DNA from: Geovibrio ferrireducens
GTDB lineage: Bacteria > Chrysiogenota > Deferribacteres > Deferribacterales > Geovibrionaceae
Direction: 5' to 3'
Assembly (NCBI RefSeq): GCF_026226615.1
Contig: NZ_JAJAPB010000002.1
Span: 248,001 to 312,000 of the forward strand
Length of the DNA stretch: 64,000 bases
Part shown: one piece after another, positions 1 to 64,000 of the stretch
Numbering within the stretch: the first letter of the stretch is position 1
Layout of the letters: each line of letters starts with the position of its first letter
Position numbers and translations under genes: made by a program
Notes under the pieces: model-generated
The model's database searches: none
Told to the model about the DNA's origin: nothing
What the model saw: only the letters and a program-made list of their open reading frames with translations

Positions 1-191
1 CGGAGCTTCTTGCCTATGCGCTCAAACGGAATGAGAAATGCCCCCTTGACCCTAAGCCCAAGTGTAAGGACTGCAAAATCCACTGCTATAAGCCGGAAAT
101 GCGCAGGAAGATAAGGGAAGTGATGAAGTTCAGCGGTATCTGGCACATTAAACGCGGGCGACTGGACTGGGTTCTGCATTATTTTTGGTGA
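1..191 (+). CDS. YgbA-family protein, C-terminal part (cut by window edge)
   Basis: The reading frame enters from the left edge (first full codon at base 3) and ends at TGA 189-191, giving 62 residues. A cysteine cluster CPLDPKPKCKDCKIHCYKPEMR is followed by a basic helix (RRKIREVMKFSG). This matches the C-terminal half of the small YgbA / 'nitrous oxide-stimulated promoter' family, whose members carry conserved cysteines and the HCYKPEMR signature and usually have about 100 residues. In enterobacteria the family is controlled by NO-responsive regulators and linked to nitrosative stress; a role here is inference. The cysteines could bind a metal or an Fe-S cluster. The start lies outside the window, so promoter and neighbours cannot be judged. 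Confidence 0.75.
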   Translation, partial: ELLAYALKRNEKCPLDPKPKCKDCKIHCYKPEMRRKIREVMKFSGIWHIKRGRLDWVLHYFW

Positions 192-264
192 AGATGTTTC
201 TCAGTTCTTCAATAACACAATGACTGCTTGGTTTTATAGAGTTTAATGTTGATGCTGCTGTGGC

Positions 265-334
265 AGCCCCAATGACGGGGCTACGCCGTGCACAGCGAAG
301 CCGAACTGTGTTCGGCGCGAGCGTGTACATCAAA
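265..334 (-). repeat. Modular hairpin element, copy A
   Basis: Read on the minus strand this carries ACACGCTCGC, a hairpin with 7-bp arms GCCGAAC/GTTCGGC (300-306 with 310-316), the spacer TTCGCTGTGCACGGCG, and a hairpin AGCCCC/GGGGCT (265-270 with 77-82 of the same hundred, i.e. 277-282). The first module seen in other copies is reduced to its right arm (AAGTTTGATGT). Related copies lie at 19335-19430, 30495-30585 and 52441-52538 with different but still complementary arms. The 192-524 interval holds only this element and the next one; I see no gene in it. Confidence 0.75.
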
Positions 335-356
335 CTTACAGGGTGACGTATTACCG

Positions 357-437
357 TGTCACTGCGAGGAGCGAAGCGATGAAGCAGTCTCAAAATATAC
401 ATAGAGATTGCTTCACCCTTTCAGGGTTCGCAATGAC
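357..437. repeat. 81-bp imperfect long hairpin repeat (second family)
   Basis: The two ends are inverted: GTCACTGCGA (357-366) pairs with TCGCAATGAC (428-437) at 9 of 10 positions, and GAAGCAGTCTC pairs with GAGATTGCTTC around an AT-rich centre. The same element occurs inverted at 19437-19517 and as a half copy at 19582-19617, each time next to the modular hairpin element. It resembles the non-coding MITE/REP-like hairpin repeats found between genes in many bacteria. No transposase gene is present nearby. Confidence 0.75.
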
Positions 438-524
438 GCAAAACTGCCCCGAAAGGAGAAATCCCTGTCAGATCCCCCTTTACAAAAGAGGAAGTCATTG
501 CTGTTAAAAACCCCCGTTTAAACT

Positions 525-2684
525 CTATTTCCTGATAAAAACCTCAACCGACTGATGAAGCTGATCCATGGAGTCCTTCATTTCGGTGAAGATGGCGAGG
601 AGATCGTTCACAGTGGCAGTGCTCTGGCTTACCATAGCACCGGAGCTCTGCACCATCTCGTTCACACTGCCGATTGCCCTGTCCCTCTCGTTAAGCGTCT
701 GCTGCATGGCTAGGAAGGTAGAGTTCAGAGATTCGCCTGATTTCACTATCCCTTCAAAGACCTCCCTTGTTTTCGCCATAACCCCGGCGCCCTCCGCCAC
801 TTTCTCCTCCGTAACCCGCATATCGCCGAGGATTCCGGTTATATCAGCGTTGAACCCGCCTATTATGTCGCCTATATTCTTGGTGGCATTGCGTGTTTTT
901 TCCGCAAGCTTGCGCACCTCATCAGCCACCACGGCAAAGCCTCTGCCGTGTTCCCCTGCCCTTGCCGCCTCAATTGCGGCATTGAGCGCGAGAAGGTTTA
1001 TCTGGTCTGTAATGTCATCTATAACGCTGAGAATGCTCCCCACCTCGCGGGAGGATTCGCCGAAACGGAGCAGTTTCCCGCCCAGCTGCTCAACAGAATC
1101 TCCTATCCCTTCCATCTGTTCGGAGAGAACAGTCATATTCTTACGTCCGCCGGATGTGCGTTTCTCTGTTTCCTGAGTAACCTGCCTTGTCAGATCAAGG
1201 TTGCGGTGCATCTCAAGCCCTGCGGCCTTGACCTTATCCATCTCCCTCAAAAGGAGCGACAGATTCCCCTCCTGTCTGCCCAGAACTTTAGTGAGCTCTG
1301 TCTTTTTACTGTCAAACTGCCGGAAATCAGCCTCTGTCCGCACTGAGATTTCATAAATCTTTGTCACCAGTTCATCCAGCCTCTCCAGAAAGCTGTTCAT
1401 GTGGTTGGATATATTGGCTATCTCATCCTTATAGAAAACAGGGATGCGTCTGGAAAGGTCGCTGCCTATTGAGTTTATCTCTTTCCCTATGAAATCCAGC
1501 CTTTTAAAGGCTATGCGGTTGAACATAAGATAAAGAACAGTCAGTATCACAATAAATGTCAGCCCCGCGTAGAAGAAGACACCGCCTATGAGGCTGTGTA
1601 TCTGCGCCAGCATCTGGCTTCTGTCCATCTTGATTACGATGTCAAAGCTCTTGCTTAAGAACTCGGCTCTCTCCTTGGAAAAAATGTAGCCGTTTCTGCC
1701 TATGCCTGTTATCTCCTCCGTGAGAGAGGTCTGCGGCAGTGCGGCAAACTTTCTGGTTTCAGCATCGTCCGCACCTGCCGGCATGTTCATAAGCAGGCCT
1801 GATTTGTCAAAAAGGCGCAGATAAGTGTGTTCGTCTATCTTTTCCGGCAGAAGGGACATGACAGTGTCCCTGCTGAGGGTAACAATCACGATCCCCGTGC
1901 GTACATCATTTGCGTTTATGTGTCTGGCCATATATGCCACAGGTCTTCCGCCGTCAATCTCCGATGTTTCAAAATCTGTAAAAATCGTCTCAGTAACAGG
2001 CATATTCAGCGCCTGCCTGAATGTTTTGCCCAGAAAAGTGTCTTTGTGAACACCGGAACTGAGGTTAGTGGCAAAGGCATGGTTTTTATCGGAGGAGAAG
2101 ACAATTACACCTTCACTGTCAATAATATACATAGAGTATATATGATAAGGCTCCATCAAAAGCCGGAAGCTGTCATAATAATTTGAATAGACAAAGTTGA
2201 ACTCCACGGGAAACTGCATTGTTTCCATCTCGTCCAGCCCTGCAATGTTGGTATATTGCAGCACAAGCTGGCGGAAGTCCGCATCTGTGGTAAAATCAGC
2301 CTTGTCCATCCAGCTAATCATCTGCTTATTGCCTGTTTTTTCAAAGAAAGCTCTGAGTCCGGGCGCCATGAGCTCCGGGTCGAGGGAAGGACGTCTGTTC
2401 AGCTTGTAATATGCCGAAGTTATGCTGTAGAACCCTTCCGTTACATAATCATTTTTTACAAACCCTGTCAGAAACCTGTCCACAGAACCGAGATACCCGG
2501 TAAATCTTTCCGACATAACTTTTTTAAGAATTTCCGCCTGCTGTGCCTTGCTTTTAGCCAGTTCCCTCTTCCCCTTCTGAACCAGCACCGCAGATGAAAC
2601 AAATGTAATCAGCAGAAGCGAGCAGACAAGCATGGCACTTATCTTCACTTTCAGACTCAGGTTTCTGATTATCCCTTTTTTCAT
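525..2684 (-). CDS. Methyl-accepting chemotaxis protein with periplasmic sensor domain
   Basis: A 719-residue transmembrane chemoreceptor. Transmembrane helix 1 is near residues 13-33, followed by a roughly 330-residue periplasmic region that looks Cache-like (a sequence impression only). Transmembrane helix 2 is near 365-388 ([17 protein letters not shown]), then a HAMP linker and a cytoplasmic signalling domain from about 450. The signalling tip is clear: [21 protein letters not shown], then [15 protein letters not shown]. It should control CheA/CheW arrays, though no che genes are in view. The start is supported by GGAAGGGAT upstream. The ligand cannot be read from sequence; the periplasmic domain has no CXXCH motif, unlike the second receptor at 19673-21385. 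It lies downstream of phoU in the same direction but 174 bases away, so it is probably a separate unit. Confidence 0.95.
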
Positions 2685-2808
2685 GTATATCCCTTCCGTA
2701 ACAGCTTTTGTTATTACAATGTTATGAATGGGATCGGAAGTTATCAGAGAAATGTCAAATTAATGCAAAATATTGATAATTAAGACTTATTCAGTATTGA
2801 ATAATATA

Positions 2809-2831
2809 AGGCGGGCATTGCTGCACCGCCT
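2809..2831 (-). terminator. Possible weak terminator after phoU
   Basis: Arms AGGCGG (2809-2814) and CCGCCT (2826-2831) enclose an 11-base loop. They lie 28 bases beyond the phoU stop. There is no clean T-run on the minus strand, so termination is doubtful; it may only be an mRNA 3' stem. Confidence 0.35.
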
Positions 2832-2858
2832 GTATATAATGGGGGGGTATGGGCAGGA

Positions 2859-3533
2859 TTATTTATCTGCTTTTATTTCGCCGTCGGGCACGTTTTTGAT
2901 AACTTTCCCCGTTGCGTAGTAATATGAATGCTCTGCTATGGTCACAGCATGGTCTGCCGCCCTTTCGAGGCATCTGGTGATGAAAATGAAAGATACGGTT
3001 TTATCCGCCCTGTCGCCGAAGGCAGCCATATTTTCCACAGCCTTTTTCAGGATTTTTCTGTGGAGCCTGTCCACCCTGTCATCCCTTTCTATAATCTCAA
3101 GAGCAAGCTTGGCATCGCACTTGTAAAACGAGTCTATGCTGTCCTTGATCATGTTCGCTGTTTCTCTGATCATTTTGGGAAACCGCTTCATATCAAACTC
3201 ATAAAGAGGACCGCCCGCCCGGAGAACTTCCTTGGCGATGTCGGTGCAGTAGCCGGCTATAGCCTCCAGTTCGCCTACAATGTTGAGCGAGGCTATCACG
3301 TAGCGGAGATCATTTGCCTTGGGCTCAAACAGTCCAAGGAGTGATATGCACACTTTGCTTGATTCCCCTTCCAGTCTGAGGGCAGTTTTCCCCTCTTCAA
3401 CAATTTTTCCCGCCAGTTCCTCATCATATCCGTTAAGAAGGACACTCACATCCTCAACTATGCCGGAAACAAGTCCTGTGAGCCTGTTAAGGTTCTCTTT
3501 CAGGGCTGTATACTGAATTTCAGCGTTATTCAT
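2859..3533 (-). CDS. phoU: Phosphate signalling protein PhoU
   Basis: 224 residues, the usual PhoU length, built as two three-helix-bundle repeats. The repeated E/DxxxD-type metal-site patterns are visible in LLGLFEPKANDLRYVIASLNI and in the second half near FIFITRCLERAADHAVTIAEH. PhoU restrains the Pst transporter and the PhoR/PhoB system when phosphate is plentiful. It is the last gene of the pst operon, 13 bases after pstB. The start is fixed by GGGAGG 7 bases before the ATG. No phoR or phoB is present in the window, so the two-component partners must be elsewhere. Confidence 0.95.
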   Translation of the reverse strand: MNNAEIQYTALKENLNRLTGLVSGIVEDVSVLLNGYDEELAGKIVEEGKTALRLEGESSKVCISLLGLFEPKANDLRYVIASLNIVGELEAIAGYCTDIAKEVLRAGGPLYEFDMKRFPKMIRETANMIKDSIDSFYKCDAKLALEIIERDDRVDRLHRKILKKAVENMAAFGDRADKTVSFIFITRCLERAADHAVTIAEHSYYYATGKVIKNVPDGEIKADK

Positions 3534-3546
3534 GCCGCATCCTCCC

Positions 3547-4353
3547 TTAACCGAATCTTCCGGTTACATAATCCTGAGTCTGCTGTTTGTCAGGGTTGGT
3601 GAATATCTTCTCCGTGGTGTTGTACTCCACCATTTCGCCCATATAGAAGAAAGATGTGTACTCGGAGATCCTCGCAGCCTGCTGCATGCTGTGCGTAACT
3701 ATGATAATGGTGTATTTCTCTTTGAGCTCGAATATAAGCTCCTCAATTTTTGCAGTTGCGATGGGGTCAAGTGCTGAGGCGGGTTCGTCCATAAGGAGAA
3801 CATCCGGCTCCATGGCTATAGCTCTTGCTATGCAGAGCCTCTGCTGCTGACCGCCGGAAAGGGTTGTTGCCATGTTTTCCAGCCTGTCGGAAACCTCATT
3901 CCAGAGCCCTGCCTTTCTCAGGGCGTGTTCCACAAGGTCATCCATATCGCGCCCTTTTCTCACTCTGCCGTGAATCTTGGGAGCGTAGGCGATATTGTCA
4001 TATATGCTTTTGGGAAAAGGGTTAGGCTTCTGAAAAACCATGCCCACTTTTGTGCGTATATCCACAACATCAATAGCGCTGCTGTAAATATCTGTATCAT
4101 CGAGAAGTATTGTTCCGTCAACCCTGATGCCCGGCACAAGGTCGTTCATGCGGTTAAGGCAGCGAAGCAGTGTGGATTTCCCGCAGCCGGAAGGCCCGAT
4201 CATCGCCACCACGTGCTTTTCGGGAAAGTCGATATTAACGTTTTTAAGGGCGTGAAAATCACCGTAATAAAAGTCCAGATCACGCACGGACATTTTCATT
4301 TTAAGATCTTTCATCTGTTTGATTTTTTCAGCGGGAGCCGCCTGTATGCTCAT
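3547..4353 (-). CDS. pstB: Phosphate ABC transporter ATP-binding protein PstB
   Basis: 268-residue ABC ATPase. Walker A is [20 protein letters not shown], the Q-loop is in [19 protein letters not shown] (the PNPFP signature typical of PstB), the ABC signature is [16 protein letters not shown] and Walker B is [13 protein letters not shown]. It powers high-affinity phosphate import through PstC and PstA. About 24 extra residues precede the usual start of the ABC domain; GGAGG lies 9 bases before the first ATG, which is used here. It sits 18 bases after pstA and 13 before phoU. Confidence 0.97.
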
Positions 4354-4371
4354 AGGTTTAAACCTCCGGGA

Positions 4372-5535
4372 TTACCATTTGCGTTCATATTTGTTTCTGA
4401 GCCAGATTGCCGTGAAGTTCAGCGCGAGAAGAACAGTAAGCAGAACAATGATCCCCGCCGCTGTTCTTTCAACATAAGGACGGAGACTGGTTGCCGACCA
4501 TGTGTATATCTGCGCGGGAAGAACAGTTGTGGCGCTTGTTATTCCTGTGGGCGCGTCCGGGATGTAAGCCATCATACCAACAATGAGCAGCGGCGCTGTC
4601 TCTCCCATTGCCTGCGCAAGACCGATGATCGAGCCTGTGAGTATTCCGGGCATGGAAACAGGCAGAACATGATGCCATACCACCTGCCAGGGGGATGCAC
4701 CAACACCGTATGCCCCGTGGCGTATTGATTCCGGAACCGCACGCAGAGCCGCCCTTGTACTTATTATAATTACGGGAAGCGTCATAAGAGCAAGCGTAAG
4801 ACCGCCAACAAGTGCAGATGAACGGGGTACGCTGAAAAAGTTGATGAATATGGCAAGACCCAGAAGACCGAAAATAATCGAAGGGATAGCTGCGAGGTTA
4901 TTGATATTCACCTCAATAAACTGCGTAAATTTATTATCCGGTGCAAACTCCTCAAGATATATGGCGGTCATTACCCCAAGCGGCACACTGAGCACCATTG
5001 TGATTATCAGGACATAAATCGTTCCTATGGCAGCGGAAAGAATACCTGCTATTTCAGGCATTTTAGAATCGCCCATTGTAAAGAAGCCCGTGTTGAAGGC
5101 AAGACGAATGTCACTGCCCTCTTTAAGCCTGTTTACGAACTCAGTCTCTCTTTCGGTAAGCCTGTTGGGTTTGCTTTTCATATACTGATCGACATCCCCT
5201 TTGGCAACAACCCATAGAGTCTGCGTTGTGTTCATATACTCAGGGTGCTCCTCGACAACCTGAGGGAGAATACGCAGGAACCCCCTTGAAAGAACATCCC
5301 TGTACTCTTTGGCTACAGCTCTGTTCGGCATTTGCAGGGTTTCCTCATTGAAGGTGACTTCAACTCTGATCTCAGCCTGAGAAAAAGCCGTATATCCGGT
5401 TTTGATTATGTCGTAAAAAAAGAATATAAGGAACAAGAGCGCAAGAAGCAGCGCCGCCTTGCCGTAAAGCTGGAAGCGTTTTTCCGCTGCGTATCTTTTC
5501 CTGAGTTTTCTGTCGTGTTCTTTTGAATAAGCCAT
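4372..5535 (-). CDS. pstA: Phosphate ABC transporter permease PstA with N-terminal DUF3333-like domain
   Basis: About 387 residues, roughly 100 more than a minimal PstA. One membrane helix (about 25-45) is followed by an extracytoplasmic domain of about 110 residues (DUF3333-like, known from alphaproteobacterial PstA), then five or six transmembrane helices with the permease EAA loop near AALRAVPESIRHGAYGVGAS. A GTG directly precedes ATG; AGGGGG lies five bases before the ATG at 5535, so I use that. It pairs with PstC to form the phosphate channel. It is 10 bases after pstC and 18 before pstB. The extra domain may interact with PstS or modulate transport; that is inference. Confidence 0.94.
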   Translation of the reverse strand: MAYSKEHDRKLRKRYAAEKRFQLYGKAALLLALLFLIFFFYDIIKTGYTAFSQAEIRVEVTFNEETLQMPNRAVAKEYRDVLSRGFLRILPQVVEEHPEYMNTTQTLWVVAKGDVDQYMKSKPNRLTERETEFVNRLKEGSDIRLAFNTGFFTMGDSKMPEIAGILSAAIGTIYVLIITMVLSVPLGVMTAIYLEEFAPDNKFTQFIEVNINNLAAIPSIIFGLLGLAIFINFFSVPRSSALVGGLTLALMTLPVIIISTRAALRAVPESIRHGAYGVGASPWQVVWHHVLPVSMPGILTGSIIGLAQAMGETAPLLIVGMMAYIPDAPTGITSATTVLPAQIYTWSATSLRPYVERTAAGIIVLLTVLLALNFTAIWLRNKYERKW

Positions 5536-5545
5536 CACGTCCCCC

Positions 5546-6775
5546 TTACTCGTAATTCTTGCGGTATCTGCGGATTATGTATGTGGAGACAAGGTTGATA
5601 CACAATGTAAACACAAGTAGCACAAGCCCCAGACCGAAGGCGGACAAAGTTGCAAGGCTGTCAAAGGCCTGATCGCCTGTGAGCGCATCCACTATCTGCA
5701 CGGTAACTGTCGTCATACCTTCCAGAGGGTTCCATGTGAGGTTCGGGCGGAGACCGGCGGCCATCACCACAATCATAGTCTCACCCACAGCGCGCGACAC
5801 AGCAAGGAGTATGGCAGAAACTATGCCCGGCATTGCGGCGGGGAGGATTATCTGCTTTATTGTCTCTGACTTGGTAGTGCCGAGAGCAAGACCGCCTTCC
5901 CTTAAACTCTGGGGAACAGAGTTGATAACGTCGTCAGAAAGGGATGATATGAAGGGAATAATCATAATTCCCATCACAAGCCCCGGTGCAAGAGCGTTTG
6001 TATAATCGGCATTGAAACCGAAAAATCCGGCAATTTTAACAACCAGAGGGCTCACGGTGAGTGCTGCAAAGAAACCGTAAACAACAGTGGGAATGCCGGC
6101 GAGTATTTCCAGTACGGGTTTGAAAATTTTCCTGAACCTGTTTGAGGCGTATTCCGAAAGAAATATTGCCGCGAAAAGGCCGACAGGAACCGAAACAGAG
6201 AGAGCAATGATTGTGATCATAAATGTTCCGGCAAATATGGGCGCGGAACCGAACTCAGGCTTGGCGGCATGATCCGTTTCCCTGCCTGCGCCTTCAAGAA
6301 ACGCCGTGTCCGGGTTCCATGAGGTTCCGGTGATAAAGTCGATTATGTTTACATGCTTGAAAAATATAATTGCCTCAAAAAGGATCGAGAAAACTATGCC
6401 CACAGTTGTGAGAATGGACACCAGAGAGGCGGTTATCAGCAGATACCTGATGTTTTTTTCAACTACAACTCTGGCATTTAAAAGAGGCGAAAACTTCTTT
6501 GAAGAGATAATGAAGCCCGCAGCAACAAGCAGAGCGGAACAGACAAGAACCACGGAAGGCGGGACAACGGCTATCCTGGTGGTTTTAAGTAAAAGCGCTG
6601 CGATAAGAAGCAGCCACGCGGGAAAAGTGAACTTTATCACAGCGTACCACGCGTAGTGACCGGGTCTTGAACTCAGCCGCTGCTTGGAATCCTCCCACAC
6701 TCTGGCCCTGTAGGCTCCGTATGCGAATGATAATCCAGACAGCACCGCAAGTATTATGATTATTGTAATCAGCAT
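5546..6775 (-). CDS. pstC: Phosphate ABC transporter permease PstC, long form
   Basis: About 409 residues against about 300 for the E. coli protein. The extra N-terminus contributes about three more membrane helices (ITIIIILAVLSGLSFAYG; AWLLLIAALLL; VVLVCSALLVAAGF) before the standard permease core. The EAA-type loop is visible near SLREGGLALGTTKSETIKQI. It forms the inner-membrane channel with PstA. Start choice is uncertain: ATG at 6775 is 10 bases from GGAG, while a TTG at 6781 is 4 bases from it. A strong stem-loop at 6816-6845 separates it from pstS. Confidence 0.93.
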   Translation of the reverse strand: MLITIIIILAVLSGLSFAYGAYRARVWEDSKQRLSSRPGHYAWYAVIKFTFPAWLLLIAALLLKTTRIAVVPPSVVLVCSALLVAAGFIISSKKFSPLLNARVVVEKNIRYLLITASLVSILTTVGIVFSILFEAIIFFKHVNIIDFITGTSWNPDTAFLEGAGRETDHAAKPEFGSAPIFAGTFMITIIALSVSVPVGLFAAIFLSEYASNRFRKIFKPVLEILAGIPTVVYGFFAALTVSPLVVKIAGFFGFNADYTNALAPGLVMGIMIIPFISSLSDDVINSVPQSLREGGLALGTTKSETIKQIILPAAMPGIVSAILLAVSRAVGETMIVVMAAGLRPNLTWNPLEGMTTVTVQIVDALTGDQAFDSLATLSAFGLGLVLLVFTLCINLVSTYIIRRYRKNYE

Positions 6776-6815
6776 CAGCAATGCGCTCCGATGTAGTTTA
6801 TGTTTTTACGCAATA

Positions 6816-6845
6816 AAACGGATCGGGAAACTCTCCGATCCGTTT
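6816..6845 (-). terminator. Strong intercistronic stem-loop between pstS and pstC
   Basis: A perfect 11-bp stem, AAACGGATCGG (6816-6826) with CCGATCCGTTT (6835-6845), has an 8-base loop. On the minus strand the stem ends in TTT followed by TATTG. It sits 24 bases after the pstS stop and about 40 before pstC. Such hairpins after the first gene usually cause partial termination or protect the upstream mRNA, so that the binding protein is made in excess over the membrane parts. Confidence 0.7.
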
Positions 6846-6869
6846 CATTATAGTCCTTATTGCAGTATC

Positions 6870-7883
6870 TTACTTCACGTCGTTAAGAGTAAGAGCCTTG
6901 CGGGCTTTCCAGTCTGCTCTTACTTTTTCCCTTTCTGCTTTCGCAAGGGGGATAAGACCTATTTCAGTAAGGAAACCGCCTTCGCCTATCATTTTTTCAG
7001 AGAGGAAAAGGTCAACATACTGCTCTATGCCTTTTATTTTGCCAAGGTGGTCGCCTTTCACGTAGAAGAAAAGGCTTCTTGATATGGGGTAAGTGTTGTT
7101 AAGTACGTTCTCAGGAGAGGGAAGAACACCGTTCACGCTGACGCCTTTGATTCTGTCTGCGTTTTCCTGAAGGAAGCTGTAACCGAAGATACCTATAGCA
7201 TTTTTGTCTTTAACAAGTCTCTGAACTATAAGGTTGTCGTTCTCGCCGGAGGGAACATAAACGCCATCCTGACGGATTTTTTTGTAGGGTTTGCCGTATT
7301 CTTTGATTTTACCTGTTGCGCCTTCCATAACAAGCTCTTCGAAGGCATCACGTGTGCCGGAAGATGTGGGGGGGCCGTAAACAAGTATGTCTATAGAGGG
7401 AAGGCTTTTATCTATATCAGACCATTTTTTGTAGGGGTTTTTTACAAGCTGACCGTTAACAGGAACTTCTTCCGCAACTGCGAGAGCAAGCTGAGCAAGA
7501 GTAACATTGAAATCAGCAGCGCTTTTGTTGTGGGCTATTGCGATTCCGTCATAACCGATTTTAATTTCGATTACAGACTTGATTCCAGCATTAAGATCCG
7601 CCTCAAGCTCGCTTTTTTTGATTCTGCGTGATGAGTTTGCGATGTCGGGAGCGTCATTGCCAACACCTGCGGCAAAAAGTTTGTGTCCGCCGCCGGAACC
7701 AACTGATTCAACAACGGGAGTGGGGTTCTTGGTTGTTGCGCCGAATTCTTCAGCAACATAGCTTGAAAAAGGGAATACTGTGGAAGATCCTACTATCCTG
7801 ATCTGATCGCGTGCGAATGCGAAACCCGCAGTAAGTGCCGTCATAAGAAGGGCAACTGCGATGAGCCTCATTGTTCTTTTCAT
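6870..7883 (-). CDS. pstS: Phosphate ABC transporter substrate-binding protein PstS
   Basis: 337 residues with a clear Sec signal peptide (KRTMRLIAVALLMTALTAGFAFA). Phosphate-binding loops are recognisable: GSSTVFPFSSYVAEEF near the N-terminus and the helix-capping SSGTRDAFEELV near residues 170-182. It binds phosphate in the periplasm and delivers it to PstCA. It is the first gene of the operon; GGAGG lies 6 bases before the ATG. The neighbouring genes pstC, pstA, pstB and phoU confirm the assignment. Confidence 0.96.
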   Translation of the reverse strand: MKRTMRLIAVALLMTALTAGFAFARDQIRIVGSSTVFPFSSYVAEEFGATTKNPTPVVESVGSGGGHKLFAAGVGNDAPDIANSSRRIKKSELEADLNAGIKSVIEIKIGYDGIAIAHNKSAADFNVTLAQLALAVAEEVPVNGQLVKNPYKKWSDIDKSLPSIDILVYGPPTSSGTRDAFEELVMEGATGKIKEYGKPYKKIRQDGVYVPSGENDNLIVQRLVKDKNAIGIFGYSFLQENADRIKGVSVNGVLPSPENVLNNTYPISRSLFFYVKGDHLGKIKGIEQYVDLFLSEKMIGEGGFLTEIGLIPLAKAEREKVRADWKARKALTLNDVK

Positions 7884-7919
7884 TTCCTACCTCCGAGTGA
7901 GATGACTTTTGAAGTCAGG

Positions 7920-7965
7920 TATATAAAAGTTTATTTTTGTGAGGTTCTGATTACGAAAATGTCAG
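7920..7965 (-). promoter_or_regulatory. Possible PhoB-type promoter of pstS
   Basis: On the minus strand CTGACA (7960-7965) and CTCACA (7938-7943) are 22 bases apart, i.e. two 11-base steps as in PhoB-box half sites. The second ends about 12 bases before a TATATA -10 element (7920-7925). The arrangement fits PhoB activation in place of a -35 box, but the half sites are imperfect and no consensus for this organism is available. Confidence 0.35.
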
Positions 7966-7973
7966 AAAAAAGT

Positions 7974-8010
7974 TAAAAAAAAGGCCGCTCCATTGAAAAG
8001 AAGCGGCCTT
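7974..8010 (-). terminator. Rho-independent terminator of the glutamate synthase operon
   Basis: Stem AAGGCCGCT (7981-7989) with AGCGGCCTT (8002-8010) and a 12-base loop. On the minus strand it runs directly into a run of eight Ts. It lies 49 bases beyond the stop of the last glutamate synthase gene and upstream of pstS. Confidence 0.85.
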
Positions 8011-8058
8011 AATCTGTCGTATATTTTATTTCCCTAAATCTATAAGCTGTTTATATAT

Positions 8059-10386
8059 CTAGCTCTCCATGAACTTAATCAGGTTGTCCGCCATAGTCCA
8101 TACACCGCAGGGGCAGACTCCGGCGCAGATTCCGCAGCCGATGCACTTTGAAGCATTTGACACATATTCAAATCTGCCGTCCGCCTCGGTTCTTGTTATC
8201 GCCTGCTGGGGGCAGATGTCACGGCAGAAACCGCAGTCACGGCAGAAGCCGCAGCTCATGCAGCGCTTGGTTTCGTCCTCCGCGGGCATTTCCTCAAGGC
8301 GGGTCTGGTTCATGGGGTGATAAAACTCATCCTTAACCTTATCCTGAGGGATCATGGGCGCTTTTTTAAACGCATCCAGAGGTCTGCCCTTAAGCAGCCT
8401 GTCTATGTTGATCGCAGCCTTGCGTCCGTCGCCCAGAGCGTGGGTGAAAAGACCCTGCTTTATGGCATCGCCGGTGATGAAAACCTTTTCATTTGCCGGG
8501 GACTGCATGAACTCGTTCACAAGCGTCATCCCTCTCTCGTTTAGGTATTCCCTGCCGAGAAAGGAAACATCCGGTCTGTCGCCTATGGAGATTATAACAG
8601 TGTCCGCCTCTATGAATGAGCCGTCTTTGAAATGAACGCCTTTTTCCGTTACCTTCTCGGTGAACACAGGCCAGAGGATCTTCGCACCGAGTCTTTCGGC
8701 ATGCTCGATCTCTTTCTCAAAGGCGGCGGGTTTCTGTATATCCACTGCGGTGACTTCCTCAGCACCCATCTGATAAGCGCCGATAACAACATCCATAGCG
8801 GCGTTGCCCGCACCTATCACCACAACCTTTTTGCCCGCCGGGGGGTTCTCGCCCCTGTTGATTTTTTTGAGGAAATCAAGACCCTTCACAAGCCTCTCAT
8901 GCCCCTCAAAAGGGATAACCACAGGGTTGTGCGCACCCACAGCAACCACAACTGCATCGTAGCTGCCGCAGAGTTCTGCAAACATATCTTTATCAACACG
9001 GGTGTCTGTCTTCACATTCACGCCTGTATCAAGTATTCTTTTTATCTCGGCACTGAGAACATCTCTAGCCAGCCTGTCTTCGGGGATAACCTGCATCAGC
9101 TTGCCGCCGATTACGCTGTCCGCCTCAAGTATGTCAACTGCGTACCCCATCCTTTTCAGGTGAAAGCCCGCAGTAAGACCCGCAGCGCCCGCGCCTATCA
9201 CAGCCACCTTGCAGCCGTTCGCGGCAGCGGCGGCGGGAAGTGTGACATCCCTGCTGAGCATGCCCATTTCCTTTATCTTGACAGGCACATCAACATTAAG
9301 CCTGCTGCATTCGTCCTGACAGAGGTTCGGGCAGACCTGTCCGCACACGGAAGCGGGGAACGGGCTGTGCTCAAGCACAAGCTCCAGAGCCTCCTTAACC
9401 TTGCCCTGACGGAGCAGAGCTATCCTCTTCTGAGTGGGGATAAACACGGGGCAGTTATATTCGCACGGCGCTGAGTATTTGGAATTGCGCCATTCGGGTA
9501 TGCGCAGCCTGTTTGCTCCGGTTTCCACATAGTCGGTAACTTTGAAGTCTTCCTGAACCAGATCACCGAAGATGCCGCCTTCCACCCACTTTTTCAGGCG
9601 GAAATCCCTTGCGGACATATATCTGACTTCGTGCCTCTCCTCATGGGTTTTGGCGACTATTTTATGCCACTGCCCCATATCGGAAAGTTCGTTATAGATC
9701 TCAGGTTTCTCTATCTTTTCAAGGAAAACACTGAGCCCTTTCGTGAGGAATTCCCTGTCAGCCTCATCAAGCTCAAGCATCCAGACTTCATCCGAAAGGC
9801 CGCTCACATGACCTCTCACATACACGGTTCCGCCCACCATGCCTACACAGCTTCTGTCACCGAGGACAGATTCGCCCTCCGCAACACCGTAACCGCAGAT
9901 TATGGCGTAGCCGCCGCCCATAAATTCAAAGCTGAATGAGCCCACCCTTTTCAGCACCCAGAACTCAGGCGCAGAATAGCGGGGGTCATACTTCATGAGC
10001 GCGCCGGAGCGTGTTCCGGTTTTACCCGCAACATATATTTTGCCGGATGCGGCGCAGTGTGCTGTGGTATCGCCGCCGTCACCCTTGAGGATTATTTCGG
10101 CTCCGGCATTCAGCCAGCCCACGTCAGCAGGTGCTGAGCCCTCAACTATCACCGTAGTTCCGGGCATACCCATCGAGCCGACCCTCTGTCCGGGGTTTTT
10201 CACTTTAAACGTAAGATGCTCGCCGTTTTCCGCCCAGAGAGCGCCGCCTATGTTATGCTGACCGGACGCGTCAACTTCAAACTCGCGAACGCCCGCGTCA
10301 AGGTCTTTATATATCTCTTTAAGAAGGTTCTGGGTCGAAACCCTTTTATCGTTTATTACGCCTTTGATATGTGTTTTTCCGCTCAT
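8059..10386 (-). CDS. Glutamate synthase: GXGXG domain fused to GltD-like flavoprotein and ferredoxin
   Basis: About 775 residues combining three functions. Residues 1-240 form the GXGXG beta-helix domain that is normally the C-terminal part of GltB. Then comes a cysteine-rich GltD-type Fe-S region (CEYNCPVFIPTQ, CGQVCPNLCQDEC). An FAD/NAD(P)H oxidoreductase follows (VAVIGAGAAGLTAGFHLKRMG near 395 and VVVIGAGNAAMDV near 525), and two 4Fe-4S motifs at the end (CGFCRDICPQQA; CIGCGICAGVCP), preceded by a duplicated CGFCRD. It should pass electrons from NAD(P)H or ferredoxin to the synthase subunit. AGGGGG 6 bases before the ATG at 10386 selects that start over a GTG at 10404. It is the last gene of the operon. 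Confidence 0.9.
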   Translation of the reverse strand: MSGKTHIKGVINDKRVSTQNLLKEIYKDLDAGVREFEVDASGQHNIGGALWAENGEHLTFKVKNPGQRVGSMGMPGTTVIVEGSAPADVGWLNAGAEIILKGDGGDTTAHCAASGKIYVAGKTGTRSGALMKYDPRYSAPEFWVLKRVGSFSFEFMGGGYAIICGYGVAEGESVLGDRSCVGMVGGTVYVRGHVSGLSDEVWMLELDEADREFLTKGLSVFLEKIEKPEIYNELSDMGQWHKIVAKTHEERHEVRYMSARDFRLKKWVEGGIFGDLVQEDFKVTDYVETGANRLRIPEWRNSKYSAPCEYNCPVFIPTQKRIALLRQGKVKEALELVLEHSPFPASVCGQVCPNLCQDECSRLNVDVPVKIKEMGMLSRDVTLPAAAAANGCKVAVIGAGAAGLTAGFHLKRMGYAVDILEADSVIGGKLMQVIPEDRLARDVLSAEIKRILDTGVNVKTDTRVDKDMFAELCGSYDAVVVAVGAHNPVVIPFEGHERLVKGLDFLKKINRGENPPAGKKVVVIGAGNAAMDVVIGAYQMGAEEVTAVDIQKPAAFEKEIEHAERLGAKILWPVFTEKVTEKGVHFKDGSFIEADTVIISIGDRPDVSFLGREYLNERGMTLVNEFMQSPANEKVFITGDAIKQGLFTHALGDGRKAAINIDRLLKGRPLDAFKKAPMIPQDKVKDEFYHPMNQTRLEEMPAEDETKRCMSCGFCRDCGFCRDICPQQAITRTEADGRFEYVSNASKCIGCGICAGVCPCGVWTMADNLIKFMES

Positions 10387-10397
10387 TTCAGCACCCC

Positions 10398-12041
10398 CTA
10401 GCACGCATACTGGATCTGGAGTCTGTCCGCCACAGCCTTGTCCTCGCTGATGAGGCAGTCTGACCTGCCCACGGGGAGCGAACTGTTGCCGATGGGTGCG
10501 AGGAGCTTTTTAAGCTCACTGTCAACGGAGAGGAAGTAGTTGACTATGTTCTCCGCCACTCTGTCTATATCAAGCCTCTTGACCAGAGTCGGGTTCTGTG
10601 TGGTTATACCCACAGGGCACAGGCCTGTGTTGCAGGCGTTGCATTTGCCGTGGTCATTGCCCACGCAGCCCGCGAGCTGGAGCATGAGTTTTCCGGTGAA
10701 TACCCCGTTCGCACCGAGGGCTATCATCTTGAAGGCATCCGCAGCGAGGTTGCCCGTCTGCCCCAGACCGCCCGCACCCCAGAGAGGTATCTGCGACTGT
10801 TTGCCCTGATGCGTGGCAGCGAGGTAACAGTCACGGAGCTTGGAGACTATCGGATGACCTGTGTGATCAAGGGAAACCTCGTTCGCCGCTCCGGTTCCGC
10901 CGAGTATGCCGTCCAGAAAGAAACCGCCAACTATGTTGTACGGATCGCGCAGTAGGTTATTGTAAACCGAAACGCTGGTGGCGCTTGCCGCAACCTTGAT
11001 AGCCACCGGAACCTTGAACTTGAACGCTGAGTTGAACGTGAGGAACATCTTCTGCACGCTCTCCTCAATCGAGTAAAGCCCCTGATGGTTCGGGGGGCTG
11101 AGAAGATCAGTCTTGGGAACGCCTCTGATCTCCTGAATATGGCTGGCAACCTTTTTAGCCTGAAGCAGACCGCCGTCACCGGGTTTTGCGCCCTGACCTA
11201 TTTTGATCAGCACACCGCCGGGGAGTTCCTGCATATAAGGCATGGAGTTTATGATCCTGTTCCAGCCGAAGTGACCGGAAGCGATCTGGAGTATCGTATA
11301 TTTAAGGAATCTTGATTTCAGAAGTCTTATGGGAACGCCGCCCTCGCCGCTGCACATGCGCACGGGGAGTCCGCATTCCTCGTTAAGGTAAGCTGTGGCT
11401 ATTGCCATGGCCTCCCACATCCTCCATGAAAGTGCGCCTATAGACATATCGCCTATGATAACCGGATATATCCAGTTCATAGGGGGGAGAACTGAGGAAT
11501 CTATTTTCAGCCTTCCGTTTTCCAGCGTGAAAGGAAGCTCGTCTGCGGGAAGAATCCTGCCGAAAGGTGCAAGCATGTCAAAGGTGTGTCTGGATGCGTC
11601 CAGAGAGGGGTCAGTCATCTGGCTGATTCGCCCTACCCTGATTTTGTCCAGCGTGCGCACGCCTGTGGAAAGGTTAGCTCTTCCGCCCCTCTTGAAGGGA
11701 TCAGCAAGCATGCCTCTGTATTTTATGGTGAATCTGGCATCTTCATTACGCACGGGCTTGATTGCGGTGTTCGGGCATACCCGCTCACACACTCCGCAGC
11801 CGCGGCAGAACTTATATACATCCACCTTCTGCTTTATAACAGGCACAGCCTTGAACTCCACCTTGGGCTCAGGAGTGAGGTAGTCGCTCACAACTTTTCT
11901 GCGCTTTTCCATTCCGGCCTCTATGGCCTCAAAGGGACATGCCGCAACGCAGCTTCCGCACATCGTGCATCTGTCGCTGGAATAGTTTATCTGCCAGTCA
12001 AGGTCATCCCTTGATATTTCGTTCACTCTCATTGTTGCCAT
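10398..12041 (-). CDS. gltB: Glutamate synthase central/FMN-binding subunit with N-terminal ferredoxin domain
   Basis: 547 residues. Two 4Fe-4S motifs are at the N-terminus (CTMCGSCVAACP and CRGCGVCERVCP), followed by the FMN-binding TIM-barrel synthase domain (MNWIYPVIIGDMSIGALSWRM; GGLGQTGNLAADAFK; IALGANGVFTGKLM). Cysteines for the 3Fe-4S cluster are in CNACNTGLCPVGI. It joins 2-oxoglutarate with ammonia channelled from the amidotransferase to make glutamate. This layout resembles the short, split archaeal-type GltB. GAGGTG lies 5 bases before the ATG. Its start overlaps the amidotransferase stop by 13 bases, and its own stop lies 11 bases before the next start. Confidence 0.93.
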   Translation of the reverse strand: MATMRVNEISRDDLDWQINYSSDRCTMCGSCVAACPFEAIEAGMEKRRKVVSDYLTPEPKVEFKAVPVIKQKVDVYKFCRGCGVCERVCPNTAIKPVRNEDARFTIKYRGMLADPFKRGGRANLSTGVRTLDKIRVGRISQMTDPSLDASRHTFDMLAPFGRILPADELPFTLENGRLKIDSSVLPPMNWIYPVIIGDMSIGALSWRMWEAMAIATAYLNEECGLPVRMCSGEGGVPIRLLKSRFLKYTILQIASGHFGWNRIINSMPYMQELPGGVLIKIGQGAKPGDGGLLQAKKVASHIQEIRGVPKTDLLSPPNHQGLYSIEESVQKMFLTFNSAFKFKVPVAIKVAASATSVSVYNNLLRDPYNIVGGFFLDGILGGTGAANEVSLDHTGHPIVSKLRDCYLAATHQGKQSQIPLWGAGGLGQTGNLAADAFKMIALGANGVFTGKLMLQLAGCVGNDHGKCNACNTGLCPVGITTQNPTLVKRLDIDRVAENIVNYFLSVDSELKKLLAPIGNSSLPVGRSDCLISEDKAVADRLQIQYAC

Positions 12042-13135
12042 CTCTGCACCTCAAGGTTGTTGGTGATAACAACTGTCTCTCTTTCGTTGGTGTATATATC
12101 CTCTTCCCAGTTTCTGCCGGGAAGAACCTCGTTTATGCCTGAGACCTCGGAGGTCATGACCACTGTTCCGTTATGCTTTCCGATAACCGTAGGGCGGAGC
12201 TTCTTGGCATCGCATGTGTTAAACAGAGTGCCGTCCGGCAGAACGCCTATGATAGTGTTGGGTCCGTTTATCTCAAGGTTGGAAAGGGATGAGCGGATGT
12301 ATCTGAGCGCTTCTCCGTCCTCCCTTTTTGACATATCCTCAAAGGGGAGCGGCGTTATGGCATGTTTATAGTATTCCAGCGGCCATTTGAGTATTTTGTG
12401 AATGTAGTGAAGAGTATAGAGGAAGCACTGTGAATCGGACTCAAAGCCTAAGTAGCCTTTGTAAAGCCCTTTCTGAAAGTTTTTGTTTTTTTCGTAAAAA
12501 GTGTTCTCGCCGTTGGCAAGGGCTGTGTACCCCTGAAGGAAGAAAGGGTGAGCGGCGTAGCGCACTATGTCATAGTTGGTGTTCTGGCGGCACTGAGCGG
12601 TGATAACCTTCGCAGTAAAATCGTTATCCTCTTTCCAGAGGCCGAAATAGGTTCCGATGTCCTGCGGGTCGCCTATCTCCTTGAGCGTCAGCACATCCGG
12701 CCAGAAGGAATAGACATAACCGTCGTCACTCTCCTCCAGAACGCTTCTGAGCCTCAGCCTCATATCAACCAGAAGCTCCTCTTTCTCCTCCTGCGGAGCA
12801 TACTTGAAGCTTCTGGGGTACTGAAACACCTGAAAAACGTAGTTCGGCATGGGCTCTATATTAAGCTCGTCACGGAAGTTTATCTCCGGTGACCACTGCA
12901 TAACCCTGACGAAGCCTTCTTTATGAAGAATATCCTCCGCAATCGCCATGCCTCTGTCCGAGCACGCCATTGAGAGAATGGGAAGATCTTTATAGTCTGC
13001 GAACCTGCCGCCCAAGTCCTGCATAACCATTGCAAAACCTGAGTTATCATGCCCCTTCTGCTGTGAACGCATAAGGAGCAGGGCTTTTGACGGATGAAAA
13101 TAATCCGTGGATTTGATAGCGCCTATTCTGCACAT
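12029..13135 (-). CDS. Glutamate synthase glutamine amidotransferase (class II, Ntn) subunit
   Basis: 368 residues. The start at 13135 places cysteine directly after methionine (MCRIGAIKS), as needed for the catalytic N-terminal nucleophile of class II amidotransferases; GGAGG lies 6 bases upstream. A longer frame to 13171 would bury that cysteine and is rejected. Further family marks are QQKGHDNSGFAMV and a C-terminal VVMTSEVSGINEVLPG. It hydrolyses glutamine and feeds ammonia to the FMN subunit encoded next. In bacterial GltB this domain is fused to the synthase; here it is a separate gene, first in the operon. Confidence 0.92.
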   Translation of the reverse strand: MCRIGAIKSTDYFHPSKALLLMRSQQKGHDNSGFAMVMQDLGGRFADYKDLPILSMACSDRGMAIAEDILHKEGFVRVMQWSPEINFRDELNIEPMPNYVFQVFQYPRSFKYAPQEEKEELLVDMRLRLRSVLEESDDGYVYSFWPDVLTLKEIGDPQDIGTYFGLWKEDNDFTAKVITAQCRQNTNYDIVRYAAHPFFLQGYTALANGENTFYEKNKNFQKGLYKGYLGFESDSQCFLYTLHYIHKILKWPLEYYKHAITPLPFEDMSKREDGEALRYIRSSLSNLEINGPNTIIGVLPDGTLFNTCDAKKLRPTVIGKHNGTVVMTSEVSGINEVLPGRNWEEDIYTNERETVVITNNLEVQRWQQ

Positions 13136-13538
13136 ATCCTGCCTCCAGTATGAAAGCAACTTACATTGCAATCTAAGTTTATATGACCGTTTAGCCTTAT
13201 AAAATAATAATCAGGGCGGACTGCCTGAGCAGCTGAGGGGTTGAGTGAAAATAAAGCTGCTTTCGGAATAAAACTTCCGGGAGGGAGGTTCTCCTTATTC
13301 TTTGGGGGCGTTGTGAAATAAACCGTTGCCCTTAATAAACTGCGCCTGTATGTGCCGCTGCGGGAATGACTCCGCTCCGGTAAATACGGTAAATCTCCCT
13401 TTTGTGTTTTACCGCCATAAGAACTTATAATATGAGTCAAAACAGATGTCAATGATTAGAAACGAAGGTTAAAGCCCCATGACAAATATTAAAATAATAC
13501 TTGAATACAATTTTAAAATTATCAGAACACGCAAAGTC

Positions 13539-13558
13539 ATTGTCATGTTTATGACAAT
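13539..13558. promoter_or_regulatory. Perfect 8-bp palindrome with Crp/Fnr spacing
   Basis: ATTGTCAT (13539-13546) and ATGACAAT (13551-13558) are separated by GTTT. The half-site spacing of four bases is that of Crp/Fnr-family operators. It lies in the 533-base interval 13136-13668 between the glutamate synthase operon and the HDOD gene, about 400 bases before the amidotransferase start. The rest of that interval holds no supported gene; a 109-residue frame there lacks any recognisable feature. A Crp/Fnr regulator is encoded at 43807-44472. Confidence 0.5.
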
Positions 13559-13668
13559 TCGATTTTAGCATTTATTATCAAATATTTGAAAAGGCGTAAA
13601 AGTATCGGGTGTGTTTTAGGAGCAAAGATAAGCGCGGTTTAACAATTATAAGGAAGGCTTAAAAAAAA

Positions 13669-14883
13669 TTAATTAAATATCATTTTTGTCTGGAGGTAAA
13701 ACTCATCAGAACCGTCCCTTATTTTATCAAGCTGGTTTTTTGTGAGGTTTATCCTGTTTTTCATAAGGAAGGTCGCCGCTATATCCTGTTCCGGTATGCG
13801 GAAATATTCATGAAGGATTTTGGCCATCTTAAGAATCTTAGCCTCATTCTGAAACTTGCATTTAAAAGGTTCGTCCTGAAACTGAACAGGCATATAGAAC
13901 TCAGGCTTGAACTTCCATTTCATAAGCAGGGCGATACCTGCATTCACGGAGTTATGATCCGCAAGACGCTTGTAGTTTTCGCTGTCTTTGGCATCAACAC
14001 TTTCCCCCTCCAGATAATCAGAGAGAACGGCAAGAAGAAATATATAACCTATGCGGTGGATCATTCCGATAGAGAAAACAATCTTTTTACCTGAGAATTT
14101 AAGGACATCGGCCAGAACATGCGCTATGCAGCCTACCCTTATGCTCTCTTCCACTGCATCGCTTATCTCCTTATGGAACATAAGCTCCTTGTTTGAAGCA
14201 AGTGCAACGTTTATATAATTGATAAGGAACATTTTTATATTCATGGTTCCAATGCGGACTATGGCGCTTTCAATATCCTTTATATCAGTAAAAAGCCCGC
14301 TGTAGTGAACAGAGTTGGCAAGCTTGATAAGCCCTGCGTGTATGCCCGGATCGGTTCTGGACATTACAGCTATTTCCTGAATTGTCACATCGTCAGACTC
14401 AAGAATGGGCAGCATCTGGAAGGCTATGTCCTTTTTCATGGGGAGGATTACATCCCCCTTATCCAGAATCTTTTTAATGTAATCGAATATGCCTTCCTTA
14501 TTCTTCTGGGGAGCTGCGGCCTCAAGGGGTCTGCAAACCTTGCCCGCCACAAGAACCTGCTCGAACGGGCGCATTACCTGATTATGGTAAATTATTTCGT
14601 AGCTTTTATGCATGAAGTATTTATCAAGCTCTTTATCCGCCAGAATCATGTATATGCTCTGGGTGGAGTCTTTAATATGATCCTGAAGCTTGGAAAAGCT
14701 TATAAACTCGTTTTTATCAAGAAGAACTATAAACACATTGCGGAAGCCCCGCGTTTCAAGCAGCCTGCGGAAGCCGCGGGTGAAGAATGAAAAAGCCTCA
14801 TGCTCGACTCCGAGTATTTCAAGCATTGAGCTGTAATAATTAAGAATCTTTCTTTCAGAGCAAATAAGTATGGTATCAGCCAT
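13669..14883 (-). CDS. HDOD-domain protein with receiver-like N-terminus
   Basis: 404 residues. The first 120 have the alpha/beta pattern of a receiver domain (ILICSERKILNYYSSMLEILG, FIVLLDKNEF) without a convincing phospho-acceptor context. The centre (about 145-345) is an HDOD domain, the catalytically degenerate HD fold: ILPMKKDIAFQMLPILESDDVTIQEIA, DPGIHAGLIKLANSVHY, and SIGMIHRIG in place of an HD pair. HDOD proteins are signalling adaptors linked to c-di-GMP, motility and stress; the partner here is unknown. AAGGAAG precedes the ATG. It lies 28 bases downstream of a PAS histidine kinase on the same strand, so the two are probably one transcription unit. Confidence 0.85.
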   Translation of the reverse strand: MADTILICSERKILNYYSSMLEILGVEHEAFSFFTRGFRRLLETRGFRNVFIVLLDKNEFISFSKLQDHIKDSTQSIYMILADKELDKYFMHKSYEIIYHNQVMRPFEQVLVAGKVCRPLEAAAPQKNKEGIFDYIKKILDKGDVILPMKKDIAFQMLPILESDDVTIQEIAVMSRTDPGIHAGLIKLANSVHYSGLFTDIKDIESAIVRIGTMNIKMFLINYINVALASNKELMFHKEISDAVEESIRVGCIAHVLADVLKFSGKKIVFSIGMIHRIGYIFLLAVLSDYLEGESVDAKDSENYKRLADHNSVNAGIALLMKWKFKPEFYMPVQFQDEPFKCKFQNEAKILKMAKILHEYFRIPEQDIAATFLMKNRINLTKNQLDKIRDGSDEFYLQTKMIFN

Positions 14884-14911
14884 TTTCTTCCTTTAAATAA
14901 GCTTATTCTTC

Positions 14912-16963
14912 TTACTGCTGAAGGCTCGGCAGTTCGATCCTGAAACATGCCCCTTTGTCCGTGTTGCGAACATAAAGCCTGCCGGGCATGCTGTTCTCCA
15001 CTATCATTTTAGACATATACAGCCCTATCCCCGTCCCCTTCCCTTCGGGTTTCGTTGTGAAATATGGCTCGAATATTCTTTCCAGAAGATCTTCCTCTAT
15101 TCCTCCGGCGTTGTCCTCTATCTCCGCAACTGCTCTGCCGTTTTCATAAAAAACACGGGCAAGCACATGGGGCTCAGCTATATTTTTCTCACTCAGCGCG
15201 TCTTTGGCATTGTTGAGAATATTGAGAAAAACCTGAGCAAGCTCGCCGGGATAACCCATAACCGTGAGTTCACTGTCCACACGGAGATCAACCGTTATCC
15301 GGTGTTCCTCAAAAAATGCCTGTACAAGATACAGAGCCTTTCTCACACAGTCTGCGAGGAGAAACTCGGTCTGCTCCTTGTTCTCCCTGAAAAAGTTGCG
15401 GAAATCGTCCACAGTGGCAGACATCTGCTGTATCAGGGCGTTCACCCTGTCCAGTATATCCCGGAGCTTGTCGTCAGTAAGCTCACCGGAGTCTTTTATA
15501 TATTTCAGTTCAAAGAACGAAAGATTCAGCGCATTCAGCGGCTGGCGCCACTGGTGGGCAATATTGCCGAGCATCTCGCCCATTGCGGCCAGCTTGGACT
15601 GCTGAATAAGCAGTTTTTTATGCTCCATATTCCTTTCGACTTCCAGCCTGACCTTATCTTCCATCAGTGAATAAAGCTCCATGAGCTCTTCCTGCATGTA
15701 TTTTCTGTCCAGCACATTCACAAGAATTTCACTGACTATGGTAAGCAGGGAGACAATATCATCGTCCCATTCCCTCTCTTTTTCAAGAGATGAGAAGGTC
15801 ATGAAGCCTATGGACTTACCCTCTTTAATCATAGGCACAATAATAAGCGACTTAACCCCCATGGAGTTTAAATAATCACGCTCATACTCTGAGCATTTTT
15901 TATAGCCGCTGAGGGATGTTATATTAATTATCTCTCTGTCCGCAAGCTTTTCTGAGAGCAGTTCCATATTAAGCAGGGAGACGGACTTCATCCTGTTCAT
16001 CAGACTGGGCACACCGGGGGCTGTCCATTCATGGGTGATGGAGGCCTTCATGCTGTCCTTATCCATACTGAATACACAGCAGCGCTCGGCATCCACGAAT
16101 GTACCTATTTTCTCCAGCGCACTGTTTATACCGGAGTCCACCCCTTCCGCGGAAAGGTTTATGAACCCGGCTGAGATCTCCATGATCTGCTGCTCAAACC
16201 ACAGCCTGTTCTGTATCCCCAGTTCTGCATTTACCCATGTGGTTATATCATCATGTATGGAGACTATGCCAGCAAACACTCCGCGTTCGTTTCTGACCGC
16301 GGTTTTTGTTATGTCAAACCAGCGGAACTCACCTGTGGTGTTTATGTAAACCGTTTCAACATAGTTGTAGCTGGAGCATCTGCCCGCGGCTATTTCTCTG
16401 TCGCCTTTGGAAAATCTGTCGTACTCCTCGTCATGAAAAAGGTTTTCGTCCATCCTGCCGATAATCATTTCGCTGCTGTGGACACCCGCGAGATCAAGAA
16501 AGCTGCGGTTGCAGCCTGTGTAGCGGAGATTTTTATCCTTCCAGCAGACCGCAGCGGGAAGACTGTCTATAACGTTCTGCAATACTTTCTGGTAGCCGCT
16601 GCCGCCGGAGAAGGAGGTGTAGTCAGGGCAGTTGACCTTGCGGATTATCCCCTCGAACCCTGCGGCTTTTCCTACAGAATCACGGATGATGAATACGCTT
16701 TCCGTAGCATTCACCTCTTGCCCTGTGCGGGTTACAAGGGTGACAGCAACCTCCTCCGCCAGCCCTTCCCTGAACAGGGAATCCTCAACCGCTGTCCTCA
16801 CGGACGGATATTTGTATAGGCTGTCTATGGTTCTGCCGATGAGCTCCTCTGCGGAATATTCCAGAACACGCTCTGTTCCTCCGGAAACTTTGATAATTCT
16901 CCTGAGAATGTCGGTTTCGTAAAATATTTCACCTGAAAAAACTGAAAGCCTCTCAAAGGGCAT
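14912..16963 (-). CDS. PAS-PAS-GAF sensor histidine kinase (HWRQPL type)
   Basis: About 683 residues, without obvious membrane helices, so probably cytoplasmic. PAS 1 is near 10-110, PAS 2 near 125-245 (DSLPAAVCWKDKNLRYTGCNRSF with a PAC segment TTGEFRWFDITK), and a GAF domain near 260-415. The phospho-acceptor helix is MGEMLGNIAHQWRQPLNAL. The ATPase has NILNNAKDAL (N box), IEDNAGGI (G1) and GKGTGIGLYMSK (G2). The start at 16963 has AGAGGT 6 bases upstream; an earlier frame to 17014 lacks one. No response regulator follows; the downstream HDOD protein with its receiver-like N-terminus could be the output partner (inference). Confidence 0.92.
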   Translation of the reverse strand: MPFERLSVFSGEIFYETDILRRIIKVSGGTERVLEYSAEELIGRTIDSLYKYPSVRTAVEDSLFREGLAEEVAVTLVTRTGQEVNATESVFIIRDSVGKAAGFEGIIRKVNCPDYTSFSGGSGYQKVLQNVIDSLPAAVCWKDKNLRYTGCNRSFLDLAGVHSSEMIIGRMDENLFHDEEYDRFSKGDREIAAGRCSSYNYVETVYINTTGEFRWFDITKTAVRNERGVFAGIVSIHDDITTWVNAELGIQNRLWFEQQIMEISAGFINLSAEGVDSGINSALEKIGTFVDAERCCVFSMDKDSMKASITHEWTAPGVPSLMNRMKSVSLLNMELLSEKLADREIINITSLSGYKKCSEYERDYLNSMGVKSLIIVPMIKEGKSIGFMTFSSLEKEREWDDDIVSLLTIVSEILVNVLDRKYMQEELMELYSLMEDKVRLEVERNMEHKKLLIQQSKLAAMGEMLGNIAHQWRQPLNALNLSFFELKYIKDSGELTDDKLRDILDRVNALIQQMSATVDDFRNFFRENKEQTEFLLADCVRKALYLVQAFFEEHRITVDLRVDSELTVMGYPGELAQVFLNILNNAKDALSEKNIAEPHVLARVFYENGRAVAEIEDNAGGIEEDLLERIFEPYFTTKPEGKGTGIGLYMSKMIVENSMPGRLYVRNTDKGACFRIELPSLQQ

Positions 16964-17160
16964 CGGTAAACCTCTTCTGAACCTGCTGTCTGAAATTATT
17001 ATTAAATAATACACACAATTATCTATAATAACAAAACCTAAATGTTATGCCCGTTCTAAAGTGACACATTTATTTTCATTATTACATAGAATTGAAGTGA
17101 CTTTTTATTCGCAAAGATCTATATTCTATTTTTTGAATATATAGTTCCATGGAGATCGAA

Positions 17161-18135
17161 ATGTCAGCAACCGCAGCAGATGCACTTTCCGGCAGCAGGC
17201 TCAGGTTTTTCCCCATAACACTTTTTGCAACGGTGATGGGGCTTACAGGCCTTGCCATAGCTTTTCTGAGATTTGACCACATAATGCACACCCGGACATA
17301 CGCAGGCGGATTTCTGCTTGCCGCTGTGACGGTGTGGTTTGTGTTTCTTCTTTTTACCTATGCTCTCAAATTTTACCGCTACCCGGATGAGGTAAGGGAG
17401 GAGTTCCGGCATCCGGTGAGGATAAATTTCTTCCCCACTGTTTCCATCTCCATGCTTCTGTTAAGCATAGGATATGACGGAGTTTACCAGCCGCTGTCAT
17501 CGGCCCTGTGGCACATAGGGGCTCTGGTGCACATAAGCTTCACATTTGTCATACTGAATATCTGGTTTTTCAGCGATTTTAAGGTTCAGACCAAAAATCC
17601 GGCATGGTTTATCCCTGTGGTGGGAAACATACTCGTGCCTGTGGCGGGTGTTACGCATGCAAATTCTGAAATAAGCTGGTTCTTCTTTTCTGTGGGTATA
17701 ATACTCTGGATAGTGCTGTTTTCTATTGTGTTCTACAGGCTGATTTTTCACGAACAGCTTATGGTCAAGTTTCTGCCGACTCTGTTCATACTGATCGCAC
17801 CGCCCGCAGTGGGCTTTCTTGCATATACCAAGCTGACGGGAGGTCTGGATTCCTTCGCCCGTATTCTTTACTACTTCGGTCTGTTCACAGCATTCATGCT
17901 TTTCAGCATGTTCCGCCATTTCAGGAAGGTTCCGTTCTTCGTTTCATGGTGGGCGTACACCTTCCCCATGGACGCACTGACGATCTCCACACTCCTGATG
18001 TATAAACTGACAGGTTACGGGCTTTTCAGATGGATGTCCGTGCTGTTCCTCTCCATGACTGTGGCGGTGATACTCACTGTGGTTTACAAAACAATCACGG
18101 CGGCTGTTAATGGCAAGGTTTGTGTACCGGAATAA
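17161..18135 (+). CDS. SLAC1/TDT-family anion transporter
   Basis: 324 residues and about ten hydrophobic helices in a five-fold hairpin layout. The N-terminal signature is FFPITLFATVMGLTGLAIAF, and FFPTVSISMLLLSIG forms a later helix. This is the tellurite-resistance/dicarboxylate transporter (TehA, Mae1) and SLAC1 anion channel family. The substrate is not readable from sequence; these proteins move small anions such as chloride, nitrate, malate or sulfite. GGAG lies 6 bases before the ATG at 17161 and overlaps an in-frame ATG at 17149, so the later start is chosen. It is transcribed divergently from the PAS kinase and ends at a shared stem-loop. Confidence 0.88.
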   Translation: MSATAADALSGSRLRFFPITLFATVMGLTGLAIAFLRFDHIMHTRTYAGGFLLAAVTVWFVFLLFTYALKFYRYPDEVREEFRHPVRINFFPTVSISMLLLSIGYDGVYQPLSSALWHIGALVHISFTFVILNIWFFSDFKVQTKNPAWFIPVVGNILVPVAGVTHANSEISWFFFSVGIILWIVLFSIVFYRLIFHEQLMVKFLPTLFILIAPPAVGFLAYTKLTGGLDSFARILYYFGLFTAFMLFSMFRHFRKVPFFVSWWAYTFPMDALTISTLLMYKLTGYGLFRWMSVLFLSMTVAVILTVVYKTITAAVNGKVCVPE

Positions 18136-18138
18136 GAA

Positions 18139-18162
18139 AAGGCAGGTTCAAAAACCTGCCTT
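18139..18162. terminator. Bidirectional terminator between convergent genes
   Basis: A perfect 10-bp stem AAGGCAGGTT (18139-18148) with AACCTGCCTT (18153-18162) and loop CAAA. It sits between the SLAC1-family stop (18135) and the stop of the minus-strand reductase (18171). T-tracts are short (TTTTCTTATT on the minus side). Confidence 0.7.
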
Positions 18163-18170
18163 CAGAGTGC

Positions 18171-18794
18171 TTAATAGCCTGCTGTAAAGCGTTTTCTGAT
18201 GTGCTTCGGAGCTTCCAGTTCATCCAGAACCGCCGTAGCATAGTCTCCGGTGGTGATACTGCTGCTGCCGTCCTTATCAACCAGAAGTTCATCGGAGCCG
18301 AGCCTGAATGCGCCTCTCTTTTCTCCGTCTGTAAACTCCGCCGAAGGGCTGAGAAAAGTCCAGTTCACGTCATCAAGAGTCCTGAGATATTCAAGAGCCT
18401 TCGCCATTTTTGATGCAACAGTGTAATAAGCCGCCGGAAAATCAGGGAGAGTGTAGATCTCTTTTCCGTTCACCGTGAGAGTGCCTGCTCCGCCGATGAA
18501 GAAAAGGTACGGCTGTTTGCCGCTTTTTTTCGCCTCTCCGACAAGATATTCCGCTGACTTAAGAAAAAGATTCTCCTCGGCAGTGAAATCAGCAAAGGCG
18601 TTAACCACTGCGTCAAAACTGCCTAACTCAGCCGGGGTCAGTCTGAAAAGATCCTTCTCTATAACATTCAGCGATTGATCAGTAAGCTTTGCCCTGTTTC
18701 GCACAACCGCTGTAACCTCATGCCCTCTGGCTTTTGCCTCAGCCGCTATTTTTGATCCGGCTTTTCCTGCTGCGCCTATTACCGCTATTTTCAT
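18171..18794 (-). CDS. NAD(P)H-binding oxidoreductase (atypical SDR, YwnB/NmrA-like)
   Basis: 207 residues. The N-terminal Rossmann motif is MKIAVIGAAGKAGSKIAAEAKARGH, followed by VTAVVRN, which fits NADPH preference. DAVVNAF occupies the usual SDR strand 4 position. The family includes NmrA-like regulators and flavin or quinone reductases; catalytic Tyr-x-x-x-Lys is not evident, so activity is uncertain. GGAGG lies 5 to 6 bases before the ATG. It is divergent from an HxlR regulator, a pairing that usually means the regulator controls the enzyme in response to electrophile or redox stress (inference). Confidence 0.85.
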   Translation of the reverse strand: MKIAVIGAAGKAGSKIAAEAKARGHEVTAVVRNRAKLTDQSLNVIEKDLFRLTPAELGSFDAVVNAFADFTAEENLFLKSAEYLVGEAKKSGKQPYLFFIGGAGTLTVNGKEIYTLPDFPAAYYTVASKMAKALEYLRTLDDVNWTFLSPSAEFTDGEKRGAFRLGSDELLVDKDGSSSITTGDYATAVLDELEAPKHIRKRFTAGY

Positions 18795-18867
18795 AATATC
18801 CTCCTGCTGTTTTCTGCTAATATATGCACGATGCGTCAGGAATGTAAGACGGCACTATTTTATTATC

Positions 18868-18885
18868 AGGTTACCTTAAGGTTAC
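18868..18885. promoter_or_regulatory. Candidate HxlR operator: tandem AGGTTAC repeats
   Basis: AGGTTAC occurs at 18868-18874 and again at 18879-18885, one helical turn (11 bases) apart, with the palindrome ACCTTAAGGT at the junction. It lies in the 162-base divergent region between the reductase and hxlR-like genes, which is where an autoregulating HxlR protein would bind. Confidence 0.45.
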
Positions 18886-18956
18886 TTTTGTATTGAGTGT
18901 TGACTTCGGTCTGTTTGCGGTCATAATTTTTATATAAACGCACAGAGGTACGATGA

Positions 18957-19304
18957 ATGTTTGTGTTTAACTTCAAGGAATTTGAATGCCCGTTCAACTG
19001 CTTTGCCGAAATCATAAAAGGCAAGTGGAGGACAGGTATAATTCTCAGTCTCAGCGGCAGCCCTAAAAGGTTTTCAGAGCTAAAGAAAGAGCTTGCCGGA
19101 GTAAGCTCGAAGGTTCTGGCGGATAATCTCAGGGCGTTGGAGAGCGGCGGGCTGCTCAGCCGTACGGTTTTCCCAACCGTTCCGCCCGCGGTGGAATATT
19201 CACTCACGGAGCAGGGACAGGAACTTTCAGGAATCATGGACAGCATAAACAACTGGGCGGGTATTTTTCTGAATAAAGGAGAAGCCGTTACTTATACGGA
19301 ATAA
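18957..19304 (+). CDS. HxlR-family transcriptional regulator
   Basis: 115 residues, a single winged-helix domain of the MarR-related HxlR type. Marks are CPFNCFAEIIKGKWRTGIILSL (helix 1, with the conserved cysteine often used as a redox sensor, and the K-W pair), RFSELKKELAGVSSKVLADNLRALESGGLLSRTVFPTVPPAVEYSLTEQG. AGAGGT lies 7 bases before the ATG. It is divergent from the NAD(P)H-binding oxidoreductase, its likely target. Confidence 0.93.
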   Translation: MFVFNFKEFECPFNCFAEIIKGKWRTGIILSLSGSPKRFSELKKELAGVSSKVLADNLRALESGGLLSRTVFPTVPPAVEYSLTEQGQELSGIMDSINNWAGIFLNKGEAVTYTE

Positions 19305-19334
19305 TCGGAGGCTAAGCCATCCTCTCATTTAATA

Positions 19335-19430
19335 ACATCAAACTGCACGTCCTGTCAGTTTGATGTACACGCTCGCGGCGGGGTGAACCCGCCTTCGCTT
19401 CGCACGGCGCAGTCCCTGTCCTTGGGACTG
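19335..19430 (+). repeat. Modular hairpin element, copy B (complete)
   Basis: Module 1 is an 11-bp perfect stem (19335-19345 with 19356-19366) with loop CACGTCCTGT. Then comes the linker ACACGCTCGC. Module 2 is GGCGGG/CCCGCC (19377-19382 with 19388-19393) with loop GTGAA, then TTCGCTTCGCACGGCG. Module 3 is CAGTCCC/GGGACTG (19410-19416 with 19424-19430). The 19305-19672 interval contains no gene: two frames crossing it are made only of repeat sequence. Confidence 0.85.
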
Positions 19431-19436
19431 TTTTGC

Positions 19437-19517
19437 GTCATTGCGAACCCTGAAAGGATGAAGCAATCTCTCTGTATATTTTAGAGACTGCCACGTTGCT
19501 GCGCTCCTCGCAGTGAC
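19437..19517. repeat. 81-bp long hairpin repeat, second copy
   Basis: This is the inverted counterpart of 357-437: GTCATTGCGA at one end and TCGCAGTGAC at the other, with GAAGCAATCTC and GAGACTGC flanking an AT-rich centre. It abuts module 3 of copy B, the same neighbour relation as in the first cluster. Confidence 0.75.
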
Positions 19518-19545
19518 ATAAACTGTTGTCATTAAACCGCGCAGC

Positions 19546-19617
19546 CCTGTCAGTTTGATGTACACGCTCGCGACTGTTTTGCGTCATTGCGAACCCTGAA
19601 AGGGTGAAGCAATCTCA
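19546..19617 (+). repeat. Internally deleted tandem copy of the composite element
   Basis: Bases 19546-19572 repeat 19351-19377 exactly (27 bases). They jump straight to the module 3 right end and the following hairpin repeat (GACTG, then the CATTGCGAACCCTGAAAGG region), which repeats 19426-19470 with one change. So this is copy B with modules 2 and 3 deleted and only half of the 81-bp repeat. Confidence 0.75.
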
Positions 19618-19647
19618 GCTTTGTGCAATGCCAAGCCTGAAAGGTCA

Positions 19648-19665
19648 GGGGAGCTTCCGCTCCCC
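19648..19665. terminator. Stem-loop after the haem-sensing chemoreceptor gene
   Basis: GGGGAGC (19648-19654) and GCTCCCC (19659-19665) enclose TTCC. It sits 8 bases beyond the minus-strand stop at 19673. There is no T-run on that strand, but CATTTTA follows on the plus side, so its function as a terminator is uncertain. Confidence 0.45.
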
Positions 19666-19672
19666 CCTCATT

Positions 19673-21385
19673 TTACAGCTTAAACTTTGTTATAAGCTCC
19701 TGCAAATCAGCAGCCAGACGGCTAAGCTGCTCGACTGCGTCTGCAGATTCGGAAGCGGCGACAGAGTTATCCTTAGTAACACTGGATATGTTCTCAATAC
19801 TTCTGGTCATCATATCCATAGCGCTTGCCTGTTCATCTGTCGCACGGGCAATAAGCGTTACCTCGCCGGAAACGTTTTCGACCTCACTCAGGGTCTTATC
19901 AAGGGATTCCGTGGCTTCCTCGGCTTTTTCCTTGCCGATTTCGACCTTTTCCACCCCTTCACGCATTCCCGCGACTGCGCCGCCGGTATCTGCCTGAATG
20001 TGCTGTATCATTTCAGCTATCTGTTTGGTAGCAGTGGTTGTTTTTTCTGCCAGCTTGCGCACTTCATCAGCAACAACAGCAAAGCCGCGCCCGTGCTCCC
20101 CTGCTCTGGCTGCTTCTATTGCGGCATTAAGGGCAAGAAGGTTGGTCTGGTCGGCTATTTCGTCAATAACCTGAATTATAAGCCCTATCTGCTCGCTGGA
20201 TTTGCCCAGTTCCCGCACTGTGGCTTCGGTCTGGATAACAGCCTCGGCTATTTTCTCCATCATTACCTTGGTCTGGCGGACTATCTTATGGCTGTCCTCA
20301 ACGGAATGTCTGGCGTTCTCTGCGCTTACAGCAACGTTTTTCGCATTCTGAGAAACTTCAATAACGGTTGCGTTAACCTCTTCCACTGCGGAAGCTGTGG
20401 CTGCGGCCTCCTCTGCCTGAGCGACTGCTCCCTGAGCTATGTGCTCTGAGGTGCTGGAAAGCTCTGCGGAGGTTGAAGCCAGATTGTTGACCGACTCTAT
20501 CACTGTTTCAAGCACATTCCGGACGGAGGCGCTCATTTTATCAAGAGAGGAGTAAACCTCGCCTATTTCATCATTACGTGTGTTTGCGGACATCAGCCTG
20601 AAATCACCGGCAGCAATTGTGGCAAGACGCTTGTTGACCTCTTTGAGCGGCAGGAAAATAAGCAGCCTGTTCACCATTATGACCAGAATAATGAGTATGC
20701 CTATTACAACAAGCAGTGCGAGATAATTGCGGAAAGCATCCATCCTTGCGCCGTCGATTATCGGCGAGAGAGGTATCATGATCTCAAAAGCTCCGTGAAT
20801 CTCCCCTGCGCGCCAGTTTTCCATCTTTACGCCTGTGGGGTCAAGCCCCTGATCATTGCCCCAGAGTTCCATTGATGTGGCCGGATCTCCGTGACAGATC
20901 TCACATTCCTTGGTAAGGCGCACTGCCTTGTAATAGCGGATTATGTCCTGATCTTTGTCTATTATGTAATGTTCCGGCGTGCTGCCCGTCCCTTTATCCA
21001 GACGGGTAAGCATATCCAGAACTTCCAAATCAGTTTTATCGGGTTCGTTAACGGAATTTCGGGGGGAAACCTTGGGGACCTTCATCTTAACGCCTATTTC
21101 ATCCGCTTTGGCCTTAAGAACATTCATGGCCACAGAAATAGGCACTGTATGGAGGAACTTGTCCACGCTGCTCCGTGCAGCTTCATAGTCATAAACACCG
21201 GCTCTTCCGGCATCAGCTATCGCCTCTCTCACTGCTTCGGCTTCAAGCACCAGAGCTCTCGCTTTTGAGACCTCAAAGTTGATCCAGTCATTTTTCTGTT
21301 TGATGTAGCTTCCGTAGAAAAGCGCGCTCATTCCGAAGAATACAATCAGAAAAATAATAATTGACAGTTTCTGGCTGATTTTCAT
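19673..21385 (-). CDS. Methyl-accepting chemotaxis protein with haem-binding (Tll0287/DUF3365-like) sensor domain
   Basis: About 570 residues. Transmembrane helix 1 is near 8-28. The periplasmic region (about 30-215) contains CEICHG, a c-type haem attachment motif, in the setting [21 protein letters not shown]...CEICHGDP seen in Tll0287/DUF3365 haem-PAS-like domains. Transmembrane helix 2 is near 222-242, followed by HAMP and a signalling domain with the tip [21 protein letters not shown]. The haem suggests redox, NO, CO or oxygen sensing in the periplasm. ATG at 21385 has AAGGAAG 9 bases upstream and is preferred to the adjacent TTG. It lies alone between a repeat cluster and rlmD. Confidence 0.93.
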
Positions 21386-21588
21386 CAATAACTTCCTTCA
21401 GGGCAGTGATAACAAAACCCTGTAATCCGGGCATTCTATCCCTATCAGGATATAAATACAATAATTATCCTTTTAAGAAGCCCGCGTTTTGCTGCGCACT
21501 CATAATGATATGCGCAGTAAAACACATCACTGATTAATATATCGGCAGTATTTCAATATTTTTTATGCCTTAACTTACTTTTTCTTCT

Positions 21589-22767
21589 TTATATGCTTTT
21601 CAGTGAAAGAGAAACCACACACTCAACATGGTGTGTTCCGGGGAACATATCCATGATTGTAAAATCTTTTATGCTGTACAAGTCCTGAAGCTTGGCTATG
21701 TCCCTCGCCAAAGTTGTCGGGTTGCATGAAACATATGTGACTGTTGCGGGCTTTTTATCCTTTATGAAATAGATTACGCTTTTCTCAAGCCCCGTGCGCG
21801 GGGGATCGGCAAGGAGGTGATCAAACCTGCCCTTGGAGGTTTTGAGGAACTTGGTAACATCCCCGGCAACCCATCTCACGTTAGCAAGCTCAAGTTTCTG
21901 TCCGAGCCTGACAGCCTCCTTGGATATTTCAACTGCCGTCACGGAGCGGAACTTTTCAGCAAGACTGAGAGTGAAAAAGCCGCTGCCGCAGTAAAGCTCA
22001 AGGGCATTCACACCGGAAGCGCTGTCGGTGGCTTTTTTCTGGAGATCCCCCATGAGGAACCTGTTGCTCTGGAGGAAGCTGTCGCCCCCTATGAGCATAG
22101 AACCCGCAGGGGTGTCCATCTCGATAGATTCTTCACCGATTATAAAGTCTTTGCCGGAAACTCCGTCAAAACTCACAAATTTCACATCGTCCGAATCCAG
22201 CCCCTTCACTGAGGCAAGGCATTCCCCTTTTCCGTTTTCAACAGCGTAGAGTTCATATATCTCATCTGCTGCGTTTGCCTCCGCAAACCCGCGGCATTTA
22301 GCCACAAGAGTTTCGCTGACCAGCGGACAGTCCCCCACTTCGATAAAATCACGGCTTTTGAAGCCGTAAAAACCGAGCTTTCCGCTCTTAACCTTGAAGG
22401 TCACTCTGTTTCTGTAGCGAAGCTGCTCACCGGAAACCACTTCCGAAGGCACGCTGCATTTTATATTTCTGAAAGCCTGACGGACTATCCTTGCCTTTAT
22501 CTCTTTCTGTGCTTCATAATCTATGTGCCCGAAGGAGCAACCGCCGCATACGCCTATGTGCGGACAGTATTTCTCACCTCTTTTGGCTGAAGGGGTCACA
22601 ACCTCCACCAGATTGGCGTAAATAAAGTTTTTTTTGTCTTCGGTCATCTCGGCAATGACTTTGTCACCCTCTACCGTAAACGGTATGAAGGCTGTCCTTC
22701 CGTCTGTGAAGGTTCCTATGCCGTAACCGCCGTATGCCGTGTCTCTTATCTCTGTTTCAAAGCGCAC
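21589..22767 (-). CDS. rlmD: 23S rRNA (uracil-C5)-methyltransferase, RlmD/RumA family
   Basis: 392 residues. A short TRAM-like N-terminus is followed by the Fe-S cluster motif CPHIGVCGGCSFGH. The SAM-binding core shows LELYCGSGFFTLSLA, then LLADPPRTGL and the catalytic VSCNPTTLARDI. The family methylates uracil in 23S rRNA (U1939 or U747) or U54 in tRNA; assignment among these rests on general similarity. Start is GTG with AGGAG 8 bases upstream. It overlaps the trmN6-like gene by 11 bases, so the two RNA methyltransferases are translationally coupled. Confidence 0.88.
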   Translation of the reverse strand: MRFETEIRDTAYGGYGIGTFTDGRTAFIPFTVEGDKVIAEMTEDKKNFIYANLVEVVTPSAKRGEKYCPHIGVCGGCSFGHIDYEAQKEIKARIVRQAFRNIKCSVPSEVVSGEQLRYRNRVTFKVKSGKLGFYGFKSRDFIEVGDCPLVSETLVAKCRGFAEANAADEIYELYAVENGKGECLASVKGLDSDDVKFVSFDGVSGKDFIIGEESIEMDTPAGSMLIGGDSFLQSNRFLMGDLQKKATDSASGVNALELYCGSGFFTLSLAEKFRSVTAVEISKEAVRLGQKLELANVRWVAGDVTKFLKTSKGRFDHLLADPPRTGLEKSVIYFIKDKKPATVTYVSCNPTTLARDIAKLQDLYSIKDFTIMDMFPGTHHVECVVSLSLKSI

Positions 22768-23467
22768 CTGTTATTCTCCTCATCTCTTCTGTATATTCGC
22801 CGTTAATTCTCATAATAAGGGGCGGCTCAGTGATTAGCTCCGCCTTTCCGTCTCTTCTGAACTCTATCAATGCTGTCCTCGCCACAGTCTGCCCGTCCGG
22901 GTGGACAAGGCGCATCCTCTTAGGCTCAAGTCTGTTCTTCCGTGCTGTCACAAAAACATCAGCCAGAAGGTCGCTGTCTATGCAGACAGACAGGCTCCCG
23001 CCGGATTTCAGAAAGCTTTTGCAGAACCCGAACAGATCGTCCAGACTCATTGTCCCGTTAAACCTTGCCGTCCTTTCTGTGAGTGTCGGGGGAATTTTGC
23101 CGGAGCTCTCTTTTCTGTAAGGAGGGTTGCAGACTGCCGCATCATAATGGAACTCCGGCCTGTAGCTGCGCAGATCCCCCAAAACAGGCCTGACTACCCC
23201 TTCCAGAGCGTTTTTCTCCACTGTTTCACACAGGCAGGAGAACATATTTTCCTGAAGCTCAAGGGCATCTATATCCGTGTAGCCTTTAACTTTAGCAAGA
23301 AGCGCAGCAATAACGCCGCTGCCGCTGCCTATGTCTATGGTTTTTGATTTTGCGGACGGACGCACGAAATCTGCCAGCATGACCGCATCCACAGAGAAGC
23401 GGAAGCCCTCTTCCGGCTGGCATATGACAATGTCCCTGCGGACTATGGAATCGTAGGTTTTGTTCAT
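22757..23467 (-). CDS. tRNA1(Val) adenine-N6-methyltransferase-like protein (TrmN6/YfiC)
   Basis: 236 residues. It has the SAM-binding loop DIGSGSGVIAALLA and the amino-methyltransferase motif NPPY (in YDAAVCNPPYRK). This combination, with the N-terminal CQPEEGFRFSVDAVMLADF, is typical of the TrmN6 group that methylates A37 of tRNA-Val. No clear ribosome binding site precedes the ATG; TAGTAT lies 6 bases before it, so a leaderless transcript is possible but weakly supported. It overlaps rlmD. Confidence 0.87.
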   Translation of the reverse strand: MNKTYDSIVRRDIVICQPEEGFRFSVDAVMLADFVRPSAKSKTIDIGSGSGVIAALLAKVKGYTDIDALELQENMFSCLCETVEKNALEGVVRPVLGDLRSYRPEFHYDAAVCNPPYRKESSGKIPPTLTERTARFNGTMSLDDLFGFCKSFLKSGGSLSVCIDSDLLADVFVTARKNRLEPKRMRLVHPDGQTVARTALIEFRRDGKAELITEPPLIMRINGEYTEEMRRITGAL

Positions 23468-23650
23468 TGACGTATACTAGTGCAAATCCCCCATTGTTGA
23501 AATATCTTTTACACAAAAAAACGCAGAATACATTATTATCTTTCACTGTACAAGGCAGCATAATAAAGCTTAAAATACTGAACACCCGTAAGACTGAAAT
23601 TCAGGCAAAATGTTTGACTGCTAATAAAAATACTGTGCGGAAAAAAACCG

Positions 23651-25063
23651 ATGAAAATATTAAAAACAGCAGACAGCCGTATGATCTCGAACATCGGATT
23701 TTCTCTGATGTTTTCATTTACGCTGTCCTTTCTTTTTGAGGGGCAGGTATTCTACGGTCTTGCCGGACAATTCGGCTCCGACCCGGAAAAATACATTTTT
23801 TCGGGTATTCTGGCACAGTTTGCCGGTCTTTTTTCCTGCGGCTTTTTTGTGAGGAATCTGAAACAGGCAAGCAGAACCGCCACAGCAGGGATGGCTGTCT
23901 GCCTGCTTACAGCCGTTCCGTTCTTCTTTGAACCCTCTGTTTTGTGGTCTGTATGTTTCACAGCCGCTAACTACGCCTCCGGCTGCGCACTGGCATCATG
24001 GGGCTATTTTCTTATGATTTTCACTCCGAAAAACCAACGTATAAAATCATGCGCGGATCTTCTTATCTTCTCAAATATACTTATGATAATCGTGAATATA
24101 ACAACAGAGCACACATCTCCCTCTGCGGGGCTTGCTCTGGCACTGCTATTTCTGGCAGCGGGCTTGACCGTTATCCTTAATCTGAATCCCGCACATTTCA
24201 CTCCTGAGACAGAAACGGTAAAAAGAAAAGAAACGGTCAGAACTAAAAAACCTATGATAATGCTGTATCTTTTTATTTTCATCATAACGATTAACTCAGG
24301 CCTGATGTATCAGGTTGTCAATCCTGCCTTTGCCCATCTCTCGGAACTGGCAAGCCTTTACTGGTCGATACCCTATATCATCGCTCTGACTGTTATGCGC
24401 AGCTTCTACTCAAAGATGAAGCGCTCCGTTGTTTTATATACAGGCATGGCTACACTTGGAGCCTCCTTTATCTGCTTTATACTGCTCGGCAGAAATGCTG
24501 CCGACTATCTGATTGTCAACACCCTTATGCTTGGTGCTTTCGGTATTTTTGACCTGTTTTGGTGGAGCATTATAGGAGAGATACTTGATTACACTGACAA
24601 CCCTGCCAAAACCTTCGGTATCGGGCTTTCTGCCAATGTTCTTGGGATTCTTCTGGGCAGAACAATCGGCATGACAGTGACTTCCGCCCGCCTTTCTGAT
24701 GCGGAAATAGTTGTAATTGCCCTGTCTGTCGTGTGTGTCACCCTCGCTCTTCTGCCGCCTCTGAACCGCATGCTTGTTGCCCTGATTAAGAAACATGTCT
24801 ACCTGTCTGATGAGGAAAGCATGGCTGATTATGAATACAAACCCGCCACAGGACAAAGCCGTGTAACAGAACCGCTGACAAGCCGTGAGACAGAGGTTCT
24901 GCGGCTTATTCTCACAGGCAAATCCAACAAAGCCATAGCGGATGAACTGTTTATCAGTGAGAGCACAGTAAAAACCCACACCCGGAACATCTTCTCCAAA
25001 TACAATGTTAACAGCAGATCTGAGCTGTTCAGCATTCTTCTCAACAATAGAACAAATATTTAG
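23651..25063 (+). CDS. Membrane-anchored LuxR-type regulator with MFS-like N-terminal domain
   Basis: 470 residues. The first 390 contain about twelve hydrophobic helices arranged like a major-facilitator transporter (MFSFTLSFLFEG; FSCGFFVRNL; LALALLFLAAGLTVIL; and others). The last 65 are a LuxR/NarL helix-turn-helix: PLTSRETEVLRLILTGKSNKAIADELFISESTVKTHTRNIF. Such fusions are known mainly from Eggerthella-like actinobacteria, where the membrane part is thought to sense a ligand. A regulated target is not evident; the downstream lipoprotein at 25211 is the nearest plus-strand gene. The 183-base upstream region shows no clear operator. Confidence 0.88.
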   Translation: MKILKTADSRMISNIGFSLMFSFTLSFLFEGQVFYGLAGQFGSDPEKYIFSGILAQFAGLFSCGFFVRNLKQASRTATAGMAVCLLTAVPFFFEPSVLWSVCFTAANYASGCALASWGYFLMIFTPKNQRIKSCADLLIFSNILMIIVNITTEHTSPSAGLALALLFLAAGLTVILNLNPAHFTPETETVKRKETVRTKKPMIMLYLFIFIITINSGLMYQVVNPAFAHLSELASLYWSIPYIIALTVMRSFYSKMKRSVVLYTGMATLGASFICFILLGRNAADYLIVNTLMLGAFGIFDLFWWSIIGEILDYTDNPAKTFGIGLSANVLGILLGRTIGMTVTSARLSDAEIVVIALSVVCVTLALLPPLNRMLVALIKKHVYLSDEESMADYEYKPATGQSRVTEPLTSRETEVLRLILTGKSNKAIADELFISESTVKTHTRNIFSKYNVNSRSELFSILLNNRTNI

Positions 25064-25175
25064 CCATTATCCATCAAACCCTTCCCTGATAAGCCTTCTA
25101 ATACTTTAGGACGAGACAGTTCTTTTGCATTTTCATCCTTTCGGTCGATGTTTTTTCTCCCTGAATTTTCTAAAA

Positions 25176-25181
25176 TATAAT
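25176..25181 (+). promoter_or_regulatory. Likely -10 element for the repeat lipoprotein gene
   Basis: A consensus TATAAT lies 29 bases before the lipoprotein ATG. Seventeen bases upstream is only TTTTCT as -35. GGAGGG (25198-25203) supplies the ribosome binding site. Confidence 0.4.
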
Positions 25182-25210
25182 AGTCAGTTAAAATATCGGA
25201 GGGAATAGAA

Positions 25211-27328
25211 ATGAGAAGACTTTTATCGGTTTTTGCGGTGATTCTGCTAGCTGCTCTCTTTACAGGCTGCAACGGCAGTTCAGGCAGTAAGCAGCCAGCG
25301 GAGCACCCTTACAAAGGTTATTACACAGGTGTATATTCAAGCCCGTCAGTTTCCGGTTTATGGGAATTTACCGTTAACAATGAGGGTAAAATTTCCGGCA
25401 TTGCAGAAGATCACAATAACTCCTACGCCCTGACAGGCAGTGTTGACAGTTCGGGCAACGCCGAAGTCGAAGGAGTCACGGCTTTTTCATCCTTGAGAGA
25501 CACAGGGGATATTTCTTTCAGCCTGAACCTTAGCTCAGGGACAATAACAGGTACATGGAACAGCGGAGGAAGCTCCGGCTCCCTTGTGGGGCTGAATAAG
25601 ACAGAAACACGCCCGGCAGGCAACTCAGCTCCGGTAATAAGCGGCACTCCACAGACCGGAGTTACCTCAGGCACTGCATACAGCTTCACTCCAATATCCT
25701 TTGATGCCGATGATGACACACTTACCTTCCGCATATCGAACAAGCCTTCGTGGGCGGAATTTGATAATACAACAGGAACCCTCAGCGGAACACCGCAGAC
25801 TGCGGCGGAACACAGCAGCATAATAATAACTGTATTTGACGGTAAAGGAGGTTATGCCTATCTGCCGCATTTCAGTATAACGGTCAATCCCGCTAATACT
25901 GCTCCGGAAATATCAGGAACGCCGCAGACCGCCATAACTGCCGGTTCCGCATACAGTTTCACACCCACGGCCAATGATGCGGATCATGACACCCTCACTT
26001 TCAGTGTTAACATTACTCTCCCCGCATGGCTGAGTTTCAGCACATCCACCGGAGCACTCACGGGAACTCCTTCAAACAGTGATGAAGGAACGATCAGCAA
26101 CATAATTATAAGCGTATCTGACGGGCACGGCGGTTCTGACTCACTTGCCGCTTTCAGCATAACCGTTAACCGCCTGAACACAGCTCCCACAATAAGCGGT
26201 ACGCCTGCCGCAACGGTAACTGTCGGTTCAGCCTACAGTTTTATACCAACCGCAAGTGATGCCGATGCGGGAGACACCCTGACTTTCAGTGTTAACATTA
26301 CGCTTCCCGCATGGCTGAGTCTGGACAACTCCACAGGTATACTTTCAGGCACGCCGACCTCCGGAGACACAGGCACTGTAAGCAACATAATTATCACAGT
26401 ATCAGACAACCACGGGGCAACCGACTCACTCGCTGCTTTCAGCATAACGGTTGAGCCCATTCCCGTGTTTACCGTTAAACAGACAGGTCAGACAGCAACC
26501 TACGCAGATTATGACGATGGTTGGTACAGCGCAGGAGCAGCTCCGGACTACACCAGAGCAAACAATGTAGTAACAGATCATGCAACAGGGTTTATGTGGC
26601 AGGATGATACGGATGCATGGGACAACGCAGCCAGAAAAACACTGCCGGACGCAGTGAGCTACTGCGATAACCTCACTCTTGGAGGCTATGACGACTGGAG
26701 AGTGCCCAGCTTCCGCGAGCTTGAGTCAATAGTCGACTACGGAAGAAATGAACATACAATCGATCCGATCTTTCAGAATATTGCTCCTAATGATTACTGG
26801 CTCACATCCTCATATCTGTCATCAACAGCTTCATCAGCCAGTGCAGGCGATCAGCATATCTTACTCTTCACAAGCGGTCAGCAATTCTCATACATGAACA
26901 ACGGGGCTTACTTTGTCCGCTGCGTGAGGGGTGCTGAGCTGCAAAGCAGTTTCACCAGAAGCAACGATGATATTGTAACTGACCATGCAGCAGGTCTGAT
27001 GTGGCAGGATAACAGTGAAGCGGCAACAACTCATCAGGTCTGGGAGAATGCCATTAACTACTGCGAAGCCCTCACACTAGGAAGCTACAGCGACTGGAGG
27101 CTGCCTAATATCAGAGAACTGCAAACAATAATTGATTTCAACACATACAATCCATCTATTTACTCTGTTTTTCAGAATAAGGCCCCATACACATACTGGT
27201 CATCAACCGGACAAACAGCTTCTAATGAGCAAGGAGCCTGGAAAATTTCATTTTATAACGGATTAGCAGACGTAAGCTTCAACACAGACGGCTTCTATGT
27301 CCGCTGCGTACATGACATGATTGAGTAA
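25211..27328 (+). CDS. Lipoprotein with three putative-Ig/cadherin-like repeats and two DUF1566 (Lcl-type) domains
   Basis: 705 residues. The signal peptide ends in the lipobox LFTGC (Cys at about 20), so it is a lipoprotein. After a 110-residue beta-rich domain come three related repeats starting near 138, 228 and 323 (NTAPxISGTP ... TLTFSV ... ATDSLAAFSITV), of the He_PIG/dystroglycan-cadherin-like type. Two DUF1566 domains follow at about 430-577 and 583-705, each with TDHATGFMWQD or TDHAAGLMWQD, a DWRxP segment and a final FYVRCV or YFVRCV. DUF1566 is the C-terminal domain of Legionella collagen-like adhesin; surface adhesion is plausible. Repeats 2 and 3 are nearly identical in DNA over about 50 bases, so they duplicated recently. 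Confidence 0.88.
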   Translation: MRRLLSVFAVILLAALFTGCNGSSGSKQPAEHPYKGYYTGVYSSPSVSGLWEFTVNNEGKISGIAEDHNNSYALTGSVDSSGNAEVEGVTAFSSLRDTGDISFSLNLSSGTITGTWNSGGSSGSLVGLNKTETRPAGNSAPVISGTPQTGVTSGTAYSFTPISFDADDDTLTFRISNKPSWAEFDNTTGTLSGTPQTAAEHSSIIITVFDGKGGYAYLPHFSITVNPANTAPEISGTPQTAITAGSAYSFTPTANDADHDTLTFSVNITLPAWLSFSTSTGALTGTPSNSDEGTISNIIISVSDGHGGSDSLAAFSITVNRLNTAPTISGTPAATVTVGSAYSFIPTASDADAGDTLTFSVNITLPAWLSLDNSTGILSGTPTSGDTGTVSNIIITVSDNHGATDSLAAFSITVEPIPVFTVKQTGQTATYADYDDGWYSAGAAPDYTRANNVVTDHATGFMWQDDTDAWDNAARKTLPDAVSYCDNLTLGGYDDWRVPSFRELESIVDYGRNEHTIDPIFQNIAPNDYWLTSSYLSSTASSASAGDQHILLFTSGQQFSYMNNGAYFVRCVRGAELQSSFTRSNDDIVTDHAAGLMWQDNSEAATTHQVWENAINYCEALTLGSYSDWRLPNIRELQTIIDFNTYNPSIYSVFQNKAPYTYWSSTGQTASNEQGAWKISFYNGLADVSFNTDGFYVRCVHDMIE

Positions 27329-27338
27329 ACAGATAAGC

Positions 27339-27371
27339 GCCGCACCTCTCACAGGGTGCGGCACTTTTTTT
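27339..27371 (+). terminator. Rho-independent terminator of the lipoprotein gene
   Basis: GCCGCACC (27339-27346) pairs with GGTGCGGC (27355-27362) around an 8-base loop, followed by AC and seven Ts. It starts 11 bases after the stop codon. Confidence 0.92.
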
Positions 27372-27441
27372 GAAACCTGTAAACACCATATAAAGATTTC
27401 CGCACAGTGAGCAATATCATGCAAGATTCCTCATAAAAATA

Positions 27442-27450
27442 TGCTATACA
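27442..27450 (+). promoter_or_regulatory. Extended -10 promoter directly before the AraC-type gene
   Basis: TGC followed by TATACA (27445-27450) ends seven bases before the ATG at 27458. No Shine-Dalgarno sequence fits in the gap, so transcription may begin at or next to the start codon, giving a leaderless mRNA. Confidence 0.45.
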
Positions 27451-27457
27451 TATTCGC

Positions 27458-28282
27458 ATGAAGCAGAAAGAGATCAGAAATATAACATATGACACCGATC
27501 TGAATATTGAAGCCTATAACTTTCAGGGAATTATGCAGAAATTCCCGAACCACTTCCATGACTATTACGTGATCGGCTTCATAAGCGAAGGCAAACGGCG
27601 GATGCTGTGCAATAACTGCTCCTACATCATAAGTGAAGGAGATCTGATTCTTCTGAACCCCAAGGACAATCACGCCTGCGAACAGATCAATGATGAACCC
27701 CTTAATTACAAATGCATTAATATTCTGCCGGAAGTCATGCAAAAATGTGTCTCAGAAATTACCGGCAGTGAGCGGCTTCCGGTATTCGATGAACCGATGG
27801 TCTGCCGCAGTGCTCTTACGCCCAAGCTTGCGGAACTTCACATGATGATTATGAACGGAGAAAATGATCTTATAAAGGAAGAGACCTTCCTCCTTTTCAT
27901 TGCACGGCTCATTGAAGAGTACGCAGTGAAGGCATCAGCTGCCGCAAATATTCACCGAAGCAAAGCCTCAAAGCTTGTTTGCGACTACCTTGAAGAAAAT
28001 TATTCAAGGAACATCAGCCTCGATGAACTCAGCAGGCTCGCAGGAATGAGCAAATTCCATCTGCTGCGGTCATTCACCAGACAAAACGGCATATCCCCCT
28101 ACGGCTATCTCAGCACCGTAAGAATCGATAAATCAAAGAAAATGCTTAAAGAAGGGCTCTCTCTGGTAGACACAGCCCTTGAGACAGGTTTCAGTGATCA
28201 GAGTCATTTTTCTAACGTTTTCAAAAAATTCACAGGGCTTACACCCGGTCAGTACATGAAAACATTTTCAACTGGTGAGTAG
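27458..28282 (+). CDS. AraC-family transcriptional regulator
   Basis: 274 residues. The N-terminal cupin-like sensing domain carries FPNHFHDYYVIGFISEGKRRM and ILLNPKDNHACEQI, as in the AraC_binding family. The C-terminal pair of helix-turn-helix motifs is ISLDELSRLAGMSKFHLLRSFTRQNGISPYGYLSTVRIDKSKKML and DTALETGFSDQSHFSNVFKKFTGLTPGQY. The ligand and target are unknown; members of this subgroup often control a neighbouring exporter, but none is adjacent. No ribosome binding site is visible (see the promoter entry just upstream). Confidence 0.92.
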   Translation: MKQKEIRNITYDTDLNIEAYNFQGIMQKFPNHFHDYYVIGFISEGKRRMLCNNCSYIISEGDLILLNPKDNHACEQINDEPLNYKCINILPEVMQKCVSEITGSERLPVFDEPMVCRSALTPKLAELHMMIMNGENDLIKEETFLLFIARLIEEYAVKASAAANIHRSKASKLVCDYLEENYSRNISLDELSRLAGMSKFHLLRSFTRQNGISPYGYLSTVRIDKSKKMLKEGLSLVDTALETGFSDQSHFSNVFKKFTGLTPGQYMKTFSTGE

Positions 28283-28333
28283 AGAAAAACAGGCAGCATT
28301 GATGAATGTAAGATATTGCTGGACAGAGATTTT

Positions 28334-28364
28334 ATAAAAAAGGGGCGGTGTTTGCCGCCCCTTT
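28334..28364 (-). terminator. Rho-independent terminator of the atp operon
   Basis: AAAGGGGCGG (28339-28348) pairs with CCGCCCCTTT (28355-28364) around TGTTTG. On the minus strand the stem runs into T residues. It begins 5 bases beyond the atpC stop. Confidence 0.9.
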
Positions 28365-28369
28365 CTCTA

Positions 28370-28786
28370 TTACTTATATTTTTCAGCAATCTGAATCTTG
28401 GTGAGCTCGACTTTAAGTCTCGCTTCCATGTTTCTGAAGTTCTGCGCATCCTGCTGACGCTCGTTTTTCAGAGCACTTTCAGCCTGAAGCTTGCGTTCGA
28501 TGGCTTCCTGAAGGTTAATTTCACGGCCAAGCTCAGCGGCATCGGCGAGAACAATAACCTTGTCGGAGCTGATCTCGATGAGACCGCCTCCTTCAATAGC
28601 GACATATTCGTTTTTGCCGCCTTTCCTGTACGTCATTTCGCCAACACGCAGAGCGGAGAGAAGCGGAGTGTGACCGGGCAGAACGCCGAGGTCGCCCTCA
28701 ACACCCGGAACAATAACTTCTTCCACGTCTTCGCTGAGAAGCAGACGCTCAGGAGTAACCAGCTCAAGCCTTATCATATCAGCCAT
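28370..28786 (-). CDS. atpC: F1 ATP synthase epsilon subunit
   Basis: 138 residues. The N-terminal beta-sandwich is clear (IRLELVTPERLLLSEDVEEVIVPGVEGDLGVLPGHTPLLSAL), with the LPGHTPLL signature, followed by the two-helix C-terminal domain (REINLQEAIERKLQAESALKNERQQ) that can inhibit the enzyme. It is the rotor stalk partner of gamma. It is the last gene of the operon, 2 bases after atpD, with the terminator just beyond. Confidence 0.97.
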   Translation of the reverse strand: MADMIRLELVTPERLLLSEDVEEVIVPGVEGDLGVLPGHTPLLSALRVGEMTYRKGGKNEYVAIEGGGLIEISSDKVIVLADAAELGREINLQEAIERKLQAESALKNERQQDAQNFRNMEARLKVELTKIQIAEKYK

Positions 28787-28788
28787 GA

Positions 28789-30428
<1,640 letters not shown>

Positions 30429-30483
30429 CTGTACCTTGTTAGCCGTTGAGAGCCTCAGCACCGTTTAGGATGTCAAGAATCTC
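30429..30483 (-). pseudogene. Duplicated 3' end of atpG
   Basis: 55 bases match 30579-30633 at 54 positions (G at 30468 against C at 30618). The block includes the last 15 or so codons of atpG with its TAA stop and 10 bases beyond. It lies downstream of the intact gene, separated by modular element copy C. It has no start of its own and is a non-functional fragment. Confidence 0.9.
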
Positions 30484-30494
30484 CTGTTTTGCCG

Positions 30495-30585
30495 GCACAA
30501 AAACAACGTCCTGTGTTTTTGTGCTACACGCTCGCGCCGTGGTAAACACGGCTTCGCTGCGCACGGCGAAGGTACATCCTGTACC
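30495..30585 (+). repeat. Modular hairpin element, copy C, inside the atp operon
   Basis: Module 1 is GCACAAAAAC/GTTTTTGTGC (30495-30504 with 30515-30524) with loop AACGTCCTGT. Linker TACACGCTCGC follows. Module 2 is GCCGTG/CACGGC (30536-30541 with 30547-30552), loop GTAAA, then TTCGCTGCGCACGGCG. Module 3 is GGTACA/TGTACC (30571-30576 with 30580-30585) with loop TCC; its right arm is part of the atpG-derived duplicate. It is antisense to the operon, but the hairpins fold in either strand. Confidence 0.85.
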
Positions 30586-30588
30586 TTG

Positions 30589-31446
30589 TTAGCCGTTGAG
30601 AGCCTCAGCACCGTTTACGATGTCAAGAATCTCATTGGTGATTGAAGCCTGACGCACTTTATTGTAAGTGAGCGTCAGTTTGCCGATCATGTCGGATGCG
30701 TTTCTGGATGCGTTGTCCATAGCCATCATCCTTGCACCGTGCTCACCCGCTGTGGATTCAAGCAGAGCCTGAAAAATCTTGTAGCGGATGTATCTGGGCA
30801 TAAGTTCGTTCAGAAGCATTTCGGGTTTAGGCTCGTAGATATATTCCACAAGCTGCTCGCCTGTCTCCTCAACTTTCAGCGGAAGAAGTTTTTCCGTAAC
30901 CGGTGTCTGCGATGCTGTTGATCTGAACTCGTTATAGAGTACGTAAACATCGCTTATACCGTTATTAAGGAACTGCTCCACAACAACATCGGCTATGCCG
31001 ACAGCGTCACTGAAAAGAACCTTGCCTGCGAAATCGGCATATTTCTCAATTATTTCAAAGTCTCTCTTTCTGAAAAACTCGTAAGCTTTCTTGCCTATGC
31101 AGACAAGCTTAACCTTTTTACCGGGGTGCTCGGAAGCAAACCGGGAAACGGCTTTCAGAATGTTGTTGTTGAAAGCGCCGCAAAGCCCTCTGTCGCTGGT
31201 TACGACTATAAGGCCTATGGTATCCGTGTTTTCATTACCTGCGAGAAACGGGTGAAGCTCAGGATTGGCTCTCTGAGCCACATCGTGAACCATCTCCGTA
31301 ATCTTGCGGGCAAAGGGTCTGGCGGCTGCCATAGCGTCCTGCGCGCGGCGCATCTTCGCAGCGGAAACCATTTTCATGGCTTTCGTAATTTTCTGCGTGT
31401 TCTTTACAGATGCAATTTTGCGTTTTATATCACTGGTTCCGGCCAT
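30589..31446 (-). CDS. atpG: F1 ATP synthase gamma subunit
   Basis: 285 residues. The N-terminal helix is typical (DIKRKIASVKNTQKITKAMKMVSAAKMRRAQ), as is VTSDRGLCGAFNNNI and the C-terminal helix with ASRNASDMIGKLTLTYNKVRQASITNEILDIVNGAEAL. It is the central rotor shaft. AAGGAG lies 7 bases before the ATG; it starts 11 bases after atpA. Its last 44 coding bases and stop are copied again downstream at 30429-30483. Confidence 0.97.
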   Translation of the reverse strand: MAGTSDIKRKIASVKNTQKITKAMKMVSAAKMRRAQDAMAAARPFARKITEMVHDVAQRANPELHPFLAGNENTDTIGLIVVTSDRGLCGAFNNNILKAVSRFASEHPGKKVKLVCIGKKAYEFFRKRDFEIIEKYADFAGKVLFSDAVGIADVVVEQFLNNGISDVYVLYNEFRSTASQTPVTEKLLPLKVEETGEQLVEYIYEPKPEMLLNELMPRYIRYKIFQALLESTAGEHGARMMAMDNASRNASDMIGKLTLTYNKVRQASITNEILDIVNGAEALNG

Positions 31447-31457
31447 CTAAAAGCTCC

Positions 31458-32969
31458 TTAGCCAGCGGCGAACATCTTTTTAAATTCTTCGACAGCGCCT
31501 TTAAGTTTATCTGTAAGCTCGTTTGAGAGAGCTTTTTCTGTTCTTATGCTGTTAAGTATGTCGCCTTTGCTGTTTTTGAGGAAAGAAACAAATTCTTTCT
31601 CAAATTTGCCGAGAGCGGCAGTGGGTACATCATCAAGCAGACCGTTAACACCGCAGAAGATGACTGCCACCTGCTCCTCAACGGGAACGGGTACATACTG
31701 AGCCTGTTTGAGGATTTCAACAAGCTTCTCACCTCTTTTAAGCTGTGCCTGAGTAGCCGCATCAAGGTCAGAACCGAACTGTGCGAAAGCAGCAAGTTCA
31801 CGGAACTGTGCAAGGTCAAGCCTGAGACGGCCTGCAACCTGTTTCATAGCCTTAATCTGTGCGGAACCGCCAACCCTTGAAACTGAGAGACCAACGTTAA
31901 CCGCAGGTCTGATACCTGAGTAGAACAGGTTTGTTTCAAGGTAGATCTGTCCGTCCGTAATTGAAATAACGTTGGTGGGAATGTACGCCGAAACGTCGCC
32001 CGCCTGAGTTTCAATTATGGGAAGAGCCGTAAGAGAGCCTGCGCCTTTTTCCTTGCTGAATTTTGCCGCCCTTTCAAGAAGTCTTGAGTGAAGGTAGAAA
32101 ACGTCGCCGGGGTAAGCCTCACGTCCGGGAGGACGTCTCAGAAGAAGTGACATCTGTCTGTAGGCTGTTGCCTGTTTGGAAAGGTCATCATATATAAGAA
32201 GCGCATGTTCGCCTCTGTCTCTGAAATATTCGCCCATTGTTGTTCCCGCAAGAGGTGCGATGAACTGAAGGGGAGCGGGGTCTGAAGCTGTCGCAGCCAC
32301 AACTATGGTGTAATCCATAGCGCCGTGTTTCTCAAGAGTGTCAACCACCCTTGCAACTGTGGAGCGTTTCTGACCTATAGCCACGTAAACGCATATAACG
32401 TTCTGGCCTTTCTGGTTGATTATAGTATCGATAGCGACTGCTGTTTTACCTGTCTGACGGTCGCCGATGATAAGTTCCCTCTGTCCGCGTCCGATGGGGA
32501 TCATTGCATCGATTGCTTTGATACCTGTCTGGAGGGGTTCGTGAACTGACTGTCTGTCAACGATACCGGGAGCGATTTTCTCGATAACGTCCGTCTCGGT
32601 TGTTTCGATGGGACCTTTACCGTCAATGGGCTGTCCGAGGGGGTTAACAACCCTGCCTACAAGCGCTCTGCCCACGGGAACAGATGCGATCTGTCCTGTA
32701 CGTTTTACTGTATCCCCTTCACGGATGTGTGCGTACTCACCCATGATAACGATACCGACATTGTCTTCCTCAAGGTTGAAAACAATACCGTATACTCCGC
32801 CGGGAAACTCAACAAGCTCTCCGGCCATAGCCTTATCAAGACCGTAAACTTTTGCGATACCGTCACCGGCGGTGATTACAGTACCGACCTCCTGCATTTC
32901 TACTTTCTGGTCAAAGTTTTTAATCTGGTCTCTAATGATCTGGCTTATCTCTTCAGCTTTGATCTGCAT
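31458..32969 (-). CDS. atpA: F1 ATP synthase alpha subunit
   Basis: 503 residues, standard. Walker A is [15 protein letters not shown], the arginine finger region is in [18 protein letters not shown], and [13 protein letters not shown] is the ATPase alpha/beta signature. It forms the non-catalytic positions of the F1 hexamer. AAGGAG lies 8 bases before the ATG. It sits between atpH (34 bases) and atpG (11 bases). Confidence 0.98.
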
Positions 32970-33003
32970 CAGCCAAACTCCTTAAATTATTGATCTTGTA
33001 TTC

Positions 33004-33543
33004 TTACGAGATCAGACGATCTCTGATTTTATTAATCTGCCCCCGGATGCTGGCATCGTAAAGCGTGCTGCCCACTTTTGCCACTACACCGCCGAGGATG
33101 CTTTTATCTACGGTAACAACCGCAGTAATTTTTTTGCCTGTGATTTTGCTGAGGGCTTCCTCAAGGCTTTTCACAGCGTCTCCGCTGAGTTCCGTAGCCG
33201 AGGTAACCTCTGCCACTGCTTCGCCTTTTTCTTCCATAGCAAGTGTTTTAAGATAACCTGAGATTTCATCAAGAAGCTCAAGCCTGTTTTTCATGGCAAG
33301 CATAACAAGGAAGGAGGAGGTGAATCCGTCCAGCATTCCTTTATCATTAAGGCTTCTGATTACAGTCGCTTTGTCTTCCTTGGAGATAACGGGATTTTTG
33401 ACAAAAACGCCGAAGTCCTTAGAATCGCCAGCGAGTGCGGCAACCGCGTCCAGCTTCTCAATAACGGAAGAGAGGCTGCCTGCTGATCTGGCTTCTTCAT
33501 AAAGGGCTGAGGCGTAACGTCTTGCTGCTACCTGTGTTCTCAC
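33004..33543 (-). CDS. atpH: F1 ATP synthase delta subunit
   Basis: 179 residues, the usual length. The N-terminal helical domain begins VAARRYASALYEEARSAGSL, and the C-terminal signature is VDKSILGGVVAKVGSTLYDASIRGQINKIRDRL. It links F1 to the peripheral stalk. The start is GTG, with GGGGTG 5 bases upstream. It overlaps the atpF stop by 4 bases. Confidence 0.96.
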   Translation of the reverse strand: MRTQVAARRYASALYEEARSAGSLSSVIEKLDAVAALAGDSKDFGVFVKNPVISKEDKATVIRSLNDKGMLDGFTSSFLVMLAMKNRLELLDEISGYLKTLAMEEKGEAVAEVTSATELSGDAVKSLEEALSKITGKKITAVVTVDKSILGGVVAKVGSTLYDASIRGQINKIRDRLIS

Positions 33544-34109
33544 CTGATCACCCCTAATTTCTTTATGTAATTGCCGAGGATCTCGTTCTGCTTCTCAGCG
33601 GTCAGTTCCTGACCGAGCTTAGCCTGAGCAGCATTAAGAGCGGCTGCGACCGCCTGTTTTTTAAGCTCTTCGGAGGCCTTTTTGTAATCAGCCTGAATCC
33701 TGCTTTCTGCGAGACGGCCAAGCTTTTCGATCTGCTTTTCAGCATCTTCGATTATAGCCTTTTTCTCGTTTTCGGCTGCTTCAAGTGCTCTCTGCTTCAT
33801 GGTTTCAAGATCTTTCTCGAAGCCTTTCATCTTCAGCTTGTAGCTTTCGATCTCCGTTTTGGCGGTATCGTTGGCTTCCTTAGCTGTCTGAATGGACTTC
33901 TCAATCTCTTTTGATCTCTTGTCAAGAAACTCAAGGATAGGCTTTTTAAGAAGCTTAAAGAGAATGATAACGAAAAGAACAAAAACAAGCACCCTGTAGC
34001 CGAAGTTTTTGAGCATAGCGCCCATGTCTACGGTTCCGTGTCCGTCACCGGCTGCGAAAGCGCTGAGTGAAACTGCCGCGAGGATCAATGTAAAAATGAT
34101 TTTCTTCAC
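33540..34109 (-). CDS. atpF: ATP synthase b subunit with N-terminal signal-like peptide
   Basis: About 189 residues. The N-terminus (KKIIFTLILAAVSLSAFAAG) looks like a cleavable signal peptide. It is followed by a membrane helix (VLVFVLFVIILFKLL) and a long charged coiled coil (about 60-190). Such signal-bearing b subunits occur in some deltaproteobacteria and Aquificales. AGGGGG lies 7 bases before a GTG at 34109, better spaced than the ATG at 34115 (1 base), so GTG is chosen. It forms the peripheral stalk with b'. Confidence 0.92.
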   Translation of the reverse strand: MKKIIFTLILAAVSLSAFAAGDGHGTVDMGAMLKNFGYRVLVFVLFVIILFKLLKKPILEFLDKRSKEIEKSIQTAKEANDTAKTEIESYKLKMKGFEKDLETMKQRALEAAENEKKAIIEDAEKQIEKLGRLAESRIQADYKKASEELKKQAVAAALNAAQAKLGQELTAEKQNEILGNYIKKLGVIR

Positions 34110-34120
34110 TGTCATTCCCC

Positions 34121-34543
34121 CTACGCAGACTTAAGAATTTTCTGAACTATCAGATCGGAGAGTTCGCCGACCATTGAGTCCATGTTTTTAGCTGCGGCTT
34201 CTTTTTCGCTTTCAAGCTTAAGCAGCGCCGCCTCAACCTTTGCGTCTACCTCTGCTTTGGCCTGAGCAACCTTCGCTGCTGCATCCTTAGAGGCTTCCTC
34301 TCTGATTTTTCTCTGGTACTCAGCCATTTCAGCTCTCATGGCATCCATCTTCTCTGCGTAGCTTTTTCTTCCCGCCTCAACCTCAGCGCGGAGCCCTTCC
34401 GCTTCATCCGTGAGGGATTTAATGCGGGAGTCTCTGGACTGGATAGTTTTGAGCGTCGGGTCAAGAATCAGTTTTTTGCTGATGAAGATAATGAGAAGAA
34501 ACTGAATGATCTGAATAACGATTGTAAAGTCAACGTATACCAT
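34121..34543 (-). CDS. atpF': ATP synthase b' subunit
   Basis: About 140 residues. A membrane helix is near 5-25 (FTIVIQIIQFLLIIFISKKLIL) and the rest is a coiled coil. Without a signal peptide and shorter than the neighbouring b, it is the second stalk subunit. AGAGGT lies 5 bases before the ATG at 34543, which excludes the longer frame to 34603. It is the first gene of the operon. The a and c subunits are not encoded here, so Fo membrane genes must be at another locus, as in other groups with split atp operons. Confidence 0.92.
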   Translation of the reverse strand: MVYVDFTIVIQIIQFLLIIFISKKLILDPTLKTIQSRDSRIKSLTDEAEGLRAEVEAGRKSYAEKMDAMRAEMAEYQRKIREEASKDAAAKVAQAKAEVDAKVEAALLKLESEKEAAAKNMDSMVGELSDLIVQKILKSA

Positions 34544-34678
34544 TAATGACCTCTGCTTGATTAAGACTGCTGCATTCCTGTGCTGTTTTGACCGAAAATA
34601 CAAAACGACCGTAAAAACGGCAGTCCTTTAACGATAAACCCCAGGGGTATCAAAACCTACACATGCCTGTCATTAAAA

Positions 34679-34698
34679 TAACCGGTCACAACTGGTTA
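34679..34698. promoter_or_regulatory. Imperfect palindrome upstream of the atp operon
   Basis: TAACCGGT and ACTGGTTA (7 of 8 positions complementary) flank CACA. The four-base centre is the same as in the palindrome at 13539-13558. It lies about 135 bases before atpF', in the divergent region with the diguanylate cyclase gene. Confidence 0.4.
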
Positions 34699-34744
34699 AA
34701 GTTTGGCTAAAACCTTTGTGTGAAGCGGAATGCAATACATTCAG

Positions 34745-34765
34745 GACTGTATACAGTGTACAGTC
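34745..34765. promoter_or_regulatory. Nested palindrome in the atp / diguanylate cyclase divergent region
   Basis: GACTGTA (34745-34751) and TACAGTC (34759-34765) form a perfect 7-bp inverted repeat. Inside it ACTGTATACAGT (34746-34757) is itself a perfect 12-bp palindrome. Such overlapping sites suggest a dimeric repressor or activator. The remaining 449 bases of this region (34544-34992) show nothing else but AT-rich promoter-like sequence. Confidence 0.45.
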
Positions 34766-34992
34766 AGGAAGGAAGTTATCAAAACTTGTTTCCCTTGTCA
34801 ATACAATTTATTACGCATTAATACAGCGTTCTGAGCGCATTTTCCGGGCAGGTTTTCCACCTGCCGCTTTGTGCTATGCTTTTACACTTTTTAGCAGGTT
34901 AAATCAAGCAGACAGTTTTTTCGTTCATGAAATCAGCTTTATTAATATATCATTCTGCATTATAATAAATCATTATTACATATGGGTGGAAG

Positions 34993-36177
34993 ATGGCTGA
35001 CAAAACCATTGAATATTATTCTGAAAGTTTGAGTCCTATAATCAGAGACATCCTCAAACAGATGTCAGAAAAAAAGATAAACCTTACAGACAAAACGCTT
35101 AACGATGCTCTCATCGCCAACGAAAACTTCAACAAACTGTTTCAGTCCACATGCAGACCGGTTTATAAAATATCCATTACCAACAGAATGCTCCCCTACA
35201 TAGACACACTCAAAGGATATGTGAGCGACAGGGAGCTCTCAGAAGTTTTTGCGATGATTAATAATGAAACAGACATTGAAGACATCACCGATGCTTTTCT
35301 GGGCTCAATCGCAAGACAGATTATAAAAAATGACAAACGGCTCTCCACCCTTACCGAATTTGTCGAGTCTCTATTCAAAAAGGTACTCTCAACACAGGAT
35401 AAAATGTCAGATAACCTTGAGGACAACATCCGCTTTGTTGAAGAGGATATAAATCAGGACAAAGAGCTCATGAGCAATGCAGAGGAGATCGAACAGATTC
35501 TCCGGGAGGAGGGAATTGTTTTCCCCGGCAAACCCTTCACCAAGTTCATGGAAGCCTTTGACTCCAAACTCGCAGGAAAGAAAGACAAACTGGAAAGCAT
35601 GACCGAGAGCTATTCAAAAATAGAGAGCGAACTCACCGAGTACAAGAAAGAGGTCGCCCAGCTTAATGAAAACATCCGCAAATACAGGCAGGAAACCATA
35701 ACAGACCACCTCACAGGCCTGAATAACCGCAAATACATGGACATCAAGCTGGCAGAAGAGATAGTCCGCTTCGGAAGGCACGGTCAGCCGTTCTGTATTC
35801 TGCTGCTGGATATAGACAACTTCAAAAGAATAAACGATGTGTACGGCCACATAGTGGGCGATCAGGTAATAAAGCATCTGGGCGGCGTGGTTAAGACACA
35901 CATACGCAAGTCCGACTTCTCGTTCAGGTACGGCGGAGAGGAGTTTCTGGTGCTTCTTCTTAACACAGACATTGAAAACGCTGTCCGCATAGCAGAACAG
36001 ATACGCAGCAAGGTGGAAACAACAAACTTTACCCTGAAGGACAAGACATTCGTAATTACCGTGACTATAGGTGTTGCTCAGTATATGCAGGGAGAAAGCG
36101 TTGAATCGTTTCTGGAGAGGGCAGACAAGAACCTCTATAACGGTAAGCGGTTCGGCAAAAACAGAGTGGTGGGCTAA
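34993..36177 (+). CDS. Soluble diguanylate cyclase (GGDEF)
   Basis: 394 residues, no membrane helix. The first 215 are helical and unassigned, ending in a coiled coil (KLESMTESYSKIESELTEYKKEVAQLNENIRKY). The GGDEF domain (about 225-392) begins DHLTGLNNRKYMD and has the active motif RYGGEEF. An inhibitory I-site RKSD lies five residues before it, so feedback by c-di-GMP is expected. GGTGGAAG precedes the ATG. It is divergent from the atp operon and converges with the hydrolase at 36184, with only 6 bases between stops. Confidence 0.93.
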   Translation: MADKTIEYYSESLSPIIRDILKQMSEKKINLTDKTLNDALIANENFNKLFQSTCRPVYKISITNRMLPYIDTLKGYVSDRELSEVFAMINNETDIEDITDAFLGSIARQIIKNDKRLSTLTEFVESLFKKVLSTQDKMSDNLEDNIRFVEEDINQDKELMSNAEEIEQILREEGIVFPGKPFTKFMEAFDSKLAGKKDKLESMTESYSKIESELTEYKKEVAQLNENIRKYRQETITDHLTGLNNRKYMDIKLAEEIVRFGRHGQPFCILLLDIDNFKRINDVYGHIVGDQVIKHLGGVVKTHIRKSDFSFRYGGEEFLVLLLNTDIENAVRIAEQIRSKVETTNFTLKDKTFVITVTIGVAQYMQGESVESFLERADKNLYNGKRFGKNRVVG

Positions 36178-36183
36178 AGCGCC

Positions 36184-36996
36184 CTACTTTATCTCAAACC
36201 CGTCATAGGAGCAGATTGTGGCGGGGAATACCTTCTTCGCCTCTTCGAACATGGCATCAAGCTCGGCATCTTTATAATCGGGGTTATGATGGTAGAGCAC
36301 AAGATTTTTAATATCTGCCTTCTTCGCAAATTCAGCACCTTTAATATAAGTTGAGTGCCCCCAGCCCTTTTTGGCAGTGCCGTCCCTTTTCCCTTCGTAG
36401 TCCTCAGGCGTGTATGTTGTGTCAAAGACCAGATAGTCGCAGCCGCAGCCGAACTCAATGAGAAAATCATCCCTCTCCGTTCCGTGCTCAAAGTCGGTGG
36501 CGAAAAGGGTAGTTATATTTCCGTCCTTAATCTTATACATCAGCGCGCCGTCAGGATGGTTCCCTTCCGCGGCGAAAACAGTAATATCGCCGAAGACAAA
36601 ATGCTGCCCCCCTCTTATGAGGTTGAAGCGGATGTTTGATTTAAGCATTGTTCTGGGAATGGGAAAAAAGGGCGGATTAAAAAGTACTTTAAGAAAATCT
36701 TTTGAAGTAAGCGTGCTCTTATCCTCAAGGTAGAGAAAAATATGTTTTCCGGGAGTGTAAAACGGCCTGAAAAGCGGCAGCCCGCATATGTGATCCCAGT
36801 GAAGGTGTGTGAGAAATATATGGTATTCCTCGAAGCTCCCCATGTTGTTAAGGTTATATATGCCTGTTCCGCCGTCCAGAACTATGCACTTTTTCTCATC
36901 AACGGGTATCATGAGGCAGGCGGTATTTCCGCCGTATTTGGAAAATTCAGCTCCGGAGACTGATATTGTCCCTCTGGTTCCGAGAAAGCGAATCAT
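36184..36996 (-). CDS. Metallo-beta-lactamase-fold hydrolase
   Basis: 270 residues. The zinc motif is THLHWDHICGLPLF, with further ligands near EGNHPDG and FATDFEHG and a terminal LYHHNP. The fold is that of the beta-CASP-free MBL group including class II cyclic phosphodiesterases and RNase Z relatives; substrate unknown. Its ATG shares one base with the stop of the upstream ATPase gene (TAATG), so the two are translated together. The pairing with an RsbW-like ATPase, next to c-di-GMP genes, hints at signalling. Confidence 0.88.
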   Translation of the reverse strand: MIRFLGTRGTISVSGAEFSKYGGNTACLMIPVDEKKCIVLDGGTGIYNLNNMGSFEEYHIFLTHLHWDHICGLPLFRPFYTPGKHIFLYLEDKSTLTSKDFLKVLFNPPFFPIPRTMLKSNIRFNLIRGGQHFVFGDITVFAAEGNHPDGALMYKIKDGNITTLFATDFEHGTERDDFLIEFGCGCDYLVFDTTYTPEDYEGKRDGTAKKGWGHSTYIKGAEFAKKADIKNLVLYHHNPDYKDAELDAMFEEAKKVFPATICSYDGFEIK

Positions 36997-37802
36997 TAGA
37001 ACCTCTTAACAAGTTCAACCCTGTTTCCGACATCATTATAAACAACATCGTCAAAATACATTCTTGTTATAAGAATACCACGTCCGTGCAGTTTGAAAAG
37101 TCCTTCCTGCATGGTCGGGTCGGGAATGTCATCAACCTTGAATCCGCTCCCCTGATCTTCAATAGAGATTCTTACCTCTGAGTTGTTAATAATGTAAGTG
37201 AAAGTTACCTTTTTACCCTTGTATTTTTCGTCCTTAAGCCTTTCTTCAATCAGAGTGTAATAGGTTCCGTTCTCGGTGGCTTCCAGCTTCTGATCGCCTG
37301 AGATGCAGAGATTTCCGTGTTCGATCGCGTTGGTGATCATTTCCGCAAGTCCGATGCGGATTTTCTCAAGGGAGTTAAAATCAAGAAAATATATGAATTC
37401 CTTGGTGAGAAGATAAACTATGCGCTCAACACTGAAAATATCGTTCGCCACATGAAATGTTTTTGCTATGGAAACCGGACGCACCGATGAAATACTGTTT
37501 TCCATATTTCCGTTATGGCAGACAGCATCAACGAGATAACGGAGCTGAACATGGTCAAACCCGGTATCCACTGTAAGGATGCATTCCGAAAGCTCGCCTC
37601 TTTTACCGATGAAACAGAGCGGAACATCCTCTCGAAAACCCTTTACCGTATCGAAACAATCCGTTATGAATACAATAACGGAGATGTCCAGCTCGCATTT
37701 CTCCTCCTTATAATTAATAAGGGTGAAGCGCTCAGCCGAACAGAAATCCGACAGACGTTCTAAGAAACTGTTATCATTGATAAAACAGGCTATTTTCTTC
37801 AT
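36996..37802 (-). CDS. RsbW-like ATP-binding (HATPase_c_2) signalling protein
   Basis: About 268 residues. The N-terminal 120 have a receiver-like alpha/beta pattern (IACFINDNSFLERLSDFC, ISVIVFITDC). The C-terminal domain is a GHKL ATPase: IGLAEMITNAIEHGN (N box), ISIEDQGSGF (G1) and LHGRGILITRMY (G2), as in anti-sigma factor/serine kinases. It could phosphorylate an anti-sigma-factor antagonist; none is adjacent. The ATG at 37802 is chosen over a TTG at 37841. No Shine-Dalgarno is present; an extended -10 lies 6 bases upstream. Confidence 0.87.
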   Translation of the reverse strand: MKKIACFINDNSFLERLSDFCSAERFTLINYKEEKCELDISVIVFITDCFDTVKGFREDVPLCFIGKRGELSECILTVDTGFDHVQLRYLVDAVCHNGNMENSISSVRPVSIAKTFHVANDIFSVERIVYLLTKEFIYFLDFNSLEKIRIGLAEMITNAIEHGNLCISGDQKLEATENGTYYTLIEERLKDEKYKGKKVTFTYIINNSEVRISIEDQGSGFKVDDIPDPTMQEGLFKLHGRGILITRMYFDDVVYNDVGNRVELVKRF

Positions 37803-37808
37803 GTAGGG

Positions 37809-37817
37809 ATTATAGCA
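37809..37817 (-). promoter_or_regulatory. Extended -10 promoter, probable leaderless start
   Basis: On the minus strand TGC TATAAT is followed by six bases (CCCTAC) and then the ATG. The A of the ATG sits exactly where transcription usually begins. The -35 region is weak, as is common for extended -10 promoters. Confidence 0.6.
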
Positions 37818-37871
37818 CAGTTTTTTTAAAAATAAATACAATAATACTTACAAAGCATAACGGAGTATGCC

Positions 37872-39302
37872 TTGATAGAAGCTTCAATTTTCAGGGATTA
37901 CGATGTCAGAGGCACTGTGCCGGACAAACTTTCATACGATGCGGCGGCGTTGGTGGCAAACGCATTCGCGTTAAAACTGTTCAGAGAAAAAGGGCGCAGA
38001 TGCAAAGTTGCCGTGGGCAGGGATGTGCGCCCGTCCTCCCTTGAGCTTTTCAGACGCACGGTTCAGGGGCTTACCGATGCAGGCGCAGATGTTCTTGATG
38101 CCGGAGTATGCCCCTCCCCTGTAATTTACTTCACCTCAAAAACCACAGATGCGGACGGTTATATAATGATAACCGGAAGCCACAACCCGCCGGAATACAA
38201 CGGAATGAAGTTCGGCAGTGACAAAAAAGTTTATCACTCCCACCTGATTCAGGAAATATACCGCAGCATACTTGAGCGCGGATATATTGAGGCAAAGGAA
38301 AAAGGTACGCTCACTTCAAGGAATATGACGGATGAGTATATAAAATGGAGCCTTGAGCACTTTGCCGGGCTCAGGGAAAAAATAAGCCGCCTTGCCAGGA
38401 GACCGAAAGTTGTAATCGACTGCGGAAACGGCGTTGCCTCGAATATAGCGCCGCTGCTTTTTGAATCTCTCGGAGCAGAGGTGATACCCCTGTTCTGCGA
38501 GGAGGACGGCACGTTCCCGAACCATCACCCCGACCCCACTGTGGACAAAAACCTCAGTGATGCCATAGCGGCTGTCAGGGCTCACGGAGCCGATTTTGCC
38601 GCAGCTTATGACGGCGATGCGGACAGGATAATCGCAGTGACAAACTCAGGACATATAATCAGGGGAGACATGCTGCTGGCTGTTTTCGCACAGGATCTAT
38701 GCAGGAGAGAGAAGAACCCTGTGGTAATAGGCGATGTGAAGGCCTCGAAGGCGCTTTATGACATGCTGGAAGACTGCGGCGCACAGGCGGTTATGTGGAA
38801 GGCGGGGCATTCCATGATAAAGGACAGAATGCTTGAACTGAATGCCCCTCTTGCGGGGGAAACAAGTGCGCATATATTCTTCAATGACCGCTTCTTCGGG
38901 TTTGATGACGGCATATACGCATCACTGCGTTTCTTCGAAATATACGCGGACAGGCTGCTCTCAGGCGAAATCGAAAATGCGGACGGGCTTATTAAAAATT
39001 TTCCGGAATACATAAATACGCCGGAAATCAGGCTTGATTTCCCGGATTCTGAAAAATTTTCTTTTGTTGAAAAAGTCAAAAGAGAATTTGAGTCTATGAG
39101 CAAAACAACAGATTTAATCAGAGACATCAACGGAATAGACGGTGTGAGAATCACTTTCGATAAAGGCTGGGCATTATTGCGCGCAAGCAACACTCAGCCT
39201 GCCGTGGTTTTACGCTTTGAAGCTCTGGACAAAGAAACCATGGAGGGATATATTCTCCTACTGGAAAAAGTAACAGGAATGAAAATTGTTCTACCGGATT
39301 AA
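37872..39302 (+). CDS. Phosphomannomutase/phosphoglucomutase
   Basis: 476 residues of the alpha-D-phosphohexomutase family (AlgC-type). Marks in order: FRDYDVRG at the N-terminus, the phosphoserine loop TGSHNPPEYNGMK near 97-109, the magnesium loop YDGDADR near 250, the sugar-specificity loop GETSAH near 333, and the C-terminal phosphate loop RASNTQP. It interconverts mannose- or glucose-1- and 6-phosphate for polysaccharide and LPS synthesis. Start is TTG with GGAG 6 bases upstream. It is divergent from the ATPase gene, and ispG starts within its last codons. Confidence 0.95.
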   Translation: MIEASIFRDYDVRGTVPDKLSYDAAALVANAFALKLFREKGRRCKVAVGRDVRPSSLELFRRTVQGLTDAGADVLDAGVCPSPVIYFTSKTTDADGYIMITGSHNPPEYNGMKFGSDKKVYHSHLIQEIYRSILERGYIEAKEKGTLTSRNMTDEYIKWSLEHFAGLREKISRLARRPKVVIDCGNGVASNIAPLLFESLGAEVIPLFCEEDGTFPNHHPDPTVDKNLSDAIAAVRAHGADFAAAYDGDADRIIAVTNSGHIIRGDMLLAVFAQDLCRREKNPVVIGDVKASKALYDMLEDCGAQAVMWKAGHSMIKDRMLELNAPLAGETSAHIFFNDRFFGFDDGIYASLRFFEIYADRLLSGEIENADGLIKNFPEYINTPEIRLDFPDSEKFSFVEKVKREFESMSKTTDLIRDINGIDGVRITFDKGWALLRASNTQPAVVLRFEALDKETMEGYILLLEKVTGMKIVLPD

Positions 39303-40344
39303 TACAAAACAGATTGCAGTCGGCAGTGTCAGGATAGGCGGCGGCGCACCGGTATCAGTGCAGTCCATGACCAACACTGACACCAGAGACACGGAAGCCA
39401 CAATAGAACAGATTAAGCGTCTGGAGGAAGCCGGATGCGAGATAATACGCGTTGCTGTTGTGGATGCCGAGGCTGCGGCGGCTATCAAGACAATAAAAAA
39501 TAATATAAACATACCCATCATAGCGGATATTCACTTCGACCACAGGCTGGCCATAGCAAGCTTTGAAAGCGGAGCAGACTGCATAAGAATAAACCCCGGC
39601 AACATAGGCGGGGAGGACAAATGCATAAAAGTGATTCAGGCGGCTAAGGCCAACGGAAAATCGATCCGCATCGGAGTGAACTCAGGATCAATTGAAAAAG
39701 AGATCAGAAAGCAGTACGGTGTGAGCGCGGAGGCCATAGTGCGTTCCGCTGCGGAGCATGTGCGGCTGTTCGAAAAACATTCCTTTACCGATTTTAAGGT
39801 TTCCCTCAAGGCAAGCAGTGTAAATCTGTCTGTGGCGGCATATACCCGCTTTGCGGAAGAATTTCCCTACCCCCTGCATGTGGGCATTACTGAGGCCGGA
39901 ACAATTTTCACCGGAACGGTGAAGTCCTCGGCAGGCATAGGTGCAGTACTCTCCCGCGGCATAGGGGACACCATAAGGGTTTCTCTCACCGGAGATCCGG
40001 TTCAGGAAGTGCGCGTGGCATGGGAAATACTCAAATCCCTCGAACTCAGACAAAGGGGGGTGCAGGTTATCTCGTGCCCCACATGCGGCAGAGCCGAGAT
40101 CGATCTCATAAAACTTGCGGAAGAAACGGAAAAAGCTCTCTCTGCATTCACAACTCCCCTGCATATTGCCGTTATGGGCTGTCCGGTCAACGGTCCGGGT
40201 GAGGCAAGAGAGGCTGACTACGGCATAGCCGGAGGCAGAGGACAGGGTCTGCTCTTTAAGAAAGGGGAGATCGTGAAAAAAACGGAAGAAAAAAATCTTT
40301 TATCCGAACTTCTTAGCATTTTAAAGGAAGACGGTGTAAAATAG
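39286..40344 (+). CDS. ispG: 4-hydroxy-3-methylbut-2-enyl-diphosphate synthase IspG (GcpE)
   Basis: 352 residues, bacterial length. The N-terminal GSVRIGGGAPVSVQSMTNTDT is the GcpE signature. 4Fe-4S ligands are the cysteines of SCPTCGR and GCPVNGPGEA. It performs the penultimate step of the MEP isoprenoid pathway. The start is TTG with AGGA 7 bases upstream, and it overlaps the end of the mutase gene by 17 bases. Two consecutive TTG starts with overlap suggest coupled translation. Confidence 0.97.
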   Translation: MFYRINTKQIAVGSVRIGGGAPVSVQSMTNTDTRDTEATIEQIKRLEEAGCEIIRVAVVDAEAAAAIKTIKNNINIPIIADIHFDHRLAIASFESGADCIRINPGNIGGEDKCIKVIQAAKANGKSIRIGVNSGSIEKEIRKQYGVSAEAIVRSAAEHVRLFEKHSFTDFKVSLKASSVNLSVAAYTRFAEEFPYPLHVGITEAGTIFTGTVKSSAGIGAVLSRGIGDTIRVSLTGDPVQEVRVAWEILKSLELRQRGVQVISCPTCGRAEIDLIKLAEETEKALSAFTTPLHIAVMGCPVNGPGEAREADYGIAGGRGQGLLFKKGEIVKKTEEKNLLSELLSILKEDGVK

Positions 40345-40346
40345 TC

Positions 40347-40374
40347 TGTTGAGAGCCGTTATCTCAACACGGCT
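40347..40374 (+). terminator. Paired alternative stems after ispG
   Basis: TGTTGAGA (40347-40354) pairs with TCTCAACA (40362-40369). Overlapping it, AGCCGT (40354-40359) can pair with ACGGCT (40369-40374). There is no T-run. It starts 3 bases after the ispG stop, so it may protect the 3' end or act as a weak terminator or switch. Confidence 0.4.
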
Positions 40375-40432
40375 ATTGAGAGAAAGCTGTGTGCATTTTA
40401 CCGAGTGAGCCTTGCCATTTATTTGACATCCA

Positions 40433-40461
40433 CTCCCTTGTCTTTGCTTTTCCTCATAAAA
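40433..40461 (+). promoter_or_regulatory. Possible promoter of the haem GGDEF-EAL gene
   Basis: A consensus TTGACA (40433-40438) is followed after 17 bases by ATAAAA. The gene starts at 40518. Confidence 0.4.
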
Positions 40462-40517
40462 ATAGTTATATATAATGGCATTGTTACAATCCATACAGGG
40501 TACGGCTGAAAAAATTT

Positions 40518-43073
40518 ATGAAAAGCATAAAGCACTACATACTCGCTTCAACTCTTCTGACCGCGTTTCTGGTTTTCGCGGGTGTTTATACCATCAGCTC
40601 CTACTCCTATAATAAACTTCTCTTCGGCTACGCTGACAAGACCGCGCGGGTGATGCTTGAGCAGACATTCAACTCCCTGTACGTGGCTATGGAGCGCGGC
40701 GCATCGCGGGAGGAGCTTGAGTACATCATAGAGAACATCACAAAATCCTACGACAGCAGCGACATGAGCATAGAGATACACAGAGGCTACGCCGTGAGCG
40801 AGATGTTCGGCTACGTCCGCCAGAACGACCAGGACAGCCTCGTGAACGAAGCTTTCCGCTCCGGAGTTATGCGCACTCTTCATACCAGTGATTCACTCAC
40901 CGAGGTTATGCCCGTCATCGCCGAGAAAAAATGCCTCACCTGCCATGACAATGTCATAGAAGGGGATGTTATAGGGGTGATTAAAACCACCCAGAATTTC
41001 TTTTTTCTTCAGGATAAAACAGCGCGGAACATAAGACTTCTGCTGATGATAATACTCCCCGTCCCTCTTTTTATCGGCATTGTTATATCCTTCTTTGTCT
41101 CCCGCAGGCTTAAACAGATGCTGGATAAGCTCCACTCCAGCATAAGCAACATTAACTCTGTGGAGGATCTGAAATCGGTCAGTTTACAGCGCAGCGACTA
41201 CAGCCTTATGGAGGTTGCCGCCATAAACGAGGAGATTGAGGAACTGGCAGGAAGGCTGAGGAGCATAGCAACGGACAACGATACTCTCCAGTTTCAGATA
41301 AGGCTCATGGAACGCCTGGTCATCACCGCAGAGGCGATCACCGACTGGGTGGACTACACCAAGAAGCTCCTGCGCAGCGTAAACTCAGTTGTTTACTGTC
41401 AGGCACTTTTCGCTGTTTTCAAAACTGACGATACCTACGAATTTTTTGTTTTCTGGAACCACAACCCGGATACCGAAACAAAAATGGCCTTTGAGGAAGC
41501 CGTTTTTGATATACCCATGCTGAAAGCTATTTTCAGCGACAGCCCCCCGTCCATAAAACACTACGTGGCCGAAATGGGTAAGGACATAGTGCGCATGAGT
41601 AAGGAAGAGATAGCCTCCCAGCTTAAAAACCTCACCTTCCCCGAAAGGCGCATCGGCAACATAACGGGCATAGGAATACAGACCCCTTTTAATGAGGATA
41701 AATCAAAATCGATCGTTGTGGACAGCATACTCACCACCCTGATGAACGTTGTGGGTTCGGTGAAGGCTATCCACCTTTACACCAAGGATGTGGAATTTTT
41801 CGCCACCAGAGATCCCCTGACAAACCTCCACAACCAGCGCATGTTCTGGGATCTGCTAAAGGCTGAAACCAAGCGTGCGGAAAGGCATAAGTCATGGTTT
41901 TCCCTTGTGGTTCTTGATTTTGACAACTTCAAGCTGATTAACGATGTTTACGGACATGCCTTCGGCGACAAGCTCCTCCAGAGGTTCGCTGAGAGACTCA
42001 GAAGCACCAGCAGGGAGGAGGACATAGTAGCCCGTTACGGAGGTGATGAATTCACACTCATCCTCCCCGAAGCGGATGAGGAAAATGCATACACAGTAGT
42101 TCAGCGGATTAAGGAAAACCTTGATGCAGTGAACGTTCTTGCGCCTGACGGAAAAAACATAAAGGCCACGACCTCCATAGGAATAGCCAGCTACCCCTTT
42201 CATGCAGATGAGGACAAGAAGCTTTTCCTTGTTGCCAGCAACATGATGTATAAAGCGAAAAGAGAAGGAAAAAACCGGATCTGCGCCCCCACCGGAGAGG
42301 ATATTATAAATAGCCTCAAGGAGATGGGCGTTAAAAACCAGATTATTCTCAATGCGATAGAAAACAAAAGCCTTATCCCCTATTTCCAGCCCATAATGTC
42401 GCTCACGGATAACAGTGTTTCCGTTCATGAGCTTCTCATGCGCATACCGGTAAACGGGCGTATAATGCCCGCAGCGGAGTTTATAGACGATGCGGAAGCC
42501 ATGGGTGTCATGCACAGAATGGATCTTATGCTTATGGAGAAAGCATTCGCCGAAATCAGAAAAGCGGGTTATAAAGGCTTCCTGTTTATCAATCTCTCAC
42601 CGAAATCCCTGATGATGGAGGAATTTGCGGTGCAGATACTCAGCCTTACACTAAAATACGGTATAGACAAATCAAAAATAGTGTTCGAAATAACGGAAAG
42701 AGAGACTGTAAAAAACATATCTCTCCTTGCACATTTTATAATGAAGCTCAAGAACGAGGGGTTCATGTTTGCCATTGATGACTTCGGCTCAGGTTTCTCT
42801 TCCTTCCATTACATAAAGAATTTCCCCATTGACTTCATAAAGATAGAAGGGGATTTCATACGCAATATCCTGAGCGATGACGTGGACAAAGCCTTTGTAA
42901 AAAGCGCGCTGACACTCGCTGAGGAACTGAACATACGCACCGTTGCCGAATATGTGGAAAACGGCGAGGTTCTCGCTTCCCTGAAGGAACTGGGCGTGGA
43001 TTATGCTCAGGGCTATTTTATCGACAAACCCGCGCCCGCTCTTCTGGAAAACAACACTTTTAAAACCTTCTAA
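40518..43073 (+). CDS. Membrane GGDEF-EAL protein with periplasmic CXXCH haem-binding domain
   Basis: 851 residues. Transmembrane helices are near 7-27 and 176-196. The periplasmic domain between them has CLTCHD (about 133), a haem c attachment motif. Then come HAMP-like and GAF-like regions to about 430. GGDEF (about 435-595) has RYGGDEF and an I-site REED five residues earlier. EAL (about 610-845) has HELLMR in place of EALLR, keeping the catalytic Glu, plus NLSPKSL, EITERE, DDFGSGFSS and the lysine of IKIEGDF. Both synthesis and breakdown of c-di-GMP look possible. Its stop overlaps the next convergent gene by bases 43070-43073. Confidence 0.93.
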   Translation: MKSIKHYILASTLLTAFLVFAGVYTISSYSYNKLLFGYADKTARVMLEQTFNSLYVAMERGASREELEYIIENITKSYDSSDMSIEIHRGYAVSEMFGYVRQNDQDSLVNEAFRSGVMRTLHTSDSLTEVMPVIAEKKCLTCHDNVIEGDVIGVIKTTQNFFFLQDKTARNIRLLLMIILPVPLFIGIVISFFVSRRLKQMLDKLHSSISNINSVEDLKSVSLQRSDYSLMEVAAINEEIEELAGRLRSIATDNDTLQFQIRLMERLVITAEAITDWVDYTKKLLRSVNSVVYCQALFAVFKTDDTYEFFVFWNHNPDTETKMAFEEAVFDIPMLKAIFSDSPPSIKHYVAEMGKDIVRMSKEEIASQLKNLTFPERRIGNITGIGIQTPFNEDKSKSIVVDSILTTLMNVVGSVKAIHLYTKDVEFFATRDPLTNLHNQRMFWDLLKAETKRAERHKSWFSLVVLDFDNFKLINDVYGHAFGDKLLQRFAERLRSTSREEDIVARYGGDEFTLILPEADEENAYTVVQRIKENLDAVNVLAPDGKNIKATTSIGIASYPFHADEDKKLFLVASNMMYKAKREGKNRICAPTGEDIINSLKEMGVKNQIILNAIENKSLIPYFQPIMSLTDNSVSVHELLMRIPVNGRIMPAAEFIDDAEAMGVMHRMDLMLMEKAFAEIRKAGYKGFLFINLSPKSLMMEEFAVQILSLTLKYGIDKSKIVFEITERETVKNISLLAHFIMKLKNEGFMFAIDDFGSGFSSFHYIKNFPIDFIKIEGDFIRNILSDDVDKAFVKSALTLAEELNIRTVAEYVENGEVLASLKELGVDYAQGYFIDKPAPALLENNTFKTF

Positions 43074-43576
43074 GCCCTGCGGAGCCTGTAGGAGGCAGAT
43101 TCAAGAGCCTCATAAAGAGCCTCCGGGAGCTCCCCGCTGTTTCTCTCTGTCTGTTTCAGCGCCTCTGCCAGAGAATCTGCAAGACGGAGCAGATCCTTCC
43201 CGCCGGAAGCGTCCTTCACCATATCAAAAAGCCTTTTAGCCACAGAGTCCACACTGTAGTAGCCCCTGCCCTTTACAAGGTCTTCCAGCCTGTCCAGCTC
43301 GCCGTCATCCCCGCCGAAGCCGTATTCATCCTCAAACCAGCTTTCATCACCGCCGGATAAAAGCTCCTCATAGGCAGACCATGTTTCCGCCATTTCATCG
43401 AATATTCTGGCCGCTCCGGCTATAACTGCCGCCTGGGCCTCTTTGAATCCGCTGCCTGTTTTTTCAAGAAGAATTTCTTCAAAATCAAGACCTTCCGTCT
43501 TCTGCTCCTTATGGGGAGAGGAAACGGTATTGTCCTGCTTCAGACCTTTAATGGTCTGATTCAGCCTTATGTCCAT
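43070..43576 (-). CDS. Hypothetical protein, DUF5610-like C-terminus
   Basis: 168 residues, soluble and acidic. The C-terminal segment GYYSVDSVAKRLFDMVKDASGG...LPEALYEALESASYRL follows the DUF5610 pattern as I remember it; this is an impression rather than a search result. DUF5610 proteins have no known function, though they are common in polar-flagellated bacteria. An acidic glycine-rich stretch (near 75-92) precedes it. GAGGTGAAAA before the ATG supports translation. Convergent with the GGDEF-EAL gene, overlapping by 4 bases. Confidence 0.7.
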   Translation of the reverse strand: MDIRLNQTIKGLKQDNTVSSPHKEQKTEGLDFEEILLEKTGSGFKEAQAAVIAGAARIFDEMAETWSAYEELLSGGDESWFEDEYGFGGDDGELDRLEDLVKGRGYYSVDSVAKRLFDMVKDASGGKDLLRLADSLAEALKQTERNSGELPEALYEALESASYRLRRA

Positions 43577-43641
43577 TTTTCACCTCAAAATACTGTCCGT
43601 AAAATCCCGTCGGTGAAGGTTGCGCCGAAATCATCCTCCGG

Positions 43642-43806
43642 GATCGATCCAATCGGCGATCAGAAAGCTGATCTTTAAGAATAATTTACGATCATGCGTT
43701 AAAAAAGATCATGCCCGGAGTTTAAGCTTTTAATGGAAATAGTTTGCAATGCCTGTTGAAAACAGTGCTTAAAAATTATATGGTGGTTGAGAACACGGAG
43801 GGGATC
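43642..43806. promoter_or_regulatory. GATC-rich upstream region of the Crp/Fnr gene
   Basis: Seven GATC sites occur in 165 bases (43642, 43646, 43658, 43670, 43690, 43707, 43803), three of them in GATCATG. Two form an inverted repeat GATCAG-AAAG-CTGATC (43658-43673). This may be a regulator binding or methylation-sensitive region; the rest of 43577-43806 shows no gene. Confidence 0.45.
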
Positions 43807-44472
43807 ATGAGCCTTGGCGAAGAACTGAAGAATGTTGAGCTTTTTTCAAAGATTGAATCAAACAAGCTTGAAAAAATAGCCCAGTCACTCAAAACCAAAA
43901 AGTTCAATAAGGAAGAAACCGTTCTTCATAAAGGGGATGCCGGCACTGAGCTGTGCATTGTTCTTTCCGGTTCTTTCCGTGCCGTTCTCATTGACGAGGA
44001 CGGGGACGAAATCCTCCTGCACCGCTTCGGCAAGTATGACATATTCGGCGAGTTCAGCCTCATAGACCAGAAAGAACGCGCCGGGACAATCATAGCAGAT
44101 GAGGAGTCAAGCCTCTGCAAAATAGGCAGAGAGCCATTCCTCCGCCTTATGAGGGAGGAGCCGGAGGTTGCCATAACCATGCTCCAGATCCTTGTGGGCA
44201 GGCTGCGGAAGGCGGATGAGCTCATAGAGTCCCTCGCGTTTCTGAATGTTAAGGAAAGGATATTAAAGCAGCTTTTTGACATTGCCAAGGAAAACGGCGA
44301 GAAAAACGGCAGCTATATCAGGATAAAAAAGCTCACCCATCAGGAAATAAGCTCCATGATCGGCGCGTCCAGAGAATCTGTCACCAAGTGCATGAAAATC
44401 CTGAACCTTGAAGGGCATGTGAAAATGAAAGGGGACAACCTTTACCTTAAGGAGCCTTCTCTTTTTTATTAG
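43807..44472 (+). CDS. Crp/Fnr-family transcriptional regulator
   Basis: 221 residues. The N-terminal cyclic-nucleotide-binding fold spans about 10-125 (GDAGTELCIVLSGSFRAVLIDEDGDEILLHRFGKYDIFGEFSLIDQKERAGTI), and a winged helix at 150-220 has LTHQEISSMIGASRESVTKCMKIL, the Crp recognition helix with R-E. The N-terminus lacks the four-cysteine cluster of Fnr, so it is not an Fe-S oxygen sensor; the ligand is open. GGAGG lies 5 bases before the ATG at 43807, excluding a longer TTG-started frame. It could bind the palindromes at 13539 or 34679 (inference). Confidence 0.92.
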   Translation: MSLGEELKNVELFSKIESNKLEKIAQSLKTKKFNKEETVLHKGDAGTELCIVLSGSFRAVLIDEDGDEILLHRFGKYDIFGEFSLIDQKERAGTIIADEESSLCKIGREPFLRLMREEPEVAITMLQILVGRLRKADELIESLAFLNVKERILKQLFDIAKENGEKNGSYIRIKKLTHQEISSMIGASRESVTKCMKILNLEGHVKMKGDNLYLKEPSLFY

Positions 44473-44632
44473 CTTTTTCGGTGAAGTACTGGCAGGGCAT
44501 GCCGGAAGATCTGAAAACGGAGAGCGAGGGCATAAGCTTTGACTTGAAACCCAGTATCCTGCATCCGTGGGGCATCCCCTCTTCCCATGTCACGTAATAG
44601 CCTTCGCACTTGTAGCAGTTCACTCTTTTCAT
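44447..44632 (-). CDS. Small conserved cysteine protein
   Basis: 61 residues. Four cysteines in CYKC...C...C with the segments YYVTWEEGMPHGCRILGFKSK and FRSSGMPCQYF. I recall this arrangement (YKC-x-YYVTW, GC-x-GFK-K, SSG-x-C) from short conserved proteins of Campylobacterota and deltaproteobacteria, of unknown function; a metal site is likely. The last 26 bases overlap the 3' end of the convergent Crp/Fnr gene. A fair ribosome binding site (AGGT) is 9 bases upstream. Confidence 0.7.
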   Translation of the reverse strand: MKRVNCYKCEGYYVTWEEGMPHGCRILGFKSKLMPSLSVFRSSGMPCQYFTEKANKKEKAP

Positions 44633-44712
44633 CTTTTTAAAACCTGACCCCTTGTATCTGATTTCAGGGATGATATATTATCAGTAATTCAAAATAAGTT
44701 AAAGAGGTTAAA

Positions 44713-46641
44713 ATGTTTGCCCTGTATTCCCCCGATATTCTCAGCAGTAAAGACAAACAGATAAAAGAAGCAATAGATAACGCAAAACAGCTTGCAAACG
44801 AGCTTTGCAGGCAGGAAAACCCCACTTACGACAGCTTTATGAAGCCTCTGGAAAAGACAGGTGCGGAAATCTCGAAGCTGTTCTTCCCTGTTGGGCACTT
44901 AAACAGCGTATGCAACAGCAAAGAAACTCAGGAGCTCTACGCCGCCTGCATCCCTCTATTAAGCGACTACTCCACATGGTTTAACCAGAACGCGGAGATA
45001 ATGAAAGCGGTTAAAAGAATCGCGGAAACAGAAGACCTCACCCCCGCAAGGCGTAAATCCGTTGAGGATTCCCTCCGCAGTTTCAGGCTGGGCGGCGTTG
45101 ACCTGCCTGAGAATAAAAAGCAGCGTGTAAAAGAGATCGCCCTTGCACTGAGCGAACTCGGAAACGCCTTTTTCCAGAACCTGCTGAACGCCACAGCGGC
45201 ATATGAACTTGAGATAACCGACCCGGCGGACATGGAAGGGATACCTGAAAGCGACCTTGCCGGAATGAAGACCGAAAACGGCTGGAAGCTCACCCTCCAG
45301 ATGCCTGTCTACATTGCCTACATGACCCACGGCAGAAACAGAGAAATAAGGGAAAAGCTCTACAAAGCTTACTGCACAAGAGCGCCCGAAAACGGCGGTG
45401 TTATAGAAAACACAATGCGTCTGCGCCATGAACTGGCACAGCTCACAGGATTTGAGAACTATGCGGAATACTCCCTCGCATCAAAAGACGCAAACAGTCC
45501 GGCGGATGTGCTCAGGCTCCTTGAAACACTCCTTGAGCGCGTGAAAAAACCTGCCGAAAAAGAGATTGAAGAACTCAGGACATTCTTCGGGCAGGAGATT
45601 GAGAGCCATGACTTCATGTTTGTCTCTGAACAGTACAAGAAGCACCTTTACGGATTTGATGAAGAACTCTACCGCCCGTATTTTGAAAAAAACAATGTCA
45701 TAAACGGAATGATCAGCTTTCTGGACAAGGTTTTCTCTCTCAGGTTTGAGAAGAAAGATGTTCCCGTATGGCATGAAAGCGTAACAGTTTACGATATTTC
45801 AAGGGACGGGCACGAATTTGCCCGCCTCTACATGGACATGGAAGCCCGCAAAGAAAAGCGGGACGGAGCATGGATGAACGACTGGGTGACAAGACACACA
45901 GAGGACGGACAGGTTATTCCCGCCACTGCAATCATAGCCGCCAACTTCCCCTCCGCAAAGGACGGCCGTCCGTCGCTCCTCAGACACAGGGATGTGGTAA
46001 CTCTCTTCCATGAAATGGGGCACGCCCTGCACCACCTTTGCAGCGAGATTGACGAGGCGGATGTGAGCGGCATAAACGGTGTGGAGTGGGATGCAGTGGA
46101 ATTTCCTTCACAGTTTCTGGAGCTTTTCGCCTATGAGGAGGACGTACTGTCCATGTTCGCAAAACATTATCAGACAGGGGAAATCATCCCCGCTGAGATG
46201 GTGGGAAGGCTGAAAGATGTACGCAGCTACCATGCGGCGCTTGTTATCCTCAGACAGATAGAATTCGGCATGTTTGACATGCTGATACACCAAAAACCCT
46301 GCACAGAGGCTGAGGTTCAGGAGATTCTTGACAAGGTGCGCGAAAAAACATCGCTGATAAAGCCGCCCTCATACAACAAATTCCAGAACGGATTCAGCCA
46401 CATATTCTCCGGCGGGTACGCCGCAGGCTACTACAGCTATAAATGGGCGGAGCGCATGAGCGCGGATGCCTTTATGGAATTCAGAAAACAGGGAATCTTC
46501 AACAGGGAACTGGCTGACAGATATTTCGGTATCATCCTGAAAAACGGCGGCAGCCGCAAAGCCATGGAACTCTACCGTGAGTTCATTGGCCGTGAGCCCG
46601 GTATTGAAGGGATGCTCGAACTGGAAGGGATTAAGGCATAA
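44713..46641 (+). CDS. M3-family zinc metallopeptidase (oligopeptidase A-like)
   Basis: 642 residues, close to the 680 of oligopeptidase A. The zinc site is FHEMGHALHH (HExxH near 434) with the third ligand glutamate in GVEWDAVEFPSQFLE. A C-terminal GGYAAGYYSYKWAE is the family's substrate-loop signature. It cleaves short peptides in the cytoplasm; no signal peptide is present. AGAGGT lies 5 to 6 bases before the ATG. It ends before a strong shared terminator. Confidence 0.95.
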   Translation: MFALYSPDILSSKDKQIKEAIDNAKQLANELCRQENPTYDSFMKPLEKTGAEISKLFFPVGHLNSVCNSKETQELYAACIPLLSDYSTWFNQNAEIMKAVKRIAETEDLTPARRKSVEDSLRSFRLGGVDLPENKKQRVKEIALALSELGNAFFQNLLNATAAYELEITDPADMEGIPESDLAGMKTENGWKLTLQMPVYIAYMTHGRNREIREKLYKAYCTRAPENGGVIENTMRLRHELAQLTGFENYAEYSLASKDANSPADVLRLLETLLERVKKPAEKEIEELRTFFGQEIESHDFMFVSEQYKKHLYGFDEELYRPYFEKNNVINGMISFLDKVFSLRFEKKDVPVWHESVTVYDISRDGHEFARLYMDMEARKEKRDGAWMNDWVTRHTEDGQVIPATAIIAANFPSAKDGRPSLLRHRDVVTLFHEMGHALHHLCSEIDEADVSGINGVEWDAVEFPSQFLELFAYEEDVLSMFAKHYQTGEIIPAEMVGRLKDVRSYHAALVILRQIEFGMFDMLIHQKPCTEAEVQEILDKVREKTSLIKPPSYNKFQNGFSHIFSGGYAAGYYSYKWAERMSADAFMEFRKQGIFNRELADRYFGIILKNGGSRKAMELYREFIGREPGIEGMLELEGIKA

Positions 46642-46670
46642 GCCGCTGTCACTTTTTTATCATCAACAAA

Positions 46671-46696
46671 AAAACCCCTCCGTTAAGAGGGGTTTT
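46671..46696. terminator. Bidirectional terminator between the M3 peptidase and feoB
   Basis: AAAACCCCTC (46671-46680) with GAGGGGTTTT (46687-46696), loop CGTTAA. Both strands carry T-tracts (four Ts plus on the plus side, eight on the minus side). Confidence 0.92.
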
Positions 46697-46726
46697 CTGT
46701 ATAATTCAGATTTTTATCGGTTCAGT

Positions 46727-48871
46727 TCAGATCATCAGGCTCACAACATTGTAAGCGATGATTGATACAACAAATGCGAACACAGTATAGCCGACAAGAG
46801 CAAAAGCCGTCCATTTTCTGCTGCCTGTCTCCTTGTTTATGACAGCGAGTGTCACGAAGCAGGGTGAGTAAAGCATTGTAAACAGAAGGAATGCCACTGC
46901 TGTTGCAATTGACCATGAGGGGTCGCTGGCGAGTCTGGCTGACAGAGGCTCTGATTCCTCAGCATCAACCTCACCGAGAGAGTATGCAGTGCCGAGGGTG
47001 GAAACCACAAGCTCTTTCGCTGCGATACCTGCAATGATAGAGATGTTTGTTCTCCAGTCAAATCCGGCAAGCTGTGTTACAGGCTCAAAGAAAGTGCCTA
47101 TTCTGCCTGCGTATGAGCCTCTGAGTTCCTCGGAAAGCGCGGCGTTTTCAATTTCAGCTATGGCTTCCGCCTGAGCTTCCTCGTCTGCTACTGTGCTTTC
47201 AACCTGAGCTATCTGGTCTTCATAGTACGCGCTTCTCTCTTCGCTCATTCCGGGGAATGTCATCAGAGCCCACAGGATGACAGACACAGCAAGGATTATA
47301 GTACCTGCTTTTTTGACGTACATCCATGTCTTTTCCCATGCGTGAAAGAGAAGGCCTTTAACTGTGGGCATCCTGTAAGGGGGAAGCTCCATAATGAAAA
47401 CCGACTGCTCGCCTTTCACTATGGTAAGTCCGAGAACCTTCGCCATGAGAAGAGCAAGCGCCCAGCTTCCCAGAGTGATGCCGAGCATCATTCCGCCTTT
47501 GTTGCCGGGCCAGAATGCCGCTATAAGAAGAGCATAAACCGGAAGCTTCGCACCGCACGCCATAAAAGGAGTGGTGAGAATCGTCAGGAGTCTTTCTTTG
47601 GGGCTTTTGATAGTTCTTGCAGCCATTACACCGGGGATTGCGCATCCGCCAGCTATACCGCCGCCGACTATGTAGGGAACAACAGAGCTGCCCTGAAGGC
47701 CGAAAGCACGGAAAACACGGTCAAGCATGTAGGCAATCCTTGTCATGTAGCCGGTGTCCTCAAGGATGGCAATGATGAAGAACATGAACAGAATCAGCGG
47801 TGCAAAACCGAGAACCCCGCCTACGCCGTCTATAATACCTGAAATAACAAGCGATTTAAGCAGACCGTCGGGAAGAAGCGCATCAGCAGTATCTCCCATC
47901 CAGCCGAAGAGGCTTTCAAGCCAGCCCACGGGTGTTTCGCTTGCCCAGAATGTAAATTCATAAAGACCATAGAGAACGGCAAGCATTATAAAGGGGCCGA
48001 GAACTCTGTTAGTGAGCACCTTATCAGCCTTATCAGAAAGATAAAGCCTCTCCATTTCGTTCTCTTTTTTAACCACGTCTTTCAGAACGGATCTGAGGTA
48101 GCCGTATCTGTAGTCCGCTATGATTATTTCGGGGTAAGTGTCGAGTGTTTTTTTAAGGTGCTTTTCAACTCTTTCAACTATTGCGGTGAGTTTTCCGTGA
48201 ACATCGGCGAACGCTTCGCCCTTTTTCATTATTTCCGCATCGTTTTCAAGATATTTAATGGCAGTCCACCTTGAGGGGTAGCTGTCTGTGAGGAAGGATT
48301 TCTCATTGATGATCGCTTCCATTTCCTCAAGTGCAGGGTCAAGGTCGCTTCCGTAGGATATTCTGAACTCTCTTTTTTCGGACTTGAACTTAAGAATGCC
48401 CTCAAGAAGCTCTTTTTTGCCCACGCCGTCCCTTGCTATTGTTTTAATAACCGGAACACCGAGTTTTTTAGAAAGAAGCTCAGCATCCACACGGATATTT
48501 CTCTTCTCCGCCATGTCTATCATGTTGAGCGCCACAACCACAGGCTTGTTAAGCTCCATAAGCTGAACAGCAAGGTAAAGGTTACGCTCAAGGTTTGAGG
48601 CATCAACAACATCTACTATAACATCAGGGTTAGTGGTGGTGATAAAGTCTCTGGCTACCACTTCCTCAAGGGAATAAGCGGTGAGAGAGTAGGTTCCGGG
48701 AAGGTCAGTGAGGATGATTTCGCTTCCGTCGTAGCTGATTCTGGCTTCCTTCTTCTCAACTGTAACTCCGGCATAGTTCGCCACTTTGTAGTGCGTGCCG
48801 GCGATAAGGTTGAAAAGGGTTGTTTTTCCGCTGTTGGGGTTGCCCGCCAAAACTGCTTTCAATGCTGACAT
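46727..48871 (-). CDS. feoB: Ferrous iron transporter FeoB (first copy)
   Basis: 714 residues. The N-terminal GTPase domain has G1 GNPNSGKTTLF, G3 DLPGTYSLTAYS, and G4 NMID with G5 region. The membrane part has the two gate motifs: GGGIAGGCAIPGVMAAR and a later GFDWRTNISIIAGIAAKELVVST. It imports Fe2+ through the inner membrane. A 60-residue helical insert (SEERSAYYEDQIAQVESTVAD...) separates the last helices. It is 4 bases after its feoA and divergent from a second feoAB pair. Confidence 0.96.
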   Translation of the reverse strand: MSALKAVLAGNPNSGKTTLFNLIAGTHYKVANYAGVTVEKKEARISYDGSEIILTDLPGTYSLTAYSLEEVVARDFITTTNPDVIVDVVDASNLERNLYLAVQLMELNKPVVVALNMIDMAEKRNIRVDAELLSKKLGVPVIKTIARDGVGKKELLEGILKFKSEKREFRISYGSDLDPALEEMEAIINEKSFLTDSYPSRWTAIKYLENDAEIMKKGEAFADVHGKLTAIVERVEKHLKKTLDTYPEIIIADYRYGYLRSVLKDVVKKENEMERLYLSDKADKVLTNRVLGPFIMLAVLYGLYEFTFWASETPVGWLESLFGWMGDTADALLPDGLLKSLVISGIIDGVGGVLGFAPLILFMFFIIAILEDTGYMTRIAYMLDRVFRAFGLQGSSVVPYIVGGGIAGGCAIPGVMAARTIKSPKERLLTILTTPFMACGAKLPVYALLIAAFWPGNKGGMMLGITLGSWALALLMAKVLGLTIVKGEQSVFIMELPPYRMPTVKGLLFHAWEKTWMYVKKAGTIILAVSVILWALMTFPGMSEERSAYYEDQIAQVESTVADEEAQAEAIAEIENAALSEELRGSYAGRIGTFFEPVTQLAGFDWRTNISIIAGIAAKELVVSTLGTAYSLGEVDAEESEPLSARLASDPSWSIATAVAFLLFTMLYSPCFVTLAVINKETGSRKWTAFALVGYTVFAFVVSIIAYNVVSLMI

Positions 48872-48875
48872 ATAA

Positions 48876-49109
48876 TTACCCCTTCACTTCAACGTAGATA
48901 TTGTCCGCTTCGCTGTTGCGGAGTGTAACCACAGTATCATTAACTTTCAGCGCAACCGGGTCATACAGAGGAGCTCTGCCCGTAACAAAAACCTCCGCTC
49001 CGACAGAAATACCTATGTCTCGGATGCGGCGGCAAATCTCGCCTTCACAGTTTATTTTTGTTACCGTTCCTTTCTGGTTTACTTTCATATTTCTTAATAA
49101 GACTTCCAA
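48876..49109 (-). CDS. feoA: FeoA-domain protein (first copy)
   Basis: About 78 residues with the SH3-like FeoA fold: MKVNQKGTVTKINCEGEICRRIRDIGISVGAEVFVTGRAPLYDPVALKVNDTVVTLRNSEADNIYVEV. It assists FeoB. GGAGGAGG lies 5 bases before TTG at 49109, so that TTG is chosen over an earlier one and over the internal ATG. The first gene of feoAB-1. Confidence 0.93.
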   Translation of the reverse strand: MEVLLRNMKVNQKGTVTKINCEGEICRRIRDIGISVGAEVFVTGRAPLYDPVALKVNDTVVTLRNSEADNIYVEVKG

Positions 49110-49417
49110 ATTAACCTCCTCCAATTTTACTTAGAGTGCCTATTCAAATTTTGGATTCTAAAATTAATTAGTGCTATATAACTATGTATCATCTATGTCA
49201 ATAGAGAAAATTCAATTGAAAACACATATCAATCAGCTTTTTGAAGTCTTTTTGAACCCTAGTTCCTGACATATATCTTCTTTTTTCACCAGTGCAATTT
49301 TTTTGGCTGCTGCATAAATATAAAATTACCAAGAATTTTATTGCCACATTCAAACTTATATACTAAAACCTAAATTTATTATCTATATCTAACAAAGAAA
49401 GAGATACCAGGTGAAGC
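49110..49417. promoter_or_regulatory. Divergent promoter region of the two feo operons
   Basis: 308 bases of AT-rich sequence between the two feoA genes. A 10-bp palindrome TTCAATTGAA lies at 49211-49220 and weak inverted AATTTT/AAAATT arms at 49147-49165. I see no classical Fur box (GATAAT repeats), so the metal regulator is not evident. No gene is present. Confidence 0.4.
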
Positions 49418-49660
49418 ATGCCGGAAACTGAAATTCTGACATTGTCCGAGATGAAGACAAACGAAAAAGCACGCATAAAAAACTACAGCGCGAAAGGGCT
49501 TCTGAAACAGAAGCTTTACAATATGGGGTTCATCCCCGGCTCGGAGATACTCATGGTGCGCACTGCACCCCTGATGGACCCTATTGAGGTTATGGTTCAG
49601 AACTACTTCGTAACTATCAGGAAAGAAGAAGCCGGAATAATAGAAGTGGAACTGATATGA
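49418..49660 (+). CDS. feoA: FeoA-domain protein (second copy)
   Basis: 80 residues of FeoA type: TLSEMKTNEKARIKNYSAKGLLKQKLYNMGFIPGSEILMVRTAPLMDPIEVMVQNYFVTIRKEEAGIIEVEL. It differs clearly from the other FeoA, so this is not a recent duplicate. AGGTGAAGC precedes the ATG. Its stop overlaps the feoB start by 4 bases (ATGA). Confidence 0.94.
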   Translation: MPETEILTLSEMKTNEKARIKNYSAKGLLKQKLYNMGFIPGSEILMVRTAPLMDPIEVMVQNYFVTIRKEEAGIIEVELI

Positions 49661-52098
49661 TAAAGGTTGCCCTTGCCGGACAGCCCAACTGCGGCAAGTC
49701 CACTATATTCACAATGCTCAGCGGAGTTAATCAGCACATAGCCAATTATCCGGGTGTCACTGTGGATAAAAAAACCGCTGTGATGAGCCACGGCGGAACA
49801 AAGATTGAGCTTGTTGACCTTCCGGGAACTTACTCCTTCAGCTCATTCTCCCTTGAGGAGCGCGTGGCTAAGGATTACCTGATAAATGAGAGCCCCGATG
49901 TCATCATCAACGTAATAGATGCCTCCAATATCAAACGCAGCCTGTATTTGACCTTCCAGCTTCTGGAGCTTGGGATTCCGGTTGTGCTTGTGCTTAATAT
50001 GGCTGATGTCGCCAAAAGACGCGGCATGGAAATTGATGTGAAAAAACTGTCCGAACTGCTCCGGGTAAAAGTTGTTGAGGCTGTGGGCTCCAGAAACATA
50101 GGCAGAAAAGAGATACTCAGCGCGGTCACCGATGTCGGTTCATGTGGCGCTGTGGATTTTGAAATAAACTATGAAGAGCTTGAACAATACATAGCGAAAT
50201 ACACAGGCAGGATTAAGACTGATTCGGCAATATCTCCCAGATGGTTTGCCATAAAAGCCCTTGAGGCTGATGAGGCTGTACTAGCGAAAACTGGCATAAC
50301 AAAGGAAGAGATGGAGGATGAGTACAGAAAGATACATTCAGCCCACGATCTGGATATTGATTCCTTCCTCGCTGCAATAAGATACCAGAGTGCTGACTAC
50401 CTCTACCACAAATGCGTAAAGGAAACCGCGGCAGGAAAAGAAACCCTCACCTCAAAGGCGGATAAAATAATCCTGAACAGATGGCTTGCCTTCCCTTTTC
50501 TCGCCGGGGTAATCTATCTGGTTTACCAGCTCTCCATAGTTATGGGATACAAGCTAACGAACTACACATGGCCTTATCTTGCCATGCTGAAAAACCTTAT
50601 AATATCCGTTCTGCCGGAGCCTCAGTTTATCGATGTACCGATACTCACCGACTTCGGAATCTGGATGACGAACAGCGCCCTTGCCCTTCTCAACTATGTG
50701 CCTATCTTCCTCATCCTCTTTGCGCTGATCGCAGTCATTGAGGACATAGGCTACATGCCCCGCATTGCCTTCATACTGGACAGGGTTTTCAAACGTTACG
50801 GGCTGCACGGTCAGTCCACCCTTCCCCTTGTTCTCGGCGGCGCTTTTGTGGGCGGCTGCGCTGTTCCCGGAGTCATGGCTACTAAAGGGATAGCGGATGA
50901 ACGGGCGAGGCTCGCCACTGTGCTTACCGTGCCTTACATGAACTGCCTGGCAAAAGTTCCGTTTTATGCCCTCCTCCTCGGTGCGTTTTTTGAGGAGCAG
51001 ATGACGCTTATGATGTTTTTTATCTCCACAGTAACTATCTTCATAGCCCTCACTGTGGCGCGTCTGCTTACCCTGACATTTCTCAGAAACAGGGAGACAG
51101 CCCCCTTTGTCATGGAACTTCCCCCTTATCATCTGCCTACATTGAAAGGGGTTGTGCTCAGGGCATTCCAAAGGGTCTGGGTATATATAAAAAAGGTGGG
51201 CGGCATAGTTCTCGCAGTTGCTGTGGTACTGTTCGTTCTATTGCAGTTTCCGGGTATTTCACCTGAAAAAGAGGCTGAAATAAACGCTCAGGCTGATGCA
51301 GCAATGCAAAAATTTGCGGATAATGCCGGAAAGACCCAGTATGCGGAAATTCTGGGAGAGAAAGAGAATATCCATAAGCTGATAAACCTTTACAACACAT
51401 ACAGGGCGCAGAAAATGACAGCATCCTCCCCCGAAGCAGCGGAGAGGATTGATGCGGCGCTGAAAGCGGAACACCCGCTTCTGACAGGTTTCATCGTGCC
51501 GGAAAACGATGAGCAGAGAGCAGTCAGCAGAGAGGTCAGAACCCTTTCCCGCACGGGGCAGACACTTCTGAACGAAATAAAGACAGAGAAGATACAAACC
51601 TCCTTTCTGGGCATGTTCGGCCGCTCATTAGAGCCGCTCACACAGTTCGCAGGATTTGACTGGCGTGTGAATGTGGCATTTCTAAGCTCATTCGCCGCCA
51701 GAGAAAGCGCTGTCGCAACCCTCGGCTCAATATACGAAACAGGCATGGCTGATCAGAGAGCGGAAGAGGCCATGTCGTCCGACGGGCTATATACACCGCT
51801 GCACGCTGTCGCCATGCTGATATTCATGATACTGACCCCGCCCTGCATAGCCACAATGATCGTGGTGCGCATGCAGACAGGCTCATACAGATGGATGATG
51901 TTTGCCATTTTCTTCCCTATGGTTCTGGGCGTGGCGGCAGCATCTGTTTTCTTCACCCTTGGCGGAGCTTTCAGCCTGACAGGGGTGGAAACCATGCTGG
52001 CGTTCTATCTCCTCATGGCGGGCTCAGCACTTACTGCAGGCTTCATAAAGGGCAGACCCGTCAACTGGAAAGGCGGCTGCCTGAAACAGGACTCATAA
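49657..52098 (+). CDS. feoB: Ferrous iron transporter FeoB (second copy, long)
   Basis: 813 residues. GTPase domain with G1 GQPNCGKSTIFTML, G3 DLPGTYSFSSFS and G4 NMAD. Membrane gates: GGAFVGGCAVPGVMATK and GFDWRVNVAFLSSFAARESAVAT. It is 99 residues longer than FeoB-1, mostly because of a helical insert of about 120 residues (roughly 535-655) between membrane helices. Translationally coupled to its feoA. The small periplasmic protein at 52137 is 38 bases downstream and probably part of the same operon. The two FeoBs may differ in affinity or in metal; that is inference. Confidence 0.96.
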   Translation: MIKVALAGQPNCGKSTIFTMLSGVNQHIANYPGVTVDKKTAVMSHGGTKIELVDLPGTYSFSSFSLEERVAKDYLINESPDVIINVIDASNIKRSLYLTFQLLELGIPVVLVLNMADVAKRRGMEIDVKKLSELLRVKVVEAVGSRNIGRKEILSAVTDVGSCGAVDFEINYEELEQYIAKYTGRIKTDSAISPRWFAIKALEADEAVLAKTGITKEEMEDEYRKIHSAHDLDIDSFLAAIRYQSADYLYHKCVKETAAGKETLTSKADKIILNRWLAFPFLAGVIYLVYQLSIVMGYKLTNYTWPYLAMLKNLIISVLPEPQFIDVPILTDFGIWMTNSALALLNYVPIFLILFALIAVIEDIGYMPRIAFILDRVFKRYGLHGQSTLPLVLGGAFVGGCAVPGVMATKGIADERARLATVLTVPYMNCLAKVPFYALLLGAFFEEQMTLMMFFISTVTIFIALTVARLLTLTFLRNRETAPFVMELPPYHLPTLKGVVLRAFQRVWVYIKKVGGIVLAVAVVLFVLLQFPGISPEKEAEINAQADAAMQKFADNAGKTQYAEILGEKENIHKLINLYNTYRAQKMTASSPEAAERIDAALKAEHPLLTGFIVPENDEQRAVSREVRTLSRTGQTLLNEIKTEKIQTSFLGMFGRSLEPLTQFAGFDWRVNVAFLSSFAARESAVATLGSIYETGMADQRAEEAMSSDGLYTPLHAVAMLIFMILTPPCIATMIVVRMQTGSYRWMMFAIFFPMVLGVAAASVFFTLGGAFSLTGVETMLAFYLLMAGSALTAGFIKGRPVNWKGGCLKQDS

Positions 52099-52136
52099 AG
52101 CCCCAATGAGGGCAGAAATAAAAAAGAGGTGGACTC

Positions 52137-52439
52137 ATGAAAAAATTAATCATCGTTCTTGCGGTAGTACTCACCGCGTCAATGGCTTTTGCCCATACTG
52201 CACTTATGGCATGCTTCGCAGAAGGTGAAGGCAAAGTGACATGCGAAGGCGGTTTCAGTGACGGCAGCAGCGCAGCGGGTTCAAAGTTCCGCGTTGAACA
52301 GAACGGAAAGACAGTATTCGAAGGCAAGTTTGACCAGAACAGCGAAATAACCTTCGCCAAGCCTGCCGGAGAATATCAGGCTGTGCTTGACGCTGGTGAC
52401 GGTCACAAAGTTATCGTGAAAAGCAAGGACATCAACTAG
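52137..52439 (+). CDS. Small exported protein in the second feo operon
   Basis: 100 residues. A Sec signal peptide (KKLIIVLAVVLTASMAFA) is followed by HTALMACFAEGEGKVTCEGGFSDGSSAAGSKFRVEQNG and a beta-rich remainder. The mature N-terminus begins with histidine, and two cysteines and the repeated VTCEGGFSDGS pattern could bind metal. I do not recognise a named family with certainty; it resembles small DUF4198-like beta-sandwich exported proteins. GAGGTG lies 5 bases before the ATG. Placement after feoB suggests a periplasmic iron-handling role (inference). Confidence 0.75.
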   Translation: MKKLIIVLAVVLTASMAFAHTALMACFAEGEGKVTCEGGFSDGSSAAGSKFRVEQNGKTVFEGKFDQNSEITFAKPAGEYQAVLDAGDGHKVIVKSKDIN

Positions 52440-52440
52440 A

Positions 52441-52538
52441 CAGTGCTTCTGCCTGCATCCTGCGGCATAAGCACACACGCTCGCGCCGTGATGAACACGG
52501 CTTCGCTTCGCACGGCGAGGCATACATCCCTGTATGCC
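52441..52538 (+). repeat. Modular hairpin element, copy D
   Basis: Module 1 is GTGCTT/AAGCAC (52443-52448 with 52469-52474) enclosing GCC-T-GCA-TCC-TGC-GGC, a TCC-loop hairpin. Linker ACACACGCTCGC follows. Module 2 is GCCGTG/CACGGC (52485-52490 with 52496-52501), loop ATGAA, then TTCGCTTCGCACGGCG. Module 3 is GGCATACA/TGTATGCC (52519-52526 with 52531-52538), loop TCCC. It lies directly after the small exported gene. Confidence 0.85.
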
Positions 52539-52553
52539 GGGGGAACAACCAGA

Positions 52554-52592
52554 CAGTGCTTCTGTCTGCATCCTGCGGCATAAGTACACACG
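52554..52592 (+). repeat. Direct repeat of module 1 of copy D
   Basis: 39 bases match 52441-52479 at 37 positions (differences at the bases corresponding to 52452 and 52472). The core of copy D is therefore flanked by a direct repeat, just as copy C is flanked by the atpG 3' end duplicates. Confidence 0.75.
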
Positions 52593-52599
52593 TTTTCAG

Positions 52600-52693
52600 G
52601 TCATCCTGAACCCGCAGGGGTGAAGGATCTCAATCTGAGAAAGCGTAGTTACCTGTTACGGAGCTTGAGACTCTTCACTCTGTTCAGAGTGAC
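52600..52693. repeat. 94-bp long hairpin repeat (third family)
   Basis: GTCATCCTGAAC at the left pairs with GTTCAGAGTGAC at the right (10 of 12), and GAAGGATCTC with GAGACTCTTC (8 of 10). The layout mirrors the 81-bp family but the sequence is different. The 52440-52771 interval contains only repeats and the terminator below. Confidence 0.7.
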
Positions 52694-52722
52694 TCATGAA
52701 TGGAAAATTGAAAACCGGAAAC

Positions 52723-52748
52723 AAAAAAGGCGGGGTCATGCCCCGCCT
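52723..52748 (-). terminator. Rho-independent terminator of the superoxide reductase gene
   Basis: AGGCGGGG (52728-52735) with CCCCGCCT (52741-52748), loop TCATG, followed on the minus strand by six Ts. It lies 23 bases beyond the stop. Confidence 0.92.
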
Positions 52749-52771
52749 GTCTCTCAAAGTCTGAAAATATC

Positions 52772-53161
52772 TTAGAACTTAACTTCCGCGCTGGATTCCC
52801 ACAGACCGTGGATGTTACAGTAGCTTACTGCCACAAGTGTTCCGGGGGCGTTCAGCTTAACTTTAGCCGTGCCGAAGGGGTCTGTGTAGGCGGGTCCCTG
52901 ATTGGCGCCTTTTGTGGATTCGCCGTGGGCTACAAATTCGAATTTGGCAAGCTGGGTAACAGGGCCTTCACCTTCGGGTTTGAAGTAGAGGGCTATCCAG
53001 TTGATGAAGTGCTCTGTCGTGTTGGGGTGGGCGATCTCTTTTCCCACTGAAACCGTAACGAAGAAGGGCTCACCGGCCTTTACATCAGCGGGGAGTTCGA
53101 TAACCGGAACGTGTTTTTCGCTCTTGAAGTCTGCGCTTTTAACAAATTGTCCTATTGCCAT
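52772..53161 (-). CDS. Superoxide reductase (neelaredoxin/class II desulfoferrodoxin)
   Basis: About 129 residues, the size of neelaredoxin. Iron ligands of the single [Fe(His)4(Cys)] site are readable: the histidine in EKHVPVIE, two in HPNTTEHFINWI, and cysteine plus histidine in CNIHGLW. The N-terminal desulforedoxin four-cysteine domain is absent, so this is class II. It reduces superoxide to hydrogen peroxide without making oxygen, typical of anaerobes. AAGGAGG lies 7 bases before the ATG at 53161, excluding a longer frame. It is a single-gene unit with its own terminator. Confidence 0.95.
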   Translation of the reverse strand: MAIGQFVKSADFKSEKHVPVIELPADVKAGEPFFVTVSVGKEIAHPNTTEHFINWIALYFKPEGEGPVTQLAKFEFVAHGESTKGANQGPAYTDPFGTAKVKLNAPGTLVAVSYCNIHGLWESSAEVKF

Positions 53162-53283
53162 TTTGCTGCCTCCTTGTAATTTATACATTTTAGTAAGTAT
53201 ATCACTTAAACTTGATGCATACATCCTATCCCGCAATTAATATTTTTGCAAGATATTAATACTAATTTAATCCTGTTTCCTAT

Positions 53284-56200
53284 CTATTTTATAACAAAGT
53301 ACTTCGCATGGCGGTTATGAACCACGATTGCGCTTGTGGTAAATTCGGGAACCATCTCCCCGTTTTCCGTAACGTGTATGCCCAGCATATCCGCACTCAG
53401 CATATCCGCAATCACCGCATTGCCGTCCAGATCGGGGCATGCGGGATAGCCGAAGCTGTATCTGCGCCCCTGATACTTCATGGAGATAATGCCATCCGGC
53501 GTTTTTGCGTCCGCTCCGTCTATGCCCATCTCTTTTCTCATAACCTTGTGCCAGTACTCGGCCAGAGCCTCGGTGAACTCGGTGAAAAGGCCGTGATACA
53601 TGAAATATTTTTTATAATCCCCAGCGGCATACAGCTTAGCGGAGAACTCCTCCGGCTTTTTGCCTATGGTGACAAGGCTCAGACCGACAACATCAAACCC
53701 CTTTTCCTTCGGCAGGAAATAATCCGCAAGGCAGAGCTTCGCGCCCTTGGTCTGGCGGGGGAGGAGAAAGCGGGTTTTCTCCGTCTTTTTATCTGCATCG
53801 TAAATAACCAGATAATCTCCGTCCGCATGGCAGGGAAAATATCCGTAGGAGACCGCAGGGTTCAGAAGCCCCTTTGCAATGGCGTTGCCGTAAATCTCCC
53901 TGTATTCAGGCAGGGCGGTTTCCATTATGAGGCGGTCGAACTCCTCTTCCGTCAGCCCTTTCTTTTTATATGACCATCTGTTTGTGAAAAGAGTCGTTTT
54001 ATTGAGATATTTTTCCGGCCCGGCGGGGTCAATATCGAAAACAATTTTGCTGCCGTAAAAAGGCACTGACGGGATTTCTCCGAAAGTAATTGGCTCTGCC
54101 TGCTCCTCCACCGAGTCAAATGAGGCCTTCGCTCTGGCGGGTTTAGGGGCTTTTTTCGCCTCTGCCCTGCCGTCCAGAACCTTGAGTGCATCAAACGCGT
54201 CACGGCAGTAAAAAACATTGCCGGGCATTATGGTATCACATTCATTGGCGACAAAGCCTTCCGTAAGCGCCGCTCCGCCGAGGAGAATCTTCTTCTCCAG
54301 ACCGTGTTTTTTAAGCTCTTCTATGTTCTCTTTCATTATAACCGTAGATTTTACAAGGAGGCCGCTCATCCCTATGGCATCCGCCCCCACCTCAACGGCT
54401 TTTCTGATCATCTCCTCCACAGGAACCTTGATCCCAAGGTTGTAGACGGTGAAGCCGTTGTTGGAGAGTATTATATCCACAAGGTTTTTGCCAATGTCGT
54501 GCACATCGCCTTTAACCGTTGCGAGAACAATTTTCCCTTTGGATTCTGTTTCATTCTTCTCCATGAAGGGTTCGAGGATTTTCACACCCTCTTTCATAAC
54601 CTCTGCGGACTGGAGCACAAACGGAAGAAGCATTTTGCCGCTCCCGAAAAGCTCGCCCACCTCCTGCATTGCGGGAAGCATGAGATTGTTTATTATATCA
54701 ATGGGCTTACGCTCCGCCATCAGAGCATCCAGAACCTCTTTCAGCCCCTTCTTTTCGCCGCGCAGAATCATGCGCCCCACCCTTTCGGACGGGGAGAGAT
54801 CAGCGCCGGAACTGTCGTCCCGCACGTCTTCCCTGCCCTGAAAACGGTTTATAAATGCCGTGAGCGCGCCCTCTTTGCCGTGAATGAGATCAAGGCTCAG
54901 GCGCATGTCCTCATCATCTATCATTGCTGGCGGGAGAATCTTCCCGGCATGGACAATAGCCATGTCAAGCCCTGCCTTCACAGCTTCATGGAGGAAGACG
55001 GAGTTAAGAACGGGTCTGCTCTGCGCTGAAAGCCCGAAGGAAACATTGCTGAGCCCCAGAACTGTTTTAGCGCCTTTCAGCCTCTCTTTTATCATCCTGA
55101 TGGCGTTCAGCGTTTCCACTGCCGCCATGGTCAGTGTCTCGTCCCCGCTGCCTATGGAGAATGTGAGGGGGTCGATTATTATATCCTCCGGCGGAAGCCC
55201 GTATTCGCCGCTCCATGTGTTATAGAGCCTTTCGGCTATGGCGAACTTTTCCGCCGCGGTCATTGCCATACCTTTTTCATCTATGGTGAGTGCTATTGAG
55301 GCCGCGGGAAATCTTTTTATCATCTTCAGGATAATGTGCAGTTTTTCCCCGCCGTCCTCGAAGTTTACGGAGTTGATAACCGGTTTTCCGCCGCAGAGTT
55401 TCAGCGCTTTTTCAATCACAGGCGGCTCAGTGGAGTCTATCACGATGGGAACGGTAAGCGTCTTGTTCAGCTCAAAGATGAAACTGCCCATGTCATGCGC
55501 CTCGTTCCTTCCTGCGTATGCCACGCACGCATCTATGAAATGTGCGCCTTCTCCTTCCTGATTTCTCGCAACGGACAGCATCCCGTCAGCGTCACCCGCA
55601 AGGAGCAGTTCGCGGAAGGCCTTGCTTCCGTTGGAGTTTGCCCTTTCGCCTATGAGGGATGGGGCAGGGTTCTGGCTGAGGGGCATGGATGAGTAAAGGC
55701 TGGCGCATACGCCCGTGTATGGCTTCCGCACAGGCTCCCTTCTTTTTTTGCCGTTAATCATCCCGCGCAGAGCCTTTATGTGCGCAGGGGTTGTTCCGCA
55801 GCAACCGCCCAGTATATTCACCGGATATTTATCCATAAGTTCGCCCGCTATAACGGCAAGCTTTTCCGGAGTCATGCTGTAGACTGTTTTTCCGCCTATA
55901 TTTTCCGGCAGACCCGCATTAGGTATGCAGGATATGTCGCCGTTCCAGTTCTCTGAAATTGTCTTTACGGGGCCGAACATCATGTCCGGTCCTGTGGCGC
56001 AGTTAAGCCCCACGGAGTGAACAGGGTAGCCGCTGAGCACTGTGCACACCGCAGAAAGGTCGGTTCCCATCAGCATGCTGCCTGTGCTTTCCACAGTCAC
56101 CGAAACCATTACGGGCAGATCCGCCCCCTTCTCCCCAAGGGCATCAAATACGCCGAGGAGCGCGGCCTTAACCTGAAGCAGATCCTGACAGGTTTCTATT

Positions 56201-56643
56201 ATGAGCAGGTCAACTCCGCCCTCTATAAGGCTTTTTGTCTGGCGGAGATACATCCGGTGCATATCGTCAAAGGAGATTTGCCCAAGGCTGGGAAGCCTTG
56301 TTCCGGGGCCTATGGAGCCTGCGGCGAATTTTCCGTATTCCCGTGCGGCTTTTACCGCGATCTGAGCGCCCCTGAGGTTAAGCTCATCCACCATGTCCTC
56401 AAGGCCGTACTCCCGCATTACAAGCTCGGTTCCGCCGAAGGTGTTTGTCTCCGCAACATCCGCTCCGGCTTCCAGATAGCTTTTGTGGATAGATTCTATG
56501 ATATGCGGCGCTGCGATGTTAAGCCATTCGCTGCAGCCGCTTTTTCCCTGCCATATATCTTCGCCGATGTCAAAATTCTGTATGGACGTGCCCATGGCTC
56601 CGTCAAAGAGAACTATATTTTCCGAGGCGAATTTTCTGAACAT
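53284..56643 (-). CDS. metH: Cobalamin-dependent methionine synthase MetH
   Basis: 1119 residues with all four modules. The homocysteine domain (about 1-300) has DGAMGTSIQ and the zinc cysteines in GGCCGTTPAHI. The methyl-folate domain (about 315-580) has IDACVAYAGRNE and the GERANSNGSKAFRE motif. The B12 domain (about 610-840) has DVHDIGKNLVDIIL, whose histidine ligates cobalt. The C-terminal activation domain (about 880-1119) binds SAM for reactivation. AAGGAG lies 6 bases before the ATG. No cobalamin riboswitch fits: only 92 bases separate it from the divergent photolyase gene. Confidence 0.97.
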   Translation of the reverse strand: MFRKFASENIVLFDGAMGTSIQNFDIGEDIWQGKSGCSEWLNIAAPHIIESIHKSYLEAGADVAETNTFGGTELVMREYGLEDMVDELNLRGAQIAVKAAREYGKFAAGSIGPGTRLPSLGQISFDDMHRMYLRQTKSLIEGGVDLLIIETCQDLLQVKAALLGVFDALGEKGADLPVMVSVTVESTGSMLMGTDLSAVCTVLSGYPVHSVGLNCATGPDMMFGPVKTISENWNGDISCIPNAGLPENIGGKTVYSMTPEKLAVIAGELMDKYPVNILGGCCGTTPAHIKALRGMINGKKRREPVRKPYTGVCASLYSSMPLSQNPAPSLIGERANSNGSKAFRELLLAGDADGMLSVARNQEGEGAHFIDACVAYAGRNEAHDMGSFIFELNKTLTVPIVIDSTEPPVIEKALKLCGGKPVINSVNFEDGGEKLHIILKMIKRFPAASIALTIDEKGMAMTAAEKFAIAERLYNTWSGEYGLPPEDIIIDPLTFSIGSGDETLTMAAVETLNAIRMIKERLKGAKTVLGLSNVSFGLSAQSRPVLNSVFLHEAVKAGLDMAIVHAGKILPPAMIDDEDMRLSLDLIHGKEGALTAFINRFQGREDVRDDSSGADLSPSERVGRMILRGEKKGLKEVLDALMAERKPIDIINNLMLPAMQEVGELFGSGKMLLPFVLQSAEVMKEGVKILEPFMEKNETESKGKIVLATVKGDVHDIGKNLVDIILSNNGFTVYNLGIKVPVEEMIRKAVEVGADAIGMSGLLVKSTVIMKENIEELKKHGLEKKILLGGAALTEGFVANECDTIMPGNVFYCRDAFDALKVLDGRAEAKKAPKPARAKASFDSVEEQAEPITFGEIPSVPFYGSKIVFDIDPAGPEKYLNKTTLFTNRWSYKKKGLTEEEFDRLIMETALPEYREIYGNAIAKGLLNPAVSYGYFPCHADGDYLVIYDADKKTEKTRFLLPRQTKGAKLCLADYFLPKEKGFDVVGLSLVTIGKKPEEFSAKLYAAGDYKKYFMYHGLFTEFTEALAEYWHKVMRKEMGIDGADAKTPDGIISMKYQGRRYSFGYPACPDLDGNAVIADMLSADMLGIHVTENGEMVPEFTTSAIVVHNRHAKYFVIK

Positions 56644-56735
56644 AACTGCTCCTTTGCATATGCGTGCGCTTTTAATTGAGGGGTGATTATAGTATCATTA
56701 TAAAATAAAATACGGCAACTGTTTATAGGTGACAG

Positions 56736-58052
56736 ATGATACAGGGCGAAAGGATTGTCAGCCTGAATAAGCCCTCTGCGGGCGGAAAGTACATTCTCCT
56801 CTGGATTCAGCAGGCGCAGAGAACAAGGTTTAACCATGCCCTTGAGTTTGCGGTTAGGCAGGCCAATGAGCTAAGACTGCCTCTGTTTGCCTGTTTTGTG
56901 ATAACTGACGGCTTTCCGGGGGCAAACCTCCGCCATTACACATTCATGCTTGAGGGTCTGAAAACGCTGGAGAAAAACCTGAAACAGCGGGGAATCAGCC
57001 TGATTTTCCGTAAGGGGAACCCGCCGGAGGAAGTGGTTAAGCTCGCCCGCAATGCTGAAATGATCGTAATGGACAGAGGATACCTGCGCATCCAGAAGGA
57101 GTGGCGGCGGCAGATAGGCAGAAATGCACCCTGTTCCGTGGTTCAGGTGGAGAGCGATGCCGTGGTTCCGGTGGAAACAACAAGCGGCAAAGAGGAATTT
57201 GCCGCCTATACCATCAGGCCGAAGATAAAAAAACAGCTTGATAAGTTCCTTGCCCCGCTTGAGCAGAGGGACTTAGTTATCAAGGATTTCAGACCGGACT
57301 GCGAAAGTACTGAGCCTGATGTCAATGCGCTGGACATTGACAAAACCGTTGCCCCCGTCTCCGCATTCATAGGCGGGGAGGATGAAGCGGCACAAAGGCT
57401 TAAAAGCTTCATCAGTGATAAGCTGGAAACATACGATGAGCTCCGCAATGACCCCGCAGAGGATGCGCAGAGCGGGCTGAGCCCTTATCTCCACTTCGGA
57501 AATATATCAGCAGTTGAAATAGCCCTCGCAGTTAAGGAGCATCCCAAGTCCGCCTCATTTCTGGAGGAGCTGATAATCAGGCGGGAGCTTGCCATGAACA
57601 TGGTGAATTTTAACCCTGAGTATGACAGCCTCAGTCCCCTGCACCCTTGGGCTGTGCAGACGCTTGATGAACACAGAAATGACGCAAGACCATACATTTA
57701 TACATTTCAAGAACTCGAAGGCGCACAGACCCATGACCCGGCGTGGAACGCGGCGCAGAGAGAGATGGTTCTCACAGGAAAAATGCACGGCTACATGCGT
57801 ATGTACTGGGGTAAAAAGATAATCGAATGGACAGAATCACCGGAAGAGGCATACAGAGCAGCCATAACCCTGAACGATAAATACAGCCTTGACGGGCGCG
57901 ACCCGAACGGCTTTGCGGGTGTTTTATGGTGTTTTGGCAAACATGACAGGCCGTGGCAGGAGCGGGCGGTTTTCGGCAAGGTGCGTTATATGAATTTTGC
58001 AGGACTCAAGCGTAAGTTTGATATAGAAAGCTACATCGGCAGATTTGCCTAG
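56736..58052 (+). CDS. Deoxyribodipyrimidine photolyase, class II
   Basis: 438 residues, standard for class II CPD photolyases. The C-terminal flavin-binding region carries the class II marks LSPYLHFGNISA, KIIEWTESPEEAYRAAITLNDKYSLDGRDPNG and FGKHDRPWQERAVFGKVRYMN. It splits UV-induced pyrimidine dimers using FADH and blue light, which is unexpected for a strict dark anaerobe and fits a lineage that sees light or oxygen at times. AGGTGA is the weak ribosome binding site. Its stop overlaps the convergent gene by 4 bases. Confidence 0.95.
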   Translation: MIQGERIVSLNKPSAGGKYILLWIQQAQRTRFNHALEFAVRQANELRLPLFACFVITDGFPGANLRHYTFMLEGLKTLEKNLKQRGISLIFRKGNPPEEVVKLARNAEMIVMDRGYLRIQKEWRRQIGRNAPCSVVQVESDAVVPVETTSGKEEFAAYTIRPKIKKQLDKFLAPLEQRDLVIKDFRPDCESTEPDVNALDIDKTVAPVSAFIGGEDEAAQRLKSFISDKLETYDELRNDPAEDAQSGLSPYLHFGNISAVEIALAVKEHPKSASFLEELIIRRELAMNMVNFNPEYDSLSPLHPWAVQTLDEHRNDARPYIYTFQELEGAQTHDPAWNAAQREMVLTGKMHGYMRMYWGKKIIEWTESPEEAYRAAITLNDKYSLDGRDPNGFAGVLWCFGKHDRPWQERAVFGKVRYMNFAGLKRKFDIESYIGRFA

Positions 58053-60712
58053 TGGATTCTGTCCCGCACTTTTTCAAGGTTAGCCCGGATTCGCCTTACA
58101 AGGGGGTGGGCGCTGCCGAAGGATGATTCCGCAACGGTATAAGCCTTTTCCAGAACATCGGATGCGTCATCCACTTCCCCTTTCCTGAAAAGGACATCGC
58201 CGAGGTTGTTCAGGTTAACCGCCATATCCTGCGGGTTCTCCTCATCTCTCATATTCAGTGCGCCTCTGCACAGAGTTTCCGCTTCGGCTAAATCACCTTT
58301 GCGGGAAACAACATAGGCAAGGTTAGCCATGTCCGTTGCCGTCTCCGCAGATTTCTCGCCGAATGTATTTACACTCTGCTCCAGAACTTTGCGGAAAAGA
58401 GCTTCCGCCTCTTCCATCTCCCCTTTCCTGAACTTGAGCGCAGCAAGGTTCGCAACACCGGTAAGGGTGGAAGGATGGGAGACTCCGAAGTTTTTCTCTT
58501 TTATTTTAAGAGCTTTTTCGTACATAACCTCTGCTTGGCCGTATTTTTCACGGCAGTAGTAAATATAGCCTAAGTTGTTGCAGTAGGCGGCAATAAGCGG
58601 GTGGTTGCCGCCGAGCTGTGCCTCTTTGGCCTCAAGCGCCCTGTAGAAAAGCGGTTCAGCAGAATCATACTCGCCCCTTCTGTAAAAGTAATAGGCAAGC
58701 TGGCTCAGGCTTTTAGCAGTTTCAGGGTGGCCGCCGCCGAGGGATTTTTCTCTGATTTCAAGGACTTCCTTAAACAGTTCGCATGCCCGTTCAAAATCGC
58801 CCGCCATTTCGCTTATGGCGGCCAGTTCGCCCATTGCCTTCACTGTCTCCTGATTTTCCCTGCCCAGCCTCTGTATATGCAGACGGAGAGAGCGTTCGCC
58901 TATATCCGCCGCTGTTTTGTAGTCCTTATTTTTCATGGCAAGAAGCGCAAGCTTCTGGAGATAGCGCAGGGTTTCCGGATGATCAGGCCCTTCTGTGCGC
59001 GATTTTATTTCGGCGTTCTTACCCATCATCTCAATGGCGGACTGATAGTCACCCTTGGCGGAATACATGGATGCAAGCCTGTTGCGGCTGCGCACTGTGT
59101 CCTGACTTTCCGCACCGCTCAGCTTTTCACGGATATTCACCATCCTCTTAAGGAGCGGTTCCGCCCTGCCGTAATCTTCCACATTCACATACATCTGCGC
59201 CAGCTTTTCCATGCAGAGGGCAGTGTAGGGATTTACAAGCCCCATCAATCCTTTGAGATACTCCACAACCTCGCCGTGGAGGTGTATCCAGAAGCCCATT
59301 TTGTCATTGGAAAAATGTTTCGCGTGGGAATCCATGAACCAGTCCACAAAGCCTTCACCGTCCAGAGCGGATTTTGCGTGGTAAAAGCATTCGCGGAAGC
59401 TGAGATAAAAGCCGTATGTCTTAAAAGAGCCTTTTTCCCTGTCTATCTTTTTGAGGTAAAAGTTGAAAAGTGCGTAATGCACATTATCTTTCTGGTCACT
59501 GTTGAGGGATGCGTAAATCTCATCCCGGAAAGGCTTTTTGAGAGCCGCGCAGTCCTGCCCGATGTTCGGGCTGACAGACGGGAGCATGCAGTAATCGCTG
59601 AATGTAAAGCTTACTCCTTCCGGCAGAAACTCGTAAACAAGGTACTCAAACACCTCTTTATTGAAGCAGCGGCACACGGAGAGAATGCGCGCCATATCCC
59701 CTTCCCGCCCTTCGGAAGAGGCGTTGTAGAAAAGTATGATCTCCTTTGCGCCGTACTCGACCTGATCCGGCTCCGGTTCCTTCCCCGTCTCCTTCTTCAG
59801 AGCGGAAAGCCCCGCGGCAAGAAGGGTGGTGAGCAGTTTGTCCCCCCTTGCGGAAGCAAAAACGGCATCGCACACTTTTTTATCTTTAATATCGTAATAT
59901 CCTAGAAGGTATGCGGCATCATCCCTGTCAAAGGTTCCGGTCTCAAGCCTGCAAAGCTTCTCAGGGGCTTCATTCTCCGCCCATTCGGGCAGTTCACGCC
60001 CGGAAAGCACGAAAGTTACACCGGGCAGAAGAGCCATAAGCTCCTTCACCCACCTGTCTGCCCCCTGCTTTCTGCCGGAGCCGTTCTCACCGTATATATT
60101 TTCAAAGGAATCTATGGTCATTATACATTTTCTGCCCTGAAGAGCCAGACTGAGGTCTTTAGCCCACTGAGCGGTCAGCTTTCTGCGGACAGCCTCCGGC
60201 GTTTCCTCCAGCAGTCTGTTGAGTTCCGCTCCGCCGTCATTCTTCCACCATTCGGTGACCGCCGGTTTGCCTCTTTCCACTGTGAAGTAGAGCTTGTTTA
60301 CAAACTCGTTCCCCTTTGCTCCGGCAACTCCCAGAACCTCGTTTATTATCTTGCTGTTGGTGTATAAATCCAGATCACGGTCCAGCTTCTTGTTCGGGTT
60401 TATGCGCACCAGATACAGCGCATAAGCCACATCAAAGAAACTGAAATTGATTTTATAATATTTTATGAGCTCATTGCGCAGGGCAAGCAGCCCAAGCTCA
60501 CTGTCAATATTGACCTCAAGGGATAAGTCTATGGAAGCTGAAACCACGGACGGATCAGCAACTTCGGGCATAAGTCTCAGAGCGGAGAGAACCTCACTCT
60601 TGCCGGAGCCGCCGCTGCCTGAGATAAGTACAGTACCGCCTTCATTTCCGGTAAAAAAATCACGGAAAGCACCAGTATACTTCCCCATGCCCCTCAGTTC
60701 AAAATCCCGCAT
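58049..60712 (-). CDS. STAND-type P-loop ATPase with C-terminal tetratricopeptide repeats
   Basis: 887 residues. An N-terminal NTPase (about 1-330) has Walker A SGSGGSGKSEVL near 30-42, Walker B KCIMTIDSFENIYG near 195-208, and a sensor-like FVLSGRELP. A winged-helix-like linker (about 330-500) is followed by about nine TPRs of the kinesin-light-chain kind (505-880), e.g. ALCMEKLAQMYVNVEDYGRAEPLLKRMVNIREK. The design resembles ATP-switched STAND/NLR-type proteins, which act by ligand-driven oligomerisation; no effector domain is visible. Its ATG shares a base with the stop of the M16 gene, so it is translationally coupled. Function unknown. Confidence 0.8.
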   Translation of the reverse strand: MRDFELRGMGKYTGAFRDFFTGNEGGTVLISGSGGSGKSEVLSALRLMPEVADPSVVSASIDLSLEVNIDSELGLLALRNELIKYYKINFSFFDVAYALYLVRINPNKKLDRDLDLYTNSKIINEVLGVAGAKGNEFVNKLYFTVERGKPAVTEWWKNDGGAELNRLLEETPEAVRRKLTAQWAKDLSLALQGRKCIMTIDSFENIYGENGSGRKQGADRWVKELMALLPGVTFVLSGRELPEWAENEAPEKLCRLETGTFDRDDAAYLLGYYDIKDKKVCDAVFASARGDKLLTTLLAAGLSALKKETGKEPEPDQVEYGAKEIILFYNASSEGREGDMARILSVCRCFNKEVFEYLVYEFLPEGVSFTFSDYCMLPSVSPNIGQDCAALKKPFRDEIYASLNSDQKDNVHYALFNFYLKKIDREKGSFKTYGFYLSFRECFYHAKSALDGEGFVDWFMDSHAKHFSNDKMGFWIHLHGEVVEYLKGLMGLVNPYTALCMEKLAQMYVNVEDYGRAEPLLKRMVNIREKLSGAESQDTVRSRNRLASMYSAKGDYQSAIEMMGKNAEIKSRTEGPDHPETLRYLQKLALLAMKNKDYKTAADIGERSLRLHIQRLGRENQETVKAMGELAAISEMAGDFERACELFKEVLEIREKSLGGGHPETAKSLSQLAYYFYRRGEYDSAEPLFYRALEAKEAQLGGNHPLIAAYCNNLGYIYYCREKYGQAEVMYEKALKIKEKNFGVSHPSTLTGVANLAALKFRKGEMEEAEALFRKVLEQSVNTFGEKSAETATDMANLAYVVSRKGDLAEAETLCRGALNMRDEENPQDMAVNLNNLGDVLFRKGEVDDASDVLEKAYTVAESSFGSAHPLVRRIRANLEKVRDRIH

Positions 60713-62013
60713 TAATCCTCTTTTTTCCCGCTTTCTTCCGGCAGTGTCCGTAAATCAATATATGGGCGGGAGAATATTCCGGCGGCAAGGGATGTGATCT
60801 CCTCAGGTTTCATGCCGCTCATCTTATTAAGAAAATTATGATAATATCCGGGAATGTCAAGTGTATAGGAATAGCCGATGTCCCGTGCCTCGCTGGAAGC
60901 ACGCTCCCTCTGAAACGCTATCTGGCTTTTCAGCCTGTTCTCGCATTTTTCAAGGCTCTTTTTATCCACGAATTTATCCACGGAGGCTATAACCTTAAGG
61001 ATAGCATCCTTCACTTTTTCACTGTTTCCGACCGGGCATGTGTAGGTAAACACGAAAGAACCGCCGTGCTTCATCCCCAGATAACCGGCGTTGATGGAGC
61101 TTGCCAGTCTCAGTTCGTTTTTAACTATGGTGCTCAGGACGGAGTATTCGCCTCCGGAGAGTATTTCACCCAGCACTTCGTAGGCAAATATATCCTCCTC
61201 GTTCAGTGCGGCAGCGGGAAAGGCTATAACCCCTGTTTCCTGCACCACCTGACGGTAAAAGTCCTTCCTGTGGGCTTCGGTATATATCCTCTGGGCGCTG
61301 CCTTCATATCGTTTGCCGCGTCCGTCTTTGGTTTTGCTGAAATACTTCCGCCCAAGGGCTTCCGCCGTTTTCCTGTCTATGTCCCCCGCCACAACAAGGG
61401 TCATGTTCTGCGGGTGGTAGTATCTGCCGTAGTAGTCAACAAGGGTGTCACGGGTAAAGGAATTCACCGTTTCCTCCGTGCCTATTACCTCCATTTCGTA
61501 AGGAGAGCCCCTGAAAAGAGCTTCGTACAGATATGACCACATGTCATATGTGGGCTTGTCAAACTTGCGTTTGATCTCCTGCACCACCACGGGCTTTTCC
61601 TTCTCTATCTCGTCCGGTATGAACTTCGCATCAAAAAGCATCTCGCTGAGAACCTTATAGGCAGTCTCAGCATTATACGAGGGGAGCGTTATGTGGTAAA
61701 AGGTGTAGTCCTTGCTTGTGGCGGCGTTCATGCTCCCTCCGGCGCTCTCCACCACCTCATCTATGGCTCCGGGGGCGTATGAGGCCGTTCCCTTGAAAAC
61801 CATGTGCTCAAGGAAATGAGATATGCCGTTGTTCTCCACATTTTCATTCACAGAGCCGGTCTTCATCCATACATGCACGGAAACAACCCCTGTTGAGGGA
61901 ATGTTTCGGTAAACCATTTTAACGCCGTTATCAAAACTTACTGTATCCACCGCGGCAAGCACCCGCACCCCCGAAATTACATAAACTATCAGCAAGAAGA
62001 GGACTTTTTTCAT
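60712..62013 (-). CDS. M16-family (pitrilysin-like) zinc peptidase
   Basis: 433 residues with a signal peptide (KKVLFLLIVYVISGVRVLA). The inverted zinc motif HFLEHMVFKGT (HxxEH near 64-68) and the distal glutamate region EIKRKFDKPTYDM are present, as is the second half's non-catalytic domain. It is probably periplasmic and processes peptides or misfolded proteins. GGAGCGGGTGG precedes the ATG. It overlaps the GDH stop by 4 bases and the STAND gene start by one base. Confidence 0.94.
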   Translation of the reverse strand: MKKVLFLLIVYVISGVRVLAAVDTVSFDNGVKMVYRNIPSTGVVSVHVWMKTGSVNENVENNGISHFLEHMVFKGTASYAPGAIDEVVESAGGSMNAATSKDYTFYHITLPSYNAETAYKVLSEMLFDAKFIPDEIEKEKPVVVQEIKRKFDKPTYDMWSYLYEALFRGSPYEMEVIGTEETVNSFTRDTLVDYYGRYYHPQNMTLVVAGDIDRKTAEALGRKYFSKTKDGRGKRYEGSAQRIYTEAHRKDFYRQVVQETGVIAFPAAALNEEDIFAYEVLGEILSGGEYSVLSTIVKNELRLASSINAGYLGMKHGGSFVFTYTCPVGNSEKVKDAILKVIASVDKFVDKKSLEKCENRLKSQIAFQRERASSEARDIGYSYTLDIPGYYHNFLNKMSGMKPEEITSLAAGIFSRPYIDLRTLPEESGKKED

Positions 62014-64000
62014 CCACCCGCTCCGTATTTTTCAGCCACATTGGCGAAGGATTCTATCATCACATTAAACGGAACGAGAGAATCTATCTCGTCCTTTGCT
62101 GCCGAATCCATAAACTTATCATAGTTTTCTACAAAGCGCTTTTCAGTGTCAAGCAGATTTTTCAGCCACCCCTTGTTCCCCGCGCTGTAGGCGAAGGCAA
62201 GGTTCATCTGAATTTTTTTGAGCTTAAGCAGGAGCCCGTCACGGTTTATGCGCTCCCACTCATCTCTTATTTTTATATGCTTCATCTTGAGAGTGAGCAT
62301 ATTTATTCCGAATCTGCCGCCAATCTCATAGTACCGTTTGAGAACATCTTTGGCATCCGCACCTGTTTCGGCGGTTATGCGGAAAACATCAAACGCAGGC
62401 TTGGAGTAGCGCACAACGCACACAGCGGTCGCAAGGGAGGCGGGCAGACCGCCTTTTCTGAACTCTTCCGTCATGGCTGTGTACTTTTCTTTCATGCCAG
62501 TTGTCATATATTTGGTAACAAGGGGGAATATTTCTCTGAGAACATCCCCTTTCCTCTTATAAAGGTTCATATTGCGCGGGTCAATCAGCCACTCAACAGC
62601 GACTTTCAGGGTTTTATCAAGCTCTATGAGCGCCCTGTACTGAGCCTCCGTCTCCGCTTTGCCGTCAAGGGCGCATATCTCATCCCTGAGCCTGCGGCAG
62701 CCGACTATCTCCTCAGCGAGGAGGTAGCACTCCAGTATCTCGTTCAGCGGTCTGTTCGTACCTTTCAACAGCTCATAGAAAAAGGATATGCCTGTCTGGT
62801 TCAAGGCCCTGTTTACCGTCACAGTGGCGGCTATCTGCCTGAACAGCTTGTGGCTGAAAAGCTTATCGCCGAACTTTTCCACAGTATCCTTCGGGTAGTA
62901 ATCCAGATACTCCTTCCTGACCAGCGGGTTATCAAGATTCAGCGTATTCTCCACATTGTTGTAGAGGTATATTTTCATATATGCCAGAAGCACGGCAAGT
63001 TCAGGAGATGTCGCACTTTTATCCTTATTGGGGAATGCGAGTTTTTCTATGCGGAAATCAAGCAGACCTTCGTTTCTCAGGTGTTTTGCGGCCTCGCGGA
63101 ATGTCACAGGATTGGAGCCGTAGCGTATCAGGTCGCTGCTAACCGCCAGAGACTGACGGTAGTTTGTGGCAAGCACAAGATCGGTCACCGCAGGGGTGAG
63201 CTTTTTGATATATGCGTTGCGCTCCTTCATATCCTTAATGGTTTTTGTTTCCACAAGGTAGTTGAAGATGATTTTGAGGTTAACCTCATGGTCGGACATA
63301 TCAACCCCGCCGGAGTTATCCAGAGCATCGGTGTATATGTGTCCGCCGTCTTCTGCGAACTCTATCCTTGCTGACTGGGTGAAACCGAGGTTTCCGCCCT
63401 CACCCGCAACCTTTACCCTGAGTTCGCTGGCATTCACACGCACATCATCATTTGTGGAATCGCCCACATCCCTGTCTGTCTCGCCGGAGGCCTTCACGTA
63501 GGTTCCTATGCCGCCGTTCCAGAGCAGTTCCGCCTCAGCCTTAAGAATAAGACGTATCAGTTCCGCCCCGGTGACAACTGTTTCGCTGCACCCCAGCATC
63601 AGGCGGACTTCCGGTGAAAGCTCAATGCGCTTGGCTGTTCTCTCGAACACGCCGCCGCCCTTTGAAATGAGTTCAGTATTGTAGTCCCTCCATGTGAGTG
63701 AGGGGTTTTTGAAAAGCCTCTGCCTTTCGGCGTAACTTTTATCTGCATCCGGAGCGGGATCAAGGAATATGTGAACGTGGTTGAACGCGGCAAGGAGGTT
63801 TATCTTAGTGGAGAGCAGCATTCCGTTTCCGAAAACGTCACCAGCCATGTCGCCTATGCCGATTACGGTAAATTCCTCTTTCTGAATATCTTTTCCGAGT
63901 TCGCGGAAATGCCTCTTAACACTCTCCCACGCGCCCTTGGCGGTTATTCCCACCTTTTTATGGTCATAGCCCACACTCCCGCCGGAGGCAAAGGCATCAC
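62010..64000 (-). CDS. NAD-dependent glutamate dehydrogenase, large (GDH-180-type), C-terminal part
   Basis: About 663 residues visible; the frame runs off the right edge without a start (residues DAFASGGSVGYDHKKVG at the edge). Recognisable marks are VIGIGDMAGDVFGNGMLLS (dinucleotide-binding region), the LDPAPDADKSYAERQRLF segment and GGDIS-free GEGGNLGFTQSARIEFA. This is the long NAD-GDH family (about 1500 to 1600 residues), which oxidises glutamate to 2-oxoglutarate and ammonium, i.e. the catabolic direction. It opposes the glutamate synthase at 8-13 kb. First visible gene of the GDH-M16-STAND operon. Confidence 0.94.
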   Translation of the reverse strand, partial: DAFASGGSVGYDHKKVGITAKGAWESVKRHFRELGKDIQKEEFTVIGIGDMAGDVFGNGMLLSTKINLLAAFNHVHIFLDPAPDADKSYAERQRLFKNPSLTWRDYNTELISKGGGVFERTAKRIELSPEVRLMLGCSETVVTGAELIRLILKAEAELLWNGGIGTYVKASGETDRDVGDSTNDDVRVNASELRVKVAGEGGNLGFTQSARIEFAEDGGHIYTDALDNSGGVDMSDHEVNLKIIFNYLVETKTIKDMKERNAYIKKLTPAVTDLVLATNYRQSLAVSSDLIRYGSNPVTFREAAKHLRNEGLLDFRIEKLAFPNKDKSATSPELAVLLAYMKIYLYNNVENTLNLDNPLVRKEYLDYYPKDTVEKFGDKLFSHKLFRQIAATVTVNRALNQTGISFFYELLKGTNRPLNEILECYLLAEEIVGCRRLRDEICALDGKAETEAQYRALIELDKTLKVAVEWLIDPRNMNLYKRKGDVLREIFPLVTKYMTTGMKEKYTAMTEEFRKGGLPASLATAVCVVRYSKPAFDVFRITAETGADAKDVLKRYYEIGGRFGINMLTLKMKHIKIRDEWERINRDGLLLKLKKIQMNLAFAYSAGNKGWLKNLLDTEKRFVENYDKFMDSAAKDEIDSLVPFNVMIESFANVAEKYGAGG

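Follow-up and report, generated by a model that had tools for sequence, protein, structure and literature searches.

The window, i.e. the 64,000-nucleotide stretch of the Geovibrio ferrireducens genome analysed here, contains four copies of a mostly intergenic element of approximately 90 bases that comprises three hairpins. All four had been named in a first-pass annotation of the letters, and all were found in the window sequence with the arms described there: copy A (264-348), on the minus strand in the orientation of that annotation, and copies B (19335-19430), C (30495-30587), and D (52443-52539), on the plus strand. The annotation gave the order as hairpin 1, hairpin 2, hairpin 3 and pointed to a recurrent TCC apex. 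The apex is indeed a key feature, but the strand has to be reversed, as TCC reads GGA on the opposite strand and there lies within loops of the CsrA type, hairpins 1 and 3 ending in CAGGA(U/C/A)G or CANGGANG loops. On this strand, in the following termed the sense strand (plus for copy A, minus for copies B, C, and D), the order is hairpin 3, CGCCGUGCGNAGCGAA, hairpin 2, GCGAGCGUGU, hairpin 1, and a tail UAUNAA.

Copy B starts on the minus strand with hairpin 3 (19410-19430; CAGUCCC-AAGGACA-GGGACUG, with a GGA loop), followed by the conserved core CGCCGUGCGAAGCGAA with its GCGNAGC mini-hairpin (19394-19409), hairpin 2 with the arms GGCGGG/CCCGCC (19377-19393), the conserved GCGAGCGUGU (19367-19376), which in the RNAalifold structure pairs with CGCCGU of the core and closes the junction, and hairpin 1 (19335-19366), an 11-bp stem with a CAGGACG loop of the CsrB-repeat type. 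Copy C, on the same strand, consists of hairpin 3 AAGGUACAGGAUGUACCUU (30569-30587) immediately 3' of the atpG stop codon, the core CGCCGUGCGCAGCGAA (30553-30568), hairpin 2 with GCCGUG/CACGGC (30536-30552), GCGAGCGUGU (30526-30535), and hairpin 1 with GCACAAAAAC/GUUUUUGUGC arms and the apex ACAGGACGU (30495-30524). The hairpin 1 stem given by the annotation for this copy, GCACAAAAAC/GTTTTTGTGC, and the CGTCCTGT loop common to it and the 11-bp stem of copy B are both present. A direct repeat of 55 bp, 54 of them identical, flanks copy C on the minus strand: the upstream repeat is the 3' end of atpG, starting with GAGATTC (30579-30633), and the downstream repeat lies at 30429-30483. A solitary CAGGAUG hairpin without the element core (30228-30254, minus strand) lies a short distance before the start of atpD, the next gene, and may be a related site of its own; isolated GGA hairpins may be frequent in the genome.

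Copy D, again on the minus strand, encompasses hairpin 3 CGGCAUACAGGGAUGUAUGCC with an AGGGAU loop (52519-52539), the core CGCCGUGCGAAGCGAA (52502-52517), hairpin 2 (52485-52501), GCGAGCGUGU (52475-52484), and hairpin 1 with the apex GCAGGAUGC (52443-52474). Its hairpin 2 arms are GCCGUG/CACGGC as in copy C, the hairpin 2 arms of the four copies otherwise differing wholly, as the annotation had noted. Copy A is present, but not in the intact form implied there. Its hairpin 3 (264-283, plus strand) has a loop decayed to AAUGAC, lacking GGA, and its hairpin 1 (327-348; ACATCAAACTTACAGGGTGACG) is broken; the segment in between (284-326) holds the core CGCCGTGCACAGCGAA, hairpin 2 (GCCGAAC..GTTCGGC, 300-316), and GCGAGCGTGT. 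In the orthologue of a related species (G002), hairpin 3 is CAGCCCCAAGGATGGGGCTG with the GGA loop kept (AAGGAU), and hairpin 1 is likewise imperfect with GGA retained. Beyond the four named copies, the window also contains truncated ones on the minus strand: GCGAGCGTGT with the 5' half of a hairpin 1 near copy B (19546-19571) and a solitary second hairpin 1, a truncated array copy, near copy D (52556-52587). A separate dispersed repeat, CATTGCGAACCCTGAAAG.. (..GCAATCTC), occurs at 19439-19457 (plus), 19585-19603 (plus), and 417-435 (minus); it belongs to a different family and abuts or interrupts several elements in the window and elsewhere in the genus.

The 16-mer TTCGCTTCGCACGGCG (at most one mismatch) occurs 128 times in the 2.97-Mb genome (46 contigs) to which the window belongs, the reversed control pattern not once, and a chance alignment of four sites is ruled out by copy number and reversed-pattern controls. 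The gapped two-part core ACGCTCGC..TTCGCTNCGCACGGCG was counted 86 times in this genome (G000) and 65 and 230 times in G001 and G002, these three genomes representing the sequenced species of a single genus of the Deferribacterales; 57 other relatives had no occurrence. In a scan of 84,980 species, nearly all occurrences fell in contigs of the MAG 'Deferribacterales bacterium Deferri_01', which correspond to G001. A covariance model built from 73 copies yielded 147 (G000), 130 (G001), and at least 150 (G002) matches, i.e. more than 100 copies in every genome of the genus. Since contigs of the G. ferrireducens assembly often end inside element copies (e.g. C2:114, C4:126, C9:160, C11:90363, and C21:14), the numbers for G000 are probably underestimates. 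Rfam gave no match in the window at gathering scores, which includes CsrB-like RNAs, nor, within 19300-19460, any at E values up to 5; known RNA families, among them the CsrB/RsmZ sRNAs, are thereby rejected for the window. The element is real and lies outside every family tested.

The first-pass annotation held that the fold rather than the arm sequence is kept, and this is strongly supported by RNAalifold, by covariation relative to shuffles, and by a recount on 160 copies. In a covariation alignment of 73 copies, prefiltered for GGA-centred hairpins, 93.2% of 2262 cells pair, compared with 70.3% (s.d. 0.6) in shuffles; the covariation score is 0.584 versus 0.159 (s.d. 0.008), and two-sided compensatory changes are found in 544 cells versus 172, affecting 21 of the 31 pairs. 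Shuffles do not correct for relatedness; sliding the partners by 1-3 columns does, and here pairing drops to 28-53%, a large effect. Covariation is present in all three hairpins and demonstrates conservation of the fold. Folding energies lie 3-4 s.d. below those of shuffles. RNAalifold, unprompted, returned the same three hairpins from the alignment together with a core helix, in which the invariant CGC-CGU is paired with GCG-A-GCG and closes a junction that holds hairpin 2. Inside this junction GCGNAGC, whose N is any of the four bases, can form a two-pair GNA mini-hairpin. Because invariant parts carry no covariation, complementarity is the sole basis for this predicted core structure. On the sense strand the stems contain 59 G.U and 24 A.C appositions, from copies that are not all independent, an excess as expected for RNA. 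A second class of elements (L071, L081, L083, L110, and L118) harbors GAACTAT after hairpin 1, in place of TATNAA.

As the covariation alignment had been filtered on GGA hairpins, a second loop count was made with the core as the only selection criterion, which gave 160 distinct copies. In 147 of these, the apex window of hairpin 3 contains GGA; the figure is 150 for hairpin 1 and 137 for both hairpins together. A perfect hairpin 3 stem of 5 bp or more adjoins the core in 139 copies, and hairpin 2 is fully paired (six pairs) in 136 and has five pairs in 22. The loops are pentaloops of the form AGGAN (CAGGAUG, CAGGACG, CAGGAAG) or hexaloops of the form ANGGAN (CAUGGAUG, CAAGGAUG, CACGGAUG, and similar), closed mostly by C-G, with both N positions of the hexaloop variable. 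Point by point, they match the published motif definitions: CsrB carries approximately 18 CAGGA(U/A/C)G repeats in hairpin loops (PMC7652899), SELEX with CsrA yielded RUACARGGAUGU, in which ACA and GGA do not vary, and the hexaloop recognized by RsmE is ANGGAN with variable N positions (PMC7652899; PMC3791407). The pentaloop of the element is identical to the CsrB repeat and one base shorter than in the SELEX consensus, and the hairpin 1 stems, at 9-13 bp, are longer than those favored in SELEX. In random stretches from genomes with and without csrA, GGA-loop hairpins were enriched only in G002 and G003, with few hairpins elsewhere.

The placement of the element relative to genes is strand-biased. 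In codirectional gene gaps the GGA strand is sense to the preceding gene at 57 of 70 sites and antisense at 13 (p 1e-7), and convergent gaps outnumber divergent ones by 26:8; the gene calls are simple ORF calls, which would blur such a bias and should not create it. At 62 of 133 sites a sense stop codon lies within 60 nt of hairpin 3, mostly within about 12 nt, and at 45 of 133 a sense start codon follows hairpin 1 within 60 nt, many with a Shine-Dalgarno sequence directly after the tail.

The modularity proposed by the annotation is borne out by the genus-wide comparison. Over 120 sites, the hairpin 2 arm, the hairpin 3 arm, the loop class of hairpin 1, and the free N show no association in excess of shuffles, i.e. 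the types assort independently, and of the 26 different hairpin 2 arms 11 are found in more than one species. Elements at orthologous sites share place and orientation; in several pairs (L091/L134, L092/L135, L104/L048, L086/L021, and L083/L058) a completely different hairpin 2 stands between nearly identical hairpins 1 and 3. In L091/L134 and L086/L021, one base pair of hairpin 1 next to the loop has been replaced on both sides of the stem (G-C to A-U and A-U to G-C), with GGA unchanged. Constant loops on changing stems at orthologous sites give hairpins 1 and 3 the appearance of selected RNA. The annotation had left selection of the fold and a copying mechanism side by side; selection at the RNA level is favored for hairpins 1 and 3 because of sense placement, constant loops with changing stems at orthologues, and the wobble bias. 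Hairpin 2 would be an exchangeable cassette, most simply exchanged via recombination between identical cores, and its swaps were probably added in this way.

A single csrA gene is encoded in each genome of the family. In G. ferrireducens it adjoins a fliW-like gene, and its product matches solved CsrA/RsmE chains along the RNA-binding sheet. At locus L216 (1583-2292, minus strand) csrA follows directly after a fliW-like gene and a flagellar gene; with such genes preceding csrA, control by FliW may replace control by sRNAs. Among 51 genomes of the phylum, element matches were obtained in 18 of 42 with csrA and in 0 of 9 without it (Fisher 0.013, uncorrected for relatedness and with some of the nine genomes incomplete), and many csrA genomes lack the element; co-occurrence across the phylum is only suggestive.

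Both outer hairpins thus show CsrA/RsmE-type loops on the preferred sense strand in genomes that also encode csrA. The most probable explanation, to which a probability of about 0.6 is assigned, is a dispersed family of structured RNA elements that present paired CsrA-type sites and are predicted to be transcribed from the strand opposite to the annotated one. Each copy would consist of two GGA hairpins, hairpin 3 and hairpin 1, separated by an invariant junction of CGC/CGU with GCG-A-GCG that encloses the GCGNAGC mini-hairpin and the variable hairpin 2. CsrA, a global RNA-binding regulator, alters translation and stability of the mRNAs it binds. By analogy with this established mode of action, CsrA dimers would bind the two GGA hairpins of a copy and protect or repress the surrounding mRNA. 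Less probably, the copies may jointly titrate CsrA, as a scattered counterpart of CsrB/RsmZ.

The main competing explanation, to which about a one-in-five weight would be due, is mobile DNA, a repeat of the REP/BIME or MITE type, whose hairpins are read as single-stranded DNA by a transposase that also copies the fold, the GGA being coincidental. In its favor are the high copy number, the intergenic location, the arrangement in tandem arrays, and the fact that some orthologous sites lack the element cleanly; GCGNAGC with its free N also resembles the GNA DNA mini-hairpin, which is very stable, and flanking direct repeats are present as well. The history of the element is one of gain, in-place duplication, and decay, as follows from differing arrays, absences, and remnants: many copies stand in tandem, with the element plus a gene end as unit; array size differs at orthologous sites (at two sites, one copy in the window and four in G002, the site of copy D being one with four whole G002 copies); a few sites are occupied in G000 but empty in G001, or the reverse; and decayed remnants are left at other sites in G001 and G002. 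Against a transposase, Y1_Tnp (PF01797) has 0 matches in G000, G001, and G002. A REP palindrome is defined by an unpaired GTAG or CGTC at its foot (PMC3733652), and the hairpin feet in the covariation alignment are ACA/CGCC and GUGUA/UAUNAA, with neither tag; a REP/RAYT system is ruled out by the lack of both gene and tags. Moreover, a DNA-level process does not account for the sense-strand bias or for G.U exceeding A.C, and a transposase would leave free N positions around an invariant A..GGA unexplained.

Hairpins that stabilize or terminate mRNAs independently of CsrA, any stable stem 3' of a stop codon being useful, are an unlikely explanation. The location of many sites just after stop codons and the low folding energies fit this idea, but the tail UAUNAA is followed by gene sequence, not by a U tract, and neither the invariant junction nor the GGA apices would be explained. 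Still less credible is a SINE-like retroelement inserted by target-primed reverse transcription, with flanking duplications of about 20-90 bp and a fixed junction of tail and GA. At 46 of 108 sites a flank-to-flank repeat exceeds the 99th percentile of a mismatched-pair control, and in clear cases the downstream repeat starts near GA, 42-48 nt past the core, and reaches back across the end of the gene upstream; many of these repeats are equally explained as truncated array units, and RVT_1 (PF00078) has no match in G000 or in the closed genome of G002, which harbors the most copies. A group II or other retroelement is rejected, as two of the three genomes lack a reverse transcriptase. The only RVT_1 gene in the genus is L149 of G001 (G001:C3:114810-115451). 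It was also considered that hairpin 3 arms are copied from the flanking gene, since atpG and some other flanks share the 5' arm of hairpin 3, but a truncated array unit as downstream repeat gives an equal pattern. The atpG insertion is shared by G002, and G001 keeps a remnant of it.

For the CsrA-site element preferred here, multiplication would proceed in place, by tandem units of element and flanking gene end, and exchange between identical cores would swap hairpin 2. Comparable elements are found in other genera. The genome G007 from a sister genus has seven matches to the covariance model (best E 8e-13), their core, CGCCGUGCGNAGCGAAG..GCGAGCG, having diverged slightly; several of the elements lie directly before a Shine-Dalgarno sequence. 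In G023, from another family, the model has 25 matches, which belong to repeats whose core, GUCUUUAGUGAGCGAUA..hairpin..AGAGCGUGU, and stems both differ, again with two GGA hairpins, whose loops are AAGGAU, ACGGAU, AUGGAU, AGGGAU, AGGAA, AGGAC, and AGGAU; as the model scores GGA hairpins, matches outside the family are selected for GGA, and their repetition with varied stems is the independent part. G003 carries a third form, its own dispersed repeat with two GGA hairpins. Many of the G023 elements stand in tandem arrays (G023 and G003 loci L161-L198).

Several known systems share individual features with the element. The decoy RNAs CsrB/CsrC and RsmX/Y/Z, by which other bacteria control CsrA, likewise present several GGA-loop hairpins on varying stems, with CAGGA(U/A/C)G as an exact match (PMC7652899), but the element offers two sites per unit, at more than 100 intergenic places in or near mRNAs, with an invariant junction between the sites, and it has neither a single sRNA gene nor an Rfam match. 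REP/BIME/REPIN sequences are also short, modular, arrayed intergenic palindromes of high copy number; unlike these, the element lacks a RAYT/Y1 transposase and the GTAG/CGTC tag, is placed with a strand bias, and has freely covarying arms, the arms of REPs being conserved within a family. BOX elements of Streptococcus pneumoniae are three-module stem-loop repeats between genes as well, with conserved module sequences and a varying number of middle modules, whereas the element has changing stems and constant loops and linkers. CsrA sites in mRNA leaders (glgC, hcnA) and mRNA sponges resemble it in having GGA hairpins near Shine-Dalgarno sequences or within mRNAs, but the glgC/hcnA-type sites are unique to single genes and the element is a repeat family. 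With its putative CsrA binding, the element would combine dispersed repeats with a Csr-type RNA.

The usual interpretation of repeats between bacterial genes is that of mobile DNA or of signals for packaging. The family described here appears to be a dispersed, putatively protein-binding RNA, with the CsrA-type loop kept and the stems free in more than 100 copies per genome, and it would allow a direct test of whether a regulon can be created or titrated by repeats. With its covarying stems and exchanged hairpin modules, it is also an unusual natural data set. A bolder and more tentative proposal, somewhat on the doubtful side, is that the lineage has rewired or buffered CsrA via hundreds of two-site cassettes at transcript ends, with the mRNA pool acting as a sponge, and that cassettes of this architecture, with two GGA hairpins flanking a folded core specific to the lineage, form a general class in Deferribacterales. 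In a phylum in which little regulatory work has been done, the findings point to a structured RNA, so far undescribed, that contains an invariant junction.

Follow-up and report, generated by a model that had tools for sequence, protein, structure and literature searches.

The antagonist RNAs of the Csr/Rsm systems are encoded by one or a few sRNA genes, and CsrB has A(N)GGAX loops on several of its hairpins. RsmZ is likewise described as having several such hairpins (PMC4005645), and the same source gives the preference of RsmE as an ANGGAX hexaloop placed directly on a stem closed by a C-G pair, with an affinity that falls when the N is omitted, AGGA being weaker than ANGGA. For E. coli CsrA, the SELEX consensus is reported as RUACARGGAUGU (PMC6692469). 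Among interspersed repeats, YPAL/RU-2 of Yersinia is described as short, with internal inverted repeats and variable target duplications of 3-26 bp (PMC2229807), the pneumococcal BOX elements as modular, hairpin-forming, arranged as tandem modules and over-represented between convergent genes (PMC3049150), and REP/BIME, with its GTAG and CGTC families, as intergenic palindromes in high copy (PMC3733652). No interspersed repeat carrying CsrA hairpins was found among the titles and opening parts of abstracts that were searched, which included few subscription journals.

Here we describe a repeat family that came to attention at the atpG-atpD junction of Geovibrio ferrireducens. The whole stretch of DNA that was analysed, hereafter the window, is 64,000 nucleotides long and forms part of contig C2 of a 2.97-Mb genome (G000); the other two genomes of the genus are G001 and G002.

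The doubled end of atpG and its surroundings

The sequence-only reading had reported that the end of atpG is present twice around a hairpin element, and this is what the window contains: two direct repeats, 54/55 identical (98%) and 150 bp apart from start to start, enclose a three-hairpin element, copy C (Table 1). Copy C is one member of a family of short interspersed repeats of about 105 nt, designated E, and the duplicated flanking block is designated F. The 3' end of atpG lies at 30589 on the minus strand (Pfam ATP-synt), so that the right block includes 45 nt of coding sequence. Judged from its length and identity, a 55-nt repeat with a single mismatch at such a spacing is no chance match.

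Table 1. Repeat copies, hairpins and duplicated blocks located in the window
Feature	Position	Strand	Remarks
Element copy A (model part)	264..327	+	Stretch of 336 bp in the window versus 64 bp in G001
Element copy B (model part)	19366..19430	-	Four-element tandem array in G002; G001 without element
Copy B, second unit, truncated	19561..19595	-	Weak model match, E-value 0.026
E2, second dispersed element with a similar hairpin	30222..30402	-	Lies between the left F block and atpD
F, left (gene-distal) copy of the atpG 3' end	30429..30483		First ~10 nt identical to the right half of hairpin 3
Element copy C	30484..30587	-	GGA-loop strand is the minus strand, the sense strand of atpG-atpD
Copy C, hairpin 1	30495..30524	-	Loop CAGGACGU, AGGA (short loop form)
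Copy C, covariance-model match	30525-30587	-	77.8 bits
Copy C, hairpin 2	30536..30552	-	Without GGA; flanked by linkers CACGCTCGC (30527-30535) and TTCGCTGCGCACGGCG (30553-30568)
Copy C, hairpin 3	30569..30587	-	AAGGUACAGGAUGUACCUU, the CsrA SELEX consensus RUACARGGAUGU minus its R (AGGA form)
F, right copy	30579..30633		Continuous with the native coding end of atpG
Element copy D (model part)	52474..52538	-	Repeats 52433-52479 and 52546-52592 include hairpin 1

A further proposal was that atpG sequence supplied the right arm of hairpin 3. Two observations speak against this: the arm, TGTACC, is not present at the atpG site of the relative G003, and at fliM hairpin 3 is entire and lies 43 nt from the duplicated block. 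We read the start of the left block within the hairpin 3 loop of copy C as the leftover of an array unit, not as a hairpin 3 built from atpG. Copy D had been said to follow the same plan as copy C. Its direct repeat (52441-52479 and 52554-52592) is real, with 37/39 positions identical (47 nt at 94% when extended), but the repeated block is mostly the element's own hairpin 1 and in G002 is part of a 113-bp tandem period. Apparent duplicated flank is partly worn array, in copy D above all.

The sequence of copy C from hairpin 1 to hairpin 3 is identical between G000 and G002 at 92/92 positions with one gap, and the third positions of atpG are identical at 222/285. Recent exchange of that stretch is possible because its neighbours are also nearly identical, namely E2 (177/179) and the third positions at the start of atpD (93/98); over the whole of atpD, third positions agree at 84%. 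E2 itself has 15 matches in G000, 15 in G001 and 18 in G002, and none in G003-G005. Its hairpin (ACAGGAUGU) sits ~30-35 nt upstream of the atpD start, where the stretch that contains it folds no better than shuffled sequences.

Several other repeats and length differences were observed in the window. REP-like repeats (GTCATTGCGAAC...GAAGCAATCTC), 93% complementary over 59 nt, adjoin copies A and B (350-460 and 19424-19616), and a direct repeat of 180 bp with 74% identity and a spacing of 285 occupies 25988-26452. At 7977-8046, G002 and G001 have an extra 2,615 bp and 2,716 bp, respectively, without counterpart in the window. Rfam at gathering thresholds gave no match in the window, and a distant-mode search of phage records also gave no match.

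Size and distribution of the family

The layout of E is hairpin 1, TACACGCTCGC, hairpin 2, TTCGCTNCGCACGGCG and hairpin 3, and the copies begin with a T-rich segment, up to about TTGATAA, that precedes hairpin 1. Within the genus, the exact pattern CACGCTCGCN{8,30}TTCGCTNCGCACGGCG had 85, 64 and 226 matches in the three genomes; it had none in 36 further genomes from the family and order, and the reversed control gave 0 in all 39. Among the candidates scored with a covariance model in these 39 genomes, there were six copies in G007, which belongs to another genus (g4), a single weak match in G036, and no match in the other 34; as up to 136 first-look candidates per genome were scored, G000 and G002 each have at least 136 copies, and weak copies elsewhere may be missed. 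The copies in G007 (L242 and L244-L248) keep the layout of E with different stems. One of the six, L242, has a 33-nt gene-start repeat on both sides (27/33 identical). In the GTDB 220 contigs, a set from which our own and near records are possibly absent, the exact pattern was found in 38 stretches, all from one MAG, Deferribacterales bacterium Deferri_01.

Duplicated flanks and tandem arrays

A first duplication test (38/60 versus 110/1,200) also picked up shared repeats and neighbouring units, and stricter tests replaced it. With F restricted to the outside of the element, a direct repeat scoring at least 20 was present at 23 of 112 loci, a total in which G002 is represented by 13 selected loci and orthologous loci are entered separately, and at 21 of these 23 it abuts the left, sharp terminus. 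The corresponding mismatched controls had a repeat in 68/4,430 cases and an abutting one in 27/4,430. At the 21 abutting loci, which include atpG twice and fliM twice, F is 26-71 nt long and the right spacer ranges from -4 (the search edge) to +43 nt. At the remaining 89/112 loci no flanking repeat reached this score, perhaps because one has decayed or because none was ever made.

The sites in relatives are the more direct evidence of what was duplicated, and element-free relatives with one flanking block were found at two loci, atpG and fliM. At atpG, there is one block in G003, which has no element, and one in G001, which has a remnant of E comprising 16 identical bases (score 16, with 0/2,000 shuffles as good), while G002 has copy C along with its duplication. 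An E remnant without a second F in G001 may mean that the duplication came later than the insertion, or that it has since been lost. At fliM, G003 and G004 have a single F between the upstream gene and fliM, the arrangement in G000 is F-E-spacer-F, and in both G001 and G002 it is F-E-spacer-F-E-spacer-F. Such loci, in which the F blocks outnumber E by one and the outer flanks are native DNA, fit a target-duplicating insertion followed by gain or loss of units. We also observed that at the fliM loci L091 (G000), L202 and L203 the duplicated block begins exactly at the fliM ATG; the left block copies are still preceded by the native upstream region and would give short peptides, and the full gene now starts behind the spacer.

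The duplication is real and recurs in a minority of copies, and the mechanism offered in the sequence-only reading, by which the element copies flanking DNA, was half right: the single blocks in relatives at atpG and fliM and the abutting repeats at 21/112 loci (27/4,430 in controls) speak for it, and the 89 loci without a repeat at the threshold answer to one half of the refuting test named in that reading.

Tandem [F+E] arrays differ in unit number between species. Two or more E copies occur at 45/112 loci, comprising 9/55 in G000, 24/44 in G001 and 12/13 in G002, where the array loci were picked for arrays. Contigs C2, C4, C6, C14 and C26 of G000 are among those that start within ~150 bases of an E copy, and assembly breaks may therefore undercount arrays. 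How common arrays are makes it necessary to weigh an account in which tandem duplication and contraction act alone, E and its adjacent DNA behaving as a minisatellite and F-E-F being a worn array. Consistent with that account, a truncated second E is present at the F-E-F loci L075, L082, L079 and L053, copies B and D, each a single unit plus partial repeats in the window, have several units in G002, where L082 is also an array, and the atpG site of G001 has a worn E with one F. However, F exceeds E by one at fliM in all three species, with native outer flanks and a single F in the outgroups; one tandem duplication cannot yield F-E-F, and fliM therefore counts against this account, as does the ending of F at the same element terminus in 21/23 loci. 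We consider it rather unlikely that tandem events alone produced these loci.

Possible routes of insertion

Because one end of the insertion is sharp, the other is ragged and the length of F is variable, we infer that insertion of E makes F through template switching or staggered synthesis, with no fixed-cut transposase. We favour template switching during replication over target-primed synthesis, and the resulting [F+E] arrays would then grow and shrink, with partial units remaining.

The same geometry could be expected of a SINE-like retroposon, in which E RNA is reverse-transcribed at the target to give a precise 3' end, a ragged 5' end and a variable duplication. Read on the GGA strand, the sharp end is indeed 3', and the variation of the other end and of F is as given above. 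Template switching accounts for these features equally, however, and a search for RVT_1 reverse transcriptases within the genus identified one in G001 but none in G000 or G002, and we regard retroposition as very unlikely. Movement of E by a resident transposase, in the manner of REP/RAYT pairs or of a MITE, would suit a short, non-coding, mostly intergenic, high-copy sequence that is rich in hairpins. Against this, a Y1_Tnp search of all three genomes of the genus found no such protein, the stems are not conserved, and F at 26-71 nt is not the fixed short target duplication of a MITE; a transposase-driven origin thus appears very unlikely.

Stems that vary and remain complementary

The linkers and loops of E are conserved, the linkers in part by construction, given that copies were located through them, while the stem sequences vary between loci yet remain complementary. 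When 36 chosen copies were aligned without gaps, 98.1% of 468 cells were paired, versus 65.9% after shuffling, and sliding the partner by 1-3 columns lowered the pairing to 34-44%. Stem changes in these copies were two-sided in 142 cases and one-sided in 1, with a covariation of 0.835 versus 0.197. The 36 were taken from 83 non-redundant copies that excluded other hairpin 2 lengths, copies without ACGGCG and hairpins 3 with fewer than 6/8 positions paired, so the pairing of hairpin 3 was selected; the arm-shuffling test used hairpins taken from folding, and their own pairing was likewise selected. Hairpin 2, which was unselected for pairing, showed 60 two-sided changes, 1 one-sided change and 3 unpaired among 216 cells.

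The rarity of one-sided changes suggests that the arms may also be copied from each other, by template switching that corrects quasipalindromes. DNA folds display the hairpins as well, and the folds do not separate the explanations. A comparison of G-U with A-C pairs in hairpin 2 leaned to the GGA strand (16 versus 6 of 550 pairs), with 12 of the 16 at one pair, and the asymmetry was absent in hairpins 1 and 3; the stems by themselves are therefore no proof that E functions as RNA.

GGA loops and the candidate CsrA sites

The pair of CsrA-type loops in E, which was absent from the sequence-only reading, is a more interesting point than the duplication. On the strand complementary to CACGCTCGC, A(N)GGA was present in the hairpin 1 region of 126/140 and the hairpin 3 region of 104/129 distinct copies, against shuffled means of 19.8 and 24.4. 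The other regions of the element and its surroundings had far fewer: 2/92 in hairpin 2 (shuffled mean 3.5), 22/172 in the left flank and 45/167 in the right flank, this last control exceeding its shuffled mean of 26, with some occurrences possibly being the next units of arrays. On the other strand, the motif was found in 16/140 hairpin 1 and 27/129 hairpin 3 regions. These counts are free of folding and were used alongside the parsed loops, which omit 140/192 hairpins 1 and 28/192 hairpins 3 that the ungapped fold did not place. Among the parsed loops, the GGA rule held in 44/46 of hairpin 1, 95/108 of hairpin 3 and 0/87 of hairpin 2; the folding-placed hairpins 1 and 3 had ANGGA in 29/46 and 79/108, AGGA only in 15 and 16, and neither in 2 and 13, respectively. 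Minimum free energy folding placed GGA in both hairpin loops of 112/187 copies, and the closing pair was C-G in 34/36 aligned copies.

Hairpins 1 and 3 of E thus follow the loop rule of CsrA/RsmE hairpins, namely A(N)GGA, preferably on a C-G-closed stem. The loops of copy C are of the short AGGA form, and hairpin 3 of copy D is an exact RUACARGGAUGU (AUACAGGGAUGU), a SELEX consensus that occurs exactly in only 2/108 parsed hairpins 3. By eye, A(N)GGA is kept in 5/6 hairpins 3 of the other genus (G007). A count of all GGA hairpins in samples of 64-80 kb revealed no general excess, with 15.3 and 15.0 per 100 kb in G002 and 2.5 to 7.8 in the other samples. A csrA gene is present once in each of 12 genomes of the family and in 17/21 of the genomes searched, and was not found in G013, G015, G018 and G020 of those 21. 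In G000 it overlaps fliW, and its product has relatives among CsrA-family proteins of solved structure, 2jpp being one.

The placement of E relative to genes was determined from calls made with our own codon-usage script. Of 116 distinct loci, with orthologous loci entered separately, 69 were co-directional with the GGA strand equal to the gene strand, 12 were co-directional and antisense, 27 were convergent and 8 divergent, whereas 103 sampled gaps of at least 100 bp comprised 62 co-directional, 33 divergent and 8 convergent. E therefore avoids divergent gaps and is oriented with the genes at co-directional sites. The ratio of sense to antisense at co-directional loci was 31:4, 26:3 and 12:5 in the individual genomes, a measure of orientation only, and an earlier run with fewer loci gave 63 sense versus 8 antisense; the fliM copy of E is an antisense case. 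For 16/22 convergent sites, the gene closer to E was the antisense one.

This placement could also be that of hairpins which stabilise or attenuate mRNA 3' ends and have nothing to do with CsrA, the GGA in the loops being coincidental or a DNA signal. E does lie at gene 3' ends, its enrichment between convergent genes (27/116 loci versus 8/103 gaps) is in keeping with such a role, and convergent placement is also reported for pneumococcal repeats (PMC3049150). We consider this explanation possible but doubtful, since A(N)GGA on stems mostly closed by C-G corresponds closely to the CsrA/RsmE rule, hairpin 2 in the same unit does not follow the rule, and the motif is kept in the other genus.

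Based on the loop rule, the orientation and the presence of csrA, hairpins 1 and 3 of E are considered paired putative CsrA-binding sites in mRNA. When transcribed, the two hairpins would present A(N)GGA loops on variable stems, the predicted paired sites would be located in mRNA 3' ends and intercistronic regions, and selection would preserve the loops and linkers while leaving the stem sequence free.

Comparison with known systems

The explanation that best accommodates these results, to which we assign a probability of about 0.6, is that E is a repeat family that arose at its sites by target-duplicating insertion, underwent array turnover and probably carries pairs of CsrA-binding loops into mRNA. 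A more far-reaching form, which we offer tentatively and hold to be doubtful as a whole, is that E is a mobile or formerly mobile repeat whose predicted cargo is the CsrA-hairpin pair, that it seeded many mRNAs and acts as a distributed sponge or builder of a regulon, that its insertion, with no recognised transposase, yields target duplications that are unusually long and vary in length, and that its stems are kept perfect by template switching between arms. If true, this would join small interspersed repeats, whose function is mostly unknown, to the global regulator CsrA, two subjects that are usually separate fields. The family offers a direct route to asking if a post-transcriptional regulon can be assembled from repeats. 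Its loci also include natural pairs of sites before and after long target duplications of variable length for which no enzyme is known, and its stems are a clear case of helices changing both arms together.

E resembles RsmZ and CsrB in having multiple A(N)GGAX-type loops. It differs from them in being about 105 nt long and in recurring at gene ends, where tens to hundreds of copies are scattered through a genome that also encodes csrA-fliW. With YPAL/RU-2 it shares its shortness, internal inverted repeats and a target duplication of variable length, but F is longer, at 26-71 nt, and E has three modular hairpins with changing stems and forms tandem arrays. In contrast to REP/BIME, E is a three-hairpin unit with changing stems, and a Y1 transposase was not found in the genus. 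Its modular hairpins, tandem modules and enrichment between convergent genes are features held in common with BOX; E, however, varies its stems while keeping its loops and linkers, and the A(N)GGA rule is one that we state for the E side of this comparison only.
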